Source of the DNA: Phycisphaerales bacterium
Lineage (GTDB): Bacteria; Planctomycetota; Phycisphaerae; Phycisphaerales; SM1A02
Direction of reading: 5' to 3'
Assembly: GCA_028823105.1 (NCBI GenBank)
Contig: JAPKCC010000005.1
Coordinates: 1 to 59,370, forward strand
DNA length: 59,370 nt
The notes beneath the pieces are model-generated. The model had not been told where the DNA came from and did no database searches. It saw only the letters and a program-made list of their open reading frames with translations. Shown here one piece after another: positions 1 through 59,370 of the stretch; the first letter of the stretch is position 1, and every line of letters begins with the position of its first letter. A program made the position numbers and the translations under genes.

Positions 1-2083
1 CGCCTTCCCCGCCTTCTGTGTCTTCTGTGTCTTCTGTCCCATGTCGTTCAACACCCTCTTCACTCGAACCTTGATCTTCAGGTCCAGCACCAGCCTCGGT
101 GTCTGATGGTTCTGAGGTTGTCGATTCACCGCCGGTTCCCGATGATGATTTTTCACGAGCCGCCTCGTCCAGCGATGCGACCGCGCTTTCTGACGCCTCA
201 CTAGCCGCCTCGAGCAGATCTTGGGCTTGTTCGATGATCTCCTCGAGCATTTCGTCGTCGAGGCGATTCTCATTCCGTCGTTGCTCGATCGACTCAAGGG
301 CATCACGGGCGCTCGCGATCCGATCGCCGAGTCGGCCCTGCTCCCGTACAGAACTCCGGGATGGCCCACCACGACGAACTGCGTCGGAGATGCCTCCTTG
401 GTCTTGATCAAGACGGATCGCTGAGCGTCGGATGGAAGAAAGTGCAGACTGAAGCTGCTCGGCAAGATCGATGCTGGAGACCACCCGAAGTCTTCTGGCA
501 ACACTTCGAACGACCGCCCTTGGAACCTCAGATACCAGGTACTCGTCGGACGCGATCGCCACGAGGAGAATCTCGTCGCCAACCTCTGGTTTGAGATCCG
601 CCACTCCGAAGTCAACTCGCAAGGTCGCATCTGCGGCGGAATCCTCAGTCGTATCCACAGCCAACGCCGCAATCGACTCGACATGGGAGTCGACACCTCC
701 GCGAACCAGGGTTGCTTCAATCTCGAACGACTTGAGGCGGACATCGTCTCGCGCCTCCGCCTGAACCTCGACCACCGCATCGACTGAGACGGTCTGATCC
801 GTCACCGGCCTGCTGATGGTGGTGGTCGGCGCGCGATCAGGGATCGTGTCCACCCGATACCGAATGGGGTCGATGTTCCGTAGACCGTATTCATCAAGAA
901 GCGACAAGCCAATGTCGCCACCACGATCCATTGAGACCAAAACCCGCCATCGCGTGGGATCGGTCGAGTTGATCTGGAGATCGACCCTCGCCTCATCCGG
1001 GACGATGACAGTCTGTTCGATGAAGTCTCGGGAGACACTCCCGTCATCCGATCGAACAATTGGTACTGGCCGAGTCAGGACAAGGTCCAATTGGAGCTCG
1101 GACCCTTCAAGGACAGGTTCGGTGAGTCGGGACCTGCGGTCTGTTCCGGGGCCGAGTTCGGCGCGGATCTCGCCGCGGCTCGATGCATAGGTGGGTGGTG
1201 TCACAGTGGCGGTGGCAGCGCTGATCTGTGGCGCTGGAAACAACCGAATGGTCGATGATGGTGTCTCAACCTCGTCGGTTGAGAATGTGTACTCGATCTC
1301 ATCAGCATCGGTGTCGATGATCCGCTCGAAGCGTCGACCTTGTTGTCGAGTTAAGACAAGTCGCTGCCAGTCCCCGCGAACCCCATCCCGGATGTTTCGG
1401 ATGTTTAGGAAGACTCGGTCGTTCTCCAGATCACCGCGAACGAGTTCAGCGGCCATCTCGAGTGGTTCACCTCGGGCGTGGACGAGATCTGTATCAAGAA
1501 GTCCTGCCACCTCTGTTCGAGCTGGCCATCGGGCATCCGTCCACGGTGCGAGTACCCGCCGAGTCGCGATCGACGCATCGACGGGCCGCCAGATCACCAG
1601 GGTGGTCATCAGCGCACAGGCGCAGACCGCAACCGCCAACAGTTGGTGAGCCCGCCGCGCGTCGATGATTTCCTCGAAACGTACTGATGAAACCCGATGC
1701 TGGAGGTCGCGAAGTGTTCGCGCCGCGAGTGGATTGGTGTCACCAACACCGGAAGTGGCGAATTCAACACCACTCGCGAGACGACCCACAAGTGGTGGTG
1801 CCGAGGACTCGATTCGGAGCGCCACATCGACCAGGGTTGGACGAAAACGGATGGCTGACCAGATATAGGTTCGAATTGACCAACCGAGCCATGCCAGACC
1901 CAAGATCAAGGTCGTCCATCGAAGACCTGTGGGGAATCGGAGCATGCGATCAGCGATCGCCATCACCACCAAACACAGGATCACGACCGACACCGTTGAG
2001 GCGATCCGACGCTCGAGCACCGCTCGCTGCAGGGCTCTTCTGACTCGGTGAAGTCTTGGGATGAGTTCGTCGATCGCGGACAT
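1..2083 (-). CDS. DUF4175-like membrane protein, 3' end cut by window edge
   Basis: At least 694 residues are visible, read from an ATG at 2083, and the frame is still open at the left edge. Two hydrophobic helices lie near residues 28-45 and 55-72, and a third lies near residue 150 after a short loop. A long extracytoplasmic beta-rich region follows. The visible end is a charged coiled-coil-like stretch and then an acidic low-complexity tail of Glu, Ser, Thr, Gly and a repeated TED motif. Layout and position resemble the large DUF4175-type proteins that close MoxR/VWA operons in planctomycetes; the family name is an inference from architecture. It is the last visible gene of the operon that starts at 8924, 142 bases after the VWA gene. 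No strong ribosome site precedes the ATG; a GGAG sits about 13 bases upstream. Confidence 0.75.
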   Translation of the reverse strand, partial: MSAIDELIPRLHRVRRALQRAVLERRIASTVSVVILCLVVMAIADRMLRFPTGLRWTTLILGLAWLGWSIRTYIWSAIRFRPTLVDVALRIESSAPPLVGRLASGVEFATSGVGDTNPLAARTLRDLQHRVSSVRFEEIIDARRAHQLLAVAVCACALMTTLVIWRPVDASIATRRVLAPWTDARWPARTEVAGLLDTDLVHARGEPLEMAAELVRGDLENDRVFLNIRNIRDGVRGDWQRLVLTRQQGRRFERIIDTDADEIEYTFSTDEVETPSSTIRLFPAPQISAATATVTPPTYASSRGEIRAELGPGTDRRSRLTEPVLEGSELQLDLVLTRPVPIVRSDDGSVSRDFIEQTVIVPDEARVDLQINSTDPTRWRVLVSMDRGGDIGLSLLDEYGLRNIDPIRYRVDTIPDRAPTTTISRPVTDQTVSVDAVVEVQAEARDDVRLKSFEIEATLVRGGVDSHVESIAALAVDTTEDSAADATLRVDFGVADLKPEVGDEILLVAIASDEYLVSEVPRAVVRSVARRLRVVSSIDLAEQLQSALSSIRRSAIRLDQDQGGISDAVRRGGPSRSSVREQGRLGDRIASARDALESIEQRRNENRLDDEMLEEIIEQAQDLLEAASEASESAVASLDEAAREKSSSGTGGESTTSEPSDTEAGAGPEDQGSSEEGVERHGTEDTEDTEGGEG

Positions 2084-2225
2084 CGTGGTGGTGTGCTCCA
2101 ACCAGGCGCCATTCACCTGTGGAAGATTCGCTTCAAATGAAGACTAAGAGCCTAGAAAATAGAGGATCTCTGTGAGTTTCGACCAGAATCGCGGATTCGA
2201 GCTCGAAACCGCGAGGTTTCTCTGA

Positions 2226-4625
2226 TCAGTCGAGTCGAGTGAGCCGCCGGCCGATCCATTCGAGGGTCGCCAGAAGCAGGAAGAGGGTGAAGAAGAGTGG
2301 TGAGGTCCAGATCCGCTCGCGGAGCGGTTGCTCGGTGACGATGGCGCGATTTGGAAGTTGTTCGTGGACTCGATCGAGGAGTCCTGAGGTCTCGTCCGGG
2401 ACGTACACCAGCCCGCCGGTCTCTTTCGAGAGAGAGGCTAGGAAGTCGTGATCGGCATCGGCATCGCGAAGTTCGTCATCAGGTCGAGCCACGTCGATGG
2501 TGGTGGTGATTCCACCAGCGAGCGCCGATAGTCCAGGTTGGGCGATTTGGAACTCGACCGATCCTATATCCGGCGGAATCCAGGTTCCAGCCCACGAAGC
2601 CTCCCCACTCGCCGGAAGTTCAACGGTGCCAACCAGCGCGCCGTCTTCATCGAGGGCTTCGACCGCCACAGAATCCGGGGGAAGGATTCCGGTGATCGAA
2701 TCAAGCAGATCGACTGTGATCCTGACTGGTCGGCCAATGACCGCTTGCCGAGGTTCGACGATGAGGCGAATAGGTTGATCACCTTGAACTGCCTCACGCC
2801 CGAGAAGACGGAGCAGTTGAACCCAGAACTGCTCGGGCAGGAGCTCACCTCGACCGTATCGCCATCGCCAGATCTCATCGGTGGCGATATACAAAACCTG
2901 ACCAGCGCCATAGCGCATGCCTAGAACCAACGGAGTCACATCAGCTGGATCGCCGTCGGCCGGGAACACTTCCGCAAGGATCTCCGCGGTCGGCTTCAAT
3001 CGTTCAAGGTCGATGCGCTGGACCCACTGCAATTGCGACCATCCATAACTTGGGTCGACCAACGCCTCAGGCCAGCCGTAGTCCTCTCCGATGACGAGGC
3101 GTAGAACACCCAGCCGTGTCGCGACATCAGTGGGGCGAGCGAGTGTGGGTCCGTCGCGTCGGTCTAGTTCGAGACCCCCGGTGAATGGCAGAAGATCCGC
3201 GAGTGGTGTTCCGCTCCAACTCGAAGGCATCGATCGCGGTCCGGCGATCATCACCAGCCCGCCACCTCGCCGAGCCACTTGTTCCTGGATCAGTTCCTGT
3301 CTCGAATCCGTGAGGAATCCCGAAGGAATATCGCCAAGGATGATCAGGTCAAACGCGGCAAATTCTTCGGCTGTCCGTGGCAGTCTCGCGAGCGGTGTGT
3401 TTCCTTCTTGGGCGAAATCACGGTCGGCTGAGAGGAGCATCACCGAACTTTCAATCGACGGTTCTCGAACCAAGAGGTTTTTGAGGTATCGGTATTCCCA
3501 GCGGGGATATCCCTCGATGTACAACACTCGGAGTGGTCGGTCGACAAACTCGATATCAAGCGTGACAGTGTTGTTCTCGGGAACCAGGTCATCCTCACCC
3601 TCGATGCGAACGGACCATTGTCGAGATCCTGTGTCCTCTTCAGATCTTGAAGGTGCCGCGGTCAAGACCGTGTCTATGATCGGTTCATCAGGATCGAGTT
3701 CGACCTCGGTTGAATCAAGAATCGACCCGTCACGATCATCAACAAGTGAGACTGTAACCATGCCACTTTGGCCTCGGTTACTGAGGCTAACCGCGACCGG
3801 AACGGCATCCTTTGAGAAGGCGCGGCGGGGCGCATCAACCTTGTTTATTCCCGCATCCCCCATAGGGATCGCGGCACCCAGTGGAATCGTGTGCACCCCT
3901 GCGGCGGCTCCGATCATCCGACGAATCAAGTCTCGATCTGGTGGTGCATCGGTCTGTCCGTCCGAGATGAGTACGACGCCGGCAAGTGGACGACCCGCCG
4001 TTCTTCTGAGCACTTCTTCAAGCGCGGGCGCGATCCTCGTCCGCCAACCGTCGGGCTCGCCGCCTTTGACTATTGGACCTAAACTTCCAGAAGATGGTTG
4101 ATTGGTCGGTTCTGAAGTTGGTGGTTCATCAAGGTTAATTTCATCTTCGACCTGTTGAAGATCGAATACACCATCACTGAATCCAATCCAGATGACCTCG
4201 CGAGTCTCGCCTGGGTTTCGCCATGACGGACCAGCCTCCGCCAGGATGCGTTGTAGATCCTCTTCACGAGTTCGGCGTCCGGTGGCTTCTTCTAGACCAT
4301 CCCTCACCTGCATGCTGCGACTTCGATCCACGAGTACGGCGACCCAGTCTGGCTCGACCAACTCTCTCGGAAGTTCGATCATTGGTCCGGCGATCGCCAC
4401 CAGGAGCAGGACGAGCAGGCCGATCCGTGCGGACGCCAGTACTCCACGAGCTCGCCGGCTCGCATCAAGTCTGCTGTAGGACCAGATCGCGATTCCGACA
4501 CACACCGCGATCCCTAGAAACCACATCCATCCTGGAATTGGCCGTTCCCACGCAATCTGAAGATCACCCGCATCGACCGGGAGGTCACGAAGCCCGAGCA
4601 TCCATCGTCCGAATTCGGAGTTCAT
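2226..4625 (-). CDS. Membrane VWA / glutamine-amidotransferase-like protein
   Basis: The protein has 799 residues. I chose the ATG at 4625 because it overlaps the stop of the upstream gene as ATGA; a longer in-frame version has no membrane-protein-like start. Two hydrophobic helices come first (about 32-50 and 62-80). A von Willebrand A-like domain follows, with the metal-site motif VDRSRSM and later LISDGQTD. Next come Ig-like regions and a class I glutamine-amidotransferase-like fold around YIEGYPRWEYRYLKNLL and GGGLVMIAGP. A last membrane helix sits near the C-terminus. Proteins of this build are common in MoxR operons of planctomycetes and are thought to act at the envelope; their substrate is unknown. 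No catalytic Cys-His-Glu amidotransferase triad is evident, so the amidotransferase-like part is probably structural. Confidence 0.85.
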   Translation of the reverse strand: MNSEFGRWMLGLRDLPVDAGDLQIAWERPIPGWMWFLGIAVCVGIAIWSYSRLDASRRARGVLASARIGLLVLLLVAIAGPMIELPRELVEPDWVAVLVDRSRSMQVRDGLEEATGRRTREEDLQRILAEAGPSWRNPGETREVIWIGFSDGVFDLQQVEDEINLDEPPTSEPTNQPSSGSLGPIVKGGEPDGWRTRIAPALEEVLRRTAGRPLAGVVLISDGQTDAPPDRDLIRRMIGAAAGVHTIPLGAAIPMGDAGINKVDAPRRAFSKDAVPVAVSLSNRGQSGMVTVSLVDDRDGSILDSTEVELDPDEPIIDTVLTAAPSRSEEDTGSRQWSVRIEGEDDLVPENNTVTLDIEFVDRPLRVLYIEGYPRWEYRYLKNLLVREPSIESSVMLLSADRDFAQEGNTPLARLPRTAEEFAAFDLIILGDIPSGFLTDSRQELIQEQVARRGGGLVMIAGPRSMPSSWSGTPLADLLPFTGGLELDRRDGPTLARPTDVATRLGVLRLVIGEDYGWPEALVDPSYGWSQLQWVQRIDLERLKPTAEILAEVFPADGDPADVTPLVLGMRYGAGQVLYIATDEIWRWRYGRGELLPEQFWVQLLRLLGREAVQGDQPIRLIVEPRQAVIGRPVRITVDLLDSITGILPPDSVAVEALDEDGALVGTVELPASGEASWAGTWIPPDIGSVEFQIAQPGLSALAGGITTTIDVARPDDELRDADADHDFLASLSKETGGLVYVPDETSGLLDRVHEQLPNRAIVTEQPLRERIWTSPLFFTLFLLLATLEWIGRRLTRLD

Positions 4626-6790
4626 GCCGCAGCTCCTCGTCGTGAACGATCGATCTCGGCATCGGCATTCGCACCAGTGAGACCAAGGGATCGTCTGGTT
4701 CGAAGTCCGCCGCGGGTGAACCACCGAGCAAGTAGTGTCTCGAGAATCGCCAGAAAGAGCACCACGGTGATGAGAATCACCGCCAGGCTGCTTTGGTCAT
4801 CAACTTGCTCGACGACACTTGTGTCAGGGCCGGTGAATCGCCAAGAACCTGATGACTCGAGCCATGCCGCCACCGCGTCTTGGGCAAGAAGATCAACAAA
4901 ACCACCATCGCTATCGGGATTCACCGCCATACGTTCAACAAGGTTGCCACCAAGGTCATACCCCTCCACCACTCCGGTTCGATCCGGAATCTGAAGTTTG
5001 GCGCCGGTGACTGTTTGTGAAGCGGAGCCGGGAAACGTGACGGTCGCGACACTTGACTGACGAATCAGTGGTGGACGGAGGCCGACCACGCCATCAACCT
5101 CACGCTTTGAGAGGGCGGATCCCTGTCGGACGATCTCCTGAACCAACGGAACCATGAGTGGTCGCACTGGAAGATCTGTCCATCCCAATTCAGGGCTCAC
5201 CGCAAAGAAGACGAGTCTTCCCGCCCCGATTGGTGCGTCCAAGACGACCGGATCCCCTTGGTCGTCGAGCAATACCACGTCGCCATCAGGAACATCATTG
5301 ACCGGTAATCGTCGATCGATCCTGACACTTGGGGCGAGTTCGACGAGCTCGGCGTCCAACAGGGTGGTGAGTGCGGAGCTTGGTTGTTCGGCTGAGAGTG
5401 ATCGAGGTGGATCAACCACGGAGGATTCAAGTGAAACCGCCCATGGAACATCGAGTGCTTCAAGCAACGGCGAGGCCCAGGGTCGGGTGGTGAATTCCCC
5501 AGGAGGAAGCACCACCGCGATCCCACCACGACGGATCCAGTTCGCAAGGGTTGATTCGAAACCGATCGGAAGTAGATCTGGTCGTCCAATCACGACCATT
5601 GATGTTCCTTCGAGATCACGATCATTGATGGTCGCGGGATCAACCCGGTCAATGGTGATCGCTTCAGCAATCGCCGCTTCCGGAATAGGGAGTAGCGCCC
5701 GTTCGAACCAATCAGTTCCGTGGAGTCGATCAAGTCTGGTGGAACCAGCGAGGGTATCCCGATCGACCAGAAGAACACGGGTTGGTTCACGACCATCGAC
5801 TGTGACGAAACGTCGATCGTCAAGGGGGAGTGCGTCGGGATCGACCATGACTTCAAGCACACCACCATCAGTGTCAACGCGTACCTGGAAATCAACCCGT
5901 GTTTCCGTGCGGCCGAGCGACCACTCGACCTTCCGAGTCTCCACCCCGGACATTGCATCACCCTCAAGGCGGATGTTGGAGACTGCTTCGGGGGTGAGGC
6001 CGGTCCGCCGAAGTCTCACTTCGACGAGCAGTAGGTCGCCGGTGCCGATCGTGGACAACGGGCTCCGGGCGGTCTCAATGGAGGTCACCTGAATGTTGGT
6101 CGTGGGCTCATCGATCGGCATCGAGGCGGTGAGTTCGATTGGGGCCCCCGCTGGTCCGTGGAGCACCGGCGGCCGCCGACGATCATCGACGCTTCCCCGC
6201 CTGAAATCACTGAAGATCCGCACTGCTTGGGATCCTTCACGATCAAGCCCGGTCTCGGTGAGTTCCAGCGCGGACGCGATATCTGTGGCGCCTTCCCGGC
6301 TTCGTAGATTCTCGATCGCGCGAATCGCCGACCGGTGATCTGCGGTTGGTTTTTCGATCAGAAACCGGGCGGGTGCGCCCGCAAGAATGATGGATATCCG
6401 TTCACCGCCGGGAAGTGACTTAATGAACACAGACGCCTCGGCGACCTGTCGTTCAAAGGATGTTCTCCCGTCTGATTCGATGATCCCACCGATGATCCCG
6501 TCGTCCAGAATGATGTGGGTGGTTCTCTCACCTGTCACCCCAATCCGTTCGCCGAGAAGTGGTTGGGCGAGTGCCGCTCCAAGCAAAACGATCATGGCCG
6601 CACGAACTGTCAGAAGGATGATCTGCTCGAGCCTGGCCTTTCGCCGATGTCGCCTCGCGGCCTCGATCAAGAGTGACATCGCGGCCCACTGAACAGGTTT
6701 TCGGCGGCGGCGAAGGAGAATATGAATGAGGATCGGGATCGCGGCGGCGATCACTCCGGCGATCGCGAGCGATGTGGTTACAAAAGTCAT
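4622..6790 (-). CDS. BatA-like (aerotolerance regulator N-terminal) membrane protein
   Basis: The protein has 722 residues. The ATG at 6790 overlaps the DUF58 stop by four bases, and the next gene overlaps this stop the same way. The N-terminus matches the BatA/aerotolerance N-terminal domain: a membrane helix around residues 7-22, the basic stretch HILLRRRRKPVQWAAMSLL, then a second helix near residues 57-75. A VWA-like region with IILDDGI in place of a canonical DxSxS follows, so metal binding there is doubtful. The remainder is Ig-like and amidotransferase-like, with a C-terminal membrane helix (about 675-693). In related operons these proteins anchor VWA partners at the membrane downstream of MoxR and DUF58. 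The specific role here is not known. Confidence 0.85.
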   Translation of the reverse strand: MTFVTTSLAIAGVIAAAIPILIHILLRRRRKPVQWAAMSLLIEAARRHRRKARLEQIILLTVRAAMIVLLGAALAQPLLGERIGVTGERTTHIILDDGIIGGIIESDGRTSFERQVAEASVFIKSLPGGERISIILAGAPARFLIEKPTADHRSAIRAIENLRSREGATDIASALELTETGLDREGSQAVRIFSDFRRGSVDDRRRPPVLHGPAGAPIELTASMPIDEPTTNIQVTSIETARSPLSTIGTGDLLLVEVRLRRTGLTPEAVSNIRLEGDAMSGVETRKVEWSLGRTETRVDFQVRVDTDGGVLEVMVDPDALPLDDRRFVTVDGREPTRVLLVDRDTLAGSTRLDRLHGTDWFERALLPIPEAAIAEAITIDRVDPATINDRDLEGTSMVVIGRPDLLPIGFESTLANWIRRGGIAVVLPPGEFTTRPWASPLLEALDVPWAVSLESSVVDPPRSLSAEQPSSALTTLLDAELVELAPSVRIDRRLPVNDVPDGDVVLLDDQGDPVVLDAPIGAGRLVFFAVSPELGWTDLPVRPLMVPLVQEIVRQGSALSKREVDGVVGLRPPLIRQSSVATVTFPGSASQTVTGAKLQIPDRTGVVEGYDLGGNLVERMAVNPDSDGGFVDLLAQDAVAAWLESSGSWRFTGPDTSVVEQVDDQSSLAVILITVVLFLAILETLLARWFTRGGLRTRRSLGLTGANADAEIDRSRRGAAA

Positions 6791-7773
6791 CCCGCTCGCC
6801 CTCCGCGAGCCAGGAGTGCCCGACGGCCCAGCATCGCCGCAAGTGCGGGGCCGACCGATCCGTGTGAGTCGAGTCGGAGGTAGTCGAAGCCGAGGCTTCG
6901 GGCGTTCTTCTCTAGGGTGCTGCAATGATCAGTGAGCGCGGCGAGATAGTCCTCCCGGATGACCCGGGGATCAATGTTGACCCGCCCTTCGCCTTCCAAC
7001 CCTTCGAATGGCGATGGTTCATCCAGATCGAATCGAAGCTCCTGTCGATCAAGCACCTGCATCAACATCACGTCGTGTCGGCGATGTCGGAGTCGGGCGA
7101 GCCCTGCCCGAACCGTGTCAGTGGGAACGAGGAAGTCGCTCACGATGACAAAGAGGGATCGATTCGACACTGTCGCGAGAGATTGTTCGACGACCTTGCC
7201 GAAATCCGTGATGTCGTCGACTGGTTCGGTTGCGAGGGTTCGAACGACGTTTCGCCAAGTCGTTTTCGTGTTGGACCGTTTGACCTGGGCTTGGATTCCA
7301 TCCGCGAACATCGACAGGCCTACGCGGTCTCGTTGTTGAAGTGCTAGGTAACACAGCGCCGCTCCAACCGCGGTGGCGTGATCAAACTTTGTCCAAGTGC
7401 CTATTCGGCCCGACGCGTCGGTGCCACCCCACCCTTGTTTTACCTTGAGAGTCCCAAATCGCATCGACGCTGAAGCATCGACCAAGATAATCACGTCAAG
7501 GTTGGTCTCTTGTTGATATTGCTTTAAATAAAGCTTGTCGCTGCGACCAAAGACCTTCCAGTCGAGGTGTTTAAGGTCATCACCTGAGACATACTGTCGA
7601 TGTTCGGCGAATTCAACAGCGAGGCCCTGATACGGTGAGCGGTGCATTCCACTCATCACACCCTCGGCGATCATCCGTGCCCGAAACTCGAACGACGTCA
7701 ACTGCCCGATCGTCGCGGGAGCGAGATACTGTTCGGCGCGCATGCCAGCGGATCCCGGGGTCGAATCGGTCAA
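6787..7773 (-). CDS. DUF58 domain protein (VWA-like)
   Basis: The protein has 328 residues if started from TTG at 7773, which has a GGAG eight bases upstream; an ATG at 7743 ten codons later is an equally plausible start. It carries the DUF58 signature HRQYVSGDDLKHLDWKVFGR, followed by IILVDASASM, a DxSxS metal-binding motif of a VWA-like fold, and later VIVSDF. No membrane helix is seen, so it is probably cytosolic. DUF58 proteins are regularly encoded next to MoxR ATPases and are thought to be remodelled by them. Here the gene lies 86 bases after moxR and is translationally coupled to the BatA-like gene. Confidence 0.92.
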   Translation of the reverse strand: MTDSTPGSAGMRAEQYLAPATIGQLTSFEFRARMIAEGVMSGMHRSPYQGLAVEFAEHRQYVSGDDLKHLDWKVFGRSDKLYLKQYQQETNLDVIILVDASASMRFGTLKVKQGWGGTDASGRIGTWTKFDHATAVGAALCYLALQQRDRVGLSMFADGIQAQVKRSNTKTTWRNVVRTLATEPVDDITDFGKVVEQSLATVSNRSLFVIVSDFLVPTDTVRAGLARLRHRRHDVMLMQVLDRQELRFDLDEPSPFEGLEGEGRVNIDPRVIREDYLAALTDHCSTLEKNARSLGFDYLRLDSHGSVGPALAAMLGRRALLARGGRAG

Positions 7774-7859
7774 CAGGTTCTCCGTGTCGGGGTCGTGGGT
7801 GTGGATCGAAGGTTGGTTCGTATCCGGGTCTTTGATTGAATCAACGTAAACCGAGCGAA

Positions 7860-8924
7860 TCAGCGGGTTACAGAGTCAAGGGTGGTTCTAGTCTCGGTGT
7901 CGGATTCATCGACTGGAGTGACCTCTAGAAGCTTATTGACGATGTCGTCAGTGCTGATGTTGTCCGCTTCCGCGTTGAAGTTTGTGATCAATCGATGGCG
8001 GAGGATGGGGAGTGCGACGGAGCGGATGTGTTCTGGAGTGACATGTGACGTTCCGCTGATTAAAGCTTTTGCCTTCGCCGCAAGAACAAGGAACTGGCTG
8101 GCACGAGGCCCAGCGCCCCAAGAGAGATAGTCGCGAACGATGTCAGGTTTGTCGTCGAGCGACTCACGAACTCTCGTCGAGCGAACGATTCGAAGCGCGT
8201 ATCGCGCGACATGGGATGCGACCGGAACCTGGCGGACCAGGTGTTGGATACGGAGACAATCCTCGCCAGAGAGAATCTGGTCGGCGGAGGCTGAGTCGGT
8301 GGTGGTGGTTCGTTGAACGATCGCCAGTTCGTCTTCTTCGGTGGGATAGCCAACCCTAATGTTGAACATGAAGCGGTCGAGTTGGGCTTCGGGAAGCGGG
8401 TAGGTGCCTTCCTGCTCGATTGGGTTTTGGGTCGCGAGGACAAAGAACGGACTGGGGAGTGTGTGTGACTCACCCCCCGCTGTGACTTGTCGCTCCTGCA
8501 TCGCCTCGAGCAACGCACCCTGGGTTTTTGGTGGGGTGCGGTTGATCTCATCGGCAAGAATAATGTTTGCGAAAATCGGCCCCGGAACGAATCGCAGGTT
8601 CCTCTGTCCGGTCGATTTGTCTTCCTCGATCACTTCGGTTCCCGTCATGTCTGATGGCATGAGATCGGGTGTGAACTGGATCCGTGAGAATTGAAGGCTG
8701 AGTGTGCTTGAGAGGGTGTGGACAAGCAATGTCTTTGCCAGTCCCGGCACACCCTCGATAATCGCGTGGCCTCCACAGAAGATGGCGATCAGGACCTCCT
8801 CGATCACATCCTCCTGGCCGACGATCACCTTTTGAACCTCGCTTCGAATCCTGTTGAAGACGTTCTGGACCTCGGAAGCGGAGGCGGCCGGGTCGTCCTG
8901 ATGCAACTTTGGGTCGGTCATCAT
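7860..8924 (-). CDS. MoxR family AAA+ ATPase
   Basis: The protein has 354 residues from the ATG pair at 8924/8921; the frame remains open further upstream but that part runs into the mutM promoter region and is not protein-like. The AAA_3 core is complete: Walker A GVPGLAKT (58-65), Walker B with sensor residues in IILADEINRTPPKTQGALLE, the arginine-rich EQEGTYPLPEAQLDRF segment, and a C-terminal lid domain with SWGAGPRASQ. MoxR ATPases act as chaperone-like remodelers for VWA proteins encoded beside them. This is the first gene of the five-gene operon and is divergent from mutM, so the promoters probably share 8925-9098. Confidence 0.95.
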   Translation of the reverse strand: MMTDPKLHQDDPAASASEVQNVFNRIRSEVQKVIVGQEDVIEEVLIAIFCGGHAIIEGVPGLAKTLLVHTLSSTLSLQFSRIQFTPDLMPSDMTGTEVIEEDKSTGQRNLRFVPGPIFANIILADEINRTPPKTQGALLEAMQERQVTAGGESHTLPSPFFVLATQNPIEQEGTYPLPEAQLDRFMFNIRVGYPTEEDELAIVQRTTTTDSASADQILSGEDCLRIQHLVRQVPVASHVARYALRIVRSTRVRESLDDKPDIVRDYLSWGAGPRASQFLVLAAKAKALISGTSHVTPEHIRSVALPILRHRLITNFNAEADNISTDDIVNKLLEVTPVDESDTETRTTLDSVTR

Positions 8925-9098
8925 GTTTCCGTGTCGTGTGCCGTCGTGAAAAGCGTCGGGAGAGGCCTTGTGAACACCCTCGCTACCGAATGGATTTGAA
9001 CCCCCCGAGTATAGTCGGCCCCTCCCTTGGTTCCGGCATTCGCCTTTCCTGACCAGTGTCGGAATCTTTGGTTCTTTTAACTTTCTCACCCCCCACCT

Positions 9099-9956
9099 AT
9101 GCCTGAACTTCCAGAAGTTGAAGCGGTCCGCCGACAGGTTGAGGGGGTGGTGGTTGGGGGTGTTATCAAAGGGGTCAAAGTCCACCGCCGGGATGTGGTT
9201 CGAGATCGATCAAGCCGTCGAGAAGGGCGTCTTCTTTCGAACCACCTCGGTCGGGATCTGACCATCGAGCGGGTGGGTCGGAGAGGCAAACAACTCATGA
9301 TCTCATTTTCCAATGGGGGTGGAATGATCATCAGGCTTGGAATGTCTGGTCGAATCGCACTCGAGGATGGCTCGACGCGGAATCCTGCACCGCCCCACCA
9401 ACATCTGGTGTGGGTCATTGGGGTTCCTAACCATCCAGAAAGGTGGACTTGGATGTCGTTCATTGATCCAAGACGGTTTGGTGGTGTGTACCTCTTCGCT
9501 TCAATCAGGGACTGCCGTGACCGCCTTCTGGCGGGTCTTGGACCGGAGGCTACCTCGATACAGGGAAGACAGCTCGGCGACCTCCTGGGGCGAACCAGGC
9601 GGGCTGTGAAGGCTGCCCTCCTCGACCAGTCGGTGTTGGCTGGGGTTGGGAACATCTACGCGGACGAGGCGCTTCACCGGGCAGGTCTCCATCCCGCTAG
9701 GCCGGGTGACTCGATATCCGCACCTGAGGCAACCCGGCTCGCCGCGGCAATCCGGTCAACGCTTCGGATCGCCATTCAAGCTGGTGGCAGCACCCTGCGA
9801 GATCACATCCTTCCCGATGGTTCATCCGGGGCGTTTATCGAGAAACACCAGGTCTACGGTCGAGGCGGTGCTCCCTGCCACCACTGCCGGCAGCCGCTCC
9901 AGGTCTTACAGATCGCCTCGCGAACCTCAACATTCTGTTCAACCTGCCAACGATGA
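9099..9956 (+). CDS. mutM: Formamidopyrimidine-DNA glycosylase (Fpg/MutM)
   Basis: The protein has 285 residues and begins MPELPEVE, so Pro2 and Glu3, the catalytic N-terminal proline and the acid, are in place. The conserved GRRGKQL lysine follows near residue 66, and the helix-two-turn-helix motif VLAGVGNIYADEALHRAG is complete. The C-terminal zinc finger has CHHC and CSTC pairs, preceded by HQVYGRGG. It excises oxidised purines such as 8-oxoguanine and nicks the abasic site. Length is normal for the family. No Shine-Dalgarno sequence precedes the ATG, so a leaderless or very short leader transcript is possible. It is transcribed away from the moxR operon and towards dnaA. Confidence 0.97.
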   Translation: MPELPEVEAVRRQVEGVVVGGVIKGVKVHRRDVVRDRSSRREGRLLSNHLGRDLTIERVGRRGKQLMISFSNGGGMIIRLGMSGRIALEDGSTRNPAPPHQHLVWVIGVPNHPERWTWMSFIDPRRFGGVYLFASIRDCRDRLLAGLGPEATSIQGRQLGDLLGRTRRAVKAALLDQSVLAGVGNIYADEALHRAGLHPARPGDSISAPEATRLAAAIRSTLRIAIQAGGSTLRDHILPDGSSGAFIEKHQVYGRGGAPCHHCRQPLQVLQIASRTSTFCSTCQR

Positions 9957-10320
9957 GTGCAAAAACGCTGTGTCGGTATTTTCCACAACGAACACACAAC
10001 CCAAAGAAGACCTTCGAAAGGTCTATCCGAAGAGAGAAAGGTTCTTTATCTCTTCCCTCTTAGAAAAGAGGCGTCGTTATGTGGAAAAACACCCAAAACA
10101 CATTCTAAGTCTATATATAACAATGGTTTAAAGCGGGAGTTGGTTGGTGGTTCTTTGTCAATAGGGTGTCGTCTTATGTTGGTGCGTGTTGGCATCATCG
10201 GTAGTCTGGGTGGAATGGGCGTGAATCTGGCGAATCACGGTCACCCACAATTCCAAACCCTGCTTCCCAGCGGCGCTTTTCGAATGATTCATCCACAATG
10301 AATGTGGAGAAGACCATCCA
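9957..10320. other. Candidate replication origin (DnaA-box cluster beside dnaA)
   Basis: This stretch between mutM and the dnaA terminator has no convincing gene. It is richer in A and T than its surroundings. Two sites match the DnaA-box consensus TTWTNCACA: TTTTCCACA at 9979-9987 on the plus strand and the same sequence on the minus strand at 10080-10088. Two more, each one base off TTATCCACA, face each other at 10289-10297 (TCATCCACA) and 10303-10311 (minus, TTCTCCACA). An AT-rich patch with CTATATATAA lies at 10111-10120, as expected for an unwinding element. Two short inverted repeats sit at 10008-10024 and 10056-10071. Origins commonly flank dnaA. The boxes are seen; the origin function is inferred. 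Confidence 0.5.
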
Positions 10321-10336
10321 GGGTTCGACGAAGAAA

Positions 10337-10376
10337 GACCCCACCGGGGGCCTGATTTCAGGCGCTGGGTGGGGTC
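10337..10376 (-). terminator. Rho-independent terminator of dnaA
   Basis: Outer arms GACCCCACC (10337-10345) and GGTGGGGTC (10368-10376) pair perfectly, and an inner GCCTGA/TCAGGC stem nests between them. On the minus strand the hairpin is followed by TTTCTT. It begins 48 bases after the dnaA stop codon. It separates dnaA transcription from the DnaA-box region. Confidence 0.8.
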
Positions 10377-10423
10377 ATCGAATCCATCAAGTCCATCAAA
10401 GAGCAGATCTCAAGGCGTTCAGC

Positions 10424-11806
10424 TCAGGCTTCGACTCGCCCAAGAACACTCGTTTCTAGCCTGTCTAGGGCGTCTGAGAACGAGGAATCCTCATCTCGAC
10501 GCCGGTTCACCGCCCGAATGGCATGCATCACCGTGGTGTGATCGCGGCCACCGAAGTAACCACCAATCTCTTCGAGGCTGAATCGGGTGTGCCGTCGAGC
10601 CAGCCACATACAGATTTGACGAGGAACAGTGATCGACTTGTGACGTCGTTTGCTCAGGAGGTCGGTCAATTTCACATCGTAATAGCGGGTCACCGAGTCG
10701 ATAATGGTCTGGATCGAGGGGGCTGCCCCATCCGCGCCACCACCCCTTGAGGGATCATCAGCAAGGGCCTTCTTGGCAAGATCAAGCGTGATCGGTTCGT
10801 TCTCGGCGAGCGCGAACCCACGAATTCTCGAAAGGGCTCCCTCCAGCTCGCGGATGTTGGTGTCCAATCTGGCCGCGATGTAGGCCGGGACATCATCCGG
10901 AAGTTCGAGATCATGGAGCGACGCCTTCGCTTTGATGATCGCAACACGGGTCTCGTAACAAGGACGCTCGATTCTAGCCACGAGCCCACAGTTGAAACGG
11001 CTCGTCAACCGCTCTTCAAGATCCGGAATTTCCACAGGGGCAGCATCGGAACTGAGGACGATCTGCCGACCAGATTGATACAGCACGTTGAAGGTGTGAA
11101 AGAACTCTTCCTGGCTCCGATCATGCTTGGACAGGAAGTGAATATCGTCGATTACCAGCACATCCGCGGTTCGGAAGTGATGCCGGAAATCCTGCATCCG
11201 CCCCGCCTTCACACACTCATGGAAGAGATCCATAAACGTGGAACATGAGATGTAGCAGATGTTTGTGTCGGGTTGGTCAGCCAGAATCAACTGACAGATC
11301 GCCTGAAGAAGGTGTGTCTTACCAAGCCCGACACCACCATGGATGAAATACGGGTTGTAGGCTCGTCCTGGCTTCTCAGCAACGGCTGACGCCGCCATCA
11401 ACGCAAGGCGGTTGCCAGGTCCGACGATGAAGTTGTCAAAGACATAATCAGGGCTCAAGACCATCTGCTCAGCAGCGAGATCGATCCCCTCGTGACGAGA
11501 AACCGCCTTCAGGCGACTGTTTCCGGCGGCCAATTCACTTGGTTCGGGCTGTTCACATTCCTCTGGCGCGATAAAACGCACAGACACAAGCATTCCAGTG
11601 ACCGCTTGAGCAGCCTCCTTGAACGGATCTATGCAGGCGCGCTGCAGATACCGAAGTTGCACCGGCTCTCGAACACAAAGCCGAAGGACACCCCCTTCGA
11701 AATCAACTGGTTCGATGTCATCAAACCAAGCACGACACATCTCGGGGTGATTTGACCTCAGATGTGCAATGAGGTCTCTACGGAGTTCCGGATCAGGTCT
11801 AGACAT
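10424..11806 (-). CDS. dnaA: Chromosomal replication initiator DnaA
   Basis: The protein has 460 residues from ATG 11806. I preferred this start to the in-frame GTG five codons upstream because a perfect GGAGG lies eight bases before it. Domain I is recognisable at the N-terminus, with a short linker. Domain III has Walker A GGVGLGKT (157-164), Walker B VLVIDDIHFL, and the arginine-finger region LEERLTSRF. Domain IV ends with the DnaA signature GGRDHTTVMHAI, which contacts the DnaA box. It initiates chromosome replication by oligomerising at oriC. dnaN, recF and gyrB, which often follow dnaA, are absent; an RNase Z-like gene lies upstream in the same direction and a candidate origin lies downstream. 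Confidence 0.97.
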   Translation of the reverse strand: MSRPDPELRRDLIAHLRSNHPEMCRAWFDDIEPVDFEGGVLRLCVREPVQLRYLQRACIDPFKEAAQAVTGMLVSVRFIAPEECEQPEPSELAAGNSRLKAVSRHEGIDLAAEQMVLSPDYVFDNFIVGPGNRLALMAASAVAEKPGRAYNPYFIHGGVGLGKTHLLQAICQLILADQPDTNICYISCSTFMDLFHECVKAGRMQDFRHHFRTADVLVIDDIHFLSKHDRSQEEFFHTFNVLYQSGRQIVLSSDAAPVEIPDLEERLTSRFNCGLVARIERPCYETRVAIIKAKASLHDLELPDDVPAYIAARLDTNIRELEGALSRIRGFALAENEPITLDLAKKALADDPSRGGGADGAAPSIQTIIDSVTRYYDVKLTDLLSKRRHKSITVPRQICMWLARRHTRFSLEEIGGYFGGRDHTTVMHAIRAVNRRRDEDSSFSDALDRLETSVLGRVEA

Positions 11807-11814
11807 GTCGATAG

Positions 11815-11819
11815 CCTCC
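11815..11819 (-). promoter_or_regulatory. Shine-Dalgarno site of dnaA
   Basis: GGAGG on the minus strand lies eight bases before ATG 11806. It overlaps the alternative GTG start at 11821, which makes that upstream start unlikely. Confidence 0.75.
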
Positions 11820-11951
11820 ACGCGGCGTCATCGCTCGTGAATCAGGGAACCCTAGAAAAACAAGTCGCCTGATGCGAATTTTTCGGAACACTCGACCAAC
11901 GAAGCCCACCGTGGTCGAGAATAAGAATGTACTCCCGGAGAAGGTCTCTCG

Positions 11952-12908
11952 TCAACCTTTCTCTGAAAGACCCTCTGTAGTCGTGGAACTACTTGACTTT
12001 TCGATTGGAACATCCGCAACTTCAGCGAGTTGCGATTCGTATCGCCGCCGGTTCGTTCGATGGTCCATCAAGAGATGCACGCGATCCGCATCCGATCCAA
12101 GGGTTGCGAGTCGATCTCGAGCATCAGAGAGCAGTGTTCTTCGGGAGAGATGAACCAACACCACATGTTCCGCCTCCCACTTTGGAAGAAGTGCGGCGAT
12201 ATCGTCAAGGTGAAGATGCTTTCCGATTCGAGCTCGGCCGCGGTGATCCTCGTCGAAGAACGTGCACTCGGCGATGACAACCCTCGCTTTTGAAAATTCG
12301 TCTCGCTCTAAAAAATCACCCCGATCAGTGTCACCGGTGTAGGCGATCAGTGGAATCTCAGTCTTTACCGTGAGTTCCTTCCCCTCACCTCGAATTCGGC
12401 GCAACTCGCTCTGTGGGAGATCCAGGTACTCCGGCTTCAACTTGTGACGGTTCTCGATGATGGAATAACCAAGGCTCGGACAGGTGTGTTTAGTCTCGAT
12501 CGCTCGGAGAACAACGTTTTGCCGGAGCTCTAGGTCAGTGTCCGGTTCGATCTCCACGATTTCATTGGGCGTCTTCTGGCGTTCAAGATCGACCCACGAA
12601 TCAAGCATGCGACGAAGTGGCCCAGCAACTTCTGGATGGCAGATGATTCGTCCACCTTCCAATTTTTGGAAGTAGCGTTGACTAAACCAATAAGGAATCG
12701 CTCCAACATGATCCATGTGGGAGTGACTCAAGGCGATGAGGTCACTGGTCAACGAAGCACGGGTGCATTGACCCATGTCGAAGGTGACCCCAAACTCAGG
12801 AATCGTGATGGTGGTGTACTCACCCGCCACACTGATTCCATGGACGCGGTAAGGCGGGAGATACAGGAAACCGGGCTGCCCATCTCGGGGCGGTTGCTTG
12901 GGAATCAT
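11952..12908 (-). CDS. RNase Z-like metallo-beta-lactamase hydrolase
   Basis: The protein has 318 residues from ATG 12908, which has GGAG eight bases upstream. The metallo-beta-lactamase metal motif reads SHSHMDHVGAI. Features typical of RNase Z follow: KHTCPSLGYSI, AYTGDTDRGDF, ECTFFDEDHRGRA, then KHLHLDD and LVHLSRR, which carry later metal ligands. RNase Z trims the 3' trailer of tRNA precursors, and that is the likeliest role. The first motif has Met where many RNase Z proteins have Gly, and no exosite arm is obvious, so another phosphodiesterase role is possible. A hairpin with arms at 11891-11898 and 11912-11919 lies after the stop, ahead of dnaA. Confidence 0.8.
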   Translation of the reverse strand: MIPKQPPRDGQPGFLYLPPYRVHGISVAGEYTTITIPEFGVTFDMGQCTRASLTSDLIALSHSHMDHVGAIPYWFSQRYFQKLEGGRIICHPEVAGPLRRMLDSWVDLERQKTPNEIVEIEPDTDLELRQNVVLRAIETKHTCPSLGYSIIENRHKLKPEYLDLPQSELRRIRGEGKELTVKTEIPLIAYTGDTDRGDFLERDEFSKARVVIAECTFFDEDHRGRARIGKHLHLDDIAALLPKWEAEHVVLVHLSRRTLLSDARDRLATLGSDADRVHLLMDHRTNRRRYESQLAEVADVPIEKSSSSTTTEGLSEKG

Positions 12909-13104
12909 GATGAAACTCCGGAAGCCGGGGGCGTCCCCAACCTCGGACAGGGTGATCGGCCATAGTACTCCGCGATCGATTGAGCCGGTGCACAAATACG
13001 ACCTGTAACGTCTGTGCCGACGGATTCGATCATGTCCGTCCGATCACCATCCAGAGGTCGCCGACGTCTGGAATCGAGGTGGGTGATCGGCCGATGGATC
13101 AGGC

Positions 13105-13446
13105 ATGGACCAATCACCCGAGCCCAACGAAACCCCCCCACTACACAGTACCTACGAGTGTGATCCTGATCTTCGGGACCTCGTAGTTCACTTTGTCGAC
13201 GAGATGGACCAGCGGGTCGAAATGATCCGATCAGCCTTCCTCTCTGACGATGCGGTCGCGTTGCAACGAATATCTCATCAGTTAAAGGGAGCAGCTGGCG
13301 GATATGGTTTTGATTCAATCGGAGATTCCGCGGCTCGGTTGGAGTACGACTTGCTCACCGACGAAGCCATGATCTCTGATCTCTCTGAACGGGTCGAAGA
13401 CCTGATTAATAACTGTCGGGCCGCAGTGCGTCCGGCGGACTCTTGA
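13105..13446 (+). CDS. Hpt (histidine phosphotransfer) domain protein
   Basis: The protein has 113 residues and is essentially a single Hpt four-helix domain. The phospho-accepting histidine is His58 in the motif ISHQLKGAAGGYGF. Hpt proteins relay phosphate between a hybrid histidine kinase and a response regulator. The next gene, 21 bases on and in the same direction, is a response regulator with a GGDEF output, so this is probably its phosphodonor or a competing sink. No histidine kinase is encoded nearby. The ribosome site is weak. Confidence 0.9.
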   Translation: MDQSPEPNETPPLHSTYECDPDLRDLVVHFVDEMDQRVEMIRSAFLSDDAVALQRISHQLKGAAGGYGFDSIGDSAARLEYDLLTDEAMISDLSERVEDLINNCRAAVRPADS

Positions 13447-13467
13447 ATTTGATTTCCCGGAGTCAGT

Positions 13468-14403
13468 ATGTCTCACGATGAACCGAAGCGGCCGCGGGTA
13501 CTCGCGATCGATGACTCGGATCTCGTTCACCGACTTTTACGAGCACGCCTACGTCATGAGCGGATTGATCTTCATTCCGCCCTTACCGCGGACGAAGGTA
13601 TTACTGCGGCAAAGAACCTTCAACCCGAAGTCATCCTTCTCGATATCGACCTCGAGGACCTGGATGGTTTCGAGGTGCTTGCTCGACTTAAAGCCGACCC
13701 GATCACTCGTGACATTGCGGTAATCTTTGTGTCGGCCAGCAACGAGACTATGGACCGGGTTCGCGGTCTCGATCTAGGTGCGGTCGACTTTGTGGGAAAA
13801 CCCTTTGATGTCGGCGAGCTAAAGGCGAGGGTTCGATCCGCGCTTCGGATGCAGCGTTTGGTGAAGATGCTCGCACAACGAGCCCAGCTCGACGGGCTCA
13901 CCGGACTCTGGAATCGTGCCTATCTCGATGATCGCCTAGAAGCAGAGACCGATTCAGCGATTCGCTATGGAAACCCACTGTCCTTGGTGCTTTGTGATCT
14001 CGACCGGTTCAAGAACCTCAATGACTCTTATGGTCACCCCTTCGGTGATGAAGTGCTCGAGCGGGCGGCAGCCATTCTGGGGAGCGGTCGATCAGCCGAT
14101 GTCGCCTGCCGGTATGGGGGAGAGGAATTTGCGATCATCGCGCCAGGAACCGATCTCAATGAGACGATGGAAGTCGCCGACCGTCATCGGTTCCGGATCA
14201 CCGAGATCGAATGGCCTGATCGACCAGGGGTGAAGGTCTCCGCTTCCTTTGGGGTTGCGGATCTGACTTGCATCTCAGGGACTCCGACTCCAGAGAAATT
14301 GATCGCTGCGGCGGATCAAGCGCTCTATCAAGCCAAGAAGGCTGGTCGTAATCAGGTAGTCGCCGCTGATGTCCAGATCTGGCCACGAGCAGCCACAGGC
14401 TGA
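13468..14403 (+). CDS. Response regulator diguanylate cyclase (REC-GGDEF)
   Basis: The protein has 311 residues. The receiver domain (about 9-125) has the acidic pair IDDSD, phospho-acceptor Asp59 in ILLDID, Ser89 and Lys111 in GKPFD. The GGDEF domain (about 135-300) has LDGLTGLWNR, the metal-binding CDLDRFKNLND, and the active-site GGEEF at 217-221. An RxxD product-inhibition site, RSAD at 208-211, lies exactly five residues before it. The protein should make cyclic di-GMP when phosphorylated, in the style of PleD or WspR with a single receiver. It forms a likely operon with the Hpt gene upstream. Confidence 0.95.
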   Translation: MSHDEPKRPRVLAIDDSDLVHRLLRARLRHERIDLHSALTADEGITAAKNLQPEVILLDIDLEDLDGFEVLARLKADPITRDIAVIFVSASNETMDRVRGLDLGAVDFVGKPFDVGELKARVRSALRMQRLVKMLAQRAQLDGLTGLWNRAYLDDRLEAETDSAIRYGNPLSLVLCDLDRFKNLNDSYGHPFGDEVLERAAAILGSGRSADVACRYGGEEFAIIAPGTDLNETMEVADRHRFRITEIEWPDRPGVKVSASFGVADLTCISGTPTPEKLIAAADQALYQAKKAGRNQVVAADVQIWPRAATG

Positions 14404-14469
14404 ACAGCTGGATTTTATAGATCTCACATATCGCGTGGATCGAGGCCCAGGTCCTCTGGTGTCATCGAA

Positions 14470-15675
14470 TCAAGGTCCTGGCGAGACGGTTCCTGTTCGG
14501 TCCGACCATGACTCTTGAATTTTCTTGATCCACATTGACTCCCTCTTCGATGGGAGATCGATTGAGATCCGATGAATCACAGCATCTGTGTCAAGGCTGC
14601 ACGAGAGACTCAGTGGCAAGTCACCACTGATGTCGGGCGGGCCGGGTACCAACGGCACATTGTCGACCAACACCTGTAGCCGGTCGGCAAAGCGAAGAAT
14701 ACGGATCACTCCAGGCGTGTCAGCAGAACCGAGCGGCGCGGGAATCTTCAGGCTGTACCCAGGTCCATTGATAACGTCACCCATCTCGATAAAGAGAAGC
14801 CCCTGCCCGACCGTCGATGTAATCGTCAGAACACTCGGGACATCCGAAATCGGATTCACACTCTCGAGTCGCACGCCTTCGGGATTCACGCTCCATCCAC
14901 CATCCTGAGAGGAGAGGCCATTTTCTGGCGTGATACGAAATCCATCATGTTGTGAAGCATCCAGCAGTGTTACCTCGGTTCGCTTGCCAAGGTCAGCAAT
15001 CCGGATGTTTCGCCAGCGTACATCGCATTTTCCAGAGTGAACCTGGAATCCAAAACGCCCTTGAGCATCGACAAAATCGAGATGATCGACTGCTGGAACA
15101 TCGTTGATCCAGGTTCGGATACGAGGACCGATCGCAAGAATCTTGTAGTGGTTCCAGTCGCCAGGCGCGAATGCGTCACGGGCGTCTACGTTGTCTTGAA
15201 GCGAGGCGAGCCAACCTCGACGCCCTTCGTCATAGAGCCCAGCCGACCAAGCACGGTCTGAAGGATCGATCTCGATCTGGTAGCCGAACATCCTTGGTCC
15301 ATCGATCGTGCTCCGGATCTGCACCCCAGAGTTACCACCGTCTTTATTGATAAGGACGTCGAATTCAAGAAGGAAATCACCATATGTGTCAGGGCTCGTG
15401 AGAAATGCGTTCCGCGGCGCGGATCCGTATCCATGCACTTCCAGTTGACCCTTCGCAGTCGTTTTGAATTCAAAGGTCGCCGGTCCACCCACCACGGTCC
15501 AACCATCAGGGAGGATCTCTCCTGTCGCAGGAGCGTCGAAAAGCGGGGTCGTCAGGAGTGACGCCCACCACGACGGTCGGACTTCCGTGTCGAGCTCCTG
15601 GGCCGAACTCACCATCGGTGATCCAAGGAGCAGGAGGAACACCAGGGTCACGGTTTTTTTGAGGATCTTGATCAT
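14470..15675 (-). CDS. Exported DUF1080 (3-keto-disaccharide hydrolase-like) protein
   Basis: The protein has 401 residues with a signal peptide (about 1-25, basic start and LVFLLLLGSPMVSSA before the cleavage site). A DUF1080 concanavalin-like beta-sandwich covers roughly residues 40-230: YGDFLLEFDVLINKDGGNSGVQIRS, FGYQIEID, WNHYKILAIGPRIRTWINDV and FGFQVHSG. The last 170 residues look like a second, less conserved beta domain. DUF1080 proteins are abundant in planctomycetes, and some hydrolyse 3-keto-glycosides. The gene is divergent from the PVC dehydrogenase/cytochrome gene, with 85 bases between the starts, so the two may share regulation. Confidence 0.88.
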   Translation of the reverse strand: MIKILKKTVTLVFLLLLGSPMVSSAQELDTEVRPSWWASLLTTPLFDAPATGEILPDGWTVVGGPATFEFKTTAKGQLEVHGYGSAPRNAFLTSPDTYGDFLLEFDVLINKDGGNSGVQIRSTIDGPRMFGYQIEIDPSDRAWSAGLYDEGRRGWLASLQDNVDARDAFAPGDWNHYKILAIGPRIRTWINDVPAVDHLDFVDAQGRFGFQVHSGKCDVRWRNIRIADLGKRTEVTLLDASQHDGFRITPENGLSSQDGGWSVNPEGVRLESVNPISDVPSVLTITSTVGQGLLFIEMGDVINGPGYSLKIPAPLGSADTPGVIRILRFADRLQVLVDNVPLVPGPPDISGDLPLSLSCSLDTDAVIHRISIDLPSKRESMWIKKIQESWSDRTGTVSPGP

Positions 15676-15760
15676 GGTGCCGGAGCATACCCGTCAGGAA
15701 GATGAAAGATTCCGAATTCGAACCGTTCGATACCGAGCAGGACGGATCTACACTCTGGAC

Positions 15761-18343
15761 ATGATCCCGAAACGACCATTCATCTCGTTCGCCACCACAC
15801 TGATTCTCAGTGTCTCCACAGCCTCCGCCCAGAATGGTGATCGAGCAGGTGAGGTCCAACGGGAGCTACCGGAAGAGTGGCATCTGCCGCCATCCCCTCC
15901 ACTCTCCCCCGAGGCATCCAAAGAGGCGTTTGTTCTCCAGCCTGGGTACCAGATCGATCTTGTCGCGAGCGAACCATTGATTGGTGATCCGGTTCAGATC
16001 GCCTTTGATGCCAGCGGAGATCTCTGGGTGGTGGAGATGCGGGGCTACATGCCCGACGCAAATGGAACAGGTGAGATGAATCCAGTCGGAAGAGTGGTCA
16101 AGCTTCAAGATCAGAACCGCGACGGCATCATGGATGAAGCTGTTGTGTTTCTTGACCACTTGGTTCTTCCCCGAGGGATCGCACCCGCCTTCGACGGCCT
16201 GTTGTTGATCGAACCACCAAACCTTCTCTACTGCCGCGACACTGATGGAGATGGTCGCGCCGACGACACCCAAGTGCTCGTCTCTGGTTTCGACGGCTTA
16301 GAGAATCCTGAGCATGCCGGGAACGGTCTTCGGTATGGAATAGATAATTTCTACGAGACCTCCCAGCATCACCAATCATTCCGACTCCGGCAGCGGGCCG
16401 ATGGTGATCTCGAGGTTGAAACCAGAACAGTTCCGAAGCATGGCCAATGGGGTGTCGCGAGAGATGATCTTGGTCGTCTCTACTACTCACCAAACTCTGA
16501 TCCCTTAATCGGCGATGCCTTCCCGAAGCACTACTCAGCCCGAAACCCAGAAGCAGGCGGACTTCGAGGGGTCCCGCGACGGGTGGCTACCGACCGATCT
16601 ACTTGGCCGATTCGAATCAACCCCGGAGTGAATCGCGGATATCAGAAGGCGACGCTTCGTGAAGACGGCACCCTTCGGAACTTCACCGCGGCGTGTGGCC
16701 CGGAAGTCTTCCGGGGGACCCAGGTCGAAGGCGCCGAGGGAGACGCCTTTGTCTGCGAGACCGCGGGAAACCTCGTCAAGCGATACGACCTTCAAGATCA
16801 GAATGGCGTTCCGATCGCGACCCCGGTCTATAAGAAATCTGAATTCCTCGCCTCAACCGATGAGCGGTTCCGACCGGTCAACCTACTGACCGGCCCGGAT
16901 GGTGGTCTGTACATCGTTGATTTCGCGCGGGGGATCGTCCAACATCGAATCTACATGACATCCTGGCTCCGAAAACAGGTCGAAGAGCGGGGCCTCGCCG
17001 CACCGATCGGGATGGGCCGGATCTGGCGGGTGGTCGACGAAGATGCGACGGTTGATGATCACCAAAATCTAACTCGAATGGGGAATGTCGAGTTGGTCGA
17101 GTTGATGACATCGAATCCAAACGGCGTGCTTCGAGATACCGCTCAACGCTTGCTCGTCGAGCGTCAAGCGTTGGACGTCATCTCCAAGCTTCGAACGATC
17201 GCGGCCGACCAGGAGATGGCCACGAGATACCGCCTCCACGCGATCTGGACGCTCGACGGCATCGATCCCACAGCCTCCATCGACTCTTCCATCATCGAGA
17301 TACTGGCCGCCGACCCAGACCCTCTGATTCGAGAACACGCTGCAAGGGTCTCGGAATCACTTCCACCTCAACTTCGATCCGGCCCACTGGGGCGACTGGC
17401 CTTCGACGATGTCGATCGGGTTCGTCTTCAAGCAGTACTTTCGATCGGTGAACTCCCCTCGAGTGAGGCGATGCCGTTATTCGATGCGATTCTTGCGGCG
17501 CAAGTGGAAGATCCGGCGATTCGAAGCGCGATCCTGAGCGGACTCGCTGGTCGGGAGGTCGCGATGCTTCGAAGCCAGGGCGATCCCCGGAGCGGCGGTT
17601 GGTTGGGCGGTGCAGGGCCAGCCCAACGTCAGATGATCCGCGAACTTGTAGATCCTGTATTGAAGCGACGTCGTCCGGATGAGGTAACTGCACTGCTCGC
17701 CATAGCGGCCGATCGACGTGACGAGGCGCCGGGCACCAGTCTCTTAATTCTCGATCGAGTGTCGGCGAAGACCCGTCCGGGCGCGAAGAATTCAAAGTCC
17801 ATGATGCTGCTTGGGAGTCCCGCAGGCTGGGACGCCGTGTTAACCGCGGATCCGGCGGAGTGTGATCCGAGAATCATCAAAACCGCCCGTGCGGTCGACA
17901 CGACCCTACGTTGGGTGGGTCGACCAGGAACGACAAAGGTGACAACGATCGACACGTCACCCGACGGCCTCATAGCAAGAGGCCGACGCCTCTACGGCCA
18001 CTGCATGACCTGTCATCAGGCGACCGGTCGTGGCCTTCCACCGGTGTATCCCCCGCTCGATGAGAGTCCATTTGTCACTGGTGATCCAGAGCGGTTAACT
18101 CGGATTCTTCTGCATGGTCTTCAGGGGCGAATCAAGGTTGACGGTCGGGTCTACAACCAGTCGATGCCGGCGGCGCCGTACTCCAGCGATGTCGATCTTG
18201 CGGCGGTCATGAGTTACATCCGCCAGGCGTGGGATAACCTGGCGGATCCGATCGAACCAGAGTTTGTGGCGAAGGTCCGCGAGGAGACCAAGGGCCGGGT
18301 GCAGCCATGGTCCCCAGAGGAGCTCAAGAAGTTCGCGGATTGA
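15761..18343 (+). CDS. PVC-type dehydrogenase with HEAT-like repeats and C-terminal cytochrome c
   Basis: The protein has 860 residues from ATG 15761, with a short signal peptide (MIPKRPFISFATTLILS, ending near SASA). A six-bladed propeller of the membrane-bound dehydrogenase type covers about 45-420 (VQIAFDASGDLWVVEMRGY; NLLTGPDGGLYIVDFARG). An alpha-helical HEAT-like region follows to about residue 700. The C-terminal cytochrome c domain binds haem through C748-M-T-C751-H752, with Met ligand candidates in NQSMPAAP. The family is typical of planctomycetes and verrucomicrobia and is presumed to oxidise sugars or related compounds in the periplasm. The substrate cannot be read from sequence. 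A longer in-frame extension overlaps the divergent DUF1080 gene and was rejected. Confidence 0.93.
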   Translation: MIPKRPFISFATTLILSVSTASAQNGDRAGEVQRELPEEWHLPPSPPLSPEASKEAFVLQPGYQIDLVASEPLIGDPVQIAFDASGDLWVVEMRGYMPDANGTGEMNPVGRVVKLQDQNRDGIMDEAVVFLDHLVLPRGIAPAFDGLLLIEPPNLLYCRDTDGDGRADDTQVLVSGFDGLENPEHAGNGLRYGIDNFYETSQHHQSFRLRQRADGDLEVETRTVPKHGQWGVARDDLGRLYYSPNSDPLIGDAFPKHYSARNPEAGGLRGVPRRVATDRSTWPIRINPGVNRGYQKATLREDGTLRNFTAACGPEVFRGTQVEGAEGDAFVCETAGNLVKRYDLQDQNGVPIATPVYKKSEFLASTDERFRPVNLLTGPDGGLYIVDFARGIVQHRIYMTSWLRKQVEERGLAAPIGMGRIWRVVDEDATVDDHQNLTRMGNVELVELMTSNPNGVLRDTAQRLLVERQALDVISKLRTIAADQEMATRYRLHAIWTLDGIDPTASIDSSIIEILAADPDPLIREHAARVSESLPPQLRSGPLGRLAFDDVDRVRLQAVLSIGELPSSEAMPLFDAILAAQVEDPAIRSAILSGLAGREVAMLRSQGDPRSGGWLGGAGPAQRQMIRELVDPVLKRRRPDEVTALLAIAADRRDEAPGTSLLILDRVSAKTRPGAKNSKSMMLLGSPAGWDAVLTADPAECDPRIIKTARAVDTTLRWVGRPGTTKVTTIDTSPDGLIARGRRLYGHCMTCHQATGRGLPPVYPPLDESPFVTGDPERLTRILLHGLQGRIKVDGRVYNQSMPAAPYSSDVDLAAVMSYIRQAWDNLADPIEPEFVAKVREETKGRVQPWSPEELKKFAD

Positions 18344-18382
18344 ATCGATCTGGTCGGAGTTGAACCGGTTCGGATTCGTGGA

Positions 18383-20122
18383 TCAGCGTTTCCCGATGAC
18401 CTCACCAACCGGCATGTTGGGCAACGGTTGAAGTTGCCCTTCCGGCGTGAGACGGAGAATGCCCGCCGAGTTGAGGTAGTTCAGGACCGCGACCTGAAGG
18501 TCACGCTTGGAAGTATCACGCCGGTCCTCGGCTGTTCGAAGGCCGGCGACCGCGGTCGTACGGTCTCTCGCGGTGGCGCGGTCGGGCGCCGCGTCGATCG
18601 AGGCGATCCGATTCTCCGCGATCTCCACACTTCGCTCCTGCAACAGAATCGAGAACTGAGCACGGTCGATGTCTCGAATCGACTGGCGAACAGAGACCGC
18701 GGCGTCATCCAAAGATCTTCCGTACAGACGCTCATCCTGGACGAATCGAACCTGGGCCTGACGCAGCGCGACAGATTCATCCACACGATCGAGCGGGAGA
18801 CTTAGAAAAATACCGCCACTCGCTCGGGTGTCGCCAAGGTTGAAGTCGACACCGCTGACCACGTCATCTCCACCCACTCTCAAGTTTCCCTTGAGGTCGA
18901 GATCCGGCAACAGTCCGTTCTCGGCAAGATCGATCTGTCGACGAGCGTCCTCGAGTTGATCACGGTTGGTCTGAAGATCGAGTCGATACTCCATGGCGTA
19001 TCGGATCGCCTGATTCCGGTCGACTTCCGGGATCGGAATTTGAATCTCGGTCGGGACGATCACCATTGGTCGTTCGGGATCCATGCCGATCCGAACCTTG
19101 AACCGATCAAGTGAAAGTTGGTACGCCTCTTGACGTGACGCCAGATCATCAACCGCATCAAGCGTGTCCTTCCGGGCTTCATCGGCCTGGAAGGGCTGCG
19201 ATCGTCCGGTCTCGACTAATGCGGTTTCAAGTTCCTCGATCTGCCGGTTCAGCGCCAGGCCGCGCTCCGCATTTGCGATCGACTGGAGTTGGAGGACGAG
19301 TCCGAGATAGTCAGTCACGATGGCGACATAGAAATCTCGTCGGAAGATCTCGAAGGATCGGGAAGCGTAGACGAGATTCCGTTGAGCCTGGATGAGCCCC
19401 TCCCTGGCGACAATCCCCCCGCCTCGGAGGAGAGGGAGCCGCCCTTCAATGATGAATCCGGCATTCTGAACATCTCCCTGGGTCGACGCATCATCGAGAT
19501 TCCGGGTCAGACCAGCGAGGAATCGGGCCGTGACTTCGCCACCATAAGGAAGTCGTTGTCGGACTCCGAAGTCGTTTGCGACCCGGAGTGCGCTGTCGTA
19601 ACGACTACTGATTCCGTTGCCCGCGTCGACTGTGGTCTCATTGAAGAACCGTGGTTCGAAGAGATGCTCCTGAATGATCAACGAGAGCGCCGAGAGCAGA
19701 TAGGTCTCTTCTGCACCGGTGTATTCAGTCGCACTCTGCTGCGCAAAGGCGATTGCGTAGTCGAGGGTCAACGCTTCAGCATCGGCGGGAGTATCGGCGA
19801 GTCGTTGGATCCGCGCGATGATCGCGTCCGCCTCACTCTCAGTTTCGGTTCGACCGGTGAAGGTGAGTTCATCCGCATCCGGGTCCACCGTTGATGGTTC
19901 GTTGAGTTCAGGCGTGTCCTTTGGGAACGGTCGTCCCTCCGGATACGAATCAGTCGACAGCGTCGGAGCGGGCCGTGTCCCGGAAGCGAGGACCGCATTC
20001 CGTTCCTTCACGAGATCATCGGTACGAATATCAACCTGGCGAATCTGCTCGCCACAACCAACGAGTCCGATCAGCAGCCCATTGATGATCATTTTAGAGG
20101 CGAGGGAGGAGCGAAAGGACAT
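18383..20122 (-). CDS. TolC-family outer-membrane efflux lipoprotein
   Basis: The protein has 579 residues. A type II signal peptide ends in the lipobox LVGC with Cys23, so it is an outer-membrane lipoprotein. The body is a TolC/OEP-type helical barrel with two internal repeats: long amphipathic helices, the YRLDLQTNRDQLEDARRQID segment, and RASGGIFLSLPLDR. It would act as the outer-membrane channel of a tripartite efflux or secretion system. It stands alone; its stop is 39 bases from the convergent PVC gene. A periplasmic adaptor is encoded 22 kb away at 42021, but no link between them can be shown from sequence. Confidence 0.9.
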   Translation of the reverse strand: MSFRSSLASKMIINGLLIGLVGCGEQIRQVDIRTDDLVKERNAVLASGTRPAPTLSTDSYPEGRPFPKDTPELNEPSTVDPDADELTFTGRTETESEADAIIARIQRLADTPADAEALTLDYAIAFAQQSATEYTGAEETYLLSALSLIIQEHLFEPRFFNETTVDAGNGISSRYDSALRVANDFGVRQRLPYGGEVTARFLAGLTRNLDDASTQGDVQNAGFIIEGRLPLLRGGGIVAREGLIQAQRNLVYASRSFEIFRRDFYVAIVTDYLGLVLQLQSIANAERGLALNRQIEELETALVETGRSQPFQADEARKDTLDAVDDLASRQEAYQLSLDRFKVRIGMDPERPMVIVPTEIQIPIPEVDRNQAIRYAMEYRLDLQTNRDQLEDARRQIDLAENGLLPDLDLKGNLRVGGDDVVSGVDFNLGDTRASGGIFLSLPLDRVDESVALRQAQVRFVQDERLYGRSLDDAAVSVRQSIRDIDRAQFSILLQERSVEIAENRIASIDAAPDRATARDRTTAVAGLRTAEDRRDTSKRDLQVAVLNYLNSAGILRLTPEGQLQPLPNMPVGEVIGKR

Positions 20123-20408
20123 GGTCGTTTCCGGTGTCGGGAGTCGGGACGGGATTCGGAGTCAGGTCGGGATCAATGAACCGGTGAACGGTTGGTGGGT
20201 TCTTCATTTAGGCCTGATCAGTTTCAAACCTCTCGCCGGTTTCGAGGCGATCAGGATCGGATTCAAGGTCGTCGGACCAGCCGGTTTTAGGATTAAAAAA
20301 CGCTCTAAAGGGTTCTAAAACGCGATTCATGCTCGAATAACTGAGATCTTCCCGCGTGAAAGGTGGCGGTTTTAGCGATCTCTGAATACCCAGAGAGCGT
20401 ATCGAAGG

Positions 20409-23189
20409 ATGTGTCGGGTGGCGATTGGAGGAGATTCAAGGAATGTCCCGCCTCTCGAAGTGATCTTGAGCGAAGACCCCTCTATGCCACCAATCACCTT
20501 TGACGGTCGAAGCCTCCTCATCGCCGGACGGCGAACCACGTTGGTCGGCGCCGGATGTGAGTACTCCATGCTCCCCCAGGCTGAACGGGCCGATCGACTG
20601 CGTGGTCTCTCTCACCTCGGCTGCAATACCGTGGTCGCATCCTGTCCCTGGTTCCTCCATGAACCGATCTCTGGGCACCTCGATTTTGAGGGTGACCTGA
20701 ACATCTCGGAATTCCTCACCGAGGCACATGCGGCAGGACTGCGGGTGATTCTCAGGATTGGACCAGTCATCGGCGCACCGTTCGACGGGGGTGGACTTCC
20801 GACCTGGCTTGGCGATCGCCCAGAGATCGCGTCGAGGACCGGTACCCCTGAGTTTCTTAAACTGGTATCTGCATGGTTCGGTCGGATCACAGCTGAGATC
20901 ACCGACCATCAAGCAGATCGAGATCAAGGTGGACCACTCGTCGGGGTTCAGGTCGAGCATGGATGGAATTGCGGGTCAAAGTCTTCGGCGGACAAGTACC
21001 TCATCGAACTCGTTCGATACGCACGGGAGTGCGGAATCACGGTTCCGATTCTCACCGCCAACGGATTCTGGCAAGAGACCGAAGGTGCGATTGAGACTTG
21101 GAACGGCTGGGAGGACCTTTTCTCCAACCTGCGACAGGTCAGCTCACTCCAACCCGGGAAGCCCCGGTTCTGCCTACTTGAGCGATCACCCGCGGACGCC
21201 TTCCGACGCCCCGGCATAGAACGTGTGCCGCCAGTACCTGGCGATCTCGCGGGTCGTTTGGTCAGAGTGCTGGCCGCTGGGGCGCAGCCCATGATCGCCC
21301 ATGCCGTCGAAGGCATCCTTCCGGCGGGGGCGGCCGGGCGCGATGACTTCGGCACCATCGCACCGAATGCCTTTGCCTCTCCTCTCCTTGACGGGTCGGG
21401 CGCAGCAACAGATCTGGGCCGGGAGGCCTCAAGGATCCTCCGTTTCGCCCGCGACTTCGGCGGTGTGCTCGCCGATCTGGATCCCGATGATCAACCAATG
21501 GTGGTCGATCCGGACGATGCATGTGCTGGTGTGGTGGCGGTTCCCCGCTCCGGCGGCGCTGGCACTGCCATCTTCTTCTTTCGCCGGGGTGATTCAGAGG
21601 CGACCCACGTGATCGATCGCACGGGACGACGGATTCCGATTCGATTCGGCGATCACGATTTCACATGGACATTGCTCGACGCGGATCTTCAAGGAGCGGG
21701 CCGCCTCGACTTTGTCACGGCGATGCCGCTGGCGCTCATCGCGGGTCGAATGCTGGTCGTCTCGGCGCCGCCGGGTGAAGCGGTAGAACTCTCGATCGAT
21801 GATCGTGCATTCTCCACCTCAGCCCCTCGCAATCGTCAGGATGGTTCCGGCCCGATCATTGAGCAACATGCAGGTTTCACAATCGTCGTGCTCAATGAAC
21901 ACCAGGCGGCAACCCTGATCGATGACGGTGATTCGATCATCATTGGGGCGACTCGGGTCGGATCAGATGGATCCGTGGTTCCCTTCGACGACATGTTGCC
22001 GATTCGAATCGCCACCGACGGAACCAGATCCCGGCCGGCGACGACAGAGACCACAGGTCGTGGAATTCGTCGAATCAAGAACTGGTTCAGCTGGGAGGAG
22101 CCCGACTGTTGGAAGATGGATCATCCTCGCTCGATTCCCGTTGACGGCGACCTCGGACTCGCCTCGATCGGAGCCGGTCTGGACCATGCGTGGTTCACCG
22201 CCGAAACGAAATTCTCGAAATCCTCCAAGGCTGATCAGGAGTATCGACTGCTTGGCGGACTCCGATCCGGCGACTTTTGGCTCGATGGCCGGAAGATGAA
22301 CCAGGTTGACGAGGCGCGTCTCTCGATCCCGGCGATCCATGGACCGCACCAGATCGCAATCTTCGCGAGGCACGCGCCGAGAACGGTCGACGGAATCCGC
22401 TCGCCGGGAGACGGCGATCGGCCTGGATCGCTGGTCGCGATCGACACCTTGAAGGATGTGCAGTCGAGCAAGGTGCATGTGGATCCGATCGATCCATTCC
22501 TTCTCCATCCGTTCATCCCCGGCGCTGCGGATGGAGAACTGACTTCCGAGGAAGGACTGCAATTCGCATTTACCCATCGACGGAAGACGCCAGTGGTCCT
22601 CGAGATCGCCGCTGGTTCTGCAGGGGTGATCCTCCTCAACGACACACCGATCGACGTTTTCGGCCGGACCGGATATCGCCGGGCTTTCTCCGCCTCGATC
22701 GATGAGGCTTTTAAGGCGGGTGGGAATCGTTTTCAGATCATGCCGCTGGAACATGTCACCGAGGAGTCTGTCGAGATCAAGGCTGAATTGTTCGAGGTCG
22801 TCGAGGAGATCGTTCCGGCTGGTGCATGGCGAATTCGTCGCTGGGAGACCACGCCGGATCCCCGGATCGGCGACTGGGTTCCGATCGTGGCGGCTCCGAT
22901 GGCGGCCCCTCGCTGGCTTCGAAGTGAGTTCAAGGTCCCGGCAGCACGCCGGAAGCAGGTGCAGCCAGGGCGGCTTCGGCTGGAAGGCGTCACTCGGGGT
23001 CGTGCGAAAGTGAACGGAATCGACCTCGGCGGGTACGCTCTTCGTGAACCGGGTGGACGGACCGCCCGCGGTGCTGCATCGATCGAGCTTCCGATCCCTG
23101 CCAACGCTTTCCTTGGCGAAGGCCCGATCGAACTACTTCTCTTCGATGAAGCCGGCGCCGATCCTTCAAGAGTGACGATCGACTTCTGA
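20409..23189 (+). CDS. GH35-like beta-galactosidase homologue with altered active site
   Basis: The protein has up to 926 residues. The N-terminal TIM barrel follows the GH35 plan: FLHEPISGHLDFEGDLNISE, then GLRVILRIGPVIGAPFDGGG. The GH35 acid/base motif QVENEYG is replaced by Q181-V-E-H-G-W-N, and the usual CAEW glutamate by GAPF. The nucleophile region KPRFCLLERSP keeps a Glu. Beta-sandwich domains fill the second half. No signal peptide is clear, which is unusual for a glycan hydrolase. The start is uncertain: a strong GGAGGAG at 20426-20432 serves an out-of-frame ATG at 20443 that encodes six residues and ends TGA over an in-frame GTG at 20460. The real start may be that GTG. Confidence 0.72.
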   Translation: MCRVAIGGDSRNVPPLEVILSEDPSMPPITFDGRSLLIAGRRTTLVGAGCEYSMLPQAERADRLRGLSHLGCNTVVASCPWFLHEPISGHLDFEGDLNISEFLTEAHAAGLRVILRIGPVIGAPFDGGGLPTWLGDRPEIASRTGTPEFLKLVSAWFGRITAEITDHQADRDQGGPLVGVQVEHGWNCGSKSSADKYLIELVRYARECGITVPILTANGFWQETEGAIETWNGWEDLFSNLRQVSSLQPGKPRFCLLERSPADAFRRPGIERVPPVPGDLAGRLVRVLAAGAQPMIAHAVEGILPAGAAGRDDFGTIAPNAFASPLLDGSGAATDLGREASRILRFARDFGGVLADLDPDDQPMVVDPDDACAGVVAVPRSGGAGTAIFFFRRGDSEATHVIDRTGRRIPIRFGDHDFTWTLLDADLQGAGRLDFVTAMPLALIAGRMLVVSAPPGEAVELSIDDRAFSTSAPRNRQDGSGPIIEQHAGFTIVVLNEHQAATLIDDGDSIIIGATRVGSDGSVVPFDDMLPIRIATDGTRSRPATTETTGRGIRRIKNWFSWEEPDCWKMDHPRSIPVDGDLGLASIGAGLDHAWFTAETKFSKSSKADQEYRLLGGLRSGDFWLDGRKMNQVDEARLSIPAIHGPHQIAIFARHAPRTVDGIRSPGDGDRPGSLVAIDTLKDVQSSKVHVDPIDPFLLHPFIPGAADGELTSEEGLQFAFTHRRKTPVVLEIAAGSAGVILLNDTPIDVFGRTGYRRAFSASIDEAFKAGGNRFQIMPLEHVTEESVEIKAELFEVVEEIVPAGAWRIRRWETTPDPRIGDWVPIVAAPMAAPRWLRSEFKVPAARRKQVQPGRLRLEGVTRGRAKVNGIDLGGYALREPGGRTARGAASIELPIPANAFLGEGPIELLLFDEAGADPSRVTIDF

Positions 23190-23231
23190 TCTGATCTCCA
23201 GACCCACCGGACTCGGCTGGAACGTTTCGTC

Positions 23232-25223
23232 ATGGTGATGGACTTCATCGGTGATCAGGATCGAGCAAGGTCTCAGACTGGTCGATTGGTCGGTTTATTC
23301 TTGCTCGCGGTGCTCGGGACCGTCGCCGCGGTCTACTTCACGGCCGCCGCGGTTGCGGTGATGTCCTCCCAGAGAGATGAAGAGCCACTCGGATGGTGGA
23401 TTCCTGAACTCTTGCTGGCGGTCGGTGGCGGAACCCTTCTGGTCATCTTGATCGGATCGCTGGTCAAGATGGCGCAACTCTCATCCGGCGGCAAGGCCGT
23501 GGCAGAAGCGCTAGGGGGCACGCTCGTCCATCCGGATGAACGGGACCCGGATTGTCGAAAACTACTCAATGTCGTCGAGGAGATGTCGATCGCCTCCGGA
23601 TGTCCGGTTCCGCCGGTGTACATCATGGATGATCCCTCGATCAACGCATTCGCGGCCGGCTTCGGTTTCGACAGCGCCGTGATCGGTGTGACCCGGGGAT
23701 GCGTCCAGCAACTTTCCCGCGACGAACTACAAGGTGTCATCGCCCACGAGTTCAGTCACATCGTGCATGGTGACATGAAGCTGAACATTCGATTGACCGG
23801 CCTCATCTTTGGCATCATGGCGATTGGTTTCATCGGCTACATCGCTTTCCGATTCATCGGCCCGGTTCTGCTTTACAGTCGAGGCGGCGGAAAGAACAAC
23901 CCTGGTCCGGCGCTCGGTATCGGTGTCATCGTCGCGGGCCTTCTCTTGATGGCGATCGGCGGCCTGGGAACCTTCGCGGCACGATTGATTCAGGCGGCGG
24001 TGAGTAGGCAGCGGGAATTCCTCGCAGATGCGGCGGCGGTCGATTACACGCGTAATCCAGCAGGAATCGCCGGCGCTCTGCGACGTATCGGGGGTTTCCC
24101 CACCAACAATCTCGAACAGGCCGCCGCGAGTGAATTCCAACACTTCTTCTTTACCTCGGCCTTGTCGACATCCTTCGCGACCCATCCACCACTGGTCGAC
24201 CGAATCGCGCGGATCGAGAATCGAACCCAAGAAGATGTGGGACGTCAGATTGAAGACGCCCCATCGGCTGCTGCACCACCAGTGTCGGGATCAGCGTCGA
24301 TGAGCGGCCAGGTCGCGGGATTCGCCGGCGCCGCGGGCGCCGCGTTCGCCGTAGGATCGGGAAGCCGGGAGGTTCGAGGAGCGGACGAGGTTCGGGAGAG
24401 CCTCTCGCATCTTGGGGATGCCGACGCCGACCATCTCGCATATGCCCGCGTCCTGATCTCATCGCTACCAGAGGCTGTTCGACGTGCGGTCCACGACACG
24501 ATCGGGGCCAAAGCGGTCTGCCTCCTTCTCTTGGTCGATCCGGATTCCGAGATTCGCCACACGCAGGCCGCGGAGCTTTCCAAGACCATGGATTCGGCGA
24601 CGATCGAAGAGATACAACGCCTTCGAAATCCAGTGGCCGGAATCGTGTCCGGAAATCCAGAACTGCGACTGGTCCTCGTCGACCTTGCAATGCCCGCGCT
24701 GGCCCGAATGGATGAATCTGATTCCAAGACATTCCTTCAGGCTGTCGAGGCCATGCAAGGCGCCGACGGCCGGATCGATCGTTTCGAATGGCTGCTCGGC
24801 CGTCTTCTTTCTGTTCACTTCGATCGATTGATGGGCGGCCGGTCAACACGAACTCCGAAGGCCAATCGGTCAATCACCATGCTTGAGGATCCCGCCCGGA
24901 TCGTGCTGGCGATGATCGCCTGGGGCGGTGCCCGAGATGACAATCAGGCGTTGGCCGCCTTCCAGGCCGGAGCACGCCACATGAATCTTGGTGACCTTGA
25001 TTTCCCCGATCGGAGTGACTGCTCGGTGACGGTGCTGGATCAAGCCTTGGATCGATTGAAACGACTTCGTTGGAAGGATCGATCAATCCTGCTTGATGCG
25101 GCGGTCGACGCGATCTGCGCAGACGGTCAGGCGACGATCGGCGAGGTCGAACTTCTCCGGGCGCTTGCGTCGACCCTTGATTGTCCGATGCCGCCGGTTC
25201 TCCCGGGGCGGGTATCATCCTGA
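23232..25223 (+). CDS. M48 family membrane zinc metalloprotease
   Basis: The protein has 663 residues. Two membrane helices (about 18-44 and 58-78) precede the peptidase domain, and two more (about 188-212 and 226-250) interrupt it. The zinc motif HEFSH is at 172-176, and the third ligand glutamate is in QREFLADAAAVDY. This matches the HtpX/M48B layout, in which the enzyme degrades damaged membrane proteins. About 340 extra residues follow the peptidase domain, ending in a helical region that contains DGQATIGEVELLRALA; they have no recognised family. It is the first gene of a run with the DUF5993-like and DsbB-like genes, which points to envelope protein quality control. Confidence 0.92.
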   Translation: MVMDFIGDQDRARSQTGRLVGLFLLAVLGTVAAVYFTAAAVAVMSSQRDEEPLGWWIPELLLAVGGGTLLVILIGSLVKMAQLSSGGKAVAEALGGTLVHPDERDPDCRKLLNVVEEMSIASGCPVPPVYIMDDPSINAFAAGFGFDSAVIGVTRGCVQQLSRDELQGVIAHEFSHIVHGDMKLNIRLTGLIFGIMAIGFIGYIAFRFIGPVLLYSRGGGKNNPGPALGIGVIVAGLLLMAIGGLGTFAARLIQAAVSRQREFLADAAAVDYTRNPAGIAGALRRIGGFPTNNLEQAAASEFQHFFFTSALSTSFATHPPLVDRIARIENRTQEDVGRQIEDAPSAAAPPVSGSASMSGQVAGFAGAAGAAFAVGSGSREVRGADEVRESLSHLGDADADHLAYARVLISSLPEAVRRAVHDTIGAKAVCLLLLVDPDSEIRHTQAAELSKTMDSATIEEIQRLRNPVAGIVSGNPELRLVLVDLAMPALARMDESDSKTFLQAVEAMQGADGRIDRFEWLLGRLLSVHFDRLMGGRSTRTPKANRSITMLEDPARIVLAMIAWGGARDDNQALAAFQAGARHMNLGDLDFPDRSDCSVTVLDQALDRLKRLRWKDRSILLDAAVDAICADGQATIGEVELLRALASTLDCPMPPVLPGRVSS

Positions 25224-25269
25224 GCAATCGCGTTGTCCGAATCACTTCATCGCTTCGAGAGGGAAGACC

Positions 25270-25428
25270 GTGATCGCAGCAATCATCTTCATCCTCATGC
25301 TGGTGCTGGTCTTCATGCTCCGTCGGCCGAAGATCAAGATGACACTGGTCTTCTTCGCCATTTCGATGGTCTGTGTCACGCTCTTGTTCTTGCATCACGC
25401 AAGCGACAAACTTGGACTCAGTTTCTGA
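25270..25428 (+). CDS. Small two-helix membrane protein, DUF5993-like
   Basis: The protein has 52 residues from GTG 25270, with GAGGG just upstream. It consists of two hydrophobic helices around a short basic loop RRPKIK and ends LFLHHASDKLGLSF. That ending, with the HHASD motif, resembles the small DUF5993 family, members of which are found beside DsbB-like genes. The next gene, 33 bases downstream, is DsbB-like. A partner or stabiliser role for that protein is inferred. Family membership is from memory of the motif and should be checked. Confidence 0.75.
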   Translation: MIAAIIFILMLVLVFMLRRPKIKMTLVFFAISMVCVTLLFLHHASDKLGLSF

Positions 25429-25461
25429 GGATTGGCCAGCTGGCCAGAGGAGTAGTCGAAC

Positions 25462-26112
25462 ATGAATTCCTTGCATGGATGGCAGCGAGTCTCCTTCGTC
25501 CTGCTTCACGTCTACGTTCTCGGCGTCTGCGGCGTGGTGCTCGGAGCATTCGCAGTCCAGTTCCTCGGGAAGGAACTTCCCTGCCCACTTTGCATTCTTC
25601 AACGCATGGCCATGCTTTTGGCGGCGGTGGGACCGATGTTCATCATCAATCGATCCTCGATTCAAGGGTCTGATTCAAAATCGGATCTGGCAACCGGATT
25701 CGGCATGTCGATTCTTGCGGCCGTTCTCGGTTTATCTATCAGCGGTCGGCAGGTGCTGCTTCATATCCTCCCCAATGATCCCGGCTACGGAGGTGTGGTC
25801 TTTGGTCTTCACCTTTACACATGGGCGTTCATTGTGTTCATCACGATTCTCTTGGCCAGCGGGATCACGCTGATCATGAGCCGATGCATGACGATCAGCA
25901 CACACGTCGAACATCCGAGAGTGGCATCACGACTGACCGCCTGGGTACTCGGACTCGTCATTTCGGCGAATGCGATTTCGGTGTTCGTTGAGAGCGGAAC
26001 GACCTGGTTCCTTCCAGACAATCCGACCAACTATGAACTCATCGATGAATTCAAAACGTACCTGCAAGAGAATTCCAGCGAACGCACCGGCGAATCTCAG
26101 AAGGCCAGCTGA
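25462..26112 (+). CDS. DsbB-like disulfide bond formation membrane protein
   Basis: The protein has 216 residues with four or five membrane helices. The quinone-coupled CxxC is present as C41-P-L-C44 in ELPCPLCILQR. The second cysteine pair of classical DsbB is missing: the loop HILPNDPGYGGVVFGLHLYTW has no Cys, and the only others are Cys23 in a helix and one in SRCMTIS near residue 140. The protein therefore cannot relay electrons by the standard two-pair mechanism. It may be a member of the DUF5993-associated subgroup. Its last 16 bases overlap the end of the convergent porin gene. Confidence 0.85.
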   Translation: MNSLHGWQRVSFVLLHVYVLGVCGVVLGAFAVQFLGKELPCPLCILQRMAMLLAAVGPMFIINRSSIQGSDSKSDLATGFGMSILAAVLGLSISGRQVLLHILPNDPGYGGVVFGLHLYTWAFIVFITILLASGITLIMSRCMTISTHVEHPRVASRLTAWVLGLVISANAISVFVESGTTWFLPDNPTNYELIDEFKTYLQENSSERTGESQKAS

Positions 26113-27389
26113 ACCTGGGTTCGGATGATCGACTGGGGTTCGTCGACCTGGAGTACTCCGAGATCCCCGTCGACCAGCCAGTCGACGGTGGAACCCCATG
26201 ACTGAATGAACTCTGCGGTGACCTTCACCTGCGAGTTGCCGGCCGGAAACCAACTGGTGCCGATGGTGGCCATCACGATATCCTGCTGCTCACGGTCGAG
26301 AATCGTCCCCCACTCACCCCGCACATAGATGTCCCAGTTCGGAGTGAGGAAGAACGCGCCCTGGCCAACACCGGCCCAACGTCTCCCACCTGCGGATCCA
26401 CCGTCGGGAACGTCTTGGTAGTAACCCGTCACCATGAGTCCGAGTCCAGCCTTCTGCCAGGAGAGATCGACGGTGGCGCGGGTCGCATCACCCGAGATCG
26501 CGGACGGTCCGTTCACGTCGTAGTCGCCCCAGTCGTACGCACCACCGATACCCAGAAGCAGGCCCTCGGTGGTCGACTCGGGGTATGGATTAAAATTGTA
26601 AAGAGAGTCCCAGTCGCCGAACGGTTTGAACTCGAATCGGCCCATCACTCCCATTCGCTGGTTTTCTAGCGGGTTAATGAACTGCTGCCCCCACCCGTTG
26701 GAGAACGTCAACCAGAAACGATGATCATCCAACTGCTTACCGACCTGAAGACCTTCCGGCGTTCCGGCGTCGAACTGTCCAGCGGCGTAGGAGAGTGAGG
26801 CGCCGAGCTGTTCGGTGAGCGAGACGGCCTGTTCGAGCGAGAACACCTCGGAGAGCGCCCCCGCTTGGATGAAAAATCCGTCTTCAAATTGGTATTGCAC
26901 ATAGGCGAATTGGAGGCCGAGGACGCCATCCGAAGGGATGGAAGTACAGATGCCATAACTCCATGCCGGATCGAAGATCGTGCCACTCAGCGTGAGCCAG
27001 GTCACATTGAGGTCCATTCCGTATTGCGTGTGCTCACCCGGGGTCGAGTTCAGAAGCCAGTCATACTGGATGAACGCATTCGCTTCGAGCGTGAACCGTC
27101 CGTCCGCCGATGTGATCTGGTTCCATGGCTCGTCAGCGAAGGAGACTCGGCTTCTCGTAGCATCCAAAACGTCGACGATGAGATTTCGGACCTGATCCCG
27201 GCGCACGGCATCAAGTGGTTCTTCGGCGACGGTCGATCGGTATTCGTCGATCTCCGTTCGCAGCGCGGCGATCTTTTTGGAGACCTGTTCGTCCGACTCG
27301 GGATGTGACTCCGATCCGGTGCTCCCTTCGGCCACGTTCCATCCAGCGAAGAGGATCAGGCTGAAGGAGCAGAGTCTGGTGGTTCGCAT
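26097..27389 (-). CDS. Outer-membrane porin (OprP-like beta-barrel)
   Basis: The protein has 430 residues with a signal peptide ending near AEG. A predicted coiled-coil segment (about 35-70) is followed by a beta-barrel rich in alternating aromatic strands: FTLEANAFIQYDWLLN, SYGICTSIPSDGVLGLQFAY, WDIYVRGEWGTI. It ends in QVQLAF, the terminal phenylalanine recognised by the BAM machinery. The pattern resembles the phosphate-selective porin O/P group. The permeating substrate cannot be told. It is divergent from the SGNH hydrolase gene with 84 bases between starts. Confidence 0.85.
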   Translation of the reverse strand: MRTTRLCSFSLILFAGWNVAEGSTGSESHPESDEQVSKKIAALRTEIDEYRSTVAEEPLDAVRRDQVRNLIVDVLDATRSRVSFADEPWNQITSADGRFTLEANAFIQYDWLLNSTPGEHTQYGMDLNVTWLTLSGTIFDPAWSYGICTSIPSDGVLGLQFAYVQYQFEDGFFIQAGALSEVFSLEQAVSLTEQLGASLSYAAGQFDAGTPEGLQVGKQLDDHRFWLTFSNGWGQQFINPLENQRMGVMGRFEFKPFGDWDSLYNFNPYPESTTEGLLLGIGGAYDWGDYDVNGPSAISGDATRATVDLSWQKAGLGLMVTGYYQDVPDGGSAGGRRWAGVGQGAFFLTPNWDIYVRGEWGTILDREQQDIVMATIGTSWFPAGNSQVKVTAEFIQSWGSTVDWLVDGDLGVLQVDEPQSIIRTQVQLAF

Positions 27390-27473
27390 GACTGCACCTT
27401 ATCATCAGAATCAATTCCATCGACCGGGCGAGGCCATGGCCGTGGCATTCCGAATCCAAAGGAGCGCATCAGC

Positions 27474-28628
27474 ATGAAGATCCCGTTTCGACTTCCAACC
27501 ACAACGTGCGTTCTCCTGGTCGTCGTGATGCTGTCGGCAGTTCTTGGCATTCACGCGAATTCCTTCGCGGTAGCCACGACTTGGACCGATGCAGACATGC
27601 TTCTGGTCGAAGGTCGGGCGTTCGAAGATCGAAAGTCTCCTTGGGATCGCTTCCCCGCTCGAGCCGAAGGTGTGGTCCGAGCGCCGGTCTGGGGGAACTC
27701 GCGTCACTCCGCCGGGATCGCGATCCGATTCCTCTCCGATTCACCTTCGATCGACGTGCGTTGGAGGTTGACCAGCGAGCGTCTGGAGATGCCACACATG
27801 CCGGCGACCGGGGTGAGTGGTGTGGACCTTTACGTCCGGACTGATCTTCCAGGGAATTCGGGTTGGCGATGGGTCGGAAACGGTCGACCCTCCGCCGTCG
27901 AGAACCAGAAGCGGCTGGCGAGCGGACTCGACCGCGTCGTGCGCGAGTGGATGGTCTACCTGCCGCTCTACAACGGGGTGGAGTCGATCGAGATCGGCAC
28001 GGCGGACGATGCTTCGATTGCACCCGCGGAAAAGCGAGACCGACCAATCGTCTTCTATGGCACGTCGATCACGCATGGCGCCAGCGCTTCTCGGCCCGGG
28101 ATGGCGCACGTGGCAATTCTCGGCCGACGTCTCGATGTCCCCGTCGTCAATCTAGGTTTTAGCGGGAGTGGGACGCTTGACCTCGAGGTCGCGGAGCTGA
28201 TGTCGGAAATCGACGCCTCGGTGTATGTCCTCGACTGCCTTCCGAATCTTCGTGGGGAGCAGGTGGCGGCACGGGCGGCACCGTTCGTTCGTCGCCTTCG
28301 GTCACTTCGACCAGGCGTACCGATCATTCTGGTCGAGGATCGGACCTACGCCGACGCCTTGTTCAACTCGGGCAAGGCGACCCGGAATCGCGAGAACCGA
28401 GCCGCCTTGAAGGCCGCCCGAGACGTACTAGTTGCGGAGGGCGTCGATCGTCTCTTCTATATAGAGGGGAACGCCTTGCTTGGAGCTGACGGCGAGGCCA
28501 CGGTCGATTCCTCTCATCCTACTGATCTGGGGTTCATGCGACACGCCGATGTGTTCGAGCCAGTGCTGCGATCAGCGATGGCCGCCAACGAGGCCCCGGC
28601 GAATTCGATCGAGGAGATCGCGCGTTGA
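27474..28628 (+). CDS. Exported SGNH/GDSL hydrolase with N-terminal SGNH_N domain
   Basis: The protein has 384 residues. A signal peptide (about 1-30) is followed by a beta-sandwich N-terminal domain (about 35-180) and the SGNH hydrolase domain. The catalytic serine is Ser198 in YGTSITHG. Oxyanion-hole residues are the Gly in NLGFSGSG and the Asn in LDCLPN, and the Asp-His pair is in DSSHPTDLGF. This layout matches the two-domain SGNH_N plus GDSL_3 type seen near polysaccharide genes, where such enzymes remove ester groups such as acetate. It overlaps the transporter gene by TTGA, so the product of hydrolysis may be imported by it. Confidence 0.92.
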   Translation: MKIPFRLPTTTCVLLVVVMLSAVLGIHANSFAVATTWTDADMLLVEGRAFEDRKSPWDRFPARAEGVVRAPVWGNSRHSAGIAIRFLSDSPSIDVRWRLTSERLEMPHMPATGVSGVDLYVRTDLPGNSGWRWVGNGRPSAVENQKRLASGLDRVVREWMVYLPLYNGVESIEIGTADDASIAPAEKRDRPIVFYGTSITHGASASRPGMAHVAILGRRLDVPVVNLGFSGSGTLDLEVAELMSEIDASVYVLDCLPNLRGEQVAARAAPFVRRLRSLRPGVPIILVEDRTYADALFNSGKATRNRENRAALKAARDVLVAEGVDRLFYIEGNALLGADGEATVDSSHPTDLGFMRHADVFEPVLRSAMAANEAPANSIEEIAR

Positions 28629-30190
28629 AGGCTGAGAGCACACCGCCCAAGGGTTCCGTCGTAAAGCGAATCGCCTTACCGCTCGGTCCGATTCTGGCAG
28701 TGATTTTCGCCCTGGCGCTCCGCGCCGGTGGTCTGGAACTTGATGATTCGATGCTGGCGGGCGTGACGCTCTGGTGCGCCATCTGGTGGGTGACCGAGCC
28801 GGTACCCGTTCCGGCGACGAGCCTGATTCCACTGGCGTTCCTTCCGATTCTGGGTTTGCTCGATCACAAGTCAACCGCACACGCCTATGGCGACAGCCTG
28901 ATTCTCCTGCTCATGGGCGGATTCATGTTGAGTCGAGCGATGGAGTGCACCGGGGCGCACAAGAAGGTGGCAATCGCGGTCGTCCAGGGCGTGGCGCGGC
29001 TGGGCGGGCACGGGGGTCGGAGCGTGATCCTCGGATTCATGATCGCTACTGCGGTGCTCTCGATGTGGATCTCGAACACCGCGACGACACTGATGATGCT
29101 CCCGGTCGCGCTCGCGGTGATCAGTGGTTCCAATGACAAGAAATTCGCCATTCCGCTGCTGCTGGGCATTGCCTACGCCGCGAACATCGGTGGCATCGGT
29201 ACGCCAATCGGTACCCCGCCGAACATCATCTTCATGGGTGCGTTCGACAAACTCAGCATCCGCAACGAGCCATACGGCTTTCTCGAGTGGATGAAGGTGG
29301 GGGTGCCGATCGTCGTCTTGTTCGTTCCGATCGCCTGGTGGTGGCTCACTCGTGGCCTCTCCGGAAAAGAGACGTTCAATCTCCCGAAGGGCGAAGCGTG
29401 GACACCTGGCCAGCGGCGAGTCCTGTTCATGTTCGCATTAGCGGCGGGCTTGTGGATCTTCCAGAAGTACCCCGCGGTCCCGACCAGTTGGTTCACAGCA
29501 CAGGGCTTAGAGGAGGGCGGAGGTGGATGGACCGGTCTACTTCGGCTCGGGTCCGGAGGTGCGATCGACGCGCGCGGGTCGGGATCAGCAACGGTCGCGG
29601 CGCTCGTGGTCGTGGCGCTGTTTGCATTCCCCGACTCCAAGGGTGGTCGATTGCTCGACTGGGCACACGCCCGCACGATTCCCTGGGGCGTGCTTCTTCT
29701 ATTCGGTGGCGGCATCGCCCTGGCCCAGGCATTTAAGTCGACCGGATTGAGCGAAGTCATCGCGGGCAGTCTCAGCGGCATGCGGGGGATACCGATTCCC
29801 GTGATGGTTGGAATAGTCTGCCTGCTGACCACCTTCCTGACCGAGATCACCAGCAACACGGCGCTGACCGCGTTATTGATGCCGATTCTCGGTGCGACCG
29901 CGATGGCGATGGGCATCGATCCGGTGATCCTCATGGCCCCCGCGGCGATGAGCGCGAGCTGCGCATTCATGCTTCCAGTGGCCACGGCACCGAATGCCGC
30001 GATCTACGGCACCGAGGAGGTCCCCATCAATCGCATGATGCGGGAGGGATTCGTGCTCAACCTGATCGGCGTGGTGATCATCTCGACCCTCGCCATGTTC
30101 CTGATCTCCAAGGCGTCGGAAGGGGTCGATCCAGATCTCATACCGGCGTCATCCTCCACTCATCAACTCGACTCGGAGCCATCTTCATGA
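28625..30190 (+). CDS. SLC13/DASS family anion symporter
   Basis: The protein has 521 residues from a TTG start that overlaps the previous stop as TTGA. About 11 membrane helices are visible. Both hallmark SNT motifs are present: WISNTATTLMMLP and TEITSNTALTALLMP, with GIGTPIGTPPN as the inner pore loop. The family moves dicarboxylates, sulfate or similar anions with sodium. The substrate cannot be assigned here. Its place between an esterase and a DinB-family protein suggests uptake of a carboxylate released outside the cell. Confidence 0.93.
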   Translation: MKAESTPPKGSVVKRIALPLGPILAVIFALALRAGGLELDDSMLAGVTLWCAIWWVTEPVPVPATSLIPLAFLPILGLLDHKSTAHAYGDSLILLLMGGFMLSRAMECTGAHKKVAIAVVQGVARLGGHGGRSVILGFMIATAVLSMWISNTATTLMMLPVALAVISGSNDKKFAIPLLLGIAYAANIGGIGTPIGTPPNIIFMGAFDKLSIRNEPYGFLEWMKVGVPIVVLFVPIAWWWLTRGLSGKETFNLPKGEAWTPGQRRVLFMFALAAGLWIFQKYPAVPTSWFTAQGLEEGGGGWTGLLRLGSGGAIDARGSGSATVAALVVVALFAFPDSKGGRLLDWAHARTIPWGVLLLFGGGIALAQAFKSTGLSEVIAGSLSGMRGIPIPVMVGIVCLLTTFLTEITSNTALTALLMPILGATAMAMGIDPVILMAPAAMSASCAFMLPVATAPNAAIYGTEEVPINRMMREGFVLNLIGVVIISTLAMFLISKASEGVDPDLIPASSSTHQLDSEPSS

Positions 30191-30690
30191 ACCCGCCCAC
30201 TCGGCCAGATCTCGTACAGCTCGACTTCGATGCCTGGGCGAACGATCGCCTCTTTGATGCGTGCGAAGCGCTCGACGACTCGGCGCTCGACCGGGAATTC
30301 GAAATGGGTCTCGGCTCGATTCGGAAATCCCTGATTCACAACCTCGGAGCGATGGCCGGCTGGACCGGTGTCTTGAAGGAAGTGAAAGATCCGTTCGCCG
30401 CTATGAAAGAGGAGACCGCTCATTCGATCGAGGAATTGCGAGCAGCTCAGAAATCAGCGAGCAGTGCATTTCAGGCCGCGGTGCTCTCTGGGCGGTTTGA
30501 TGACACCATGAGTCGTCACCGTGAGGAGAAAGTTCTGGTCTTCACCCGCGGCGGAATCTGCGCTCATGTGATGACCCACTCGATGCACCATCGCGCCCAG
30601 TGCCTGAATATGCTGCGTCATCTCGGGGTAAATGAGCTCCCGGAGAGCAGCGTCTTCCAATGGATGATGGCATTTCCACCGCCTGCCTGA
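30187..30690 (+). CDS. DinB-family (DinB_2) four-helix protein
   Basis: The protein has 167 residues and starts at an ATGA overlap with the transporter stop. It shows the DinB four-helix bundle: DFDAWANDRLFDACEAL, SIRKSLIHNLGAMAGW, and HVMTHSMHHRAQCLNMLRHLG. The spaced histidines are the usual metal ligands. Members include metal-dependent thiol transferases and DNA-damage-induced proteins; the reaction here is unknown. It is the third gene of the SGNH - SLC13 operon. Confidence 0.88.
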   Translation: MNPPTRPDLVQLDFDAWANDRLFDACEALDDSALDREFEMGLGSIRKSLIHNLGAMAGWTGVLKEVKDPFAAMKEETAHSIEELRAAQKSASSAFQAAVLSGRFDDTMSRHREEKVLVFTRGGICAHVMTHSMHHRAQCLNMLRHLGVNELPESSVFQWMMAFPPPA

Positions 30691-30979
30691 TTCACACCCT
30701 TCAGGAGTGGTTGATAATCACTTGGGTAGATGGGTTTCCCTGAATGAGTAGGTCAATAATCGGTTGTTTGAGATCCGGTAACCCGAAATCTAAGGGTGGT
30801 GTGGAGCGGACGGCGATTGCGTCGAAAAACTCTTCAGCGACGGGGAAACGCCCGTTGGAGTAATCATCACCGTCGAGAGGATCTCGACTTCAGTAGCTTT
30901 CAGAGACCGATTTGCGACGCCGAAGGACCGGCGCCGTACGGGATCGCCTCGCCCACTTCAGGGCCAAGAAGGAATAGAC

Positions 30980-31681
30980 ATGAACACCGACCTCTTCATC
31001 GAAAGCCTCTTCTCCTCACTCATCTCCGGCGATCGCGACGCCGCCCGCCGGATGGTGGACACTGCGACCGAGCATGAGATTAGCGGCGAGACTCTGGCCC
31101 GCGAAGTCTTCTGGCCGACCATCAGCAACATCACCACGCTCTATCGAAACGACCAGATGACGAGGCTCGCCCAGCAGTACGCCACGCGAACGCTCTCTGG
31201 CCTGATTGCGCAGAACCAAGGCCGATACGAGACCAAGTCCTCGCGTAGTCGTTCGATCTGTATGTTCTGCGGACCGACCGAACTCGACGACCTGGCTGCT
31301 CGAGTCATCGTCGATCTCCTCGAAGCCGACGGCTACGACGTCACCTACGGCGGTGGGAACATCGCTCATGACGACATCATGCAAGAGGTTCACGAACGAC
31401 GACCCGACGTCCTGCTCATGTTTAGTTCGGGCGGCTCTGATACCCCGGGCATTCGGCAGCTCATCGATCAGATCCGAGGGATCAACGCATTCCCCGAATT
31501 GCAGATCGTGGTCGGCGGCGGGATCTTCAATCGAGCCGCGGGGCTGGCCGAGGAGATCGGTGCAGATCTCTGGGCCACCGGTCCTGACGACCTTCTCGAA
31601 CAACTTGCGGAGTATCCCGAAGCCCGTGCGAACCTCGATGATCGGACCGTGGGACGCGGCAAGATCACTCGCGCCGCCTGA
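30980..31681 (+). CDS. B12-binding-domain-like protein lacking the cobalamin histidine
   Basis: The protein has 233 residues. The N-terminal helical part (about 1-85) resembles the cap domain found before cobalamin-binding domains (LARQVFW-like LAREVFWPTISNI). The rest is a Rossmann-like B12-binding fold: ICMFCGP, LLEADGYDVTYGGGNI, PDVLLMFSSG and LQIVVGGGIF. The base-off motif DxHxxG that supplies the axial histidine is replaced by ELDDLA. It may bind another ligand, bind cobalamin base-on, or act without cofactor. It is preceded by 289 bases without a gene and followed by a strong hairpin. Confidence 0.8.
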   Translation: MNTDLFIESLFSSLISGDRDAARRMVDTATEHEISGETLAREVFWPTISNITTLYRNDQMTRLAQQYATRTLSGLIAQNQGRYETKSSRSRSICMFCGPTELDDLAARVIVDLLEADGYDVTYGGGNIAHDDIMQEVHERRPDVLLMFSSGGSDTPGIRQLIDQIRGINAFPELQIVVGGGIFNRAAGLAEEIGADLWATGPDDLLEQLAEYPEARANLDDRTVGRGKITRAA

Positions 31682-31730
31682 CCCGCAAGATTTCTATTCA
31701 AACGAAGCGAAGGGTCTCTCGCCCTCCGAT

Positions 31731-31760
31731 ACACCGCTCGGTCTACAGACCGGGCGGTGT
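31731..31760. terminator. Bidirectional terminator between the B12-like gene and lgt
   Basis: A 14-bp stem with one T-G pair folds on itself: ACACCGC at 31731-31737 and GCGGTGT at 31754-31760 pair outside, and CGGTCT and AGACCG pair inside. AACGAAG (31701-31707) and CTTCGTT (31761-31767) can pair around it. The two flanking genes converge, so it can stop both transcripts. T-runs are short. Confidence 0.75.
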
Positions 31761-31766
31761 CTTCGT

Positions 31767-32795
31767 TCAGGCTCCGGGAGTGATCACGGTGGGTTTCGGA
31801 GAGAGAAGTCCGCCGACCTTGTCATCCTTGCGCCGGAGGCACCACCAGATCATGACCAGACCGATGCCGATCATCACGGCGCTGAGTCCAGCCGCCGGCC
31901 AGATGCTCGAGACGCCCCATCGTGTGAGGTACTGAGCGCGGAACTGCTCGGAGGCGATCCGCATCACGCCGTAGCCGATCAAGAACCATCCACCGATCAA
32001 TCCTGGTTTTCTGGGGCGCAGCCACACGATCGCGAGCAGCGCGAAGAGAAAGAGACCGTCCGTGCATGCTTGAAACAACTGACTCGGGTAGTAGGCGTTG
32101 AGGTACGGTGAGATCGCTTCTGAGACATCAGATCGCCCCGAATAGACCGCATCGCGAAGTGATTGCCGACCCCATTCGCCGTTCGGATTCGAGACCATGG
32201 TGGCGAGACTGTCGACGCTTGATCCGTTCTGAAAGTCCGGATCGAGCATCTCATCCGGGTACTTCACGCTCCACCAAGGCGGTGATGCCTGTTGCTCCGG
32301 AGCGAGGGGTCGGCCCCATAGTTCACCATTGACGAAATTCGCGAGCCTCCCAAGACCGAGCCCGATCGGGGCGCAGAAGGCGACACAGTCCGCGAGATGC
32401 CAGGGGGTGATCCTGTTTTTAAGCCCGTAGAGGATGCACGCGACCATCACACCGGCGATTCCCCCGTGGCTGGCCATGCCCCCCTTGTGAATCTCCAGAA
32501 CCCCCCAGAATGGGAAGGACCCCGAGAACGTCCAGAGGAGATCAATCGAGTAGAAGAAGACGTAGCCGAGTCGGCCGCCAACCAGGACGCCGATGACCAT
32601 CCAGGTCATGAAATCGCCGACTTGTTCGGGCCGAAGAAGGCCTCGCCCGGTGCGAGCCATCCAACGAAGGATCAGCCATCCACCGATGAACCCGCTCAAG
32701 TAGGCGAGTCCGTACCAGCGAATGCCGAATCCGTCGCCGAATCGAATCGCGAATGGGGAGAGATCGTGCAGGTAGCTTTGAGCGAAGAGGAGCAT
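31767..32795 (-). CDS. lgt: Prolipoprotein diacylglyceryl transferase
   Basis: The protein has 342 residues from ATG 32795; an upstream in-frame extension runs into the divergent DedA gene and is not protein-like. Seven membrane helices are present. The Lgt signature is GRLANFVNGELWGRP, and HKGGMASHGGIAG holds the conserved His-Gly region. IRWYGLAYLSGF near the N-terminus is also typical. It attaches diacylglycerol to the lipobox cysteine of lipoproteins in the inner membrane. Candidate substrates in this window are the TolC-type protein and the small lipoprotein at 54053-54463. An insert of about 60 residues after the signature (PPWWSVKYPDEMLDPDF onwards) makes it longer than E. coli Lgt. 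Confidence 0.96.
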   Translation of the reverse strand: MLLFAQSYLHDLSPFAIRFGDGFGIRWYGLAYLSGFIGGWLILRWMARTGRGLLRPEQVGDFMTWMVIGVLVGGRLGYVFFYSIDLLWTFSGSFPFWGVLEIHKGGMASHGGIAGVMVACILYGLKNRITPWHLADCVAFCAPIGLGLGRLANFVNGELWGRPLAPEQQASPPWWSVKYPDEMLDPDFQNGSSVDSLATMVSNPNGEWGRQSLRDAVYSGRSDVSEAISPYLNAYYPSQLFQACTDGLFLFALLAIVWLRPRKPGLIGGWFLIGYGVMRIASEQFRAQYLTRWGVSSIWPAAGLSAVMIGIGLVMIWWCLRRKDDKVGGLLSPKPTVITPGA

Positions 32796-32850
32796 TCGGC
32801 GAAGTGTACCTCCGTCGCCTGAAATCCTCGCTGCAGAGTCGGTCGGAACC

Positions 32851-33552
32851 GTGGATACTGCGTTCTGGAACCAGCCAGCCATGCACGAGACCGCAGATCA
32901 TTTCGTTCAACATCTCTTCGACCTCTACGGTCCCTTCGCGGTCTTCGGTCTGCTGGTGATCGCGGGCGTAGGTCTGCACCTTCCCGAGGATCTCATCGTC
33001 ATCCCTGCCGGATGGGAGATTGCAGCCGGGGACTTCCCGATGTTCTGGACCGTACTTGCCGCGTATCTCGGCGTCACCGGCGGCGATACGCTCTGGTTCC
33101 TAGTCTGCCGAAAGTTCGGAGGCCGGCTGGTCGGCACCCACTGGTTTCGGAAACAGGCCCATCCCAAACGCATCCTGCAGGTGAAGGCGCTCTACGACCG
33201 CCACGGTCTCTGGGTGCTCTTGGTCTCTCGGTTCATTCCTGGCTCACGAACCGTCGGGGTGGCGGTCGGTGGTCTGGTGCATCTCTCGTGGACCGTGTTT
33301 CTGCTGGTCGAGTTCTCAACCGCGATCCTGAGCGTGGGCTTCCAACTCGGGCTCGGATACGCAGCGCAGCGCGGACTCTCGACCAGCGGCCCGTTGCACT
33401 GGGTCACCATCGGGGTTGGCGCCCTGCTGGTCATCACCATTGTCGTGGTGGTCGTCCTTTGGTGGCGTCGTTCCGCGGCGGGCGGGGTTCAAATTCCGCG
33501 GGCCAAGGCGGCCTGGCTTCGGGAGCGGCGAACCACATCCGTTTCCCAATGA
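32851..33552 (+). CDS. DedA-family membrane protein
   Basis: The protein has 233 residues from GTG 32851; ATG 32881 is an alternative. The DedA/VTT core is clear: GVGLHLPEDLIVIPAGW, an acidic re-entrant segment in place of the usual EN motif, then the conserved VSRFIPGSRTVGVAVGG. About five membrane helices are seen. DedA proteins act in lipid flipping, including undecaprenyl phosphate recycling, and in membrane homeostasis. The start lies 56 bases from the divergent lgt start. Confidence 0.92.
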   Translation: MDTAFWNQPAMHETADHFVQHLFDLYGPFAVFGLLVIAGVGLHLPEDLIVIPAGWEIAAGDFPMFWTVLAAYLGVTGGDTLWFLVCRKFGGRLVGTHWFRKQAHPKRILQVKALYDRHGLWVLLVSRFIPGSRTVGVAVGGLVHLSWTVFLLVEFSTAILSVGFQLGLGYAAQRGLSTSGPLHWVTIGVGALLVITIVVVVVLWWRRSAAGGVQIPRAKAAWLRERRTTSVSQ

Positions 33553-33901
33553 ACGGTTCCTTCCGTCGAAGACCAGGAATTCGCACGAAGAACGATCTCG
33601 ATCTTCACGTGTCGGATGACTTTGGCCGAGAGGTGATCGAGCGCGGTGGTCTAAGCTCGGGGAAAATCCAATCGTGCGGCTTTGGATGTGTGCCGGATCA
33701 CGGATGCCCGTCTCGTTTGAGTCGAACATGATGGTGCTGATCGGTCGCTCATCGTTGGTGCTATGAAACTGGTTTCTACTGGTCGGTAGAAAATTGTGGC
33801 AATACTCATCTGGCGCCAGGCGTTCTAGATTCGACACCGGGGAACGGCGCCAAGCCGTGTCCATCAGAAACCCATCGATTCTCTTCTTCAAGGAGATCAC
33901 C
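33553..33901. other. Gene-free region upstream of the STN-like gene
   Basis: About 350 bases with no protein-like frame on either strand and no RNA fold I can support. The only clear element is the Shine-Dalgarno AAGGAG at 33890-33895, six bases before ATG 33902. It probably holds the promoter and leader of the downstream gene. Confidence 0.5.
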
Positions 33902-34702
33902 ATGATCCATGCCGCCATCGCGACGGCTGCGTTGTTCTGCAGCCCAACCACCCTTCAGTCCGCGATCGATCCAACCCCGGAGGAATCCATTGCAATTTAC
34001 TTCGAGGGTGGAAGTGTTGCGGATTACGTCTTCGAGGTCGCCGAGGCCTTCGCGGAGTTCGATCCACGATCGAACATTGTGTTGCTGCCCGGAACTGAGA
34101 AAATCGAACTGCCTTCGATATCGCTCAAGGTGGCTCATCCAAGAGACGCACTCGCCGCCATCGCTGATCACTTCTACAAGGTGAAAGACGGTACTCAGGT
34201 GTACCTCGATTTTGAACAGGTTGGTCTCGAAGAGGACATTCTTCGAGTCAGCGGAAAGAACCCCTCGCCTTCAAATGTTCGCGGTCGCACGCCCTCACCC
34301 CGGGTCGTTGTTGACCGAGGTGTGGCCATCCTGCGGGTTGATCGATCCGCCCTCGAGACGGCGATCACGCTGTCGAGCAAGGTGTTGGACTTGGCTGGAC
34401 TTCTTGACACGTCAACCTTGTTTGCGGTTCCGAATCACGACCTGCTTCTGGTATCAAGCACCGATACGGGGCAAGATTTGGTCGAGCAGATCGTCTTAGA
34501 ACTAAACGCATCCAATGCGAAGCAACTTCAGAACACCGAGCCCACTCACCCCATCGACGCCCGACGTGGGGCGCTCAAGAAAGAACTTGTAGAGCTCGCC
34601 AAAATCCGTTTGGACAAGGATGTTGGAGCGGAGGTTCGAATGCAGGCGTCAAAGAGATTTGCCAGGGCCCTTCAGCAGCTCCGCCGAGCCCAGGATCCCT
34701 GA
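33902..34702 (+). CDS. Small exported protein with STN/secretin-N-like domain
   Basis: The protein has 266 residues from ATG 33902, chosen for the perfect AAGGAG six bases upstream. A short signal peptide (MIHAAIATAALFCSPTTLQSA) is visible. Residues 25-100 read like an STN fold: a strand, a helix with VAEAFAEFDPRSNIVLLPG, then ISLKVAHPRDALAAIADHFYKV. A second repeat of the same pattern may follow (ALETAITLSSKVLDLAGLLD to DLLLVSS). The C-terminal 60 residues are helical and charged. STN domains occur in secretins and TonB receptors; this protein has no barrel, so it is a soluble periplasmic relative. Function unknown. Confidence 0.72.
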   Translation: MIHAAIATAALFCSPTTLQSAIDPTPEESIAIYFEGGSVADYVFEVAEAFAEFDPRSNIVLLPGTEKIELPSISLKVAHPRDALAAIADHFYKVKDGTQVYLDFEQVGLEEDILRVSGKNPSPSNVRGRTPSPRVVVDRGVAILRVDRSALETAITLSSKVLDLAGLLDTSTLFAVPNHDLLLVSSTDTGQDLVEQIVLELNASNAKQLQNTEPTHPIDARRGALKKELVELAKIRLDKDVGAEVRMQASKRFARALQQLRRAQDP

Positions 34703-34786
34703 GTGGTCTTTGCTTCGTCGTGATCCGAGATCAAAGAGCCGAGGGTCTGGTGCCACAGTTACGGAGACCGATCAAGCCTTCGCGCT

Positions 34787-36235
34787 TCAGGTGATCCAGT
34801 CGTGCATCACCCGTCCGTGAACATCGGTCAGTCTCATATCGCGGCCACCGAAACGCTTCGTAAGCCGTTCGTGGTCGATGCCCAGAAGGTGCAGCATGGT
34901 CGCGTGAAGGTCATGAATTTCAACCGGCTGGTCGACGGCCTTGTAGCCGTACTCATCGGTGGCACCGAAGGTGCGTCCGCCAGCGATGCCTCCACCGGCA
35001 AGCCACATGCTGAATCCGTACTGGTTGTGATCGCGACCGTCGGAGCCCTGGCTGAACGGGGTGCGGCCAAACTCGGCGCCCCAGATCACCAGCGTCGTCT
35101 CGAGTAGCCCGCGCTGTTTCAGATCCTTGAGCAACGCTCCGATCGGTTGATCGACGGCGCGGGCGTTGTTCTCGTGACCTTCCTTGAGTTTTCCGTGCTG
35201 GTCCCATCGGTCACCACCCACCTGTGGGCAGGTGCATTCAATGAAGCGCACACCGCGCTCGACGAGCCTGCGGGCGAGAAGACACTCGCGACCGAAGATC
35301 TTGGTCTGCTCGTATTCGGCGTCGAGGCCGTACATGCGGCGAGTCGATTCGGTTTCGCCGTCGATGCTGGTCGCTTCGGGAATTGAGAACTGCATGCGGA
35401 ACGCGAGTTCCTGGTTCCGAATGGCGCTCTCGATTTGGTCGTCCGAGGCCCCTCGGTTGCGTCGATCAAGCGCCTCGACGAGGGTCAGTTTTCGACGTTG
35501 CTGATCAACGCTGTCGCGGGGCCGAACGTTTGCGAGGACTTCCTCGGCGGGCCGGAGCACCGAGCCTTGGTTGGTTGCCGGTAGGAAACTGTTGCCGAAG
35601 CATTGGAGACCACCGGGTGGCGTCAAGCCGCCGTCGAGGACCACGAAGCCGGGGAGGTTTCGGTTCGCACTTCCGAGTCCGTAGGTCGCCCAGGCACCCA
35701 TCGATGGTCGACCGGCGAGTCCAAGGCCGGTATGGAGGAAGTAGTTCGCGTTGGTGTGTTCGTTGAACGGTGAAGTCATCGAGCGAACCACCAGAAGCTC
35801 ATCGGCCATTTCTCGCACGTGCGGGAACAGATCGCTCACCGGGGTGCCGCAGGTTCCCCCGGGGCTGAACTTCCAGGGTGTCCCGAGGCAGTTGCCATTC
35901 GAGTCGAATTGCGTCACTTCCTTCTTCATCGGAAACGGCTGGCCGTGTTGGTCGGTCAGCACGGGCTTCGGGTCGAAGGTGTCCATCTGACCTGGGCCGC
36001 CGTCCATGTAGAGGAAGATGACACTGTTCGCCTTTGGTGCATGGTGCGGCTCGGGGAGCATGCCGTCTCGGGCGATGCGATACGGGCTGGCGGCGGCGAC
36101 CGACTCCTCGTGCAGCAGCGCGGCGAATGCCGCGAGTCCGAAACCACCGGCGACCTGACGGAGCATCTGCCGTCGGCTGGTCGGGCCGGCGATGAATCGT
36201 CCACAGTGGTGCGAAGTTTGAGGATCGGTGGTCAT
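34787..36235 (-). CDS. DUF1501 protein with Tat-type signal
   Basis: The protein has 482 residues. A twin-arginine signal, TSRRQMLRQVAGGFGLAAF (Arg21-Arg22), indicates folded export. The DUF1501 domain, an alkaline-phosphatase/sulfatase-like fold, shows VIFLYMDGGPGQMDTFDPKP, VVRSMTSPFNEHTNANYFLHTG, TTLVIWGAEFGRTPFSQGSDGRDHN, and HDLHATMLHLLGIDHERLT. It starts 12 bases after the DUF1549/1553 gene stop, the standard planctomycete pairing. The pair is thought to act on complex carbohydrates or related polymers outside the cell; the reaction is not established. Confidence 0.95.
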   Translation of the reverse strand: MTTDPQTSHHCGRFIAGPTSRRQMLRQVAGGFGLAAFAALLHEESVAAASPYRIARDGMLPEPHHAPKANSVIFLYMDGGPGQMDTFDPKPVLTDQHGQPFPMKKEVTQFDSNGNCLGTPWKFSPGGTCGTPVSDLFPHVREMADELLVVRSMTSPFNEHTNANYFLHTGLGLAGRPSMGAWATYGLGSANRNLPGFVVLDGGLTPPGGLQCFGNSFLPATNQGSVLRPAEEVLANVRPRDSVDQQRRKLTLVEALDRRNRGASDDQIESAIRNQELAFRMQFSIPEATSIDGETESTRRMYGLDAEYEQTKIFGRECLLARRLVERGVRFIECTCPQVGGDRWDQHGKLKEGHENNARAVDQPIGALLKDLKQRGLLETTLVIWGAEFGRTPFSQGSDGRDHNQYGFSMWLAGGGIAGGRTFGATDEYGYKAVDQPVEIHDLHATMLHLLGIDHERLTKRFGGRDMRLTDVHGRVMHDWIT

Positions 36236-36247
36236 GGGATCGGTGAT

Positions 36248-39200
36248 TCAGTCGAGGTAGATGAACGCCTTGGTATTGAAGAGGGCATGCCCGACATCGG
36301 CCCAGCGCTCGCGTTGATCGCCTCCTGTGGCCACGAAGGCGACGATGTCATCAAGATCTTCTTCCGAAGGCTCGACGGTGAAGGCCGCTCGCCACATTCG
36401 GTCAGCGCGGGATCGATCGTCGACCAGCGACGGATCGTTGAGGATTCGAGCCGCCCAGATTCCGGCCAGCTCATGCACGAGTGGGTCATTGAGGAATACG
36501 AGCGACTGGGCCGGGACGTTCGATATATTCCGAGTTCCGACCGTGGTGCTCGGTGCCGGTTGGTCGAATGCCGTGAGCATGGGATCGGGGAAGTTTCTTC
36601 GGACTTCGAGATAGATGCTCCGCCGTCCCCCACCGTCCATCGGCCCACTCCCACCCGGGCGGCCGCGACCAGTCATGAACGGGGTGAGGTGCGTCGCGAC
36701 GGGTGGCCCACCGACCTGGTCGACGAGCCGGCCGCTGACCGCGAGAAGTGCATCTCGAATGGCCTCCGCCTGAAGGCGTCGCACCCGCCCGACCGACAGT
36801 AACTCGTTCTGGGGATCAACCGTCAGCATGCGGCTCGCGGCCTGCGCCGTCGGCATGGTCGAGCGGCGATAGACGCTCGACGTCACGATCGCGCGGATCA
36901 GGTTCTTGACGGACCAGTCGGATTGGAATCGGGTGGCGAGATAATCGAGCAACTCTGGATGCGAGGGCATGGTTCCGAGGCCACCGAAGTCGTCCGTGGT
37001 GGTGACCAGTCCGCGACCGAAGAGGTGATGCCACACGCGATTGACCATCACCCGGGCGGTCAAGGGATTCGACTGGTCGAGGATCGCGTCGGCGAGTTGG
37101 ATTCGACCGGAACCATGAAGCGGCGGCGAGGGTTGATCATCTGCGATGGAATCAATGAATGAACGCGTCGCGATCTCGCCCGGCGTCTGGTGCGAGCCAC
37201 GAATATAGATCGGTTGGTCGACGCCGCTTCCTTCGTTCGCGGCAAGCACACGCCGGGGATTCGGCAAGGCGCCGGCGATTTCTCGTCGTGCCTCGATGTC
37301 TTGGAGTCGTCGATCTCGCGCGGCATCGGCGGACGCGAGGTCGATGCCCCAGAGCCCGGCGTCAATCAGGGAATCGCGAAGCGCGACTCCATCACTGGGG
37401 TTGCCGATTCGACCGGACGCGGTCTTGGCGATCGCGCGGGCAAATCGACGTCGGTCACCATCGCGGGCCCCACCGATCCACCCGGGTTGTCCGATGATCG
37501 CGGGAACGTCGGCGCCGGTCCCGCTCAACCAGATGGCGTCGACCTCGAGCCGGCCCGGACCGTCATCGATCAATTCGAGATGGGCACGGCAGCCCGGCTG
37601 CAGTCGGGTGTCCATGACCACGTGCCGCCATCGGTTCTCGGTGGCAACGTCGCGCCGGTAGCCGGCGAACAACAACGCATTGAACTCATCCATCACCATG
37701 CCTTCGACGACCAGACGGATCCGGGTACCTTCGCCGGTTCCTCGAACCCGCCAGTGGAGGAAGCGATGGTCGAGCGTGAAGGTCTCGCTGCGCAAGGTTC
37801 CCTGGAGGCGAGGTTCGAGTGCGTCACTCGCCATGGTTCCCGAAGCGGTCGGTTGCAGGCCACCATCACCAGAGGGGCCGTTCCGATCATTCCAGGCCCA
37901 TCCCGTGGCGTACCACCGCAGATCAGGCTTCGACTGATCGAACGATTCCAGAACCTGGGCGGACTCATCGATTCCCCGGTCGAGGGTGTCGAGCAACGGT
38001 GTTCGAACGTCCTCAGACTCGATGCCCTGACGGTGACCGAGCGAGATCCAGGCATGCCAAGGATGTTCGGGGACCTGCCAATCTTCTTGATTGAAGACCG
38101 CGATCCACCGCGCGAGGAGTTCGGGATCGAGACCGCGTTTGATGGCGATTAATGACGAGTCTTCGAGCTCGCGAGCGTCGGCGGCGGCTTCGAGATAGGC
38201 GGCAATCGACCCCGCTTCGACCTTCGGCGTGGCAGCTGATGCAGGCTCCTGCTTGGCAAGCCGGGCGACCGCGGCCTTGATCATCCCACCGGGATCCTGG
38301 TACGCATATCCCTGATGCATCGACTGCATGAATCCCGAAAGCGCGTAGTAGTCGCGGGTCGAGATGGCATCGAACTTGTGATCGTGGCATCGGGCGCAGG
38401 CGACGGTGAGGCCGAGGAAACCCTGCCCGAGGACCTCGAGCTGGTTCGCGATCCGGTCGGACTGATCCTGCGTGACGTCGGTGGGTGCGTGTACGGCTTG
38501 GTGGAAGTACCAGAAGCCCGTGCCGACCACGCTCTCGTTGGTTCCATCCGCGGGGTTGATCCGTGGCTCGAGGAGATCACCGGCGATCTGCTCCCGAACG
38601 AAGCGGTCGTAGGGAACATCATCATTGAAGGCGCGAATCACCCAGTCGCGATATCGCCATGCTTCGCGGATGGGGTAGTCGAACTCATGGCCGCAGGTCT
38701 CGGCGTAGCGAACCAGATCGAGCCAGTGCCGCCCCCAGCGTTCTCCGAAACCGGGAGATGCGAGATACATCTCGACCAATCGGTCCCAGTGCGCCTCGCT
38801 CGGGTCCGCTTCAAAGGCGGAGACCAGTGCCGGGGCCGGAGGCAAGCCAACGAGGTCGTACGAGAGCCGTCGGATCTGGCGAGCGGGTGTGGCGTCGCCG
38901 GCGGCTTCGAGCTTCGTACCCACCAACGCGGCGAGGATGAATCGGTCGATGTCATCACGAACGAGCGGTTCTTGTGCCGGAGGGATCACGGGTGGTTTCG
39001 GTCGGCTGACCGACTCCCATGACCAGTGCCCCGCGTACTCCGCACCGTCGTCGATCCAACGGCGGAGAGTCTCAATTTCTTCAGCGGTCAGGGGTTCTCC
39101 GGAGGGCGGCATCGGATCGAGGTGATCGGTGATCCGCTCGATGAGCAGGCTGCGTTCGGCGTCACCGGGAACGATCGCGGGATCACGTCCCGGCTTGGCA

Positions 39201-39484
39201 GGTTCGACGGCACCGTCTCGGAGATCGAGCCGAAGGCCTCGCTCTCTGGTGGATTCATCGGGACCGTGACAGACGAAGCATCGAGCGACCAGGATCGGTC
39301 GGACGTCGCGATTGAAGTCGACCGAATCGCTGGAGGATGGAACACCGGCATGCACCGCGTCGTCCGGAACCACGGGGTCGTCGGATCCCGCGACGCCTGC
39401 AGTCAGCACCGAAGTCGCCCCGAGCAACGTGAGGAGCGGGATCCATCGGCGATTCCATCGAGTCTGATCGGGTCCGGCGTTCAT
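36248..39484 (-). CDS. DUF1549/DUF1553 protein with planctomycete cytochrome c domain
   Basis: The protein has 1078 residues from ATG 39484. A signal-like hydrophobic segment (about 14-33) precedes a planctomycete-type cytochrome c domain with C69-F-V-C72-H73 and Met candidates in PMPPSGEP. DUF1549 follows (WDRLVEMYLASPGFGERWGRHWLDLVRYAET) and includes a second CxxCH, ACARCHDHKFD. A middle beta-sandwich of about 200 residues comes next. DUF1553 closes the protein (NPLTARVMVNRVWHHLFGRGLV; LNDPLVHE). It is the first gene of the pair with DUF1501. Confidence 0.95.
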   Translation of the reverse strand: MNAGPDQTRWNRRWIPLLTLLGATSVLTAGVAGSDDPVVPDDAVHAGVPSSSDSVDFNRDVRPILVARCFVCHGPDESTRERGLRLDLRDGAVEPAKPGRDPAIVPGDAERSLLIERITDHLDPMPPSGEPLTAEEIETLRRWIDDGAEYAGHWSWESVSRPKPPVIPPAQEPLVRDDIDRFILAALVGTKLEAAGDATPARQIRRLSYDLVGLPPAPALVSAFEADPSEAHWDRLVEMYLASPGFGERWGRHWLDLVRYAETCGHEFDYPIREAWRYRDWVIRAFNDDVPYDRFVREQIAGDLLEPRINPADGTNESVVGTGFWYFHQAVHAPTDVTQDQSDRIANQLEVLGQGFLGLTVACARCHDHKFDAISTRDYYALSGFMQSMHQGYAYQDPGGMIKAAVARLAKQEPASAATPKVEAGSIAAYLEAAADARELEDSSLIAIKRGLDPELLARWIAVFNQEDWQVPEHPWHAWISLGHRQGIESEDVRTPLLDTLDRGIDESAQVLESFDQSKPDLRWYATGWAWNDRNGPSGDGGLQPTASGTMASDALEPRLQGTLRSETFTLDHRFLHWRVRGTGEGTRIRLVVEGMVMDEFNALLFAGYRRDVATENRWRHVVMDTRLQPGCRAHLELIDDGPGRLEVDAIWLSGTGADVPAIIGQPGWIGGARDGDRRRFARAIAKTASGRIGNPSDGVALRDSLIDAGLWGIDLASADAARDRRLQDIEARREIAGALPNPRRVLAANEGSGVDQPIYIRGSHQTPGEIATRSFIDSIADDQPSPPLHGSGRIQLADAILDQSNPLTARVMVNRVWHHLFGRGLVTTTDDFGGLGTMPSHPELLDYLATRFQSDWSVKNLIRAIVTSSVYRRSTMPTAQAASRMLTVDPQNELLSVGRVRRLQAEAIRDALLAVSGRLVDQVGGPPVATHLTPFMTGRGRPGGSGPMDGGGRRSIYLEVRRNFPDPMLTAFDQPAPSTTVGTRNISNVPAQSLVFLNDPLVHELAGIWAARILNDPSLVDDRSRADRMWRAAFTVEPSEEDLDDIVAFVATGGDQRERWADVGHALFNTKAFIYLD

Positions 39485-39563
39485 TCCATCACTGTAGTGG
39501 TCCGACGACGGAAAATGACGTCCAATCAAGTCTTCAAACCACGAAAAGCCCATCCACGCATGA

Positions 39564-39596
39564 CACGAGGGCCGTCCGAAGTGGACGGCCCTCGTG
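39564..39596. terminator. Perfect 14-bp hairpin after the PEP-CTERM-like gene
   Basis: CACGAGGGCCGTCC (39564-39577) pairs exactly with GGACGGCCCTCGTG (39583-39596) around a five-base loop. It lies 48 bases after the stop of the PEP-CTERM-like gene and before the DUF1549/1553 gene, both on the minus strand. No T-run follows directly, so termination is likely but not certain. Confidence 0.6.
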
Positions 39597-39644
39597 GGAG
39601 TCGGTGAATGTCGGACTTCTGTCATCCGGGGCCAGACAGCGGAA

Positions 39645-40394
39645 TCAGGCGGATCGTTTCCGTGATCGGCGGACGCCGGCGGCACCGAGGGCCAGGGCGG
39701 TCAGGCCTATCGGACCTGGGACCGGTGCGTAGGACGCCGCGGTGTTCGCGGTCGTCTCGACCGCCCAGCGTTCGACGGAATAGGCGCCGTTGGCGTCGTT
39801 GGAGATCTCCACCCACCCGTAGTGGAAGTTGCCTGCCCCGGCATCAAAGCGGATGCCGATCGCGAGCGCACCCTGAGGTGTGTCACCGAAGCTGGACCAC
39901 GCGATGTCGTTGGAATGGGTGTGCGAATTCGCCGCTTGGAACCAGCTGTGCACGGTGTAGGACCCACCGAACACGGAGGCGTCACCCTGGTTCGCGCTGG
40001 CTCCGAACGTCTGAGCCCCGCGCCATTGGGCGGGGTCGTTCGCTCCAACGGAGTTCGCGGTCCCCCAGTTGATGAACGAAAGATTGTTGTTCGGCGCCCA
40101 GAGGACCTGCTGTTTGATCTGCTGGTTAGTCTGGTTGACCGTGCCGGTGTTGAAGAAATTGACCTTGAACGCGCTGTTGAACGTCGCTGTAAGGGCGAGG
40201 TCGGCACCAGCGGTGCCAGCGAGGTTGTTGTATCCAAAGTTCTGACCGACGGTCCAGGTCTGAAGCGCGGCGTCTGCGGCTCCCGTGACCGCGACGGCCG
40301 CGATTCCGAACGCACCGATGGCACTCGTCTGCTTGCCGATTTTCGTGTAGGCCTCAAGTCGGGAAGGCATCTTTGATTTTGATTCGCGGGTCAT
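39645..40394 (-). CDS. Surface protein with PEP-CTERM-like sorting signal
   Basis: The protein has 249 residues with GGAGAG ahead of the ATG. The N-terminus has a basic stretch and a hydrophobic segment ending in GAADA, a signal peptide. The body is beta-rich with many Asn, Thr and Gly: FNTGTVNQTNQQIKQQVLW, HSWFQAANSHTHSNDIAWSS and FHYGWVEISND. The last 25 residues form the sorting signal: VPGP, a hydrophobic helix LTALALGAAG, and the basic end RRSRKR. VPGP replaces the usual VPEP, as in other planctomycetes. An exosortase-like enzyme would cut and anchor or release it; none is encoded in the window. Confidence 0.88.
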   Translation of the reverse strand: MTRESKSKMPSRLEAYTKIGKQTSAIGAFGIAAVAVTGAADAALQTWTVGQNFGYNNLAGTAGADLALTATFNSAFKVNFFNTGTVNQTNQQIKQQVLWAPNNNLSFINWGTANSVGANDPAQWRGAQTFGASANQGDASVFGGSYTVHSWFQAANSHTHSNDIAWSSFGDTPQGALAIGIRFDAGAGNFHYGWVEISNDANGAYSVERWAVETTANTAASYAPVPGPIGLTALALGAAGVRRSRKRSA

Positions 40395-40461
40395 CTCATC
40401 TCTCCAGGATTTTCAACAGTCAGGCATGCGTCACACGGCGTAATTCGCATTCAAGAGTTCA

Positions 40462-40504
40462 GGACTCCGGACCAACGATCCAAGAACGATCCAAGTTGGA
40501 GTCC
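40462..40504. promoter_or_regulatory. Operator-like repeat upstream of the PEP-CTERM-like gene
   Basis: Two head-to-tail copies of the 11-mer AACGATCCAAG (40474-40484 and 40485-40495) sit between the inverted arms GGACTCC (40462-40468) and GGAGTCC (40498-40504). The block is 68-110 bases upstream of the start at 40394. A regulator binding side by side, or a looped attenuator, would fit. No sigma-54 site was seen. Confidence 0.4.
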
Positions 40505-40653
40505 CGCACCCAACCTATACACAAGGGTTTGTTGAGCATCACCAAGGATAGGATTTTTGACACGCTCGGTCCAGCAAAATAGAAAATGCTGTAACTCCCT
40601 TTACCGCAGGGTTTTACATGGTCAGGCCGTGCTCCCGAACCGACGATGAAGCC

Positions 40654-41592
40654 TCATCGCGGAGATATCGAGCGTCTTGGGCCGACGAAACGGGGAAGTT
40701 GGCTGGCGACGATCCCAGCCAACATGAACCCGCACCCGATCATGGTTCGCCCGTCGTAGTTCTCGCCCAGCAACCACCATCCGCCAAGTGCGGCGAACAC
40801 CGCTTCGAGGCTCAGCAGGATCGCCACGTGAGCCGGGGGAGACTTTCGCTGGGCGACGATCTGAAGGAAGAAGGCAACGCCGATCGCGAAGACTCCGGAG
40901 TAGAGGATCTCCCAAGTCGCCTCGCGAAGGGCTCGGCCGATGCCGAGTGCCTGTTCAGGTCCCTCGATCAGGATCGCCGCAATGAACGTCACGATCGCGA
41001 CGGTCGTGAACTGGAGCACCGTGAGTTCAATCGGGTCGGTCTTTGGCGAGTATCGCCCGACGATCTGTACCTGCACCGCCCAACCAACCGCGCCGAGCAG
41101 GACCAGTAACGAGGGAATGTCGACTTGGAACCCAGTGCCACCGGCCTTCACGCCGAGAAACCACATTCCGACCACGGCCAGACTGCATCCGATCCAAGTG
41201 GCGCGGCCGGTTCGAACGCCAATGAACAATCCGACGAGCGGGGTGAATACGACGTAGAGACCGGTGATGAACCCCGCCGGCCCCGCGTCGGTCCCGACGA
41301 TTCCATACTGTTGAAACGCTGACGCAAGGGCAACGACCAGCCCAAGAAAAATCGACCCACAAATCAGTGTCCTTCTCTCCTGGCGCCGCGCGTCTGGCGA
41401 GGCGGCATGACTCACCCGCGGGATGAACAGCCTGAGTGGAGCGACCGCGAGGGCGCCGATCGCAAAGCGGACCGCATTGAAGGTCAGGGGGCCGACCGCG
41501 TCCATGGCTTCTTTCTGAGCGATAAACCCAAATCCCCAGATCGCCGCTGCAAGCAGCAAGAGGAGGTCGGCGGTGATGGGCGTCAGGCGCAT
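40654..41592 (-). CDS. EamA/DMT-family transporter
   Basis: The protein has 312 residues and ten membrane helices in two EamA repeats. The first begins LLLLLAAAIWGFGFIAQKEAM with FNAVRFAIGALAV; the second begins LLVLLGAVGWAVQVQIVGRY and ends SLEAVFAALGGWWLLGE. The family exports amino acids, nucleotide sugars or other metabolites. The substrate is unknown. It stands alone, with the stop 260 bases from the PEP-CTERM-like start and a 428-base divergent gap behind it. Confidence 0.92.
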   Translation of the reverse strand: MRLTPITADLLLLLAAAIWGFGFIAQKEAMDAVGPLTFNAVRFAIGALAVAPLRLFIPRVSHAASPDARRQERRTLICGSIFLGLVVALASAFQQYGIVGTDAGPAGFITGLYVVFTPLVGLFIGVRTGRATWIGCSLAVVGMWFLGVKAGGTGFQVDIPSLLVLLGAVGWAVQVQIVGRYSPKTDPIELTVLQFTTVAIVTFIAAILIEGPEQALGIGRALREATWEILYSGVFAIGVAFFLQIVAQRKSPPAHVAILLSLEAVFAALGGWWLLGENYDGRTMIGCGFMLAGIVASQLPRFVGPRRSISPR

Positions 41593-42020
41593 CCGCGGAA
41601 GGTAGCGTGCAGGCCAGCATCTGGAGGGTCGGCAGCTGATGATCGCGGTTGTTTTCCAGGGATCGATCGGTCACAGGACGGCTTTCTCGGCGGACGCGGG
41701 CCGGAACGAGTCATCGACGGGCCGCCGCCTGGCCAACGTCCGGATGCCGAAGATTCACCGCGGGCCTCTCTGCGTACCGATTGAATCCATGGCGAGGGGG
41801 CGGGTAATTCCTGTTGAATCCATCCGTTCGCGTGCTCGAAACCGCGGCTTGACCGGTAGTTCCGATACGCTTTGAGGTCTGATTAGGCCCTCAGGACGAC
41901 GAAGAAACTGCATCGTCGGTCCTGTGGCCCGGTAGAAGATCCGACCGATGCTTCGGCCGCTCGCGGCCATCGCGGGGCCGTCCAACCGCCCTTCCCATCC
42001 ACCGAGAGGCCGACCAAGTC
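41593..42020. other. 428-base divergent intergenic region
   Basis: This region separates the EamA start (minus) from the adaptor start (plus). No frame on either strand looks coding and no RNA fold is evident. It probably holds both promoters; I cannot place them with confidence. Confidence 0.45.
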
Positions 42021-43706
42021 ATGCTCTTCCGAACTTCGATCCACGATTCATCCTTCCATCGTCATGAGGGCAAAGTCCTTTCGACCGTCATCGCCGTCGT
42101 CGCGGTGGTCGGTGTCGGTACGGCGTTGACTCTTTCACTGGGCGGCGCAGAGCAGGCCGAGTCGTCGATCGACGCATCTCAGATCCACACCGTTTCTCGT
42201 GGCGACTTTCAGATCGTGATCCCGGCCAGTGGAGAACTGACCACCGAACGACAGGTGGAGATCAGGAATCTCCTCGAAACCCGCGCCGTGATCACCGAGA
42301 TCGTCGGCGAGGGCACGTTCGTTCACGAGGGCGATGTGGTTCTTCGGATCGCGGATGACGAGTTGATCAACCAGATCAAGGATGGTGAGGACAAGGTTCA
42401 GACCGCGGAGAGTTCGGTCATCGCGGCGGAACAATCGCTTGCGATCCGGAAATCGACGATGGCGAGCGATCTCGATAAGGCGGATCTGCAGATCGTGATC
42501 GCGAAACTCGCCATGCGGGCCTGGGAGGAGGGCGGCGTCGTCACCGCCCGACAGAAGCTCGACCTGGAGATTCAGACCGCGACGATCAACCGAGATCGAC
42601 TCGTCAAACGAGCCGAGGACGGACGGAAGCTCGTCGCAAAGGGCTTCCTCGCGCTGGATGAATACGAACGAGATCGCATCGCGATGATCGAATCAGAAGC
42701 GCGGGTGAAGGAAGCAGAGCTCGCGAAGAAGGTCTACGAGGACTACACGATCAAGATGGAGTCGGCCACCAACAAGTCCGCGGTCGACCAGAGCCTGGCT
42801 GAGAAAGGACGAGTTCGACAGCGACACGAGGCCGAGATCGTGAAGATCGAAGCCGACGTCGAGAGCGTCCGGTTCAAGCGGGAGTCTGCTCGCGAGCGAC
42901 TTCAGGATCTCAAGGACCAGCTTGTGGCCTGCAAGATCAACGCCCCGAGTGACGGACTGGTGGTCTATGCATCGAGTCTCTCCAGTGGTGAGCGACGAGG
43001 ACGGGACAATGAGCCACCGCCGCAGGTAGGAACAGAACTACGCCAGAACGAACTGGTGATGATTCTTCCGGACACCAGCCGGATGATCGCCAGTCTCAAG
43101 GTCGGAGAGGCATTGAGTGGTCGGGTTCGTGAAGGTCAACCCGCCGTCATCTACAGCGACTCCCTTCCCGGCACGGCCATTCCCGCATCGGTGCTCGGAG
43201 TGAGCGTGCTCGCAGAAAGTGGTGGATGGCGGGATCCCAATCGCCGCGACTACACCGTCCGAGTCCTGCTCGACACCGATCCTTCCATGGGGCTCAAGCC
43301 ATCGATGCGGTGCCGAGGCGAAATCGTCCTCGGCAAGGTCGAGAATGCCGTCTCGGTGCCGATCCAATCGGTCTTCCGAAAGGGCCCGATCGCGTTCGTC
43401 TACGTCCCGGATGAAGGCGGCTTCGCCCAACGGGAGGTGACGATCGGCCGTTCGAGCGAGATGGAGGTCGAAGTGCTCAAGGGACTCGAACCGGGAGAAA
43501 GCGTGCTCTTGCGGCGACCGACTCCAGGCGAGATCAGTTTCGAGATTGAAATGGCGGCGACGACTCCCGGCGGTGAGAAGAAATCTTGGACGGGTGGCGG
43601 CCGTCCGGCGGGCGCTCCAAGCGGGAAACCAAGTGGCAAACCGACTGGGAAGCCCGCGTCAGCACCGGCGAAGCCATCCGGGAAGCCCAGTGGCCGACCC
43701 GGTTGA
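42021..43706 (+). CDS. Membrane-fusion efflux adaptor (HlyD/RND type)
   Basis: The protein has 561 residues. One N-terminal membrane helix (about 20-42) is followed by a barrel-sandwich half (GDFQIVIPASGELTTERQVEI). A long coiled coil of about 190 residues comes next, then the second half (ACKINAPSDGLVVYAS), a beta-barrel and a membrane-proximal domain (AVSVPIQSVFRKG). It would bridge an inner-membrane pump and an outer-membrane channel. The C-terminus carries a Pro-Lys-Gly-Ser tail with repeated SGKP units from about 516 to the end. The next gene is an MFS transporter, not an RND or MacB pump. The hairpin length suits a TolC-type partner such as the lipoprotein at 18383. Confidence 0.9.
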   Translation: MLFRTSIHDSSFHRHEGKVLSTVIAVVAVVGVGTALTLSLGGAEQAESSIDASQIHTVSRGDFQIVIPASGELTTERQVEIRNLLETRAVITEIVGEGTFVHEGDVVLRIADDELINQIKDGEDKVQTAESSVIAAEQSLAIRKSTMASDLDKADLQIVIAKLAMRAWEEGGVVTARQKLDLEIQTATINRDRLVKRAEDGRKLVAKGFLALDEYERDRIAMIESEARVKEAELAKKVYEDYTIKMESATNKSAVDQSLAEKGRVRQRHEAEIVKIEADVESVRFKRESARERLQDLKDQLVACKINAPSDGLVVYASSLSSGERRGRDNEPPPQVGTELRQNELVMILPDTSRMIASLKVGEALSGRVREGQPAVIYSDSLPGTAIPASVLGVSVLAESGGWRDPNRRDYTVRVLLDTDPSMGLKPSMRCRGEIVLGKVENAVSVPIQSVFRKGPIAFVYVPDEGGFAQREVTIGRSSEMEVEVLKGLEPGESVLLRRPTPGEISFEIEMAATTPGGEKKSWTGGGRPAGAPSGKPSGKPTGKPASAPAKPSGKPSGRPG

Positions 43707-43767
43707 TTCCCGGCCTGCGGCCGAGCCTGCATTCGACAAGCACGATTGACTCGACGTACGGTCTGAA

Positions 43768-45021
43768 TTGTTCGGACCGTCGTCTGTCATTCTCATGCTG
43801 CTGATCTACGCCATCGTCTTCCTTGGTTTCTTCGCCGGAGCCTTGGTCTCACCCGTGCTGTCGCCGATGTTCCTACATCCGACGGAGCATGGCGTGCTGC
43901 CTGATGGAACCAGCGTGGCGACACGGGCCATGCTGCTCGGCGTTGCGATGGGGATGATGCGGTTCGGTGAGTTCATCGGCTCACCGATCCTCGGACAGAT
44001 CTCCGACCGGTTCGGTCGAAAAGGGACGTTGGCGTTGGCGATCGCGGTCACCGCTGCCGGAAATCTTGCGATCGGTCTGGCGATCGAGATCGAGTGGGTC
44101 TGGATCATCATCGTCGGCCAGTTCTTCATCGGATTCGCCGGCGTGCTGCTGGTTCTGGCGATGGCGGAAGTCGCCAACCGCACCGATGGCGTGACGAAGA
44201 CCCAGCGATTCGGTTTCATCTACCTGGCGAGTAGTCTGGCGTATGTCTTCGCACCGGTGATCGGGGGACACCTTGCCGACCAGAAGTACTTCAGCTGGGC
44301 CTCGTATTCACTGCCGTTCTACACCGCGGCCGGGATCTGCCTCGCGTGCATGCTTCTGATCCTGTGGCGATTTCCATCATCGCCACCAACTTCGCAAGCG
44401 GGCAAACCGATCAAGCTTGCGAAGGGGTTTCGAGAGCTCGGCGAGGCGTTCCGAGGAGGCCCTTTCCGGTCGCTCTTGATCGTGAATTTCTTCATCTACA
44501 TCGGTATCGACTTCGTGTTTCAGTTCAACCCCGTCTACTTCGTACAGAAGTGGGAATTCACATCGTCGCAGGTGGGTTGGTTGCTCTCCTATACCAGTGC
44601 CTCGATGGTGGCCACGCAGTGGCTGTTGATCAAGCCGGTCGGAAAGCGATGGGCGCCGCGTGCAGTGACCGCCGGAGCCGGCATCGCGCTGGGAATTCTG
44701 CTGACCTTCATGATCATGCCGGATCAATGGCAGTGGCTCTGCGTGCTCCTTCCTCTGGTCGGTGGTTCCATGGCGATCGCGACCACGAACATGTCGGCGT
44801 TGCTCTCTGATACGGCCGATCCCGAAGCGCAAGGACGGATGCTGGGAATCGCTCACTCCGTCCGAGTGTTTGGATCCGCGCTGCTCTGTTTCGGTGGCGG
44901 CGTGCTGGCCGGGTTCGCACCGCAGTATCCGATTATGGTCGGCGCGATCGCATCGGTCGTGGCCGCCGGACTTCTGATCATCGGGGGCCGCCACCTCAAG
45001 TCGACGGCCACGGCCGCCTGA
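43768..45021 (+). CDS. MFS transporter (12-helix, drug-exporter type)
   Basis: The protein has 417 residues from TTG 43768; ATG 43795 is an alternative. Twelve membrane helices are visible. The MFS loop motif is GQISDRFGRKG. The second half repeats the pattern. The closest look is the TetA/DHA1 group of proton-driven exporters. It lies 61 bases after the adaptor gene in the same direction. Together they could make a tripartite exporter, although such pairs normally use 14-helix EmrB-type pumps. Confidence 0.9.
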   Translation: MFGPSSVILMLLIYAIVFLGFFAGALVSPVLSPMFLHPTEHGVLPDGTSVATRAMLLGVAMGMMRFGEFIGSPILGQISDRFGRKGTLALAIAVTAAGNLAIGLAIEIEWVWIIIVGQFFIGFAGVLLVLAMAEVANRTDGVTKTQRFGFIYLASSLAYVFAPVIGGHLADQKYFSWASYSLPFYTAAGICLACMLLILWRFPSSPPTSQAGKPIKLAKGFRELGEAFRGGPFRSLLIVNFFIYIGIDFVFQFNPVYFVQKWEFTSSQVGWLLSYTSASMVATQWLLIKPVGKRWAPRAVTAGAGIALGILLTFMIMPDQWQWLCVLLPLVGGSMAIATTNMSALLSDTADPEAQGRMLGIAHSVRVFGSALLCFGGGVLAGFAPQYPIMVGAIASVVAAGLLIIGGRHLKSTATAA

Positions 45022-45048
45022 GCGCGCCGGCGAGATCGGGTTTGAGGT

Positions 45049-46404
45049 TCAGTCGATCGAGTCGAGCGAGATGTTCTTCGACCGCAGCGAACCAACCGTT
45101 TCATCACGCCAGACGACGACCATGCTCGGGGGACGACCGGAGGTCTCGTCACCGGGGACGAGCACCGATCGAGGAAACCCGGCGCGGCGGCCGAGATTCA
45201 TGACATCGACGTAGTGGACGCGGCCGAGTGCACCATCACGACCCAGCCGGCGCATCGCGATCGAACCGAGTTCGTCATCCGAGTCGGAGGCCGGTGCGAA
45301 GGTCGTCGACCCTGGCTCCCGATGGTCAATCCAGAGAACGATCGCATCACCGTTGGGAAGCATGACGACATCGGTACGACCGATGGTCTGTCGGGCGACG
45401 GTCTGTGGCGGGGCAAAGGTGGCGCCACCATCGCCGCTCCGCGATGCGAGTACTCGAGGCCCCTCTTCGCCTGCGGCGGTGAACCAGGCAACGACCATCT
45501 CGTCGCGAATGGCATCGACGCTCGGACCATTCACGGGGCAGGCGGGGAATTCCCATCGGTCACGAGAGACTGGCATCGGCGTCGTCCATCCGTCGGTGGT
45601 TCGACGTACGATGAAGATGTCCCTTTCCTCGTTCGGTCCTCGATCGCGGTACACCACCACCGGTCCATTCGAAGTCATCGCGACATCCGTATCGCAGCAC
45701 TCGCAGACCCGGGCATCGAGCCCGATCGAACGACGTGGAGCGGTCGCGGATGGGGAATCATCATTCGGGACGAGCGCCGTCCGAAGGGTCATCGCGCCGC
45801 CACCGCCATGACCATGGTCGCCGTGACCGTCATCGGCTCCCGGCGTCATCTGCCGTCCGTCGAGCCAGGTGAAGAGGACGCCATCGGGAAGCGGCAGCGC
45901 GGACACGAAACCATGTTCGACCGGACGCTCATCGTCATGGAGCCACCCGAGGTCGCTCCAGGTCGCACCCTCGTCGGTCGAGCGGGAGAGCATCACGCCA
46001 TAGGCATACGTGCCGCCGTCCATTTTTTGAAGGCGATGGGCGATCAAGGATCCATCCGGAGACCGGCGGATCGCGGGGCGATCGGCCCAGTTGGCGAAGA
46101 GGCCGCCGCCGTCGTAGATCGTGCGCGGCTCCGACCAGGTCAGGGCCGCGTCGCCTTCATCATCCGTCCCCGGTCCCAGACGACTGAAACGAATGGCCTG
46201 CGTCCCCTGATCATCAGGTTCGATCCAAGTCGCCAATACGCCATCGCCATCGGGACTGAGTTCGACGGCGAACGCCCCGTTGGCGGCGGGCGGGTCGGCA
46301 GTGGCGTTGGTGGTCCCGAGGGTGAGCAGGAGGATCGCGGATGTGAACAGTCGCGGGACCATCAAGACGCGAAGAGCGAATCGCGATTGTGGAATCATGG
46401 TCAT
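45049..46404 (-). CDS. Exported BNR/sialidase-like beta-propeller with CECC motif
   Basis: The protein has 451 residues. A signal peptide (about 1-36, ending in TNATA) precedes a six-bladed propeller. Asp-box repeats are seen as STDEGATW and SGDGGATF. A cysteine cluster, LDARVCECCDTDVA, lies between blades, and a His/Gly-rich insert DDGHGDHGHGGGG precedes it. These could bind metal. The catalytic FRIP arginine and Tyr/Glu pair of true sialidases are not evident, so neuraminidase activity is doubtful. It starts at an ATGA overlap with rmuC. Confidence 0.82.
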   Translation of the reverse strand: MTMIPQSRFALRVLMVPRLFTSAILLLTLGTTNATADPPAANGAFAVELSPDGDGVLATWIEPDDQGTQAIRFSRLGPGTDDEGDAALTWSEPRTIYDGGGLFANWADRPAIRRSPDGSLIAHRLQKMDGGTYAYGVMLSRSTDEGATWSDLGWLHDDERPVEHGFVSALPLPDGVLFTWLDGRQMTPGADDGHGDHGHGGGGAMTLRTALVPNDDSPSATAPRRSIGLDARVCECCDTDVAMTSNGPVVVYRDRGPNEERDIFIVRRTTDGWTTPMPVSRDRWEFPACPVNGPSVDAIRDEMVVAWFTAAGEEGPRVLASRSGDGGATFAPPQTVARQTIGRTDVVMLPNGDAIVLWIDHREPGSTTFAPASDSDDELGSIAMRRLGRDGALGRVHYVDVMNLGRRAGFPRSVLVPGDETSGRPPSMVVVWRDETVGSLRSKNISLDSID

Positions 46405-47843
46405 GATGCTGTTTCCTCTCCCGGGGGGAGTAGAAGTTCTTCGCGAACCACGCGGCGAGGTTCTGCCTCGATGACCACTGGGGTCTCGAGTTCGTCGGCG
46501 GTGGTCGCCCCGAGTTCTTTCATCTTTCGTGCGGCGGGAAGGATGGAGTTTTCCAGAGATCCGACGGCCCTGTTGTAGTCCTCGGTTCCCTGGCGAAGCC
46601 GGTCGCCAATTTTCATGAAATGTGAGTTGAAGGTACCCAGCCGTTCGTAGAGCGTCGCGCCAGCCTTGGCGATCTCACGCGCGTTGGCGGCGACCTTTTC
46701 TTCCTGCCAACCGTACGCCACAGCTTGGAGGAGCCCGACCAGAAGCGTCGGCGTGCAGATGAGAACATGCTTCTGCATCGCATCAAACTGGAGATCGGGT
46801 TTTCGTTCCAGGGCTGCGACCAACGCGCTTTCGATGGGCATGAACATCACGACGATGCGAGGGGTGCGTTCGAATTGTTCCCAGTACTTCTTATCAGAGA
46901 GATCGCGAACATGCTTCTCGACTGCACCAGCGTGCCGATGCAGCTGAGTCTCGCGGAGTTCCGGCGTCTCGCTTTCGAGCATATCGAGGTAGGCATCGAT
47001 TGCCACTTTCGAATCCACCACGATCTCTCCGCCGCCGGGCATCTTGACGATCATGTCGGGACGAAGAATCTTGTCGCTCCCGGCGACCTTCACGGAGACC
47101 TGCTCTTCGAAATCGCAGTGCTCTGACATTCCGGCAATCTCAACGATGTTTCGAAGTTGCATCTCGCCCCAACGGCCACGCTGTTCTGGTCGGCGGAGCG
47201 CGGAGACAAGTTTCCCCGTTTCATCTCGGAGCGACTTGTGCCCTTCCGCGATGACCTTCATTTGTTCTTCAATTCCCGTGAATGCTTTCACTCGACGGAC
47301 TTCAAGCTCCTGAAGCGTGGTCTGCTGCTTGGCAATCGACTCCTTCATGGGTTTCAGCAACGACTCGAGCTGTTCGTGACGCTTGCCAAGATCGCCGCCG
47401 ATTTTCTCTTGCGCGAGTTCGAAGTGGGCGGTGGCGAGTTTGACGAACTGGTCATTGTTCTCTTTGAGCGCTTCGACGCCGAGTGCCTTGAACGTCTCTT
47501 CGAAGCGTTTTCGGGCCTCTTCGAGACCACGCGCGTGCTCGTCGTGCTTTTCGTTGGCGGCCTTCAGATTCCCTTCCATCCGAGTAGTCGCAATCCGTGC
47601 TTCCTCCGCGGCTTTCATCGCGGTATCACGAGCTTCGACGGCGGTCCCGACCTCCGATTGAGACTCCGCAAGCCGGCTCTCGGTCTCGACGACCCGCGCG
47701 TTCGCGGCGTCCGTCCGCGCCTTGCTGGCGGCCAGTTCGGAACCGAGGTCCCCTTGCCGACGGCCAAGCCACAACGACACCCCGAGTGCCGCAAGGACGG
47801 CACCGAGGACGATTCCGGAGAACAGCCAGAGAAGATCGGTCAT
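46401..47843 (-). CDS. rmuC: DNA recombination protein RmuC
   Basis: The protein has 480 residues. An N-terminal membrane helix (about 5-27) is followed by a coiled coil of about 150 residues and the RmuC nuclease-like domain. The domain is complete: RGRWGEMQLRNIVEIAGM, LRPDMIVKMPGGGEIVVDSKVAIDAYLDMLE, FMPIESALVAALERKPDL and LICTPTLLVGLLQAVAYGWQEEK. RmuC limits recombination between inverted repeats, with a PD-(D/E)xK-type fold proposed. It is the first gene of a two-gene unit with the BNR protein. Confidence 0.96.
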   Translation of the reverse strand: MTDLLWLFSGIVLGAVLAALGVSLWLGRRQGDLGSELAASKARTDAANARVVETESRLAESQSEVGTAVEARDTAMKAAEEARIATTRMEGNLKAANEKHDEHARGLEEARKRFEETFKALGVEALKENNDQFVKLATAHFELAQEKIGGDLGKRHEQLESLLKPMKESIAKQQTTLQELEVRRVKAFTGIEEQMKVIAEGHKSLRDETGKLVSALRRPEQRGRWGEMQLRNIVEIAGMSEHCDFEEQVSVKVAGSDKILRPDMIVKMPGGGEIVVDSKVAIDAYLDMLESETPELRETQLHRHAGAVEKHVRDLSDKKYWEQFERTPRIVVMFMPIESALVAALERKPDLQFDAMQKHVLICTPTLLVGLLQAVAYGWQEEKVAANAREIAKAGATLYERLGTFNSHFMKIGDRLRQGTEDYNRAVGSLENSILPAARKMKELGATTADELETPVVIEAEPRRVVREELLLPPGEETAS

Positions 47844-47946
47844 GGTGCGATCCTAACACCCTGCCCTCGTCGATCTGACCCGATTTAGGCCTGAATCGAC
47901 TTGGTTCGAGTTGACGGTCGGAGATGAGGCATCGAAGGTATCGAGC

Positions 47947-49170
47947 ATGAAGCACCATTCCTCGACCCTGATGATTCTCGCCGCGATCCTCTTCACAATG
48001 CCGAGCCTCGCCTCTGTGATCAGTCGCCAAGCCGCGCCGGACACAGAAACGACGGTCTCTGGAGCACCCGCGGTCGTCGTCTTCGAAGCCGGAGTCGATG
48101 GGTATTCCCACATTCGGATCCCCTCCCTGCTGACCCTGGAGGACGGCAGCCTGCTTGCCTTCGCAGAGGGTCGTGCGGGAGGTGACCATGCGAAGAACGA
48201 CATCATTCTGAAGCGATCGACGGACCAAGGGATGACCTGGGGGCCGCTCCAGAGACTCGACGACCAGGGTGGCGACTCGCTCAACGATCCGATGGCGGTG
48301 GAGATCCGGCGGGGCCCCCACCGAGGACGAGTGGTCCTCTTCTATATGTCGTTTCCAGAGGGATGCCACACGAATTGCGTGAAGCCGGGATACGGGTCGG
48401 ACAGTTCGCGGAACTGGATGATGACCTCCGATGATCACGGCGCGACGTGGTCGAAGCCGCGCGACGTGACCGAGATCGTGCGTCGGCCGACCTCGAGCTT
48501 CGCAGGGAGTCCGGGGGTCGGGATCCAACTCGTCAAGGGTCCACATGCTGGTCGGTTGGTGATTCCGTATCGACAGGGACCCCTCTCTCGCGTCCAGATC
48601 TACATGCTGTTCTCGGATGACGGCGGTGCCATGTGGACTCGTGGTGAACTCGTCGACGATGGAACCGACGGGGGTGGCGGGGATGAAGTTGCGATCGCCG
48701 AACTCTCGGATGGAACGTTGATCCTCAATGCACGAGGACACAATGGCGCGCCAAAGTCTCGCAAGACTGCCCGATCGACGGACGGTGGCGTCACCTGGAC
48801 CCCGCTTGCGAATGATCCGTCGCTTCCGTCGCCCCACTGCATGGCGTCGATCATCCCGTTCAGCATCGAGACGGCGGCCGGTTCCCAGTCCGGGCTTCTC
48901 TATGCCGGACCGTGGAGCCCCGATCGGCGGGCCCTCGGCTCGATCTCGGTCAGTGACGCCGCCGGGGAGAACTGGTCGGGGCCCATCGAAGTGGTGCCGG
49001 GCGGCTTCGCGTACAGCCAGCTGTCGATGATCGGGAAAGGCGAGGTCGGGCTGCTCTTCGAAGGGGCGGGCTATGCCCAGATCGCCCTGCTGCGTCTTGA
49101 TCTCAAGGATCTTCTGATCCGGGCCGAGGCCGAATCACGCCCCGCCAATACCCCACCATCCGGATCCTGA
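47947..49170 (+). CDS. Exported GH33 sialidase
   Basis: The protein has 407 residues from ATG 47947, the start that gives a signal peptide (MKHHSS to about residue 25). The sialidase hallmark arginine is in HIRIPSLL. Five Asp boxes follow: STDQGMTW, SDDHGATW, SDDGGAMW, STDGGVTW and the degenerate SDAAGENW. The GGFAYSQLSMIGKGEVGLLFE segment carries the catalytic Tyr with its Glu nearby. It should release terminal sialic acid from glycans in the periplasm or outside. No sialate catabolism genes are in the window. A weak hairpin at 49194-49207 follows the stop. Confidence 0.93.
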   Translation: MKHHSSTLMILAAILFTMPSLASVISRQAAPDTETTVSGAPAVVVFEAGVDGYSHIRIPSLLTLEDGSLLAFAEGRAGGDHAKNDIILKRSTDQGMTWGPLQRLDDQGGDSLNDPMAVEIRRGPHRGRVVLFYMSFPEGCHTNCVKPGYGSDSSRNWMMTSDDHGATWSKPRDVTEIVRRPTSSFAGSPGVGIQLVKGPHAGRLVIPYRQGPLSRVQIYMLFSDDGGAMWTRGELVDDGTDGGGGDEVAIAELSDGTLILNARGHNGAPKSRKTARSTDGGVTWTPLANDPSLPSPHCMASIIPFSIETAAGSQSGLLYAGPWSPDRRALGSISVSDAAGENWSGPIEVVPGGFAYSQLSMIGKGEVGLLFEGAGYAQIALLRLDLKDLLIRAEAESRPANTPPSGS

Positions 49171-49268
49171 GCCGGTCAGCAGGCCAGGGATCGCTCAGGA
49201 ATCTGAGGCAAGACCCTCAATTTTCCAAATTCCACCCGAGTCCTGGAGACTCGACCCGGAGACCGGCC

Positions 49269-49868
49269 ATGGACTCAGTGGTGACGACGCACGACTGCCA
49301 TGATCTGGACGCGGTTCGATCCGGGGATCTCGAAGCCTTCGGGCGGATCCACGATCGGCATGCCCCCTTGGTGCTTTCTCTGTGTCGCCGCCGCGGCTTC
49401 GGTGGACCGAGTGGTTCACCGGCCGATGCCGAAGACGCGACTCAGGAGGTTTTCATCCGTGCCTACCGCAAACTCGACACCATCGAAGACTGCACTCGAC
49501 TCCGGTCCTGGCTCTGTGCCATTGCCGGGTACGTGCTTCGTGAACGCCGACGAGCGGCGGCTCGTCGGCATCGTCATGAGGGCGTCGCCATGACTGCTGC
49601 CATTCGAAGCCATGGAGGCGTCTCTTCGGTGACGCCCGAACAGGAACTGTCTCGACGAGAACAATTCGCCGCCCTCGAGTCCGCCCTGGACGGACTTGCG
49701 GACGAGGAGCGCCTCGCGATTCATCTTCATTATCTCGAACACGATCCGGTGGCGGCCGCCAAGGAATCGCTGGGGCTCTCCCGTAGTGGTTTCTACAAGT
49801 TGCTCGCCCGCGCCCGGACTCAACTCGCCAACCAACTCCGCGATCACGCGCCGGGGGACTCCCGATGA
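49269..49868 (+). CDS. ECF-type RNA polymerase sigma factor
   Basis: The protein has 199 residues with GGAG ahead of ATG 49269. Region 2 is seen as LEAFGRIHDRHAPLVLSLCRR and DAEDATQEVFIRAYRKLDTIEDCTRLRSWL. Region 4 is seen as LADEERLAIHLHYLEHDPVAAAKESLGLSRSGFYKLLARARTQL. No extra domains are present. Its stop overlaps the start of the VIT-VWA gene as ATGA, so both proteins are made in step. That is the usual arrangement for a sigma factor and its anti-sigma factor. A conserved autoregulated promoter could not be identified in the 98 bases upstream. Confidence 0.95.
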   Translation: MDSVVTTHDCHDLDAVRSGDLEAFGRIHDRHAPLVLSLCRRRGFGGPSGSPADAEDATQEVFIRAYRKLDTIEDCTRLRSWLCAIAGYVLRERRRAAARRHRHEGVAMTAAIRSHGGVSSVTPEQELSRREQFAALESALDGLADEERLAIHLHYLEHDPVAAAKESLGLSRSGFYKLLARARTQLANQLRDHAPGDSR

Positions 49869-52800
49869 ACCACCGACTCTTCAATCTCAGTATTCACCGC
49901 GCCCCCGATGCCCCTGGCTCGGGAGGTTCCGACGACCTTGACCGGCTCCTTCGCGACTGGCACGACGAGAACACCGCTTCGGCTCGCGCCGGCCGTGATC
50001 GCCTGCTGGAGTCGGTGACTGCGGAAGATGCTCCGGTCGGTCGGGTTGACGCCGACACCCCGAGGCCAAAGCCGGCTGCCGAAACCAATCGCGGCCGGAC
50101 GGTACGACGCCCGCTTGGTGGTGCGTCGCTCTTCTCCGGAAGCGGGCTCGCCGCGGCGGCGCTCTTCGTGGTCGTCGGTGTGCTGGCGGTGCTGGTGCTC
50201 CAGCCCTCGCCGAACGTGGCGTTTGCACAGGTGGTGCAGGTCCCCGACGGTGGCCGACTTGACGCTTTCGCCGTGGATGGCGAGGTGATCGGCCCTTGCC
50301 CGCTTCGTGGCACCGATGTCGATGTTGAAATCAGCGGACCGATGATTCGCGTCTCCCTTGCGCAGACCTTTGGAAACCCCTACGACACGCCGATCGAGGC
50401 GGTCTATACATTTCCGATGTCGCATCGTGCCGCGGTCGATCGCATGGTCATGACGGTCACCTCGCCCAACGGCGACGAGCGGGTGGTGGTCGGCGAAATC
50501 AAGGAACGCAACCTTGCCCGCGAGATCTACGAGGCGGCGAAGGATGCGGGATATGTGACGAGTCTCCTGGAACAGGAGCGACCGAACATCTTTACCCAGT
50601 CGGTCGCGAACATCGAGCCCGGCGCGACCGTGAAAGTCGAGATCGGCTACGTCGAGGTGCTGCTCGCCCGCGACGGCGAGTATGCCTTCGAGTTTCCCAC
50701 CGTGGTGGGACCCCGGTACATCCCGGGCGTCTCGAACACGCCGTCGAGCGGCCTTCCAGAAGGTGCCGTGCCACGTCGCGGACTCGTGCTTCGAGGCCCC
50801 TGCACCATCGTCCCCTTCGGCAATCAGGAAGCTTGGGCGGAGTTTCTCGAACGTTCGGACCAGGGGTTTGACGGCCTGACCTTCGGGAAGTGGATGCGTG
50901 ATCGGCGTACCTCCGAGGCTCCCGCGTCTTCCGGAAGTTCGGGCGATCTAGAGAATGTCAATGCCCGGACGTACTGGACCGAGAATCGTCTGTTCCAGGC
51001 TTTGTCGACCGCGACGCGGATCAAACGTCCCGTGTCCCTCGACATCGATTCCCGAGAAACCCGTGATCAACTCGCCGCGACCGGCATGGTCGAGTATCTC
51101 TCCCCCGTGAACAATGGCGATACCGCGGACACGGGGATCGACCACGTCAGGCTGGAGGAGTTCACGCTCTACCACGACGGTGATCGGACGGACCGCGGTC
51201 TCGGATCGATCAACGGTCGATGGTTCGCCTGGCACCTGCCCGACGCTCAAGAACCCGGCGGTGGCTTCGCCGAGCCAACCGACCAAGTCCCCGACGCAGA
51301 CCGAATCACGCCGATGCCGGTGCGTCCTCCGATGCGAGCTGGCCATGACATCGCGATCGAGGTGCGAGTCGACACTGGCGGCATTCCGATCACCTCGATC
51401 GACGCGCCGTTGCACGAGGTCGTCGAGACCCGTGACGGACCCGGTCGAATCGTCATCTCACTGGCGAACCGTCGGGAGATTCCCAATCGGGACTTCGTAC
51501 TACGTTGGCGGCTGCAGGACGACGCGATCACTGAAAGCGTGTTCACCCACGTCGCACCGGGGATCTTCACGGCCATCGTGCCGGAAACCCCAGTCGACTC
51601 GGCGAGTGTTCCCGGCGGATATCTGAGCATGGTGATCGCCCCGCCCGCCCGGGTCGAATCGAAGGAGATCCGCCGACGTGAACTCGTCTTCGTTCTCGAC
51701 ACCTCGGGTTCCATGAGAGGTTTTCCGATCGAGAAGAGTAAGGCCGTGGTCGCGCGATCGATCGACGCGATGCGTGACGGCGACACTTTCAACGTGATCA
51801 CATTCGCGGGCAAGACGTCTGTCCTCTGGCCTGATCCGAAGCCGGCCACCCCGGAGAACCGCGAGGCGGCCCGGCAGTTCATCGAGGGCCTCGCCGGCGG
51901 CGGCGGTACCGAAATGATGGACGCGATTCGAACCGCGCTCAATCCCACTGGTTCGTCCTCGGATCATCGATCGCCCGCCGAGCTTGCAGATCTCCCCGCC
52001 GATGGTCGGATGGTCGCGGTGGAAGCGCCGTATTCCGCCATCGACCGTGGCGAGGGTTCGACCTGGCTCGTGGTGCGGGACGGCCTTCGAATCCCGATGG
52101 AACTTCCCGTATCGCTTCCGACCGTCAAGGACGGCGACCCCATGGTTGCCCTTGAGGGTCGTTGGTCGACGGTGGAAGGCGTTCGTCGCTACGACGTCGC
52201 CATGGCTTCCTTCGCGGAAGCAGAAACCGTCCCGCCGCTTCGCATCGTGATGTTCCTGACCGACGGGTATGTCGGCAACGACCAGGGCATCATTCAGGCA
52301 ATTCGAGACAACGCAAAGTCGACCCGGGTGTTTTCGCTCGGAATCGGTAACAGCGTCAACCGGTATCTACTTGATTTGATGAGCCGGGAGGGCCGGGGTG
52401 CGGTCGAGTACGTATTGCTCGCCGACGGTGCCGACGAGATCGTGGAGCGACTCGCAAAGCGAATCGAATCACCGTTGCTCACCAACATCGAAGTCGTGGT
52501 CGAAGGTGTCGAGGCATTCGAAGTGCTTCCTCAGAACCCACAGGGACTGCTGCCCGACCTTTTCGATGCGGCCCCGATCATCCTTCACGCGAGGTACTTG
52601 CCATCGGCGGATGGGCCGGTGGAAGGCGTGGTACGAATCACCGGCGAGACCGCCACCGGTCCGTACGAACGTCGGATTCCAGTGGTCTTTGCATCGTCGA
52701 ACGATGACAACGCGGTGATCGCGACGCTGTGGGGTCGAGCGAAGGTCGACGATGTTCTTGCCCCCCATCTCGCCGCGGTCGAAAACGGATCGGTCTCGTC

Positions 52801-53953
52801 CACCATCGAAGCCCAAGTCGTCGCCCTTGGCGAGGCGTATTCGATTGTCACGCCGTTCACGAGTTTCATCGCGGTCGAGAAGTCACGAGTGGTGGTCGGC
52901 GGCCGGCCGATGCTCGTCGACATCCCGATCGAACTTCCCGAAGGAACCAACTGGGAAGGATTCTTCGGAGACGATTGCCCGCCGGTGGTTCTGGAGAATG
53001 CGATTCGTTGCGGGGTCGTGGTGTTGCCAGAACGAATCGACGGCGGCCGAGACATCGGGCTTCGGGATGAGTTGATGGAAATGGATCAAGATGTGGAGCT
53101 AGAAATCGTCGCCGAGTCAGAGGCTGAAGTGTTCTTCGAGAAGGGCAAGTCGAATGCCGGCGCGGTCGCTCGACCGGATCAGTCACGGGCGTCGAAGCGG
53201 AGCCAGGACCCTGCGGGATCGATCGTCGGCGGGCGTGCAAGACGAGCGTTGTCTCGCAAGTCCTCCACGGCGACTCGATCGTTTTCTGGAGCGACGGCCA
53301 CACCAAGCCGTGAAGGGCTCAGCCGAACACCTTCGCGCGGTTTCGGTGGCGGTGGCGGTGGCGGTGGCGGTGTAAGTGGTGGCGGCAGGTTCGCTGGGGG
53401 TGTCGTCGGTAAGACGGGAAATGCTCCGAGGCCCGCAGCACCACCGGCCGGTATGGCGCTCGGAACGACCCTCGCCGAGGAAAGTTCCGATCTCGGTGAA
53501 GATCGAAGGAACATTGACTCGCCCATCGAGCGTGGCGTGGATCTGGCAGCTCCGGAGGAGGTGGCGGTTGACGATCTTAAGGCGGTCGATGTTCTTGAGG
53601 CCGTCGAAGCAGCGGAACCGGAGCCGTCACTCGACATGGATCGTCTTTGGAAGGTTCTGGACCGTCGGTTGTTGCTGTTGGCATTTGGCGCCGATCCATC
53701 GGTGGTGCCCGGCCTGCCGGCTCACCGGCTCGATGGTTCACCTTGGATCAAGGACGGATCCGTCGAAGTCACTCTTCGGGTCGACGGCGGATCGCCTCTC
53801 GATCAAGGGGAGCAATTGAAAGCGGCCGGTCTGGTGATCGAAGGCAGCGACGCGTCGGCCAACATTCTGGTCGGACGAATCTCGATCGATCGTCTGTTCG
53901 ATCTGGCAGAACTCACATTCGTGCGTCGTGTGGTACCGACCAGCGGGAAGTGA
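49865..53953 (+). CDS. Membrane-anchored VIT-VWA protein, candidate anti-sigma sensor
   Basis: The protein has 1362 residues. A cytosolic part of about 92 residues (DDLDRLLRDWHDENTASARAG) precedes one membrane helix (about 94-113). A VIT domain follows (about 130-275) with the hallmark YTFPMSHRAAVDRM. An unusual region lies around 335-485. The VWA domain begins near 607 with the metal motif DTSGSM at Asp612 and contains LTDGYVG near 795; about 85 extra residues sit between GGGGTEMMDAI and that motif. Beta domains follow, then a Ser/Arg stretch, a poly-Gly linker near 1158-1175, and a C-terminal domain (about 1240-1362) resembling subtilisin propeptides. Coupling to the sigma gene suggests that the cytosolic part binds the sigma factor. 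That role is inferred. Confidence 0.88.
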   Translation: MNHRLFNLSIHRAPDAPGSGGSDDLDRLLRDWHDENTASARAGRDRLLESVTAEDAPVGRVDADTPRPKPAAETNRGRTVRRPLGGASLFSGSGLAAAALFVVVGVLAVLVLQPSPNVAFAQVVQVPDGGRLDAFAVDGEVIGPCPLRGTDVDVEISGPMIRVSLAQTFGNPYDTPIEAVYTFPMSHRAAVDRMVMTVTSPNGDERVVVGEIKERNLAREIYEAAKDAGYVTSLLEQERPNIFTQSVANIEPGATVKVEIGYVEVLLARDGEYAFEFPTVVGPRYIPGVSNTPSSGLPEGAVPRRGLVLRGPCTIVPFGNQEAWAEFLERSDQGFDGLTFGKWMRDRRTSEAPASSGSSGDLENVNARTYWTENRLFQALSTATRIKRPVSLDIDSRETRDQLAATGMVEYLSPVNNGDTADTGIDHVRLEEFTLYHDGDRTDRGLGSINGRWFAWHLPDAQEPGGGFAEPTDQVPDADRITPMPVRPPMRAGHDIAIEVRVDTGGIPITSIDAPLHEVVETRDGPGRIVISLANRREIPNRDFVLRWRLQDDAITESVFTHVAPGIFTAIVPETPVDSASVPGGYLSMVIAPPARVESKEIRRRELVFVLDTSGSMRGFPIEKSKAVVARSIDAMRDGDTFNVITFAGKTSVLWPDPKPATPENREAARQFIEGLAGGGGTEMMDAIRTALNPTGSSSDHRSPAELADLPADGRMVAVEAPYSAIDRGEGSTWLVVRDGLRIPMELPVSLPTVKDGDPMVALEGRWSTVEGVRRYDVAMASFAEAETVPPLRIVMFLTDGYVGNDQGIIQAIRDNAKSTRVFSLGIGNSVNRYLLDLMSREGRGAVEYVLLADGADEIVERLAKRIESPLLTNIEVVVEGVEAFEVLPQNPQGLLPDLFDAAPIILHARYLPSADGPVEGVVRITGETATGPYERRIPVVFASSNDDNAVIATLWGRAKVDDVLAPHLAAVENGSVSSTIEAQVVALGEAYSIVTPFTSFIAVEKSRVVVGGRPMLVDIPIELPEGTNWEGFFGDDCPPVVLENAIRCGVVVLPERIDGGRDIGLRDELMEMDQDVELEIVAESEAEVFFEKGKSNAGAVARPDQSRASKRSQDPAGSIVGGRARRALSRKSSTATRSFSGATATPSREGLSRTPSRGFGGGGGGGGGVSGGGRFAGGVVGKTGNAPRPAAPPAGMALGTTLAEESSDLGEDRRNIDSPIERGVDLAAPEEVAVDDLKAVDVLEAVEAAEPEPSLDMDRLWKVLDRRLLLLAFGADPSVVPGLPAHRLDGSPWIKDGSVEVTLRVDGGSPLDQGEQLKAAGLVIEGSDASANILVGRISIDRLFDLAELTFVRRVVPTSGK

Positions 53954-53973
53954 GAGACGCCCGTCGAAAAGAG

Positions 53974-54010
53974 CACGCCCGTCCTTCTCTTAGGGAGAAG
54001 GCCGGGCGTG
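53974..54010 (+). terminator. Rho-independent terminator of the sigma/VIT-VWA operon
   Basis: CACGCCCG and CCTTCTC form the left arm, GAGAAGG and CGGGCGTG the right arm, with one T-C mismatch and a TTAGG loop. TTTGTTT follows directly. It begins 20 bases after the VIT-VWA stop. Confidence 0.9.
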
Positions 54011-54052
54011 TTTGTTTCTCGAAGGGGGTGAATCATCCCGGTCGGCGTGGAC

Positions 54053-54463
54053 TCACTCGATGCTCATGCGAATTCGGAGAGTGCTTTTCAAGATGCCACC
54101 TTCCCGAATCGCCGCATTGATGTCGACGACAATTCGACCATCGACCAAGGAGGAATCCGCGGTCACCGAAACGTCGAACGAATCGCCGAGGACTTCGATG
54201 GTCCCGGACTCTCCGATGGTCAGGAGGATCCGAGGTTCGCTGATCACTCGCGGCGGGTCCGTGGTTCGACTCACCACCATCGCGAGGTCGAACTGATCGT
54301 CTCCGATTCGGGTGCCGGTCGCGGTCAGTTGCCATCGATCGACGGAGACGGAGGCGTCACTTCCTTTGGAGAGGTCCGCGGACGGCGCCTGGGCGGCGCT
54401 GCAGCCGGCGATCAGAGCGGCTCCGAGGGCAAGCAGACTGGGAAGATATCTGGTTCGGCGCAT
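54053..54463 (-). CDS. Small lipoprotein with secretin-like beta segment
   Basis: The protein has 136 residues from ATG 54463, nine bases after AAGGA; an ATG three codons upstream is an alternative. A type II signal peptide ends in the lipobox LIAGC. The mature part is one beta-rich domain. The segment VISEPRILLTIGESGTIEV is close to the strand pair seen in secretin domains, where a phrase of the type 'ISxPRxLTxxGxxAxIxVG' recurs. It is far too short to form a channel. It may be a detached secretin-like module. It lies after the membrane-protein gene on the same strand, 43 bases from its stop. Confidence 0.7.
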   Translation of the reverse strand: MRRTRYLPSLLALGAALIAGCSAAQAPSADLSKGSDASVSVDRWQLTATGTRIGDDQFDLAMVVSRTTDPPRVISEPRILLTIGESGTIEVLGDSFDVSVTADSSLVDGRIVVDINAAIREGGILKSTLRIRMSIE

Positions 54464-54506
54464 GATCCACATTCCTTGGGTGTTGGTGTCTCGAAAAGCG
54501 GCTTGA

Positions 54507-55298
54507 TCAACGGAGCAGAACGATGGTGGCGGCCGCACCGAGCATCAAAAAGGAGAAGCCCAGAAGCATCCAGCGAGCGGTGCCCGGTTGCTTCATCGCT
54601 CCGACCATGAGCGGTATTGCGAGAAGTACCAGCATGACGTCCCAACCGAACGGGTCCTTGCGATCGGCTCGGTCGCCCCGAACATGCTCGATGGCGTCTT
54701 CGACGCCGTCGTTCGCATTGAGAATGACCGGCGCTTCGCCCGCGCGGACAGGGTCGGACGGATCGGCGCGACTGGAAAGTTCGACGCCGTTGGGAAGCAT
54801 GATCTGCATTGACCCGTCTTCGGCGGTCTCAAGATGGAACTTGGCCACTTCTCCTTCGAGGGGAAGTGGACGATGACCCATCCCGCTTGGTGGCGGGGCA
54901 TGCGAGCCGGTCCAAGAGCGATTCCAGGCGGAGATGTTCTCCATTCGGTCGCCCCGAACATGCGAGCCTTTCAAGACATCTTCGATCTGGACCGTGAATG
55001 AGAACTGGCGATCGATCCAGTCGCCATTGGTGGTCTCCACCATCGTGCGACCAAGTACCGTCGCGAGCACGATGTCGGTGGCGCCTTCTTGAAGATCATC
55101 AGCAGAGAGCGGCGCGATCTCCGAACTGGCGACCGCCAACGCGGTTGTGAAGGAAATGCCGATCAGGGAGACGAGGATCATCACGCACGTCCACAAACCC
55201 GGAGTGTTTCCAAGGGCGGGCGTGCGGTGGATCGGGGATTCTAGTGGCGACATGATCGGCTTCACAGTCTCTTCTTCGGCATCCCACCGGTTTGGCAT
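54507..55298 (-). CDS. Exported/membrane protein of unknown function
   Basis: The protein has up to 263 residues from ATG 55298. GTG 55265, with AAGAAGAG just upstream, and ATG 55253 are alternatives. One hydrophobic segment near residues 37-58 acts as signal or anchor. The middle is a beta-rich domain (DIVLATVLGRTMVETTNGDWIDRQFSF) that resembles small exported domains with a VLKG motif. Two hydrophobic helices end the protein. The phrase HVRGDR occurs twice, matching a 19-base exact repeat in the DNA. It follows xylA by 24 bases and may be co-transcribed. No function can be given. Confidence 0.65.
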   Translation of the reverse strand: MPNRWDAEEETVKPIMSPLESPIHRTPALGNTPGLWTCVMILVSLIGISFTTALAVASSEIAPLSADDLQEGATDIVLATVLGRTMVETTNGDWIDRQFSFTVQIEDVLKGSHVRGDRMENISAWNRSWTGSHAPPPSGMGHRPLPLEGEVAKFHLETAEDGSMQIMLPNGVELSSRADPSDPVRAGEAPVILNANDGVEDAIEHVRGDRADRKDPFGWDVMLVLLAIPLMVGAMKQPGTARWMLLGFSFLMLGAAATIVLLR

Positions 55299-55322
55299 TG
55301 ACGGGAAGCGTATGAAAACGGG

Positions 55323-56636
55323 TCAGATGAACCGATTGAAGACGCCTTCGAGCATTTCCTGCCGGCCGCTGGGTAGGGATGGCTCGCCGATCCGGGCGGC
55401 TTCGTCACGGAGATCACCCAGCGTGGCGGTGCCGTCGAGGATTTGTGTCCCCAGCGGTCCATCCCAAGAGGCGTAACGATCCTGAATAAATTCATCCAGC
55501 CCACCGTCTGCTTGGATCTTCGCGGCAATCTCAAGGCCATGAGCCATCGCATCCATACCCGCGATGTGACTGTGGAACATATCGATGGGTTGAAAACTCT
55601 CCCGCCGTCGCTTCGCGTCGAAATTGAGGCCGCCCGTTGTGAACCCGCCCATTTTCAGCACGCAACGCATGATCTGGGCCCCGAGAATCGGATCGGTCGG
55701 GAAGTTGTCGGTATCCCAGCCGTTGGTCCAGACACCCATGTTGGCGTCGATGGTACCGAGCGCTCCGGCGTCCATCGACGTTTGGAGTTCGTGTTCCATG
55801 GTGTGACCGGCGAGCCAGGCATGGTTCGTTTCGATGTTCAACTTGAAGTGTTCGAGCAGATCAAACTCACGAAGGAAGTTGAGGCAGGTCGCGGCATCCG
55901 AATCGTATTGATGGGTGGTCGGTTCCTTGGGCTTGGGTTCGATATAGAACTGGCCTTTGAAACCGATTCGATGCTTGTGATCAACGGCGAGATGGAGAAG
56001 CCGGGCGAGGTTTCGTCGCTCTCGTTTCATGTCGGTGTTGATGATGGACCCATACCCCTCGCGACCCCCCCAGAAGACGTAGCCCTCACCACCGAGTCGG
56101 TGGGTCGCTTCAAGAGCGGCTTTAACTTGGGCCGCCGCGTAACAGAAGACGTCGACGAGTGGTGAGGTACCGGCGCCCGAGGCGTATCGCTGATGGGTGA
56201 AGAGGCAGGCGGTTCCCCAGAGGAGCTTGCGACCACTCTGCTTCATCTCGGCTTCGATGGTCTCGACCACGGTCTCAAGGTTACGCTCGCTCTCGGCAAT
56301 GGTCGCGCCTTCGGGAGCGATGTCCCGATCGTGGAAGCAGAAGAAGTCGATGTCGATCTTTTCGAGAAACTCAAAAAAGACTCCGACTCGCCGGCATGCG
56401 TTTTCCACCGACTGCGTTCCATCATCCCAGGGAGTCTGAGAAGTACCGACCCCAAAAGGGTCGGCGAGCGGATTTCGCATCGTGTGCCAATAGCAACTGG
56501 CAAACCGAAGATGATCACGCATCGACTTGCCCGCGATCATCCGGTCGGGTTCGTACCGACGGAAGCCAAGTGGCTGATCGCCGTCGATTCCCTGGTAGGT
56601 GATCTTCTGAACATCAGGAAAAGCTTCGGTGGTCAT
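55323..56636 (-). CDS. xylA: Xylose isomerase
   Basis: The protein has 437 residues. Class II xylose isomerase motifs are complete: [12 protein letters not shown] (catalytic His), [44 protein letters not shown] and [10 protein letters not shown]. The metal ligands Asp of DAN and both Asp of WDTD are present. The segment [14 protein letters not shown] differs from the usual DANRGD form. It converts xylose to xylulose, and often glucose to fructose, in the cytoplasm. No xylulokinase or xylose transporter lies nearby. GAGG lies about eight bases before the start. Confidence 0.97.
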
Positions 56637-56732
56637 ATCTCTTGCCTCGAAAGGGTCACAAGGGGAATTCGTTCGCAGTCTATCCAGACCACCACTCAGG
56701 GCGATCGTTGGGGAGATCGGTGATCAATCTTC

Positions 56733-57293
56733 TTACATCGTCGGAATCCGTTCCAGCAGTCCGACCGAGAGGGCTCCATGGAGCCCGATGAGAATCGCTT
56801 CGGCCGTGTCGTGTCGGAGTTCTCCTTTGGGTTTCGAGATTTTGCTCCATACGATCACCCGTCGTGCCAGGGAATCGGCCTCCCGCTTCGCGATCTCTCC
56901 GTTGCGCTGCTGTCGGGGGAGCAGGAGCGTCGGCCGCCAGTCATGGGCGTGGATCTGTCGGAAGTCGATGCCGCGGTGGGCGGCCTGCTTTTCCCAGACT
57001 TGAGCAATGTCGCCGCCCCCTTCGAGCCAGATCCATGCGAGCGGAGGTGCCTCGCGGAGGATGGATGTCACGCCGCGTCGGAGTTCGGTGCGACTTGCGA
57101 AGTGCTTTGAGCGATACGACATCAGTCGTCCGTCGGGGCCATAGAGCGCGAGACCGGTGCGGAGCCCCATGTCCACGGCCAGCAAATGGCGTTGGGACTG
57201 CGGGGGCGGATTGAGTCGGATTGGGTTAGGCCGATCCTTCGGTGGCTGGTCCGTGCGTTTGTCCGGCTTTCGAATCGGTTCACGCGGGCTCAT
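56733..57293 (-). CDS. RuvC-like (RNase H fold) nuclease candidate
   Basis: The protein has 186 residues. A basic, proline-rich N-terminus of about 35 residues precedes an RNase H-type core. Asp41 lies in LLAVDMGLRTGLALYG, Glu91 in IWLEGGGD, and Asp162 and Glu165 in RHDTAEAILIGLHGAL. This order of acids matches RuvC-type resolvases, which cut branched DNA with two metal ions. It is not RuvC itself: the basic loops and usual length do not match. Its ATG overlaps the fucosidase stop as ATGA, an odd pairing that may reflect local gene packing. Cytosolic. Confidence 0.72.
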   Translation of the reverse strand: MSPREPIRKPDKRTDQPPKDRPNPIRLNPPPQSQRHLLAVDMGLRTGLALYGPDGRLMSYRSKHFASRTELRRGVTSILREAPPLAWIWLEGGGDIAQVWEKQAAHRGIDFRQIHAHDWRPTLLLPRQQRNGEIAKREADSLARRVIVWSKISKPKGELRHDTAEAILIGLHGALSVGLLERIPTM

Positions 57294-59370
57294 TCGGGGT
57301 TCGCATCCGAGGCTAGGTCCGCGGCCCGCATCGCCCGTCGAGGGACACCCGGACCTTCGAACTCCAGAGACAGCGACCCATCACCGGTCGCGTTGAACCA
57401 CTCCACACGGATCGGATGCCATCCCGCGGCCAGAGGAAGGGAAACGGTCTTTTCAATCATTCCGTGCAGTCCGTCGTGGTCGATGTCGGCGTCGTTCTCA
57501 TGGAGCGCACCGATCGAGAGCCGACTTCCATCATCACTCGCGAGGTGAAATTGATACACCCCGGCTTCGCGGATCCGGAGAAAGCCGGAAAAGACCAAAC
57601 AGCAGTGTTCGTCCCGGGTTCGGGGCTCGATCGAGATGCGGTCGGCAGTGGCGCGATTCACCGGCGTTCGGCCGGAGAGATCGTGCAGGCTCTGCCAGCC
57701 GCCTTCGTAACACTCGACGTCGAGCAGGCCTGGACGCGAGGCGACCCAGTCGATCGGATTGGCGGCGGGTTCCAGCGAACCGGGATCGAATCGGGTGAAA
57801 CGTGCATCGGCGATGGCCAAGCTCCGGCGATCGCCTTCCCACGCGGCCGCCCGCAGGTGAGTGTCGTCGGTGATCTTGATCGCGCCGCCCTGATATCGAA
57901 CGGACTCGCGGGTCGGCTCGGATCCGTCGAGCGTATAGAAGATGCGGGCACCGTCGCGATCACCGGCAAGGTATGCCTCAGTGGAACCGATGAACGATTT
58001 CTCCTTCGCCGAGATCACCACGTTTGGAGGTCCGGAGTACACGCCCACCTCTGCGAGGGTCGGGCTGGACCTTGAATCTTCGATCACGATTCGAATTCGG
58101 TTGGCCATGACCGAGGGAAACCCGACCACTCGGCGATTGCCGACCGTGGTGCCTTTTGCGACCGTGGTCCAGCCGTCGACGGTCCGGCATTGCACGCTGA
58201 ATTGGCGAATCCGTTGTCCGAGCGGAATGAACTCCCGAAGGACGACATGGTCGACGGGGCTTGGCTTTGCCAGTTCGATCTCGATGGTCGTGACGTCAGC
58301 GCCATCACCGGCGGCCCAGTAGGTAGCCGCATCGCCATCGGTGGCGTGTTTCGCCGCGAACTCGGAATCTTCTCCGCCGCGAGTCTGGTCGCTCATCGCG
58401 GGTCGATGGGCGGCGAGATTCTCCTGGAGAATCGAATCGACCGCCGCCCGTAGTTGGAGCACCGCCGCCGCGTCGTGCTCGTGCACCAGCCCGCGTCGAT
58501 CCACCGGGAAGTTCAGTAACAGGTTTGCGCCGCGCCCGATCGATCCGTACCAGATATCAAGCAGTTGATCGAGGTCCTTCACCCGGTCGTCCTGAGACTC
58601 GTGGTAGTACCAGCCGGGTCGGATTGAAACGTCAGCTTCGCCGGGAAGCCAGTGGGTTCCGCCTTCCTGACCTTCGTTGAGTTCTCGATTTCGGCCGGGG
58701 ATGCCCGGATAGAAATCGTCCCGATTCAATGAGTTCCAGTTGGTTTCACCGACGATGCCGCGCTCGTTTCCGATCCAGCGAACGTCGGGACCAGCATCGC
58801 TGAAGATGCATGCTTTCGGGTGAAGTTCTCGAACCATGCGATGAAACATCGGAAAGTCGTAGACCTGTCGCTTCCCGTTGGGGCCCTCCCCGCAGGCGCC
58901 GTCAAACCAGACTTCGAATACCGGTCCGTAGTTGGTAAGTACTTCACGGAGCTGCTCGGCGAAATAACGGTTGTAGGCTTCACCAGTTCCGTACAGCGGG
59001 TTGTTTCGATCCCACGGAGACAGGTAGACGCCGAAGTCGAGTCCGAATTTGGCGCAACTCTCGGAGAGATCCTTGAGCACGTCTCCGGTTCCGTCTCGCC
59101 AGTTGCTCGACGCGACATCGTGCTCCGTGACGGCGCTTGGCCACAGGCAGAATCCATCGTGATGCTTGGCAGTGATGATGACGCCGGTCATCCCTGCGTC
59201 CTTGAACACCTGACACCATTGATCGGTATCGAGCTCGGTGGGGTGAAACGTCTCCGGGACCTCTTGGCCATGGCCCCATTCGAGGTCTGTGAACGTATTC
59301 ATGTTGAAGTGCACGAATGCGTACATGCCGCGCTGATGCCATTCGATCTGGCGTTCGCTGGGAATGGGCA
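57290..59370 (-). CDS. GH29 alpha-L-fucosidase, multidomain, 5' end cut by window edge
   Basis: At least 692 residues are visible; the frame continues past the right edge, and a Met at 59326 lies inside the catalytic domain. The GH29 barrel is clear: FVHFNMNTFTDLEWGHG, TAKHHDGFCLWPSAVT and the nucleophile Asp in EVWFDGACGEG. An F5/8-type C carbohydrate-binding domain follows (about 325-435 from that Met), then a chitobiase-like C-terminal domain (IFYTLDGSEPTRESVRYQG), then a PA14-like domain (SGFLRIREAGVYQFHLASDDGSRL). The enzyme should release fucose from fucoidan-like or glycoprotein glycans outside the cell. The signal peptide would lie beyond the edge. Confidence 0.95.
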   Translation of the reverse strand, partial: PIPSERQIEWHQRGMYAFVHFNMNTFTDLEWGHGQEVPETFHPTELDTDQWCQVFKDAGMTGVIITAKHHDGFCLWPSAVTEHDVASSNWRDGTGDVLKDLSESCAKFGLDFGVYLSPWDRNNPLYGTGEAYNRYFAEQLREVLTNYGPVFEVWFDGACGEGPNGKRQVYDFPMFHRMVRELHPKACIFSDAGPDVRWIGNERGIVGETNWNSLNRDDFYPGIPGRNRELNEGQEGGTHWLPGEADVSIRPGWYYHESQDDRVKDLDQLLDIWYGSIGRGANLLLNFPVDRRGLVHEHDAAAVLQLRAAVDSILQENLAAHRPAMSDQTRGGEDSEFAAKHATDGDAATYWAAGDGADVTTIEIELAKPSPVDHVVLREFIPLGQRIRQFSVQCRTVDGWTTVAKGTTVGNRRVVGFPSVMANRIRIVIEDSRSSPTLAEVGVYSGPPNVVISAKEKSFIGSTEAYLAGDRDGARIFYTLDGSEPTRESVRYQGGAIKITDDTHLRAAAWEGDRRSLAIADARFTRFDPGSLEPAANPIDWVASRPGLLDVECYEGGWQSLHDLSGRTPVNRATADRISIEPRTRDEHCCLVFSGFLRIREAGVYQFHLASDDGSRLSIGALHENDADIDHDGLHGMIEKTVSLPLAAGWHPIRVEWFNATGDGSLSLEFEGPGVPRRAMRAADLASDANPE

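Follow-up and report, generated by a model that had tools for sequence, protein, structure and literature searches.

The window analysed here is the whole stretch of 59,370 nucleotides from a Phycisphaerales bacterium. It carries an ECF sigma factor gene (49269 to 49868; 199 amino acids; ORF call, Pfam and NCBIfam) followed by the gene of a 1362-residue VIT-VWA protein (49865 to 53953), which we propose to be an anti-sigma receptor; these and all features below lie on the forward strand. The Sigma70_r2 model of Pfam matched the 199-residue product with 47.3 bits against a cut-off of 24. For sigma region 4 the score was 19.8 bits, under its Pfam cut-off of 25.7, and the NCBIfam sigma70-ECF model TIGR02937 scored 71.9 bits (cut-off 42.9). 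The protein has regions 2 and 4 only, without region 3, which is the layout that defines an ECF sigma factor, and the best structure matches of a homologous sigma (L096) were SigW, AlgU and SigE. The sigma could also start at the GTG at 49281, the point from which the sequence is conserved in relatives. Upstream of the gene lie two copies of GGAGAC 13 bp apart (49245 to 49263), a conserved GAGAC element that was found in 33 of 42 upstream regions compared to about 4 expected from mononucleotide shuffling; the second copy may be the ribosome binding site. As reported in the initial annotation, the start of the VIT-VWA gene lies inside the sigma stop, as ATGA at 49865 to 49868. Of 55 distinct sigma/VIT-VWA pairs, 52 preserve this 4-nt overlap, which exceeds what chance would give.

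Pfam placed the VIT domain at residues 148-262 of the large protein (50306 to 50650; 102.2 bits), and a VWA domain with an internal insertion was delimited by Pfam and the alignment at about residues 606-870 (51680 to 52474). The VWA_3 model of Pfam scored 54.6 bits there in two stretches, the best being 606-693, and the MIDAS residues D612, S614, S616, T682 and D800 are conserved. The window protein thereby has a VIT domain followed by a VWA domain with a MIDAS, as inter-alpha-inhibitor heavy chains do, and the best fold match of a model of a homologous ectodomain (L105) was heavy chain HC1 (ITIH1, 6fpy; E 5e-31). The alignment also delimits a weakly conserved C-terminal domain (residues 1251-1362; 53615 to 53950), predicted in L105 to fold as beta-alpha-beta-beta-alpha-beta; when the L105 ectodomain was searched against PDB folds, the VIT-VWA core was matched and this domain gave nothing. 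Identity with the marine sortase target family (TIGR03788) was dropped, as the window protein scored 416.2 bits against an NCBIfam cut-off of 551.65. A MoxR-VWA conflict system, of the kind described in PMC8195603, was dropped because a Pfam scan found no MoxR among the seven proteins of 45049 to 55298. VIT-VWA proteins had been described at the outset as known mainly from animals and scattered bacteria, but VIT domains turned out to be widespread among Planctomycetota (174 of 392 genomes), and the idea of a rare animal-like domain was abandoned.

One strongly hydrophobic stretch was found in the 1362-residue protein, at about residues 95-112 (50147 to 50200), and it is either a membrane helix or the h-region of a signal peptide. 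It is followed by A119-F-A121 (50219 to 50227), which resembles the -3/-1 site of signal peptidase I with a predicted cut after A121. Within residues 101-125, conservation exceeded 90% at A119 and A121 only (42 aligned proteins). A strict A-x-A is present in 52 of 59 distinct N-termini, and six more, judged by eye, have V or T at -3. The membrane segment is thus followed by a putative signal peptidase I site, as in RsiV and RsiP, and the near-invariance of this site suggests an RsiV/RsiP-like cleavage. Regarding the layout first proposed, the cytosolic stub, the VIT domain and the VWA domain were borne out, while the presumed membrane helix, ending in a near-invariant A-x-A, may instead be a cleaved signal peptide. 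Matches to an M50 site-2 protease and to signal peptidase I are present in the same genome, which proves little because these proteases are near-universal in the control genomes (site-2 protease in 14 of 14, signal peptidase I in 12 of 14).

The cytosolic stub contains a conserved helix at residues 25-48 (49937 to 50008) with the aligned pattern LDxLLRxWHxxNxxxAxxxRDxLL. Residues D26, L29, W32, H33 and A40 are invariant in 33 sequences, the conserved residues line up along one face of the helix (p about 0.002 by shuffling), and a basic stretch precedes the membrane segment. A DNA pattern of the stub gave 29 matches in 61 genomes. Of these, 18 lie within VIT genes, a split gene contributing two, and 11 lie outside them; the reversed control pattern gave 11. 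The initial annotation had proposed to search residues 1-92 against anti-sigma profiles, and when the stub was searched by profile against Pfam, NCBIfam and the sequences of the PDB, no match was significant. RsdA_SigD_bd was the only anti-sigma name among the matches listed (E 0.064, in one of the 33 sequences). The H-x3-C-x2-C zinc motif of class I (zf-HC2) was not found in the 91-residue window stub, which had no Pfam match either. In the L096 model the stub is short and helical, with no sequence match to solved chains. When sigma and stub were fused and modelled with AlphaFold2 from an alignment with only two stub rows and no true pairing, no confident docking was obtained (pTM 0.43), a result that given this alignment speaks only weakly against binding. 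Taken in blocks of ten residues, the pLDDT of that model was mostly 94-98 in the sigma core, falling to 60-79 between its domains, and about 87-92 in the stub helix.

The sigma subfamily (profile A8, E <= 1e-30) was found in 53 of 151 genomes of the same family, one copy each, and 51 of these copies directly adjoin a VIT gene. The remaining two are a copy in G033 that adjoins the stub on a split contig and a copy in G105 that lies at a contig break, on another contig. At most 22 first-look candidates were scored per genome in this search, and adjacency to VIT genes was matched by eye. The stub motif LDxLLRxWH occurs in 43 of 80 named VIT loci, and a sigma lies upstream in 38 of the 43, while the other five all start no more than 400 nt from the end of a contig. 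Among the stub-less named loci, 36 of 37 have no sigma in the upstream 3 kb, or in as much of it as the contig covers, and the same holds for 26 of the 27 with the full 3 kb. Nearly all stub-bearing loci have planctomycete titles compared to only six of the 37 stub-less ones, so that kinship and linkage are partly confounded among the 80 loci. Taken together, these counts show that the sigma/VIT pairing is near-obligate, which answers the objection that it might not be conserved in relatives.

Recognised anti-sigma domains are fused to VIT-VWA beside ECF sigma genes in other planctomycete families, which suggests an equivalent function for the stub. A zf-HC2-TM-VIT-VWA protein adjoins an ECF sigma in L180 (29.5 bits) and L183 (26.8 bits; cut-off 22.2), and in L257 a FecR-VIT protein lies beside a sigma (FecR 43.2 bits, cut-off 24). 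The zf-HC2 score of L259 was under threshold (17.4 bits). No close match to the L180 fusion was found outside G179 among four genomes of its class. By eye, L180 and L183 have no A-x-A after the helix, and the FecR version has one, AVA. What the zf-HC2 and FecR proteins have in common with the window protein is the VIT-VWA part, not the stub.

Planctomycetes have many ECF sigma factors whose inputs are unknown. In the window, the ECF sigma is probably made together with the large VIT-VWA membrane protein and controlled by it, and the gene pair likely encodes a receptor unit of sigma and anti-sigma that would work as follows. Translational coupling would ensure that both proteins are made together, and the cytosolic stub, with its LDxLLRxWH helix and basic stretch, would hold the sigma at the membrane in an inactive state. 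Outside, the exported VIT-VWA part, which resembles inter-alpha-inhibitor and has an intact metal-binding MIDAS, would respond to a ligand or to contact with a surface. The signal may then be passed on by a signal peptidase I cut at the A-x-A after the hydrophobic segment, whereupon a site-2 protease would free the sigma, in the manner of RsiV/sigmaV and RsiP/sigmaP. Judged from the sequences, the stub likely binds the sigma, it probably inhibits rather than activates it, and the VIT-VWA part quite plausibly senses a ligand; gating of sigma release by signal peptidase is a more tentative step. The one-protein receiver proposed initially gains from the pairing, from a stub that tracks the sigma and from the anti-sigma domains of distant homologues, and loses in that the stub matches no anti-sigma family.

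A wider and more doubtful reading is that sigma-factor signalling in planctomycetes has repeatedly used VIT-VWA as its receptor head, combining it on several occasions with different anti-sigma modules (zf-HC2, FecR or a W-H stub of its own), and that in the family of the window protein it is gated by signal peptidase I. A ligand on the MIDAS would expose the A-x-A, the ectodomain would be shed and the sigma released. VIT-VWA appears there as an integrin-like ectodomain that binds ligands in a metal-dependent way and is familiar above all from the plasma proteins of animals.

In the Bacillus systems RsiV/sigmaV and RsiP/sigmaP, as described in PMC8844934, the anti-sigma is cut by signal peptidase in a stimulus-dependent manner and then by a site-2 protease. 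The window pair resembles them in having an ECF sigma and a membrane protein with a candidate signal peptidase site outside the membrane; the likeness is one of layout, and the window ectodomain is VIT-VWA. RsgI of Clostridium thermocellum, according to PMC12203970, has a cytosolic N-terminal anti-sigma part, one helix and a large interchangeable sensor ectodomain. The window protein shares this plan, but the RsgI sensors described there are carbohydrate-binding and other modules rather than VIT-VWA, and SigI is assigned there to a sigma group of its own. Members of the RsgI family have an RsgI N-terminal domain and an autocleaving periplasmic domain, and a Pfam scan of the full window protein (E up to 1) listed no RsgI model. 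CnrY, a class II anti-sigma, lays two helices against sigma4 and sigma2 according to PMC7406223. The window stub is, like CnrY so described, short, cytosolic and without the class I zinc motif, and it has no detectable sequence similarity to solved chains among PDB sequences. CnrY is not known to carry a VIT-VWA ectodomain. FecI/FecR and zf-HC2 pairs combine a sigma with a single-pass regulator, but neither domain is present in the window protein. Heavy chains of the ITIH type and bacterial TIGR03788 proteins share the VIT and VWA domains, but differ from the window protein in its sigma-linked cytosolic stub. The pair points to an undescribed way for planctomycetes to sense their surroundings, in which one ECF subfamily gains a defined partner with a candidate binding helix, cleavage site and sensor. 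If this is true, bacterial VIT-VWA proteins acquire a concrete role as signal receptors, and VIT-VWA adds to the ectodomains known for one-protein sigma receptors.

The A-x-A site could also be cut constitutively. The hydrophobic segment would then be an ordinary signal peptide, the stub would hold the sigma only before export, sigma activity would report export capacity, and the freed VIT-VWA part would be the exported product. The near-invariance of the site fits this explanation, as do stub-less relatives such as L120 and L134, which begin with ordinary signal peptides that share this layout. However, if cutting were constitutive, the switch would make no use of the large receptor-like part, and L180 and L183 have no such site, though L257 does; we consider this explanation unlikely. 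It is improbable that the stub is instead required for sigma activity, with a receptor that turns the sigma on rather than releasing it. The FecR domain of L257, an independent VIT protein beside a sigma, would agree with such an activator, but Pfam gave no FecR match in the window protein, and the zf-HC2 domains of L180 and L183 are typical of inhibitors.

The VIT-VWA protein might also be an exported product subject to the same control as the sigma, with a stub for targeting or assembly, in keeping with a stub that has no significant anti-sigma profile match. Stub and sigma nevertheless co-occur almost perfectly, nearly all stub-less VIT loci lack both, and L180, L183 and L257 carry known anti-sigma domains at the stub position, and we regard this possibility as quite improbable. 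Chance neighbourhood, or a gene order inherited vertically and frozen without function, was already disfavoured and is very improbable. The stub-bearing loci do belong to related planctomycetes, and part of the gene order is inherited, since 10 of 19 genera also have an HlyD-like gene near the pair. Yet this is the most widely shared other neighbour, and its distance, side and strand vary, whereas both the 4-nt overlap and the stub motif persist where protein identity to the window is about 41-54%. Given the HlyD-like neighbour, the pair may be part of something larger; in 8 of the 19 genera a gene for outer-membrane efflux (OEP) was found near it.

The ECF sigma gene (49269-49868, + strand) is recognised by Sigma70_r2 (47.3 bits, cut-off 24) and TIGR02937 (71.9 bits, cut-off 42.9), and its stop overlaps, as ATGA at 49865-49868, the start of the gene for a 1362-residue VIT-VWA protein, just as the initial annotation had read it. 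This protein starts with a predicted cytosolic stub, about 92 residues long, after which come a hydrophobic segment, VIT (102.2 bits at aa 148-262), VWA (two stretches, 54.6 bits) and a C-terminal part that is poorly conserved. It is the single VIT match in its own genome (3.35 Mb, 97.1% complete), and its nearest named relatives, among the best 80 of at least 564, are from uncultured Phycisphaerales/Phycisphaera MAGs. Upstream of the sigma gene, GGAGAC occurs twice, 13 bp apart, at 49245-49263; an inverted repeat, GGAGAC-N5-GTCTCC, was seen in two related loci (L041 and L057). GAGAC lies ahead of 33 of the 42 sigma genes compared, where about 4 were expected, and the GGAGAC/GAGAC element may act as promoter or operator for a unit that regulates itself.

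The pairing itself is kept in relatives. The VIT-VWA protein was matched in 95 of 151 same-family genomes, with the stub present in part of these matches. A8, a 29-row profile of paired sigmas, matched 53 of the 151 genomes at E ≤ 1e-30, once per genome and at 235-276 bits, with at most 22 first-look candidates scored in each. As compared by eye from the coordinates of both searches, a VIT gene directly adjoins the sigma gene in 51 of these 53. In genome G033, the sigma gene adjoins the stub of a split gene on a short contig, and in G105 the two genes are on separate contigs, with the VIT gene lying at the end of its own. Of 55 distinct pairs, 52 share the 4-nt overlap; the spacing is +12 in two of the others and +3 in one. 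The W-H motif of the stub is present in all 55, inside the first 70 residues in 54 and further on in L073.

We retained the best 80 of at least 564 related loci, a choice that favours query-like loci, and scored the motif [LV][DE]..[LM]..WH ahead of VIT. The sigma gene lies directly upstream in 38 of the 43 motif-bearing loci, and the remaining 5 begin less than 400 nt from a contig end. In contrast, 36 of the 37 motif-less loci lack a sigma gene in the 3 kb upstream, or in whatever part of it the contig covers (26 of 27 where the full 3 kb is available). Only 6 of these 37 loci are planctomycete by title, which makes the contrast partly one between phyla. The one exception, L161, has an ECF-like sigma gene ending about 1 kb upstream of a stub-less VIT-VWA gene. 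By eye, the motif-less proteins mostly open with ordinary signal peptides, including those of the close relatives L120 and L134. Five stub residues (D26, L29, W32, H33 and A40) do not vary across 33 sequences, and conservation clusters on one helical face (shuffle p ~0.002). Across 61 genomes, a DNA pattern for the motif matched 29 times, with 18 of the matches falling in VIT genes and 11 elsewhere; since the reversed-pattern control also gave 11, there is no sign in these genomes of the stub on other ectodomains.

VIT was found in 174 of 392 planctomycete genomes. From these we examined 67 loci, representing 54 distinct places (13 were fetched a second time to extend their flanks); the sample is non-random, with 27 best-scoring loci and 40 picked partly for long open frames, and 14 have short flanks only. 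An ECF-like sigma gene lies within 1.6 kb upstream of, or overlaps, 15 of the 54 places. The VIT proteins of L180 (29.5 bits) and L183 (26.8 bits; cut-off 22.2) have a recognised zf-HC2 domain in the N-terminus, and that of L257 has a FecR domain there (43.2 bits, cut-off 24). The N-terminus of L259 scores 17.4 bits for zf-HC2, under the cut-off, with H-x3-C-x2-C present. In L261 (2227-4500), a very long VIT-VWA protein whose open frame in its genome is 2142 aa, the sigma gene ends 32 nt ahead of the frame; its N-terminus appears anti-sigma-like by eye, with no Pfam match. Within Planctomycetota, VIT-VWA has thus been joined to anti-sigma-type parts more than once, which is the strongest indirect evidence for the role of the window's stub.

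When searched against anti-sigma profiles, a check that the initial annotation had proposed, the stub gave no significant match. The L096 pair was folded as a read-through construct (sigma, stop read as W, stub) with two stub rows in the alignment; the sigma domains were well formed, and at a pTM of 0.43 no docking of the stub on the sigma can be claimed.

The stretch after the stub holds a candidate cleavage site. Of the positions at aa 101-125, A119 and A121 alone are more than 90% conserved across the 42 full-length proteins that carry the stub. Downstream of the hydrophobic segment, 52 of 59 distinct N-termini have a strict A-x-A; by eye, six of the other seven have V-x-A or T-x-A, and L136 has none. 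The same test was positive in 7 of 14 stub-less proteins. Because the searched tail is alanine-rich, column conservation is better evidence than these counts. The anti-sigma factors RsiV and RsiP are described as cut by signal peptidase in PMC8844934. Matches to M50 and S26 peptidases are present in the genome of the window, but such peptidases are near-universal.

Taken together, the genomic results give good support to the view that the VIT-VWA protein is functionally partnered with the sigma and regulates it. We read the two genes as probably forming a receptor unit of the sigma/anti-sigma kind, in which a private stub is combined with a VIT-VWA ectodomain and with what may be a switch operated by signal peptidase; the mechanism is put forward as a testable inference. 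No earlier description of the pair was found in the accessible portions of the open literature searched, which include those of PMC8195603, PMC3174227, PMC7406223 and PMC8103513; a prior mention is possible.

The ectodomain has conserved MIDAS residues (D612, S614, S616, T682 and D800). By sequence, the relatives of known structure (E up to 0.01) are PARP4 for VIT and ITIH4/ITIH1 for VWA. A model of the ectodomain of the homologue L105 (mean pLDDT 70.4, pTM 0.57) best matched inter-alpha-inhibitor heavy chain 1 (6fpy; E 5e-31 at 14% identity, with a TM-score by target of 0.67). Its C-terminal domain (L105:8277-11621, model residues 1051-1108) is predicted as beta-alpha-beta-beta-alpha-beta, an order reminiscent of propeptide/inhibitor-like ferredoxin folds.

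A split layout occurs among same-family stub-less VIT-VWA proteins (L076-L089, open frames 529-1247 aa). A sigma gene lies upstream in 12 of these 14 loci, directly adjacent in L080, and none was seen upstream in L082 and L085. In L078, L081 and L084, the order is ECF sigma, a single-pass protein whose last domain is a type I dockerin (30.8, 28.4 and 27.2 bits, respectively; cut-off 22.9), a small exported protein and VIT-VWA (L078:3717-7487, similar in L076-L089). The small protein is cohesin-like by eye, and a profile search gave no support for this identity. The arrangement appears to be a related sensing unit, linked through dockerin and cohesin. L271, L272, L274-L277 and L283 are listed with it on sigma position only.

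Neighbours were surveyed in 45 loci of 19 genera, some with short flanks, so that counts are minimum values. Beyond the sigma-VIT span, no family is more widely shared than an HlyD-like one (at least 10 of 19 genera; seed from L044, HlyD_3 26.0 bits, cut-off 22.2), and at least 8 genera have in common an outer-membrane efflux protein (OEP, TolC-type, 55.1 bits), whose gene often accompanies the HlyD-like gene. In L041, L044, L046, L048, L059 and L066, the HlyD-like gene is on the strand of the sigma gene and either overlaps the sigma frame or stops no more than about 134 nt short of it; in other loci it lies 1-5.4 kb upstream, and in L042 and L053 it is encoded on the opposite strand. In the window, the upstream copy (42021-43706, HlyD_3 25.6 bits) is separated from the sigma gene by about 5.4 kb, a stretch that holds genes of both strands. 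The pair thus often has a TolC/HlyD-type export system as its neighbour, which is a candidate for its target or partner and leaves the odds of the proposed readings as they were. Directly upstream of the window's sigma gene, on the same strand, lies a BNR/sialidase-like gene (47911-49170), and a homologue precedes the sigma gene in all 8 loci that make up its cluster, which come from two genera, one of them that of the window.
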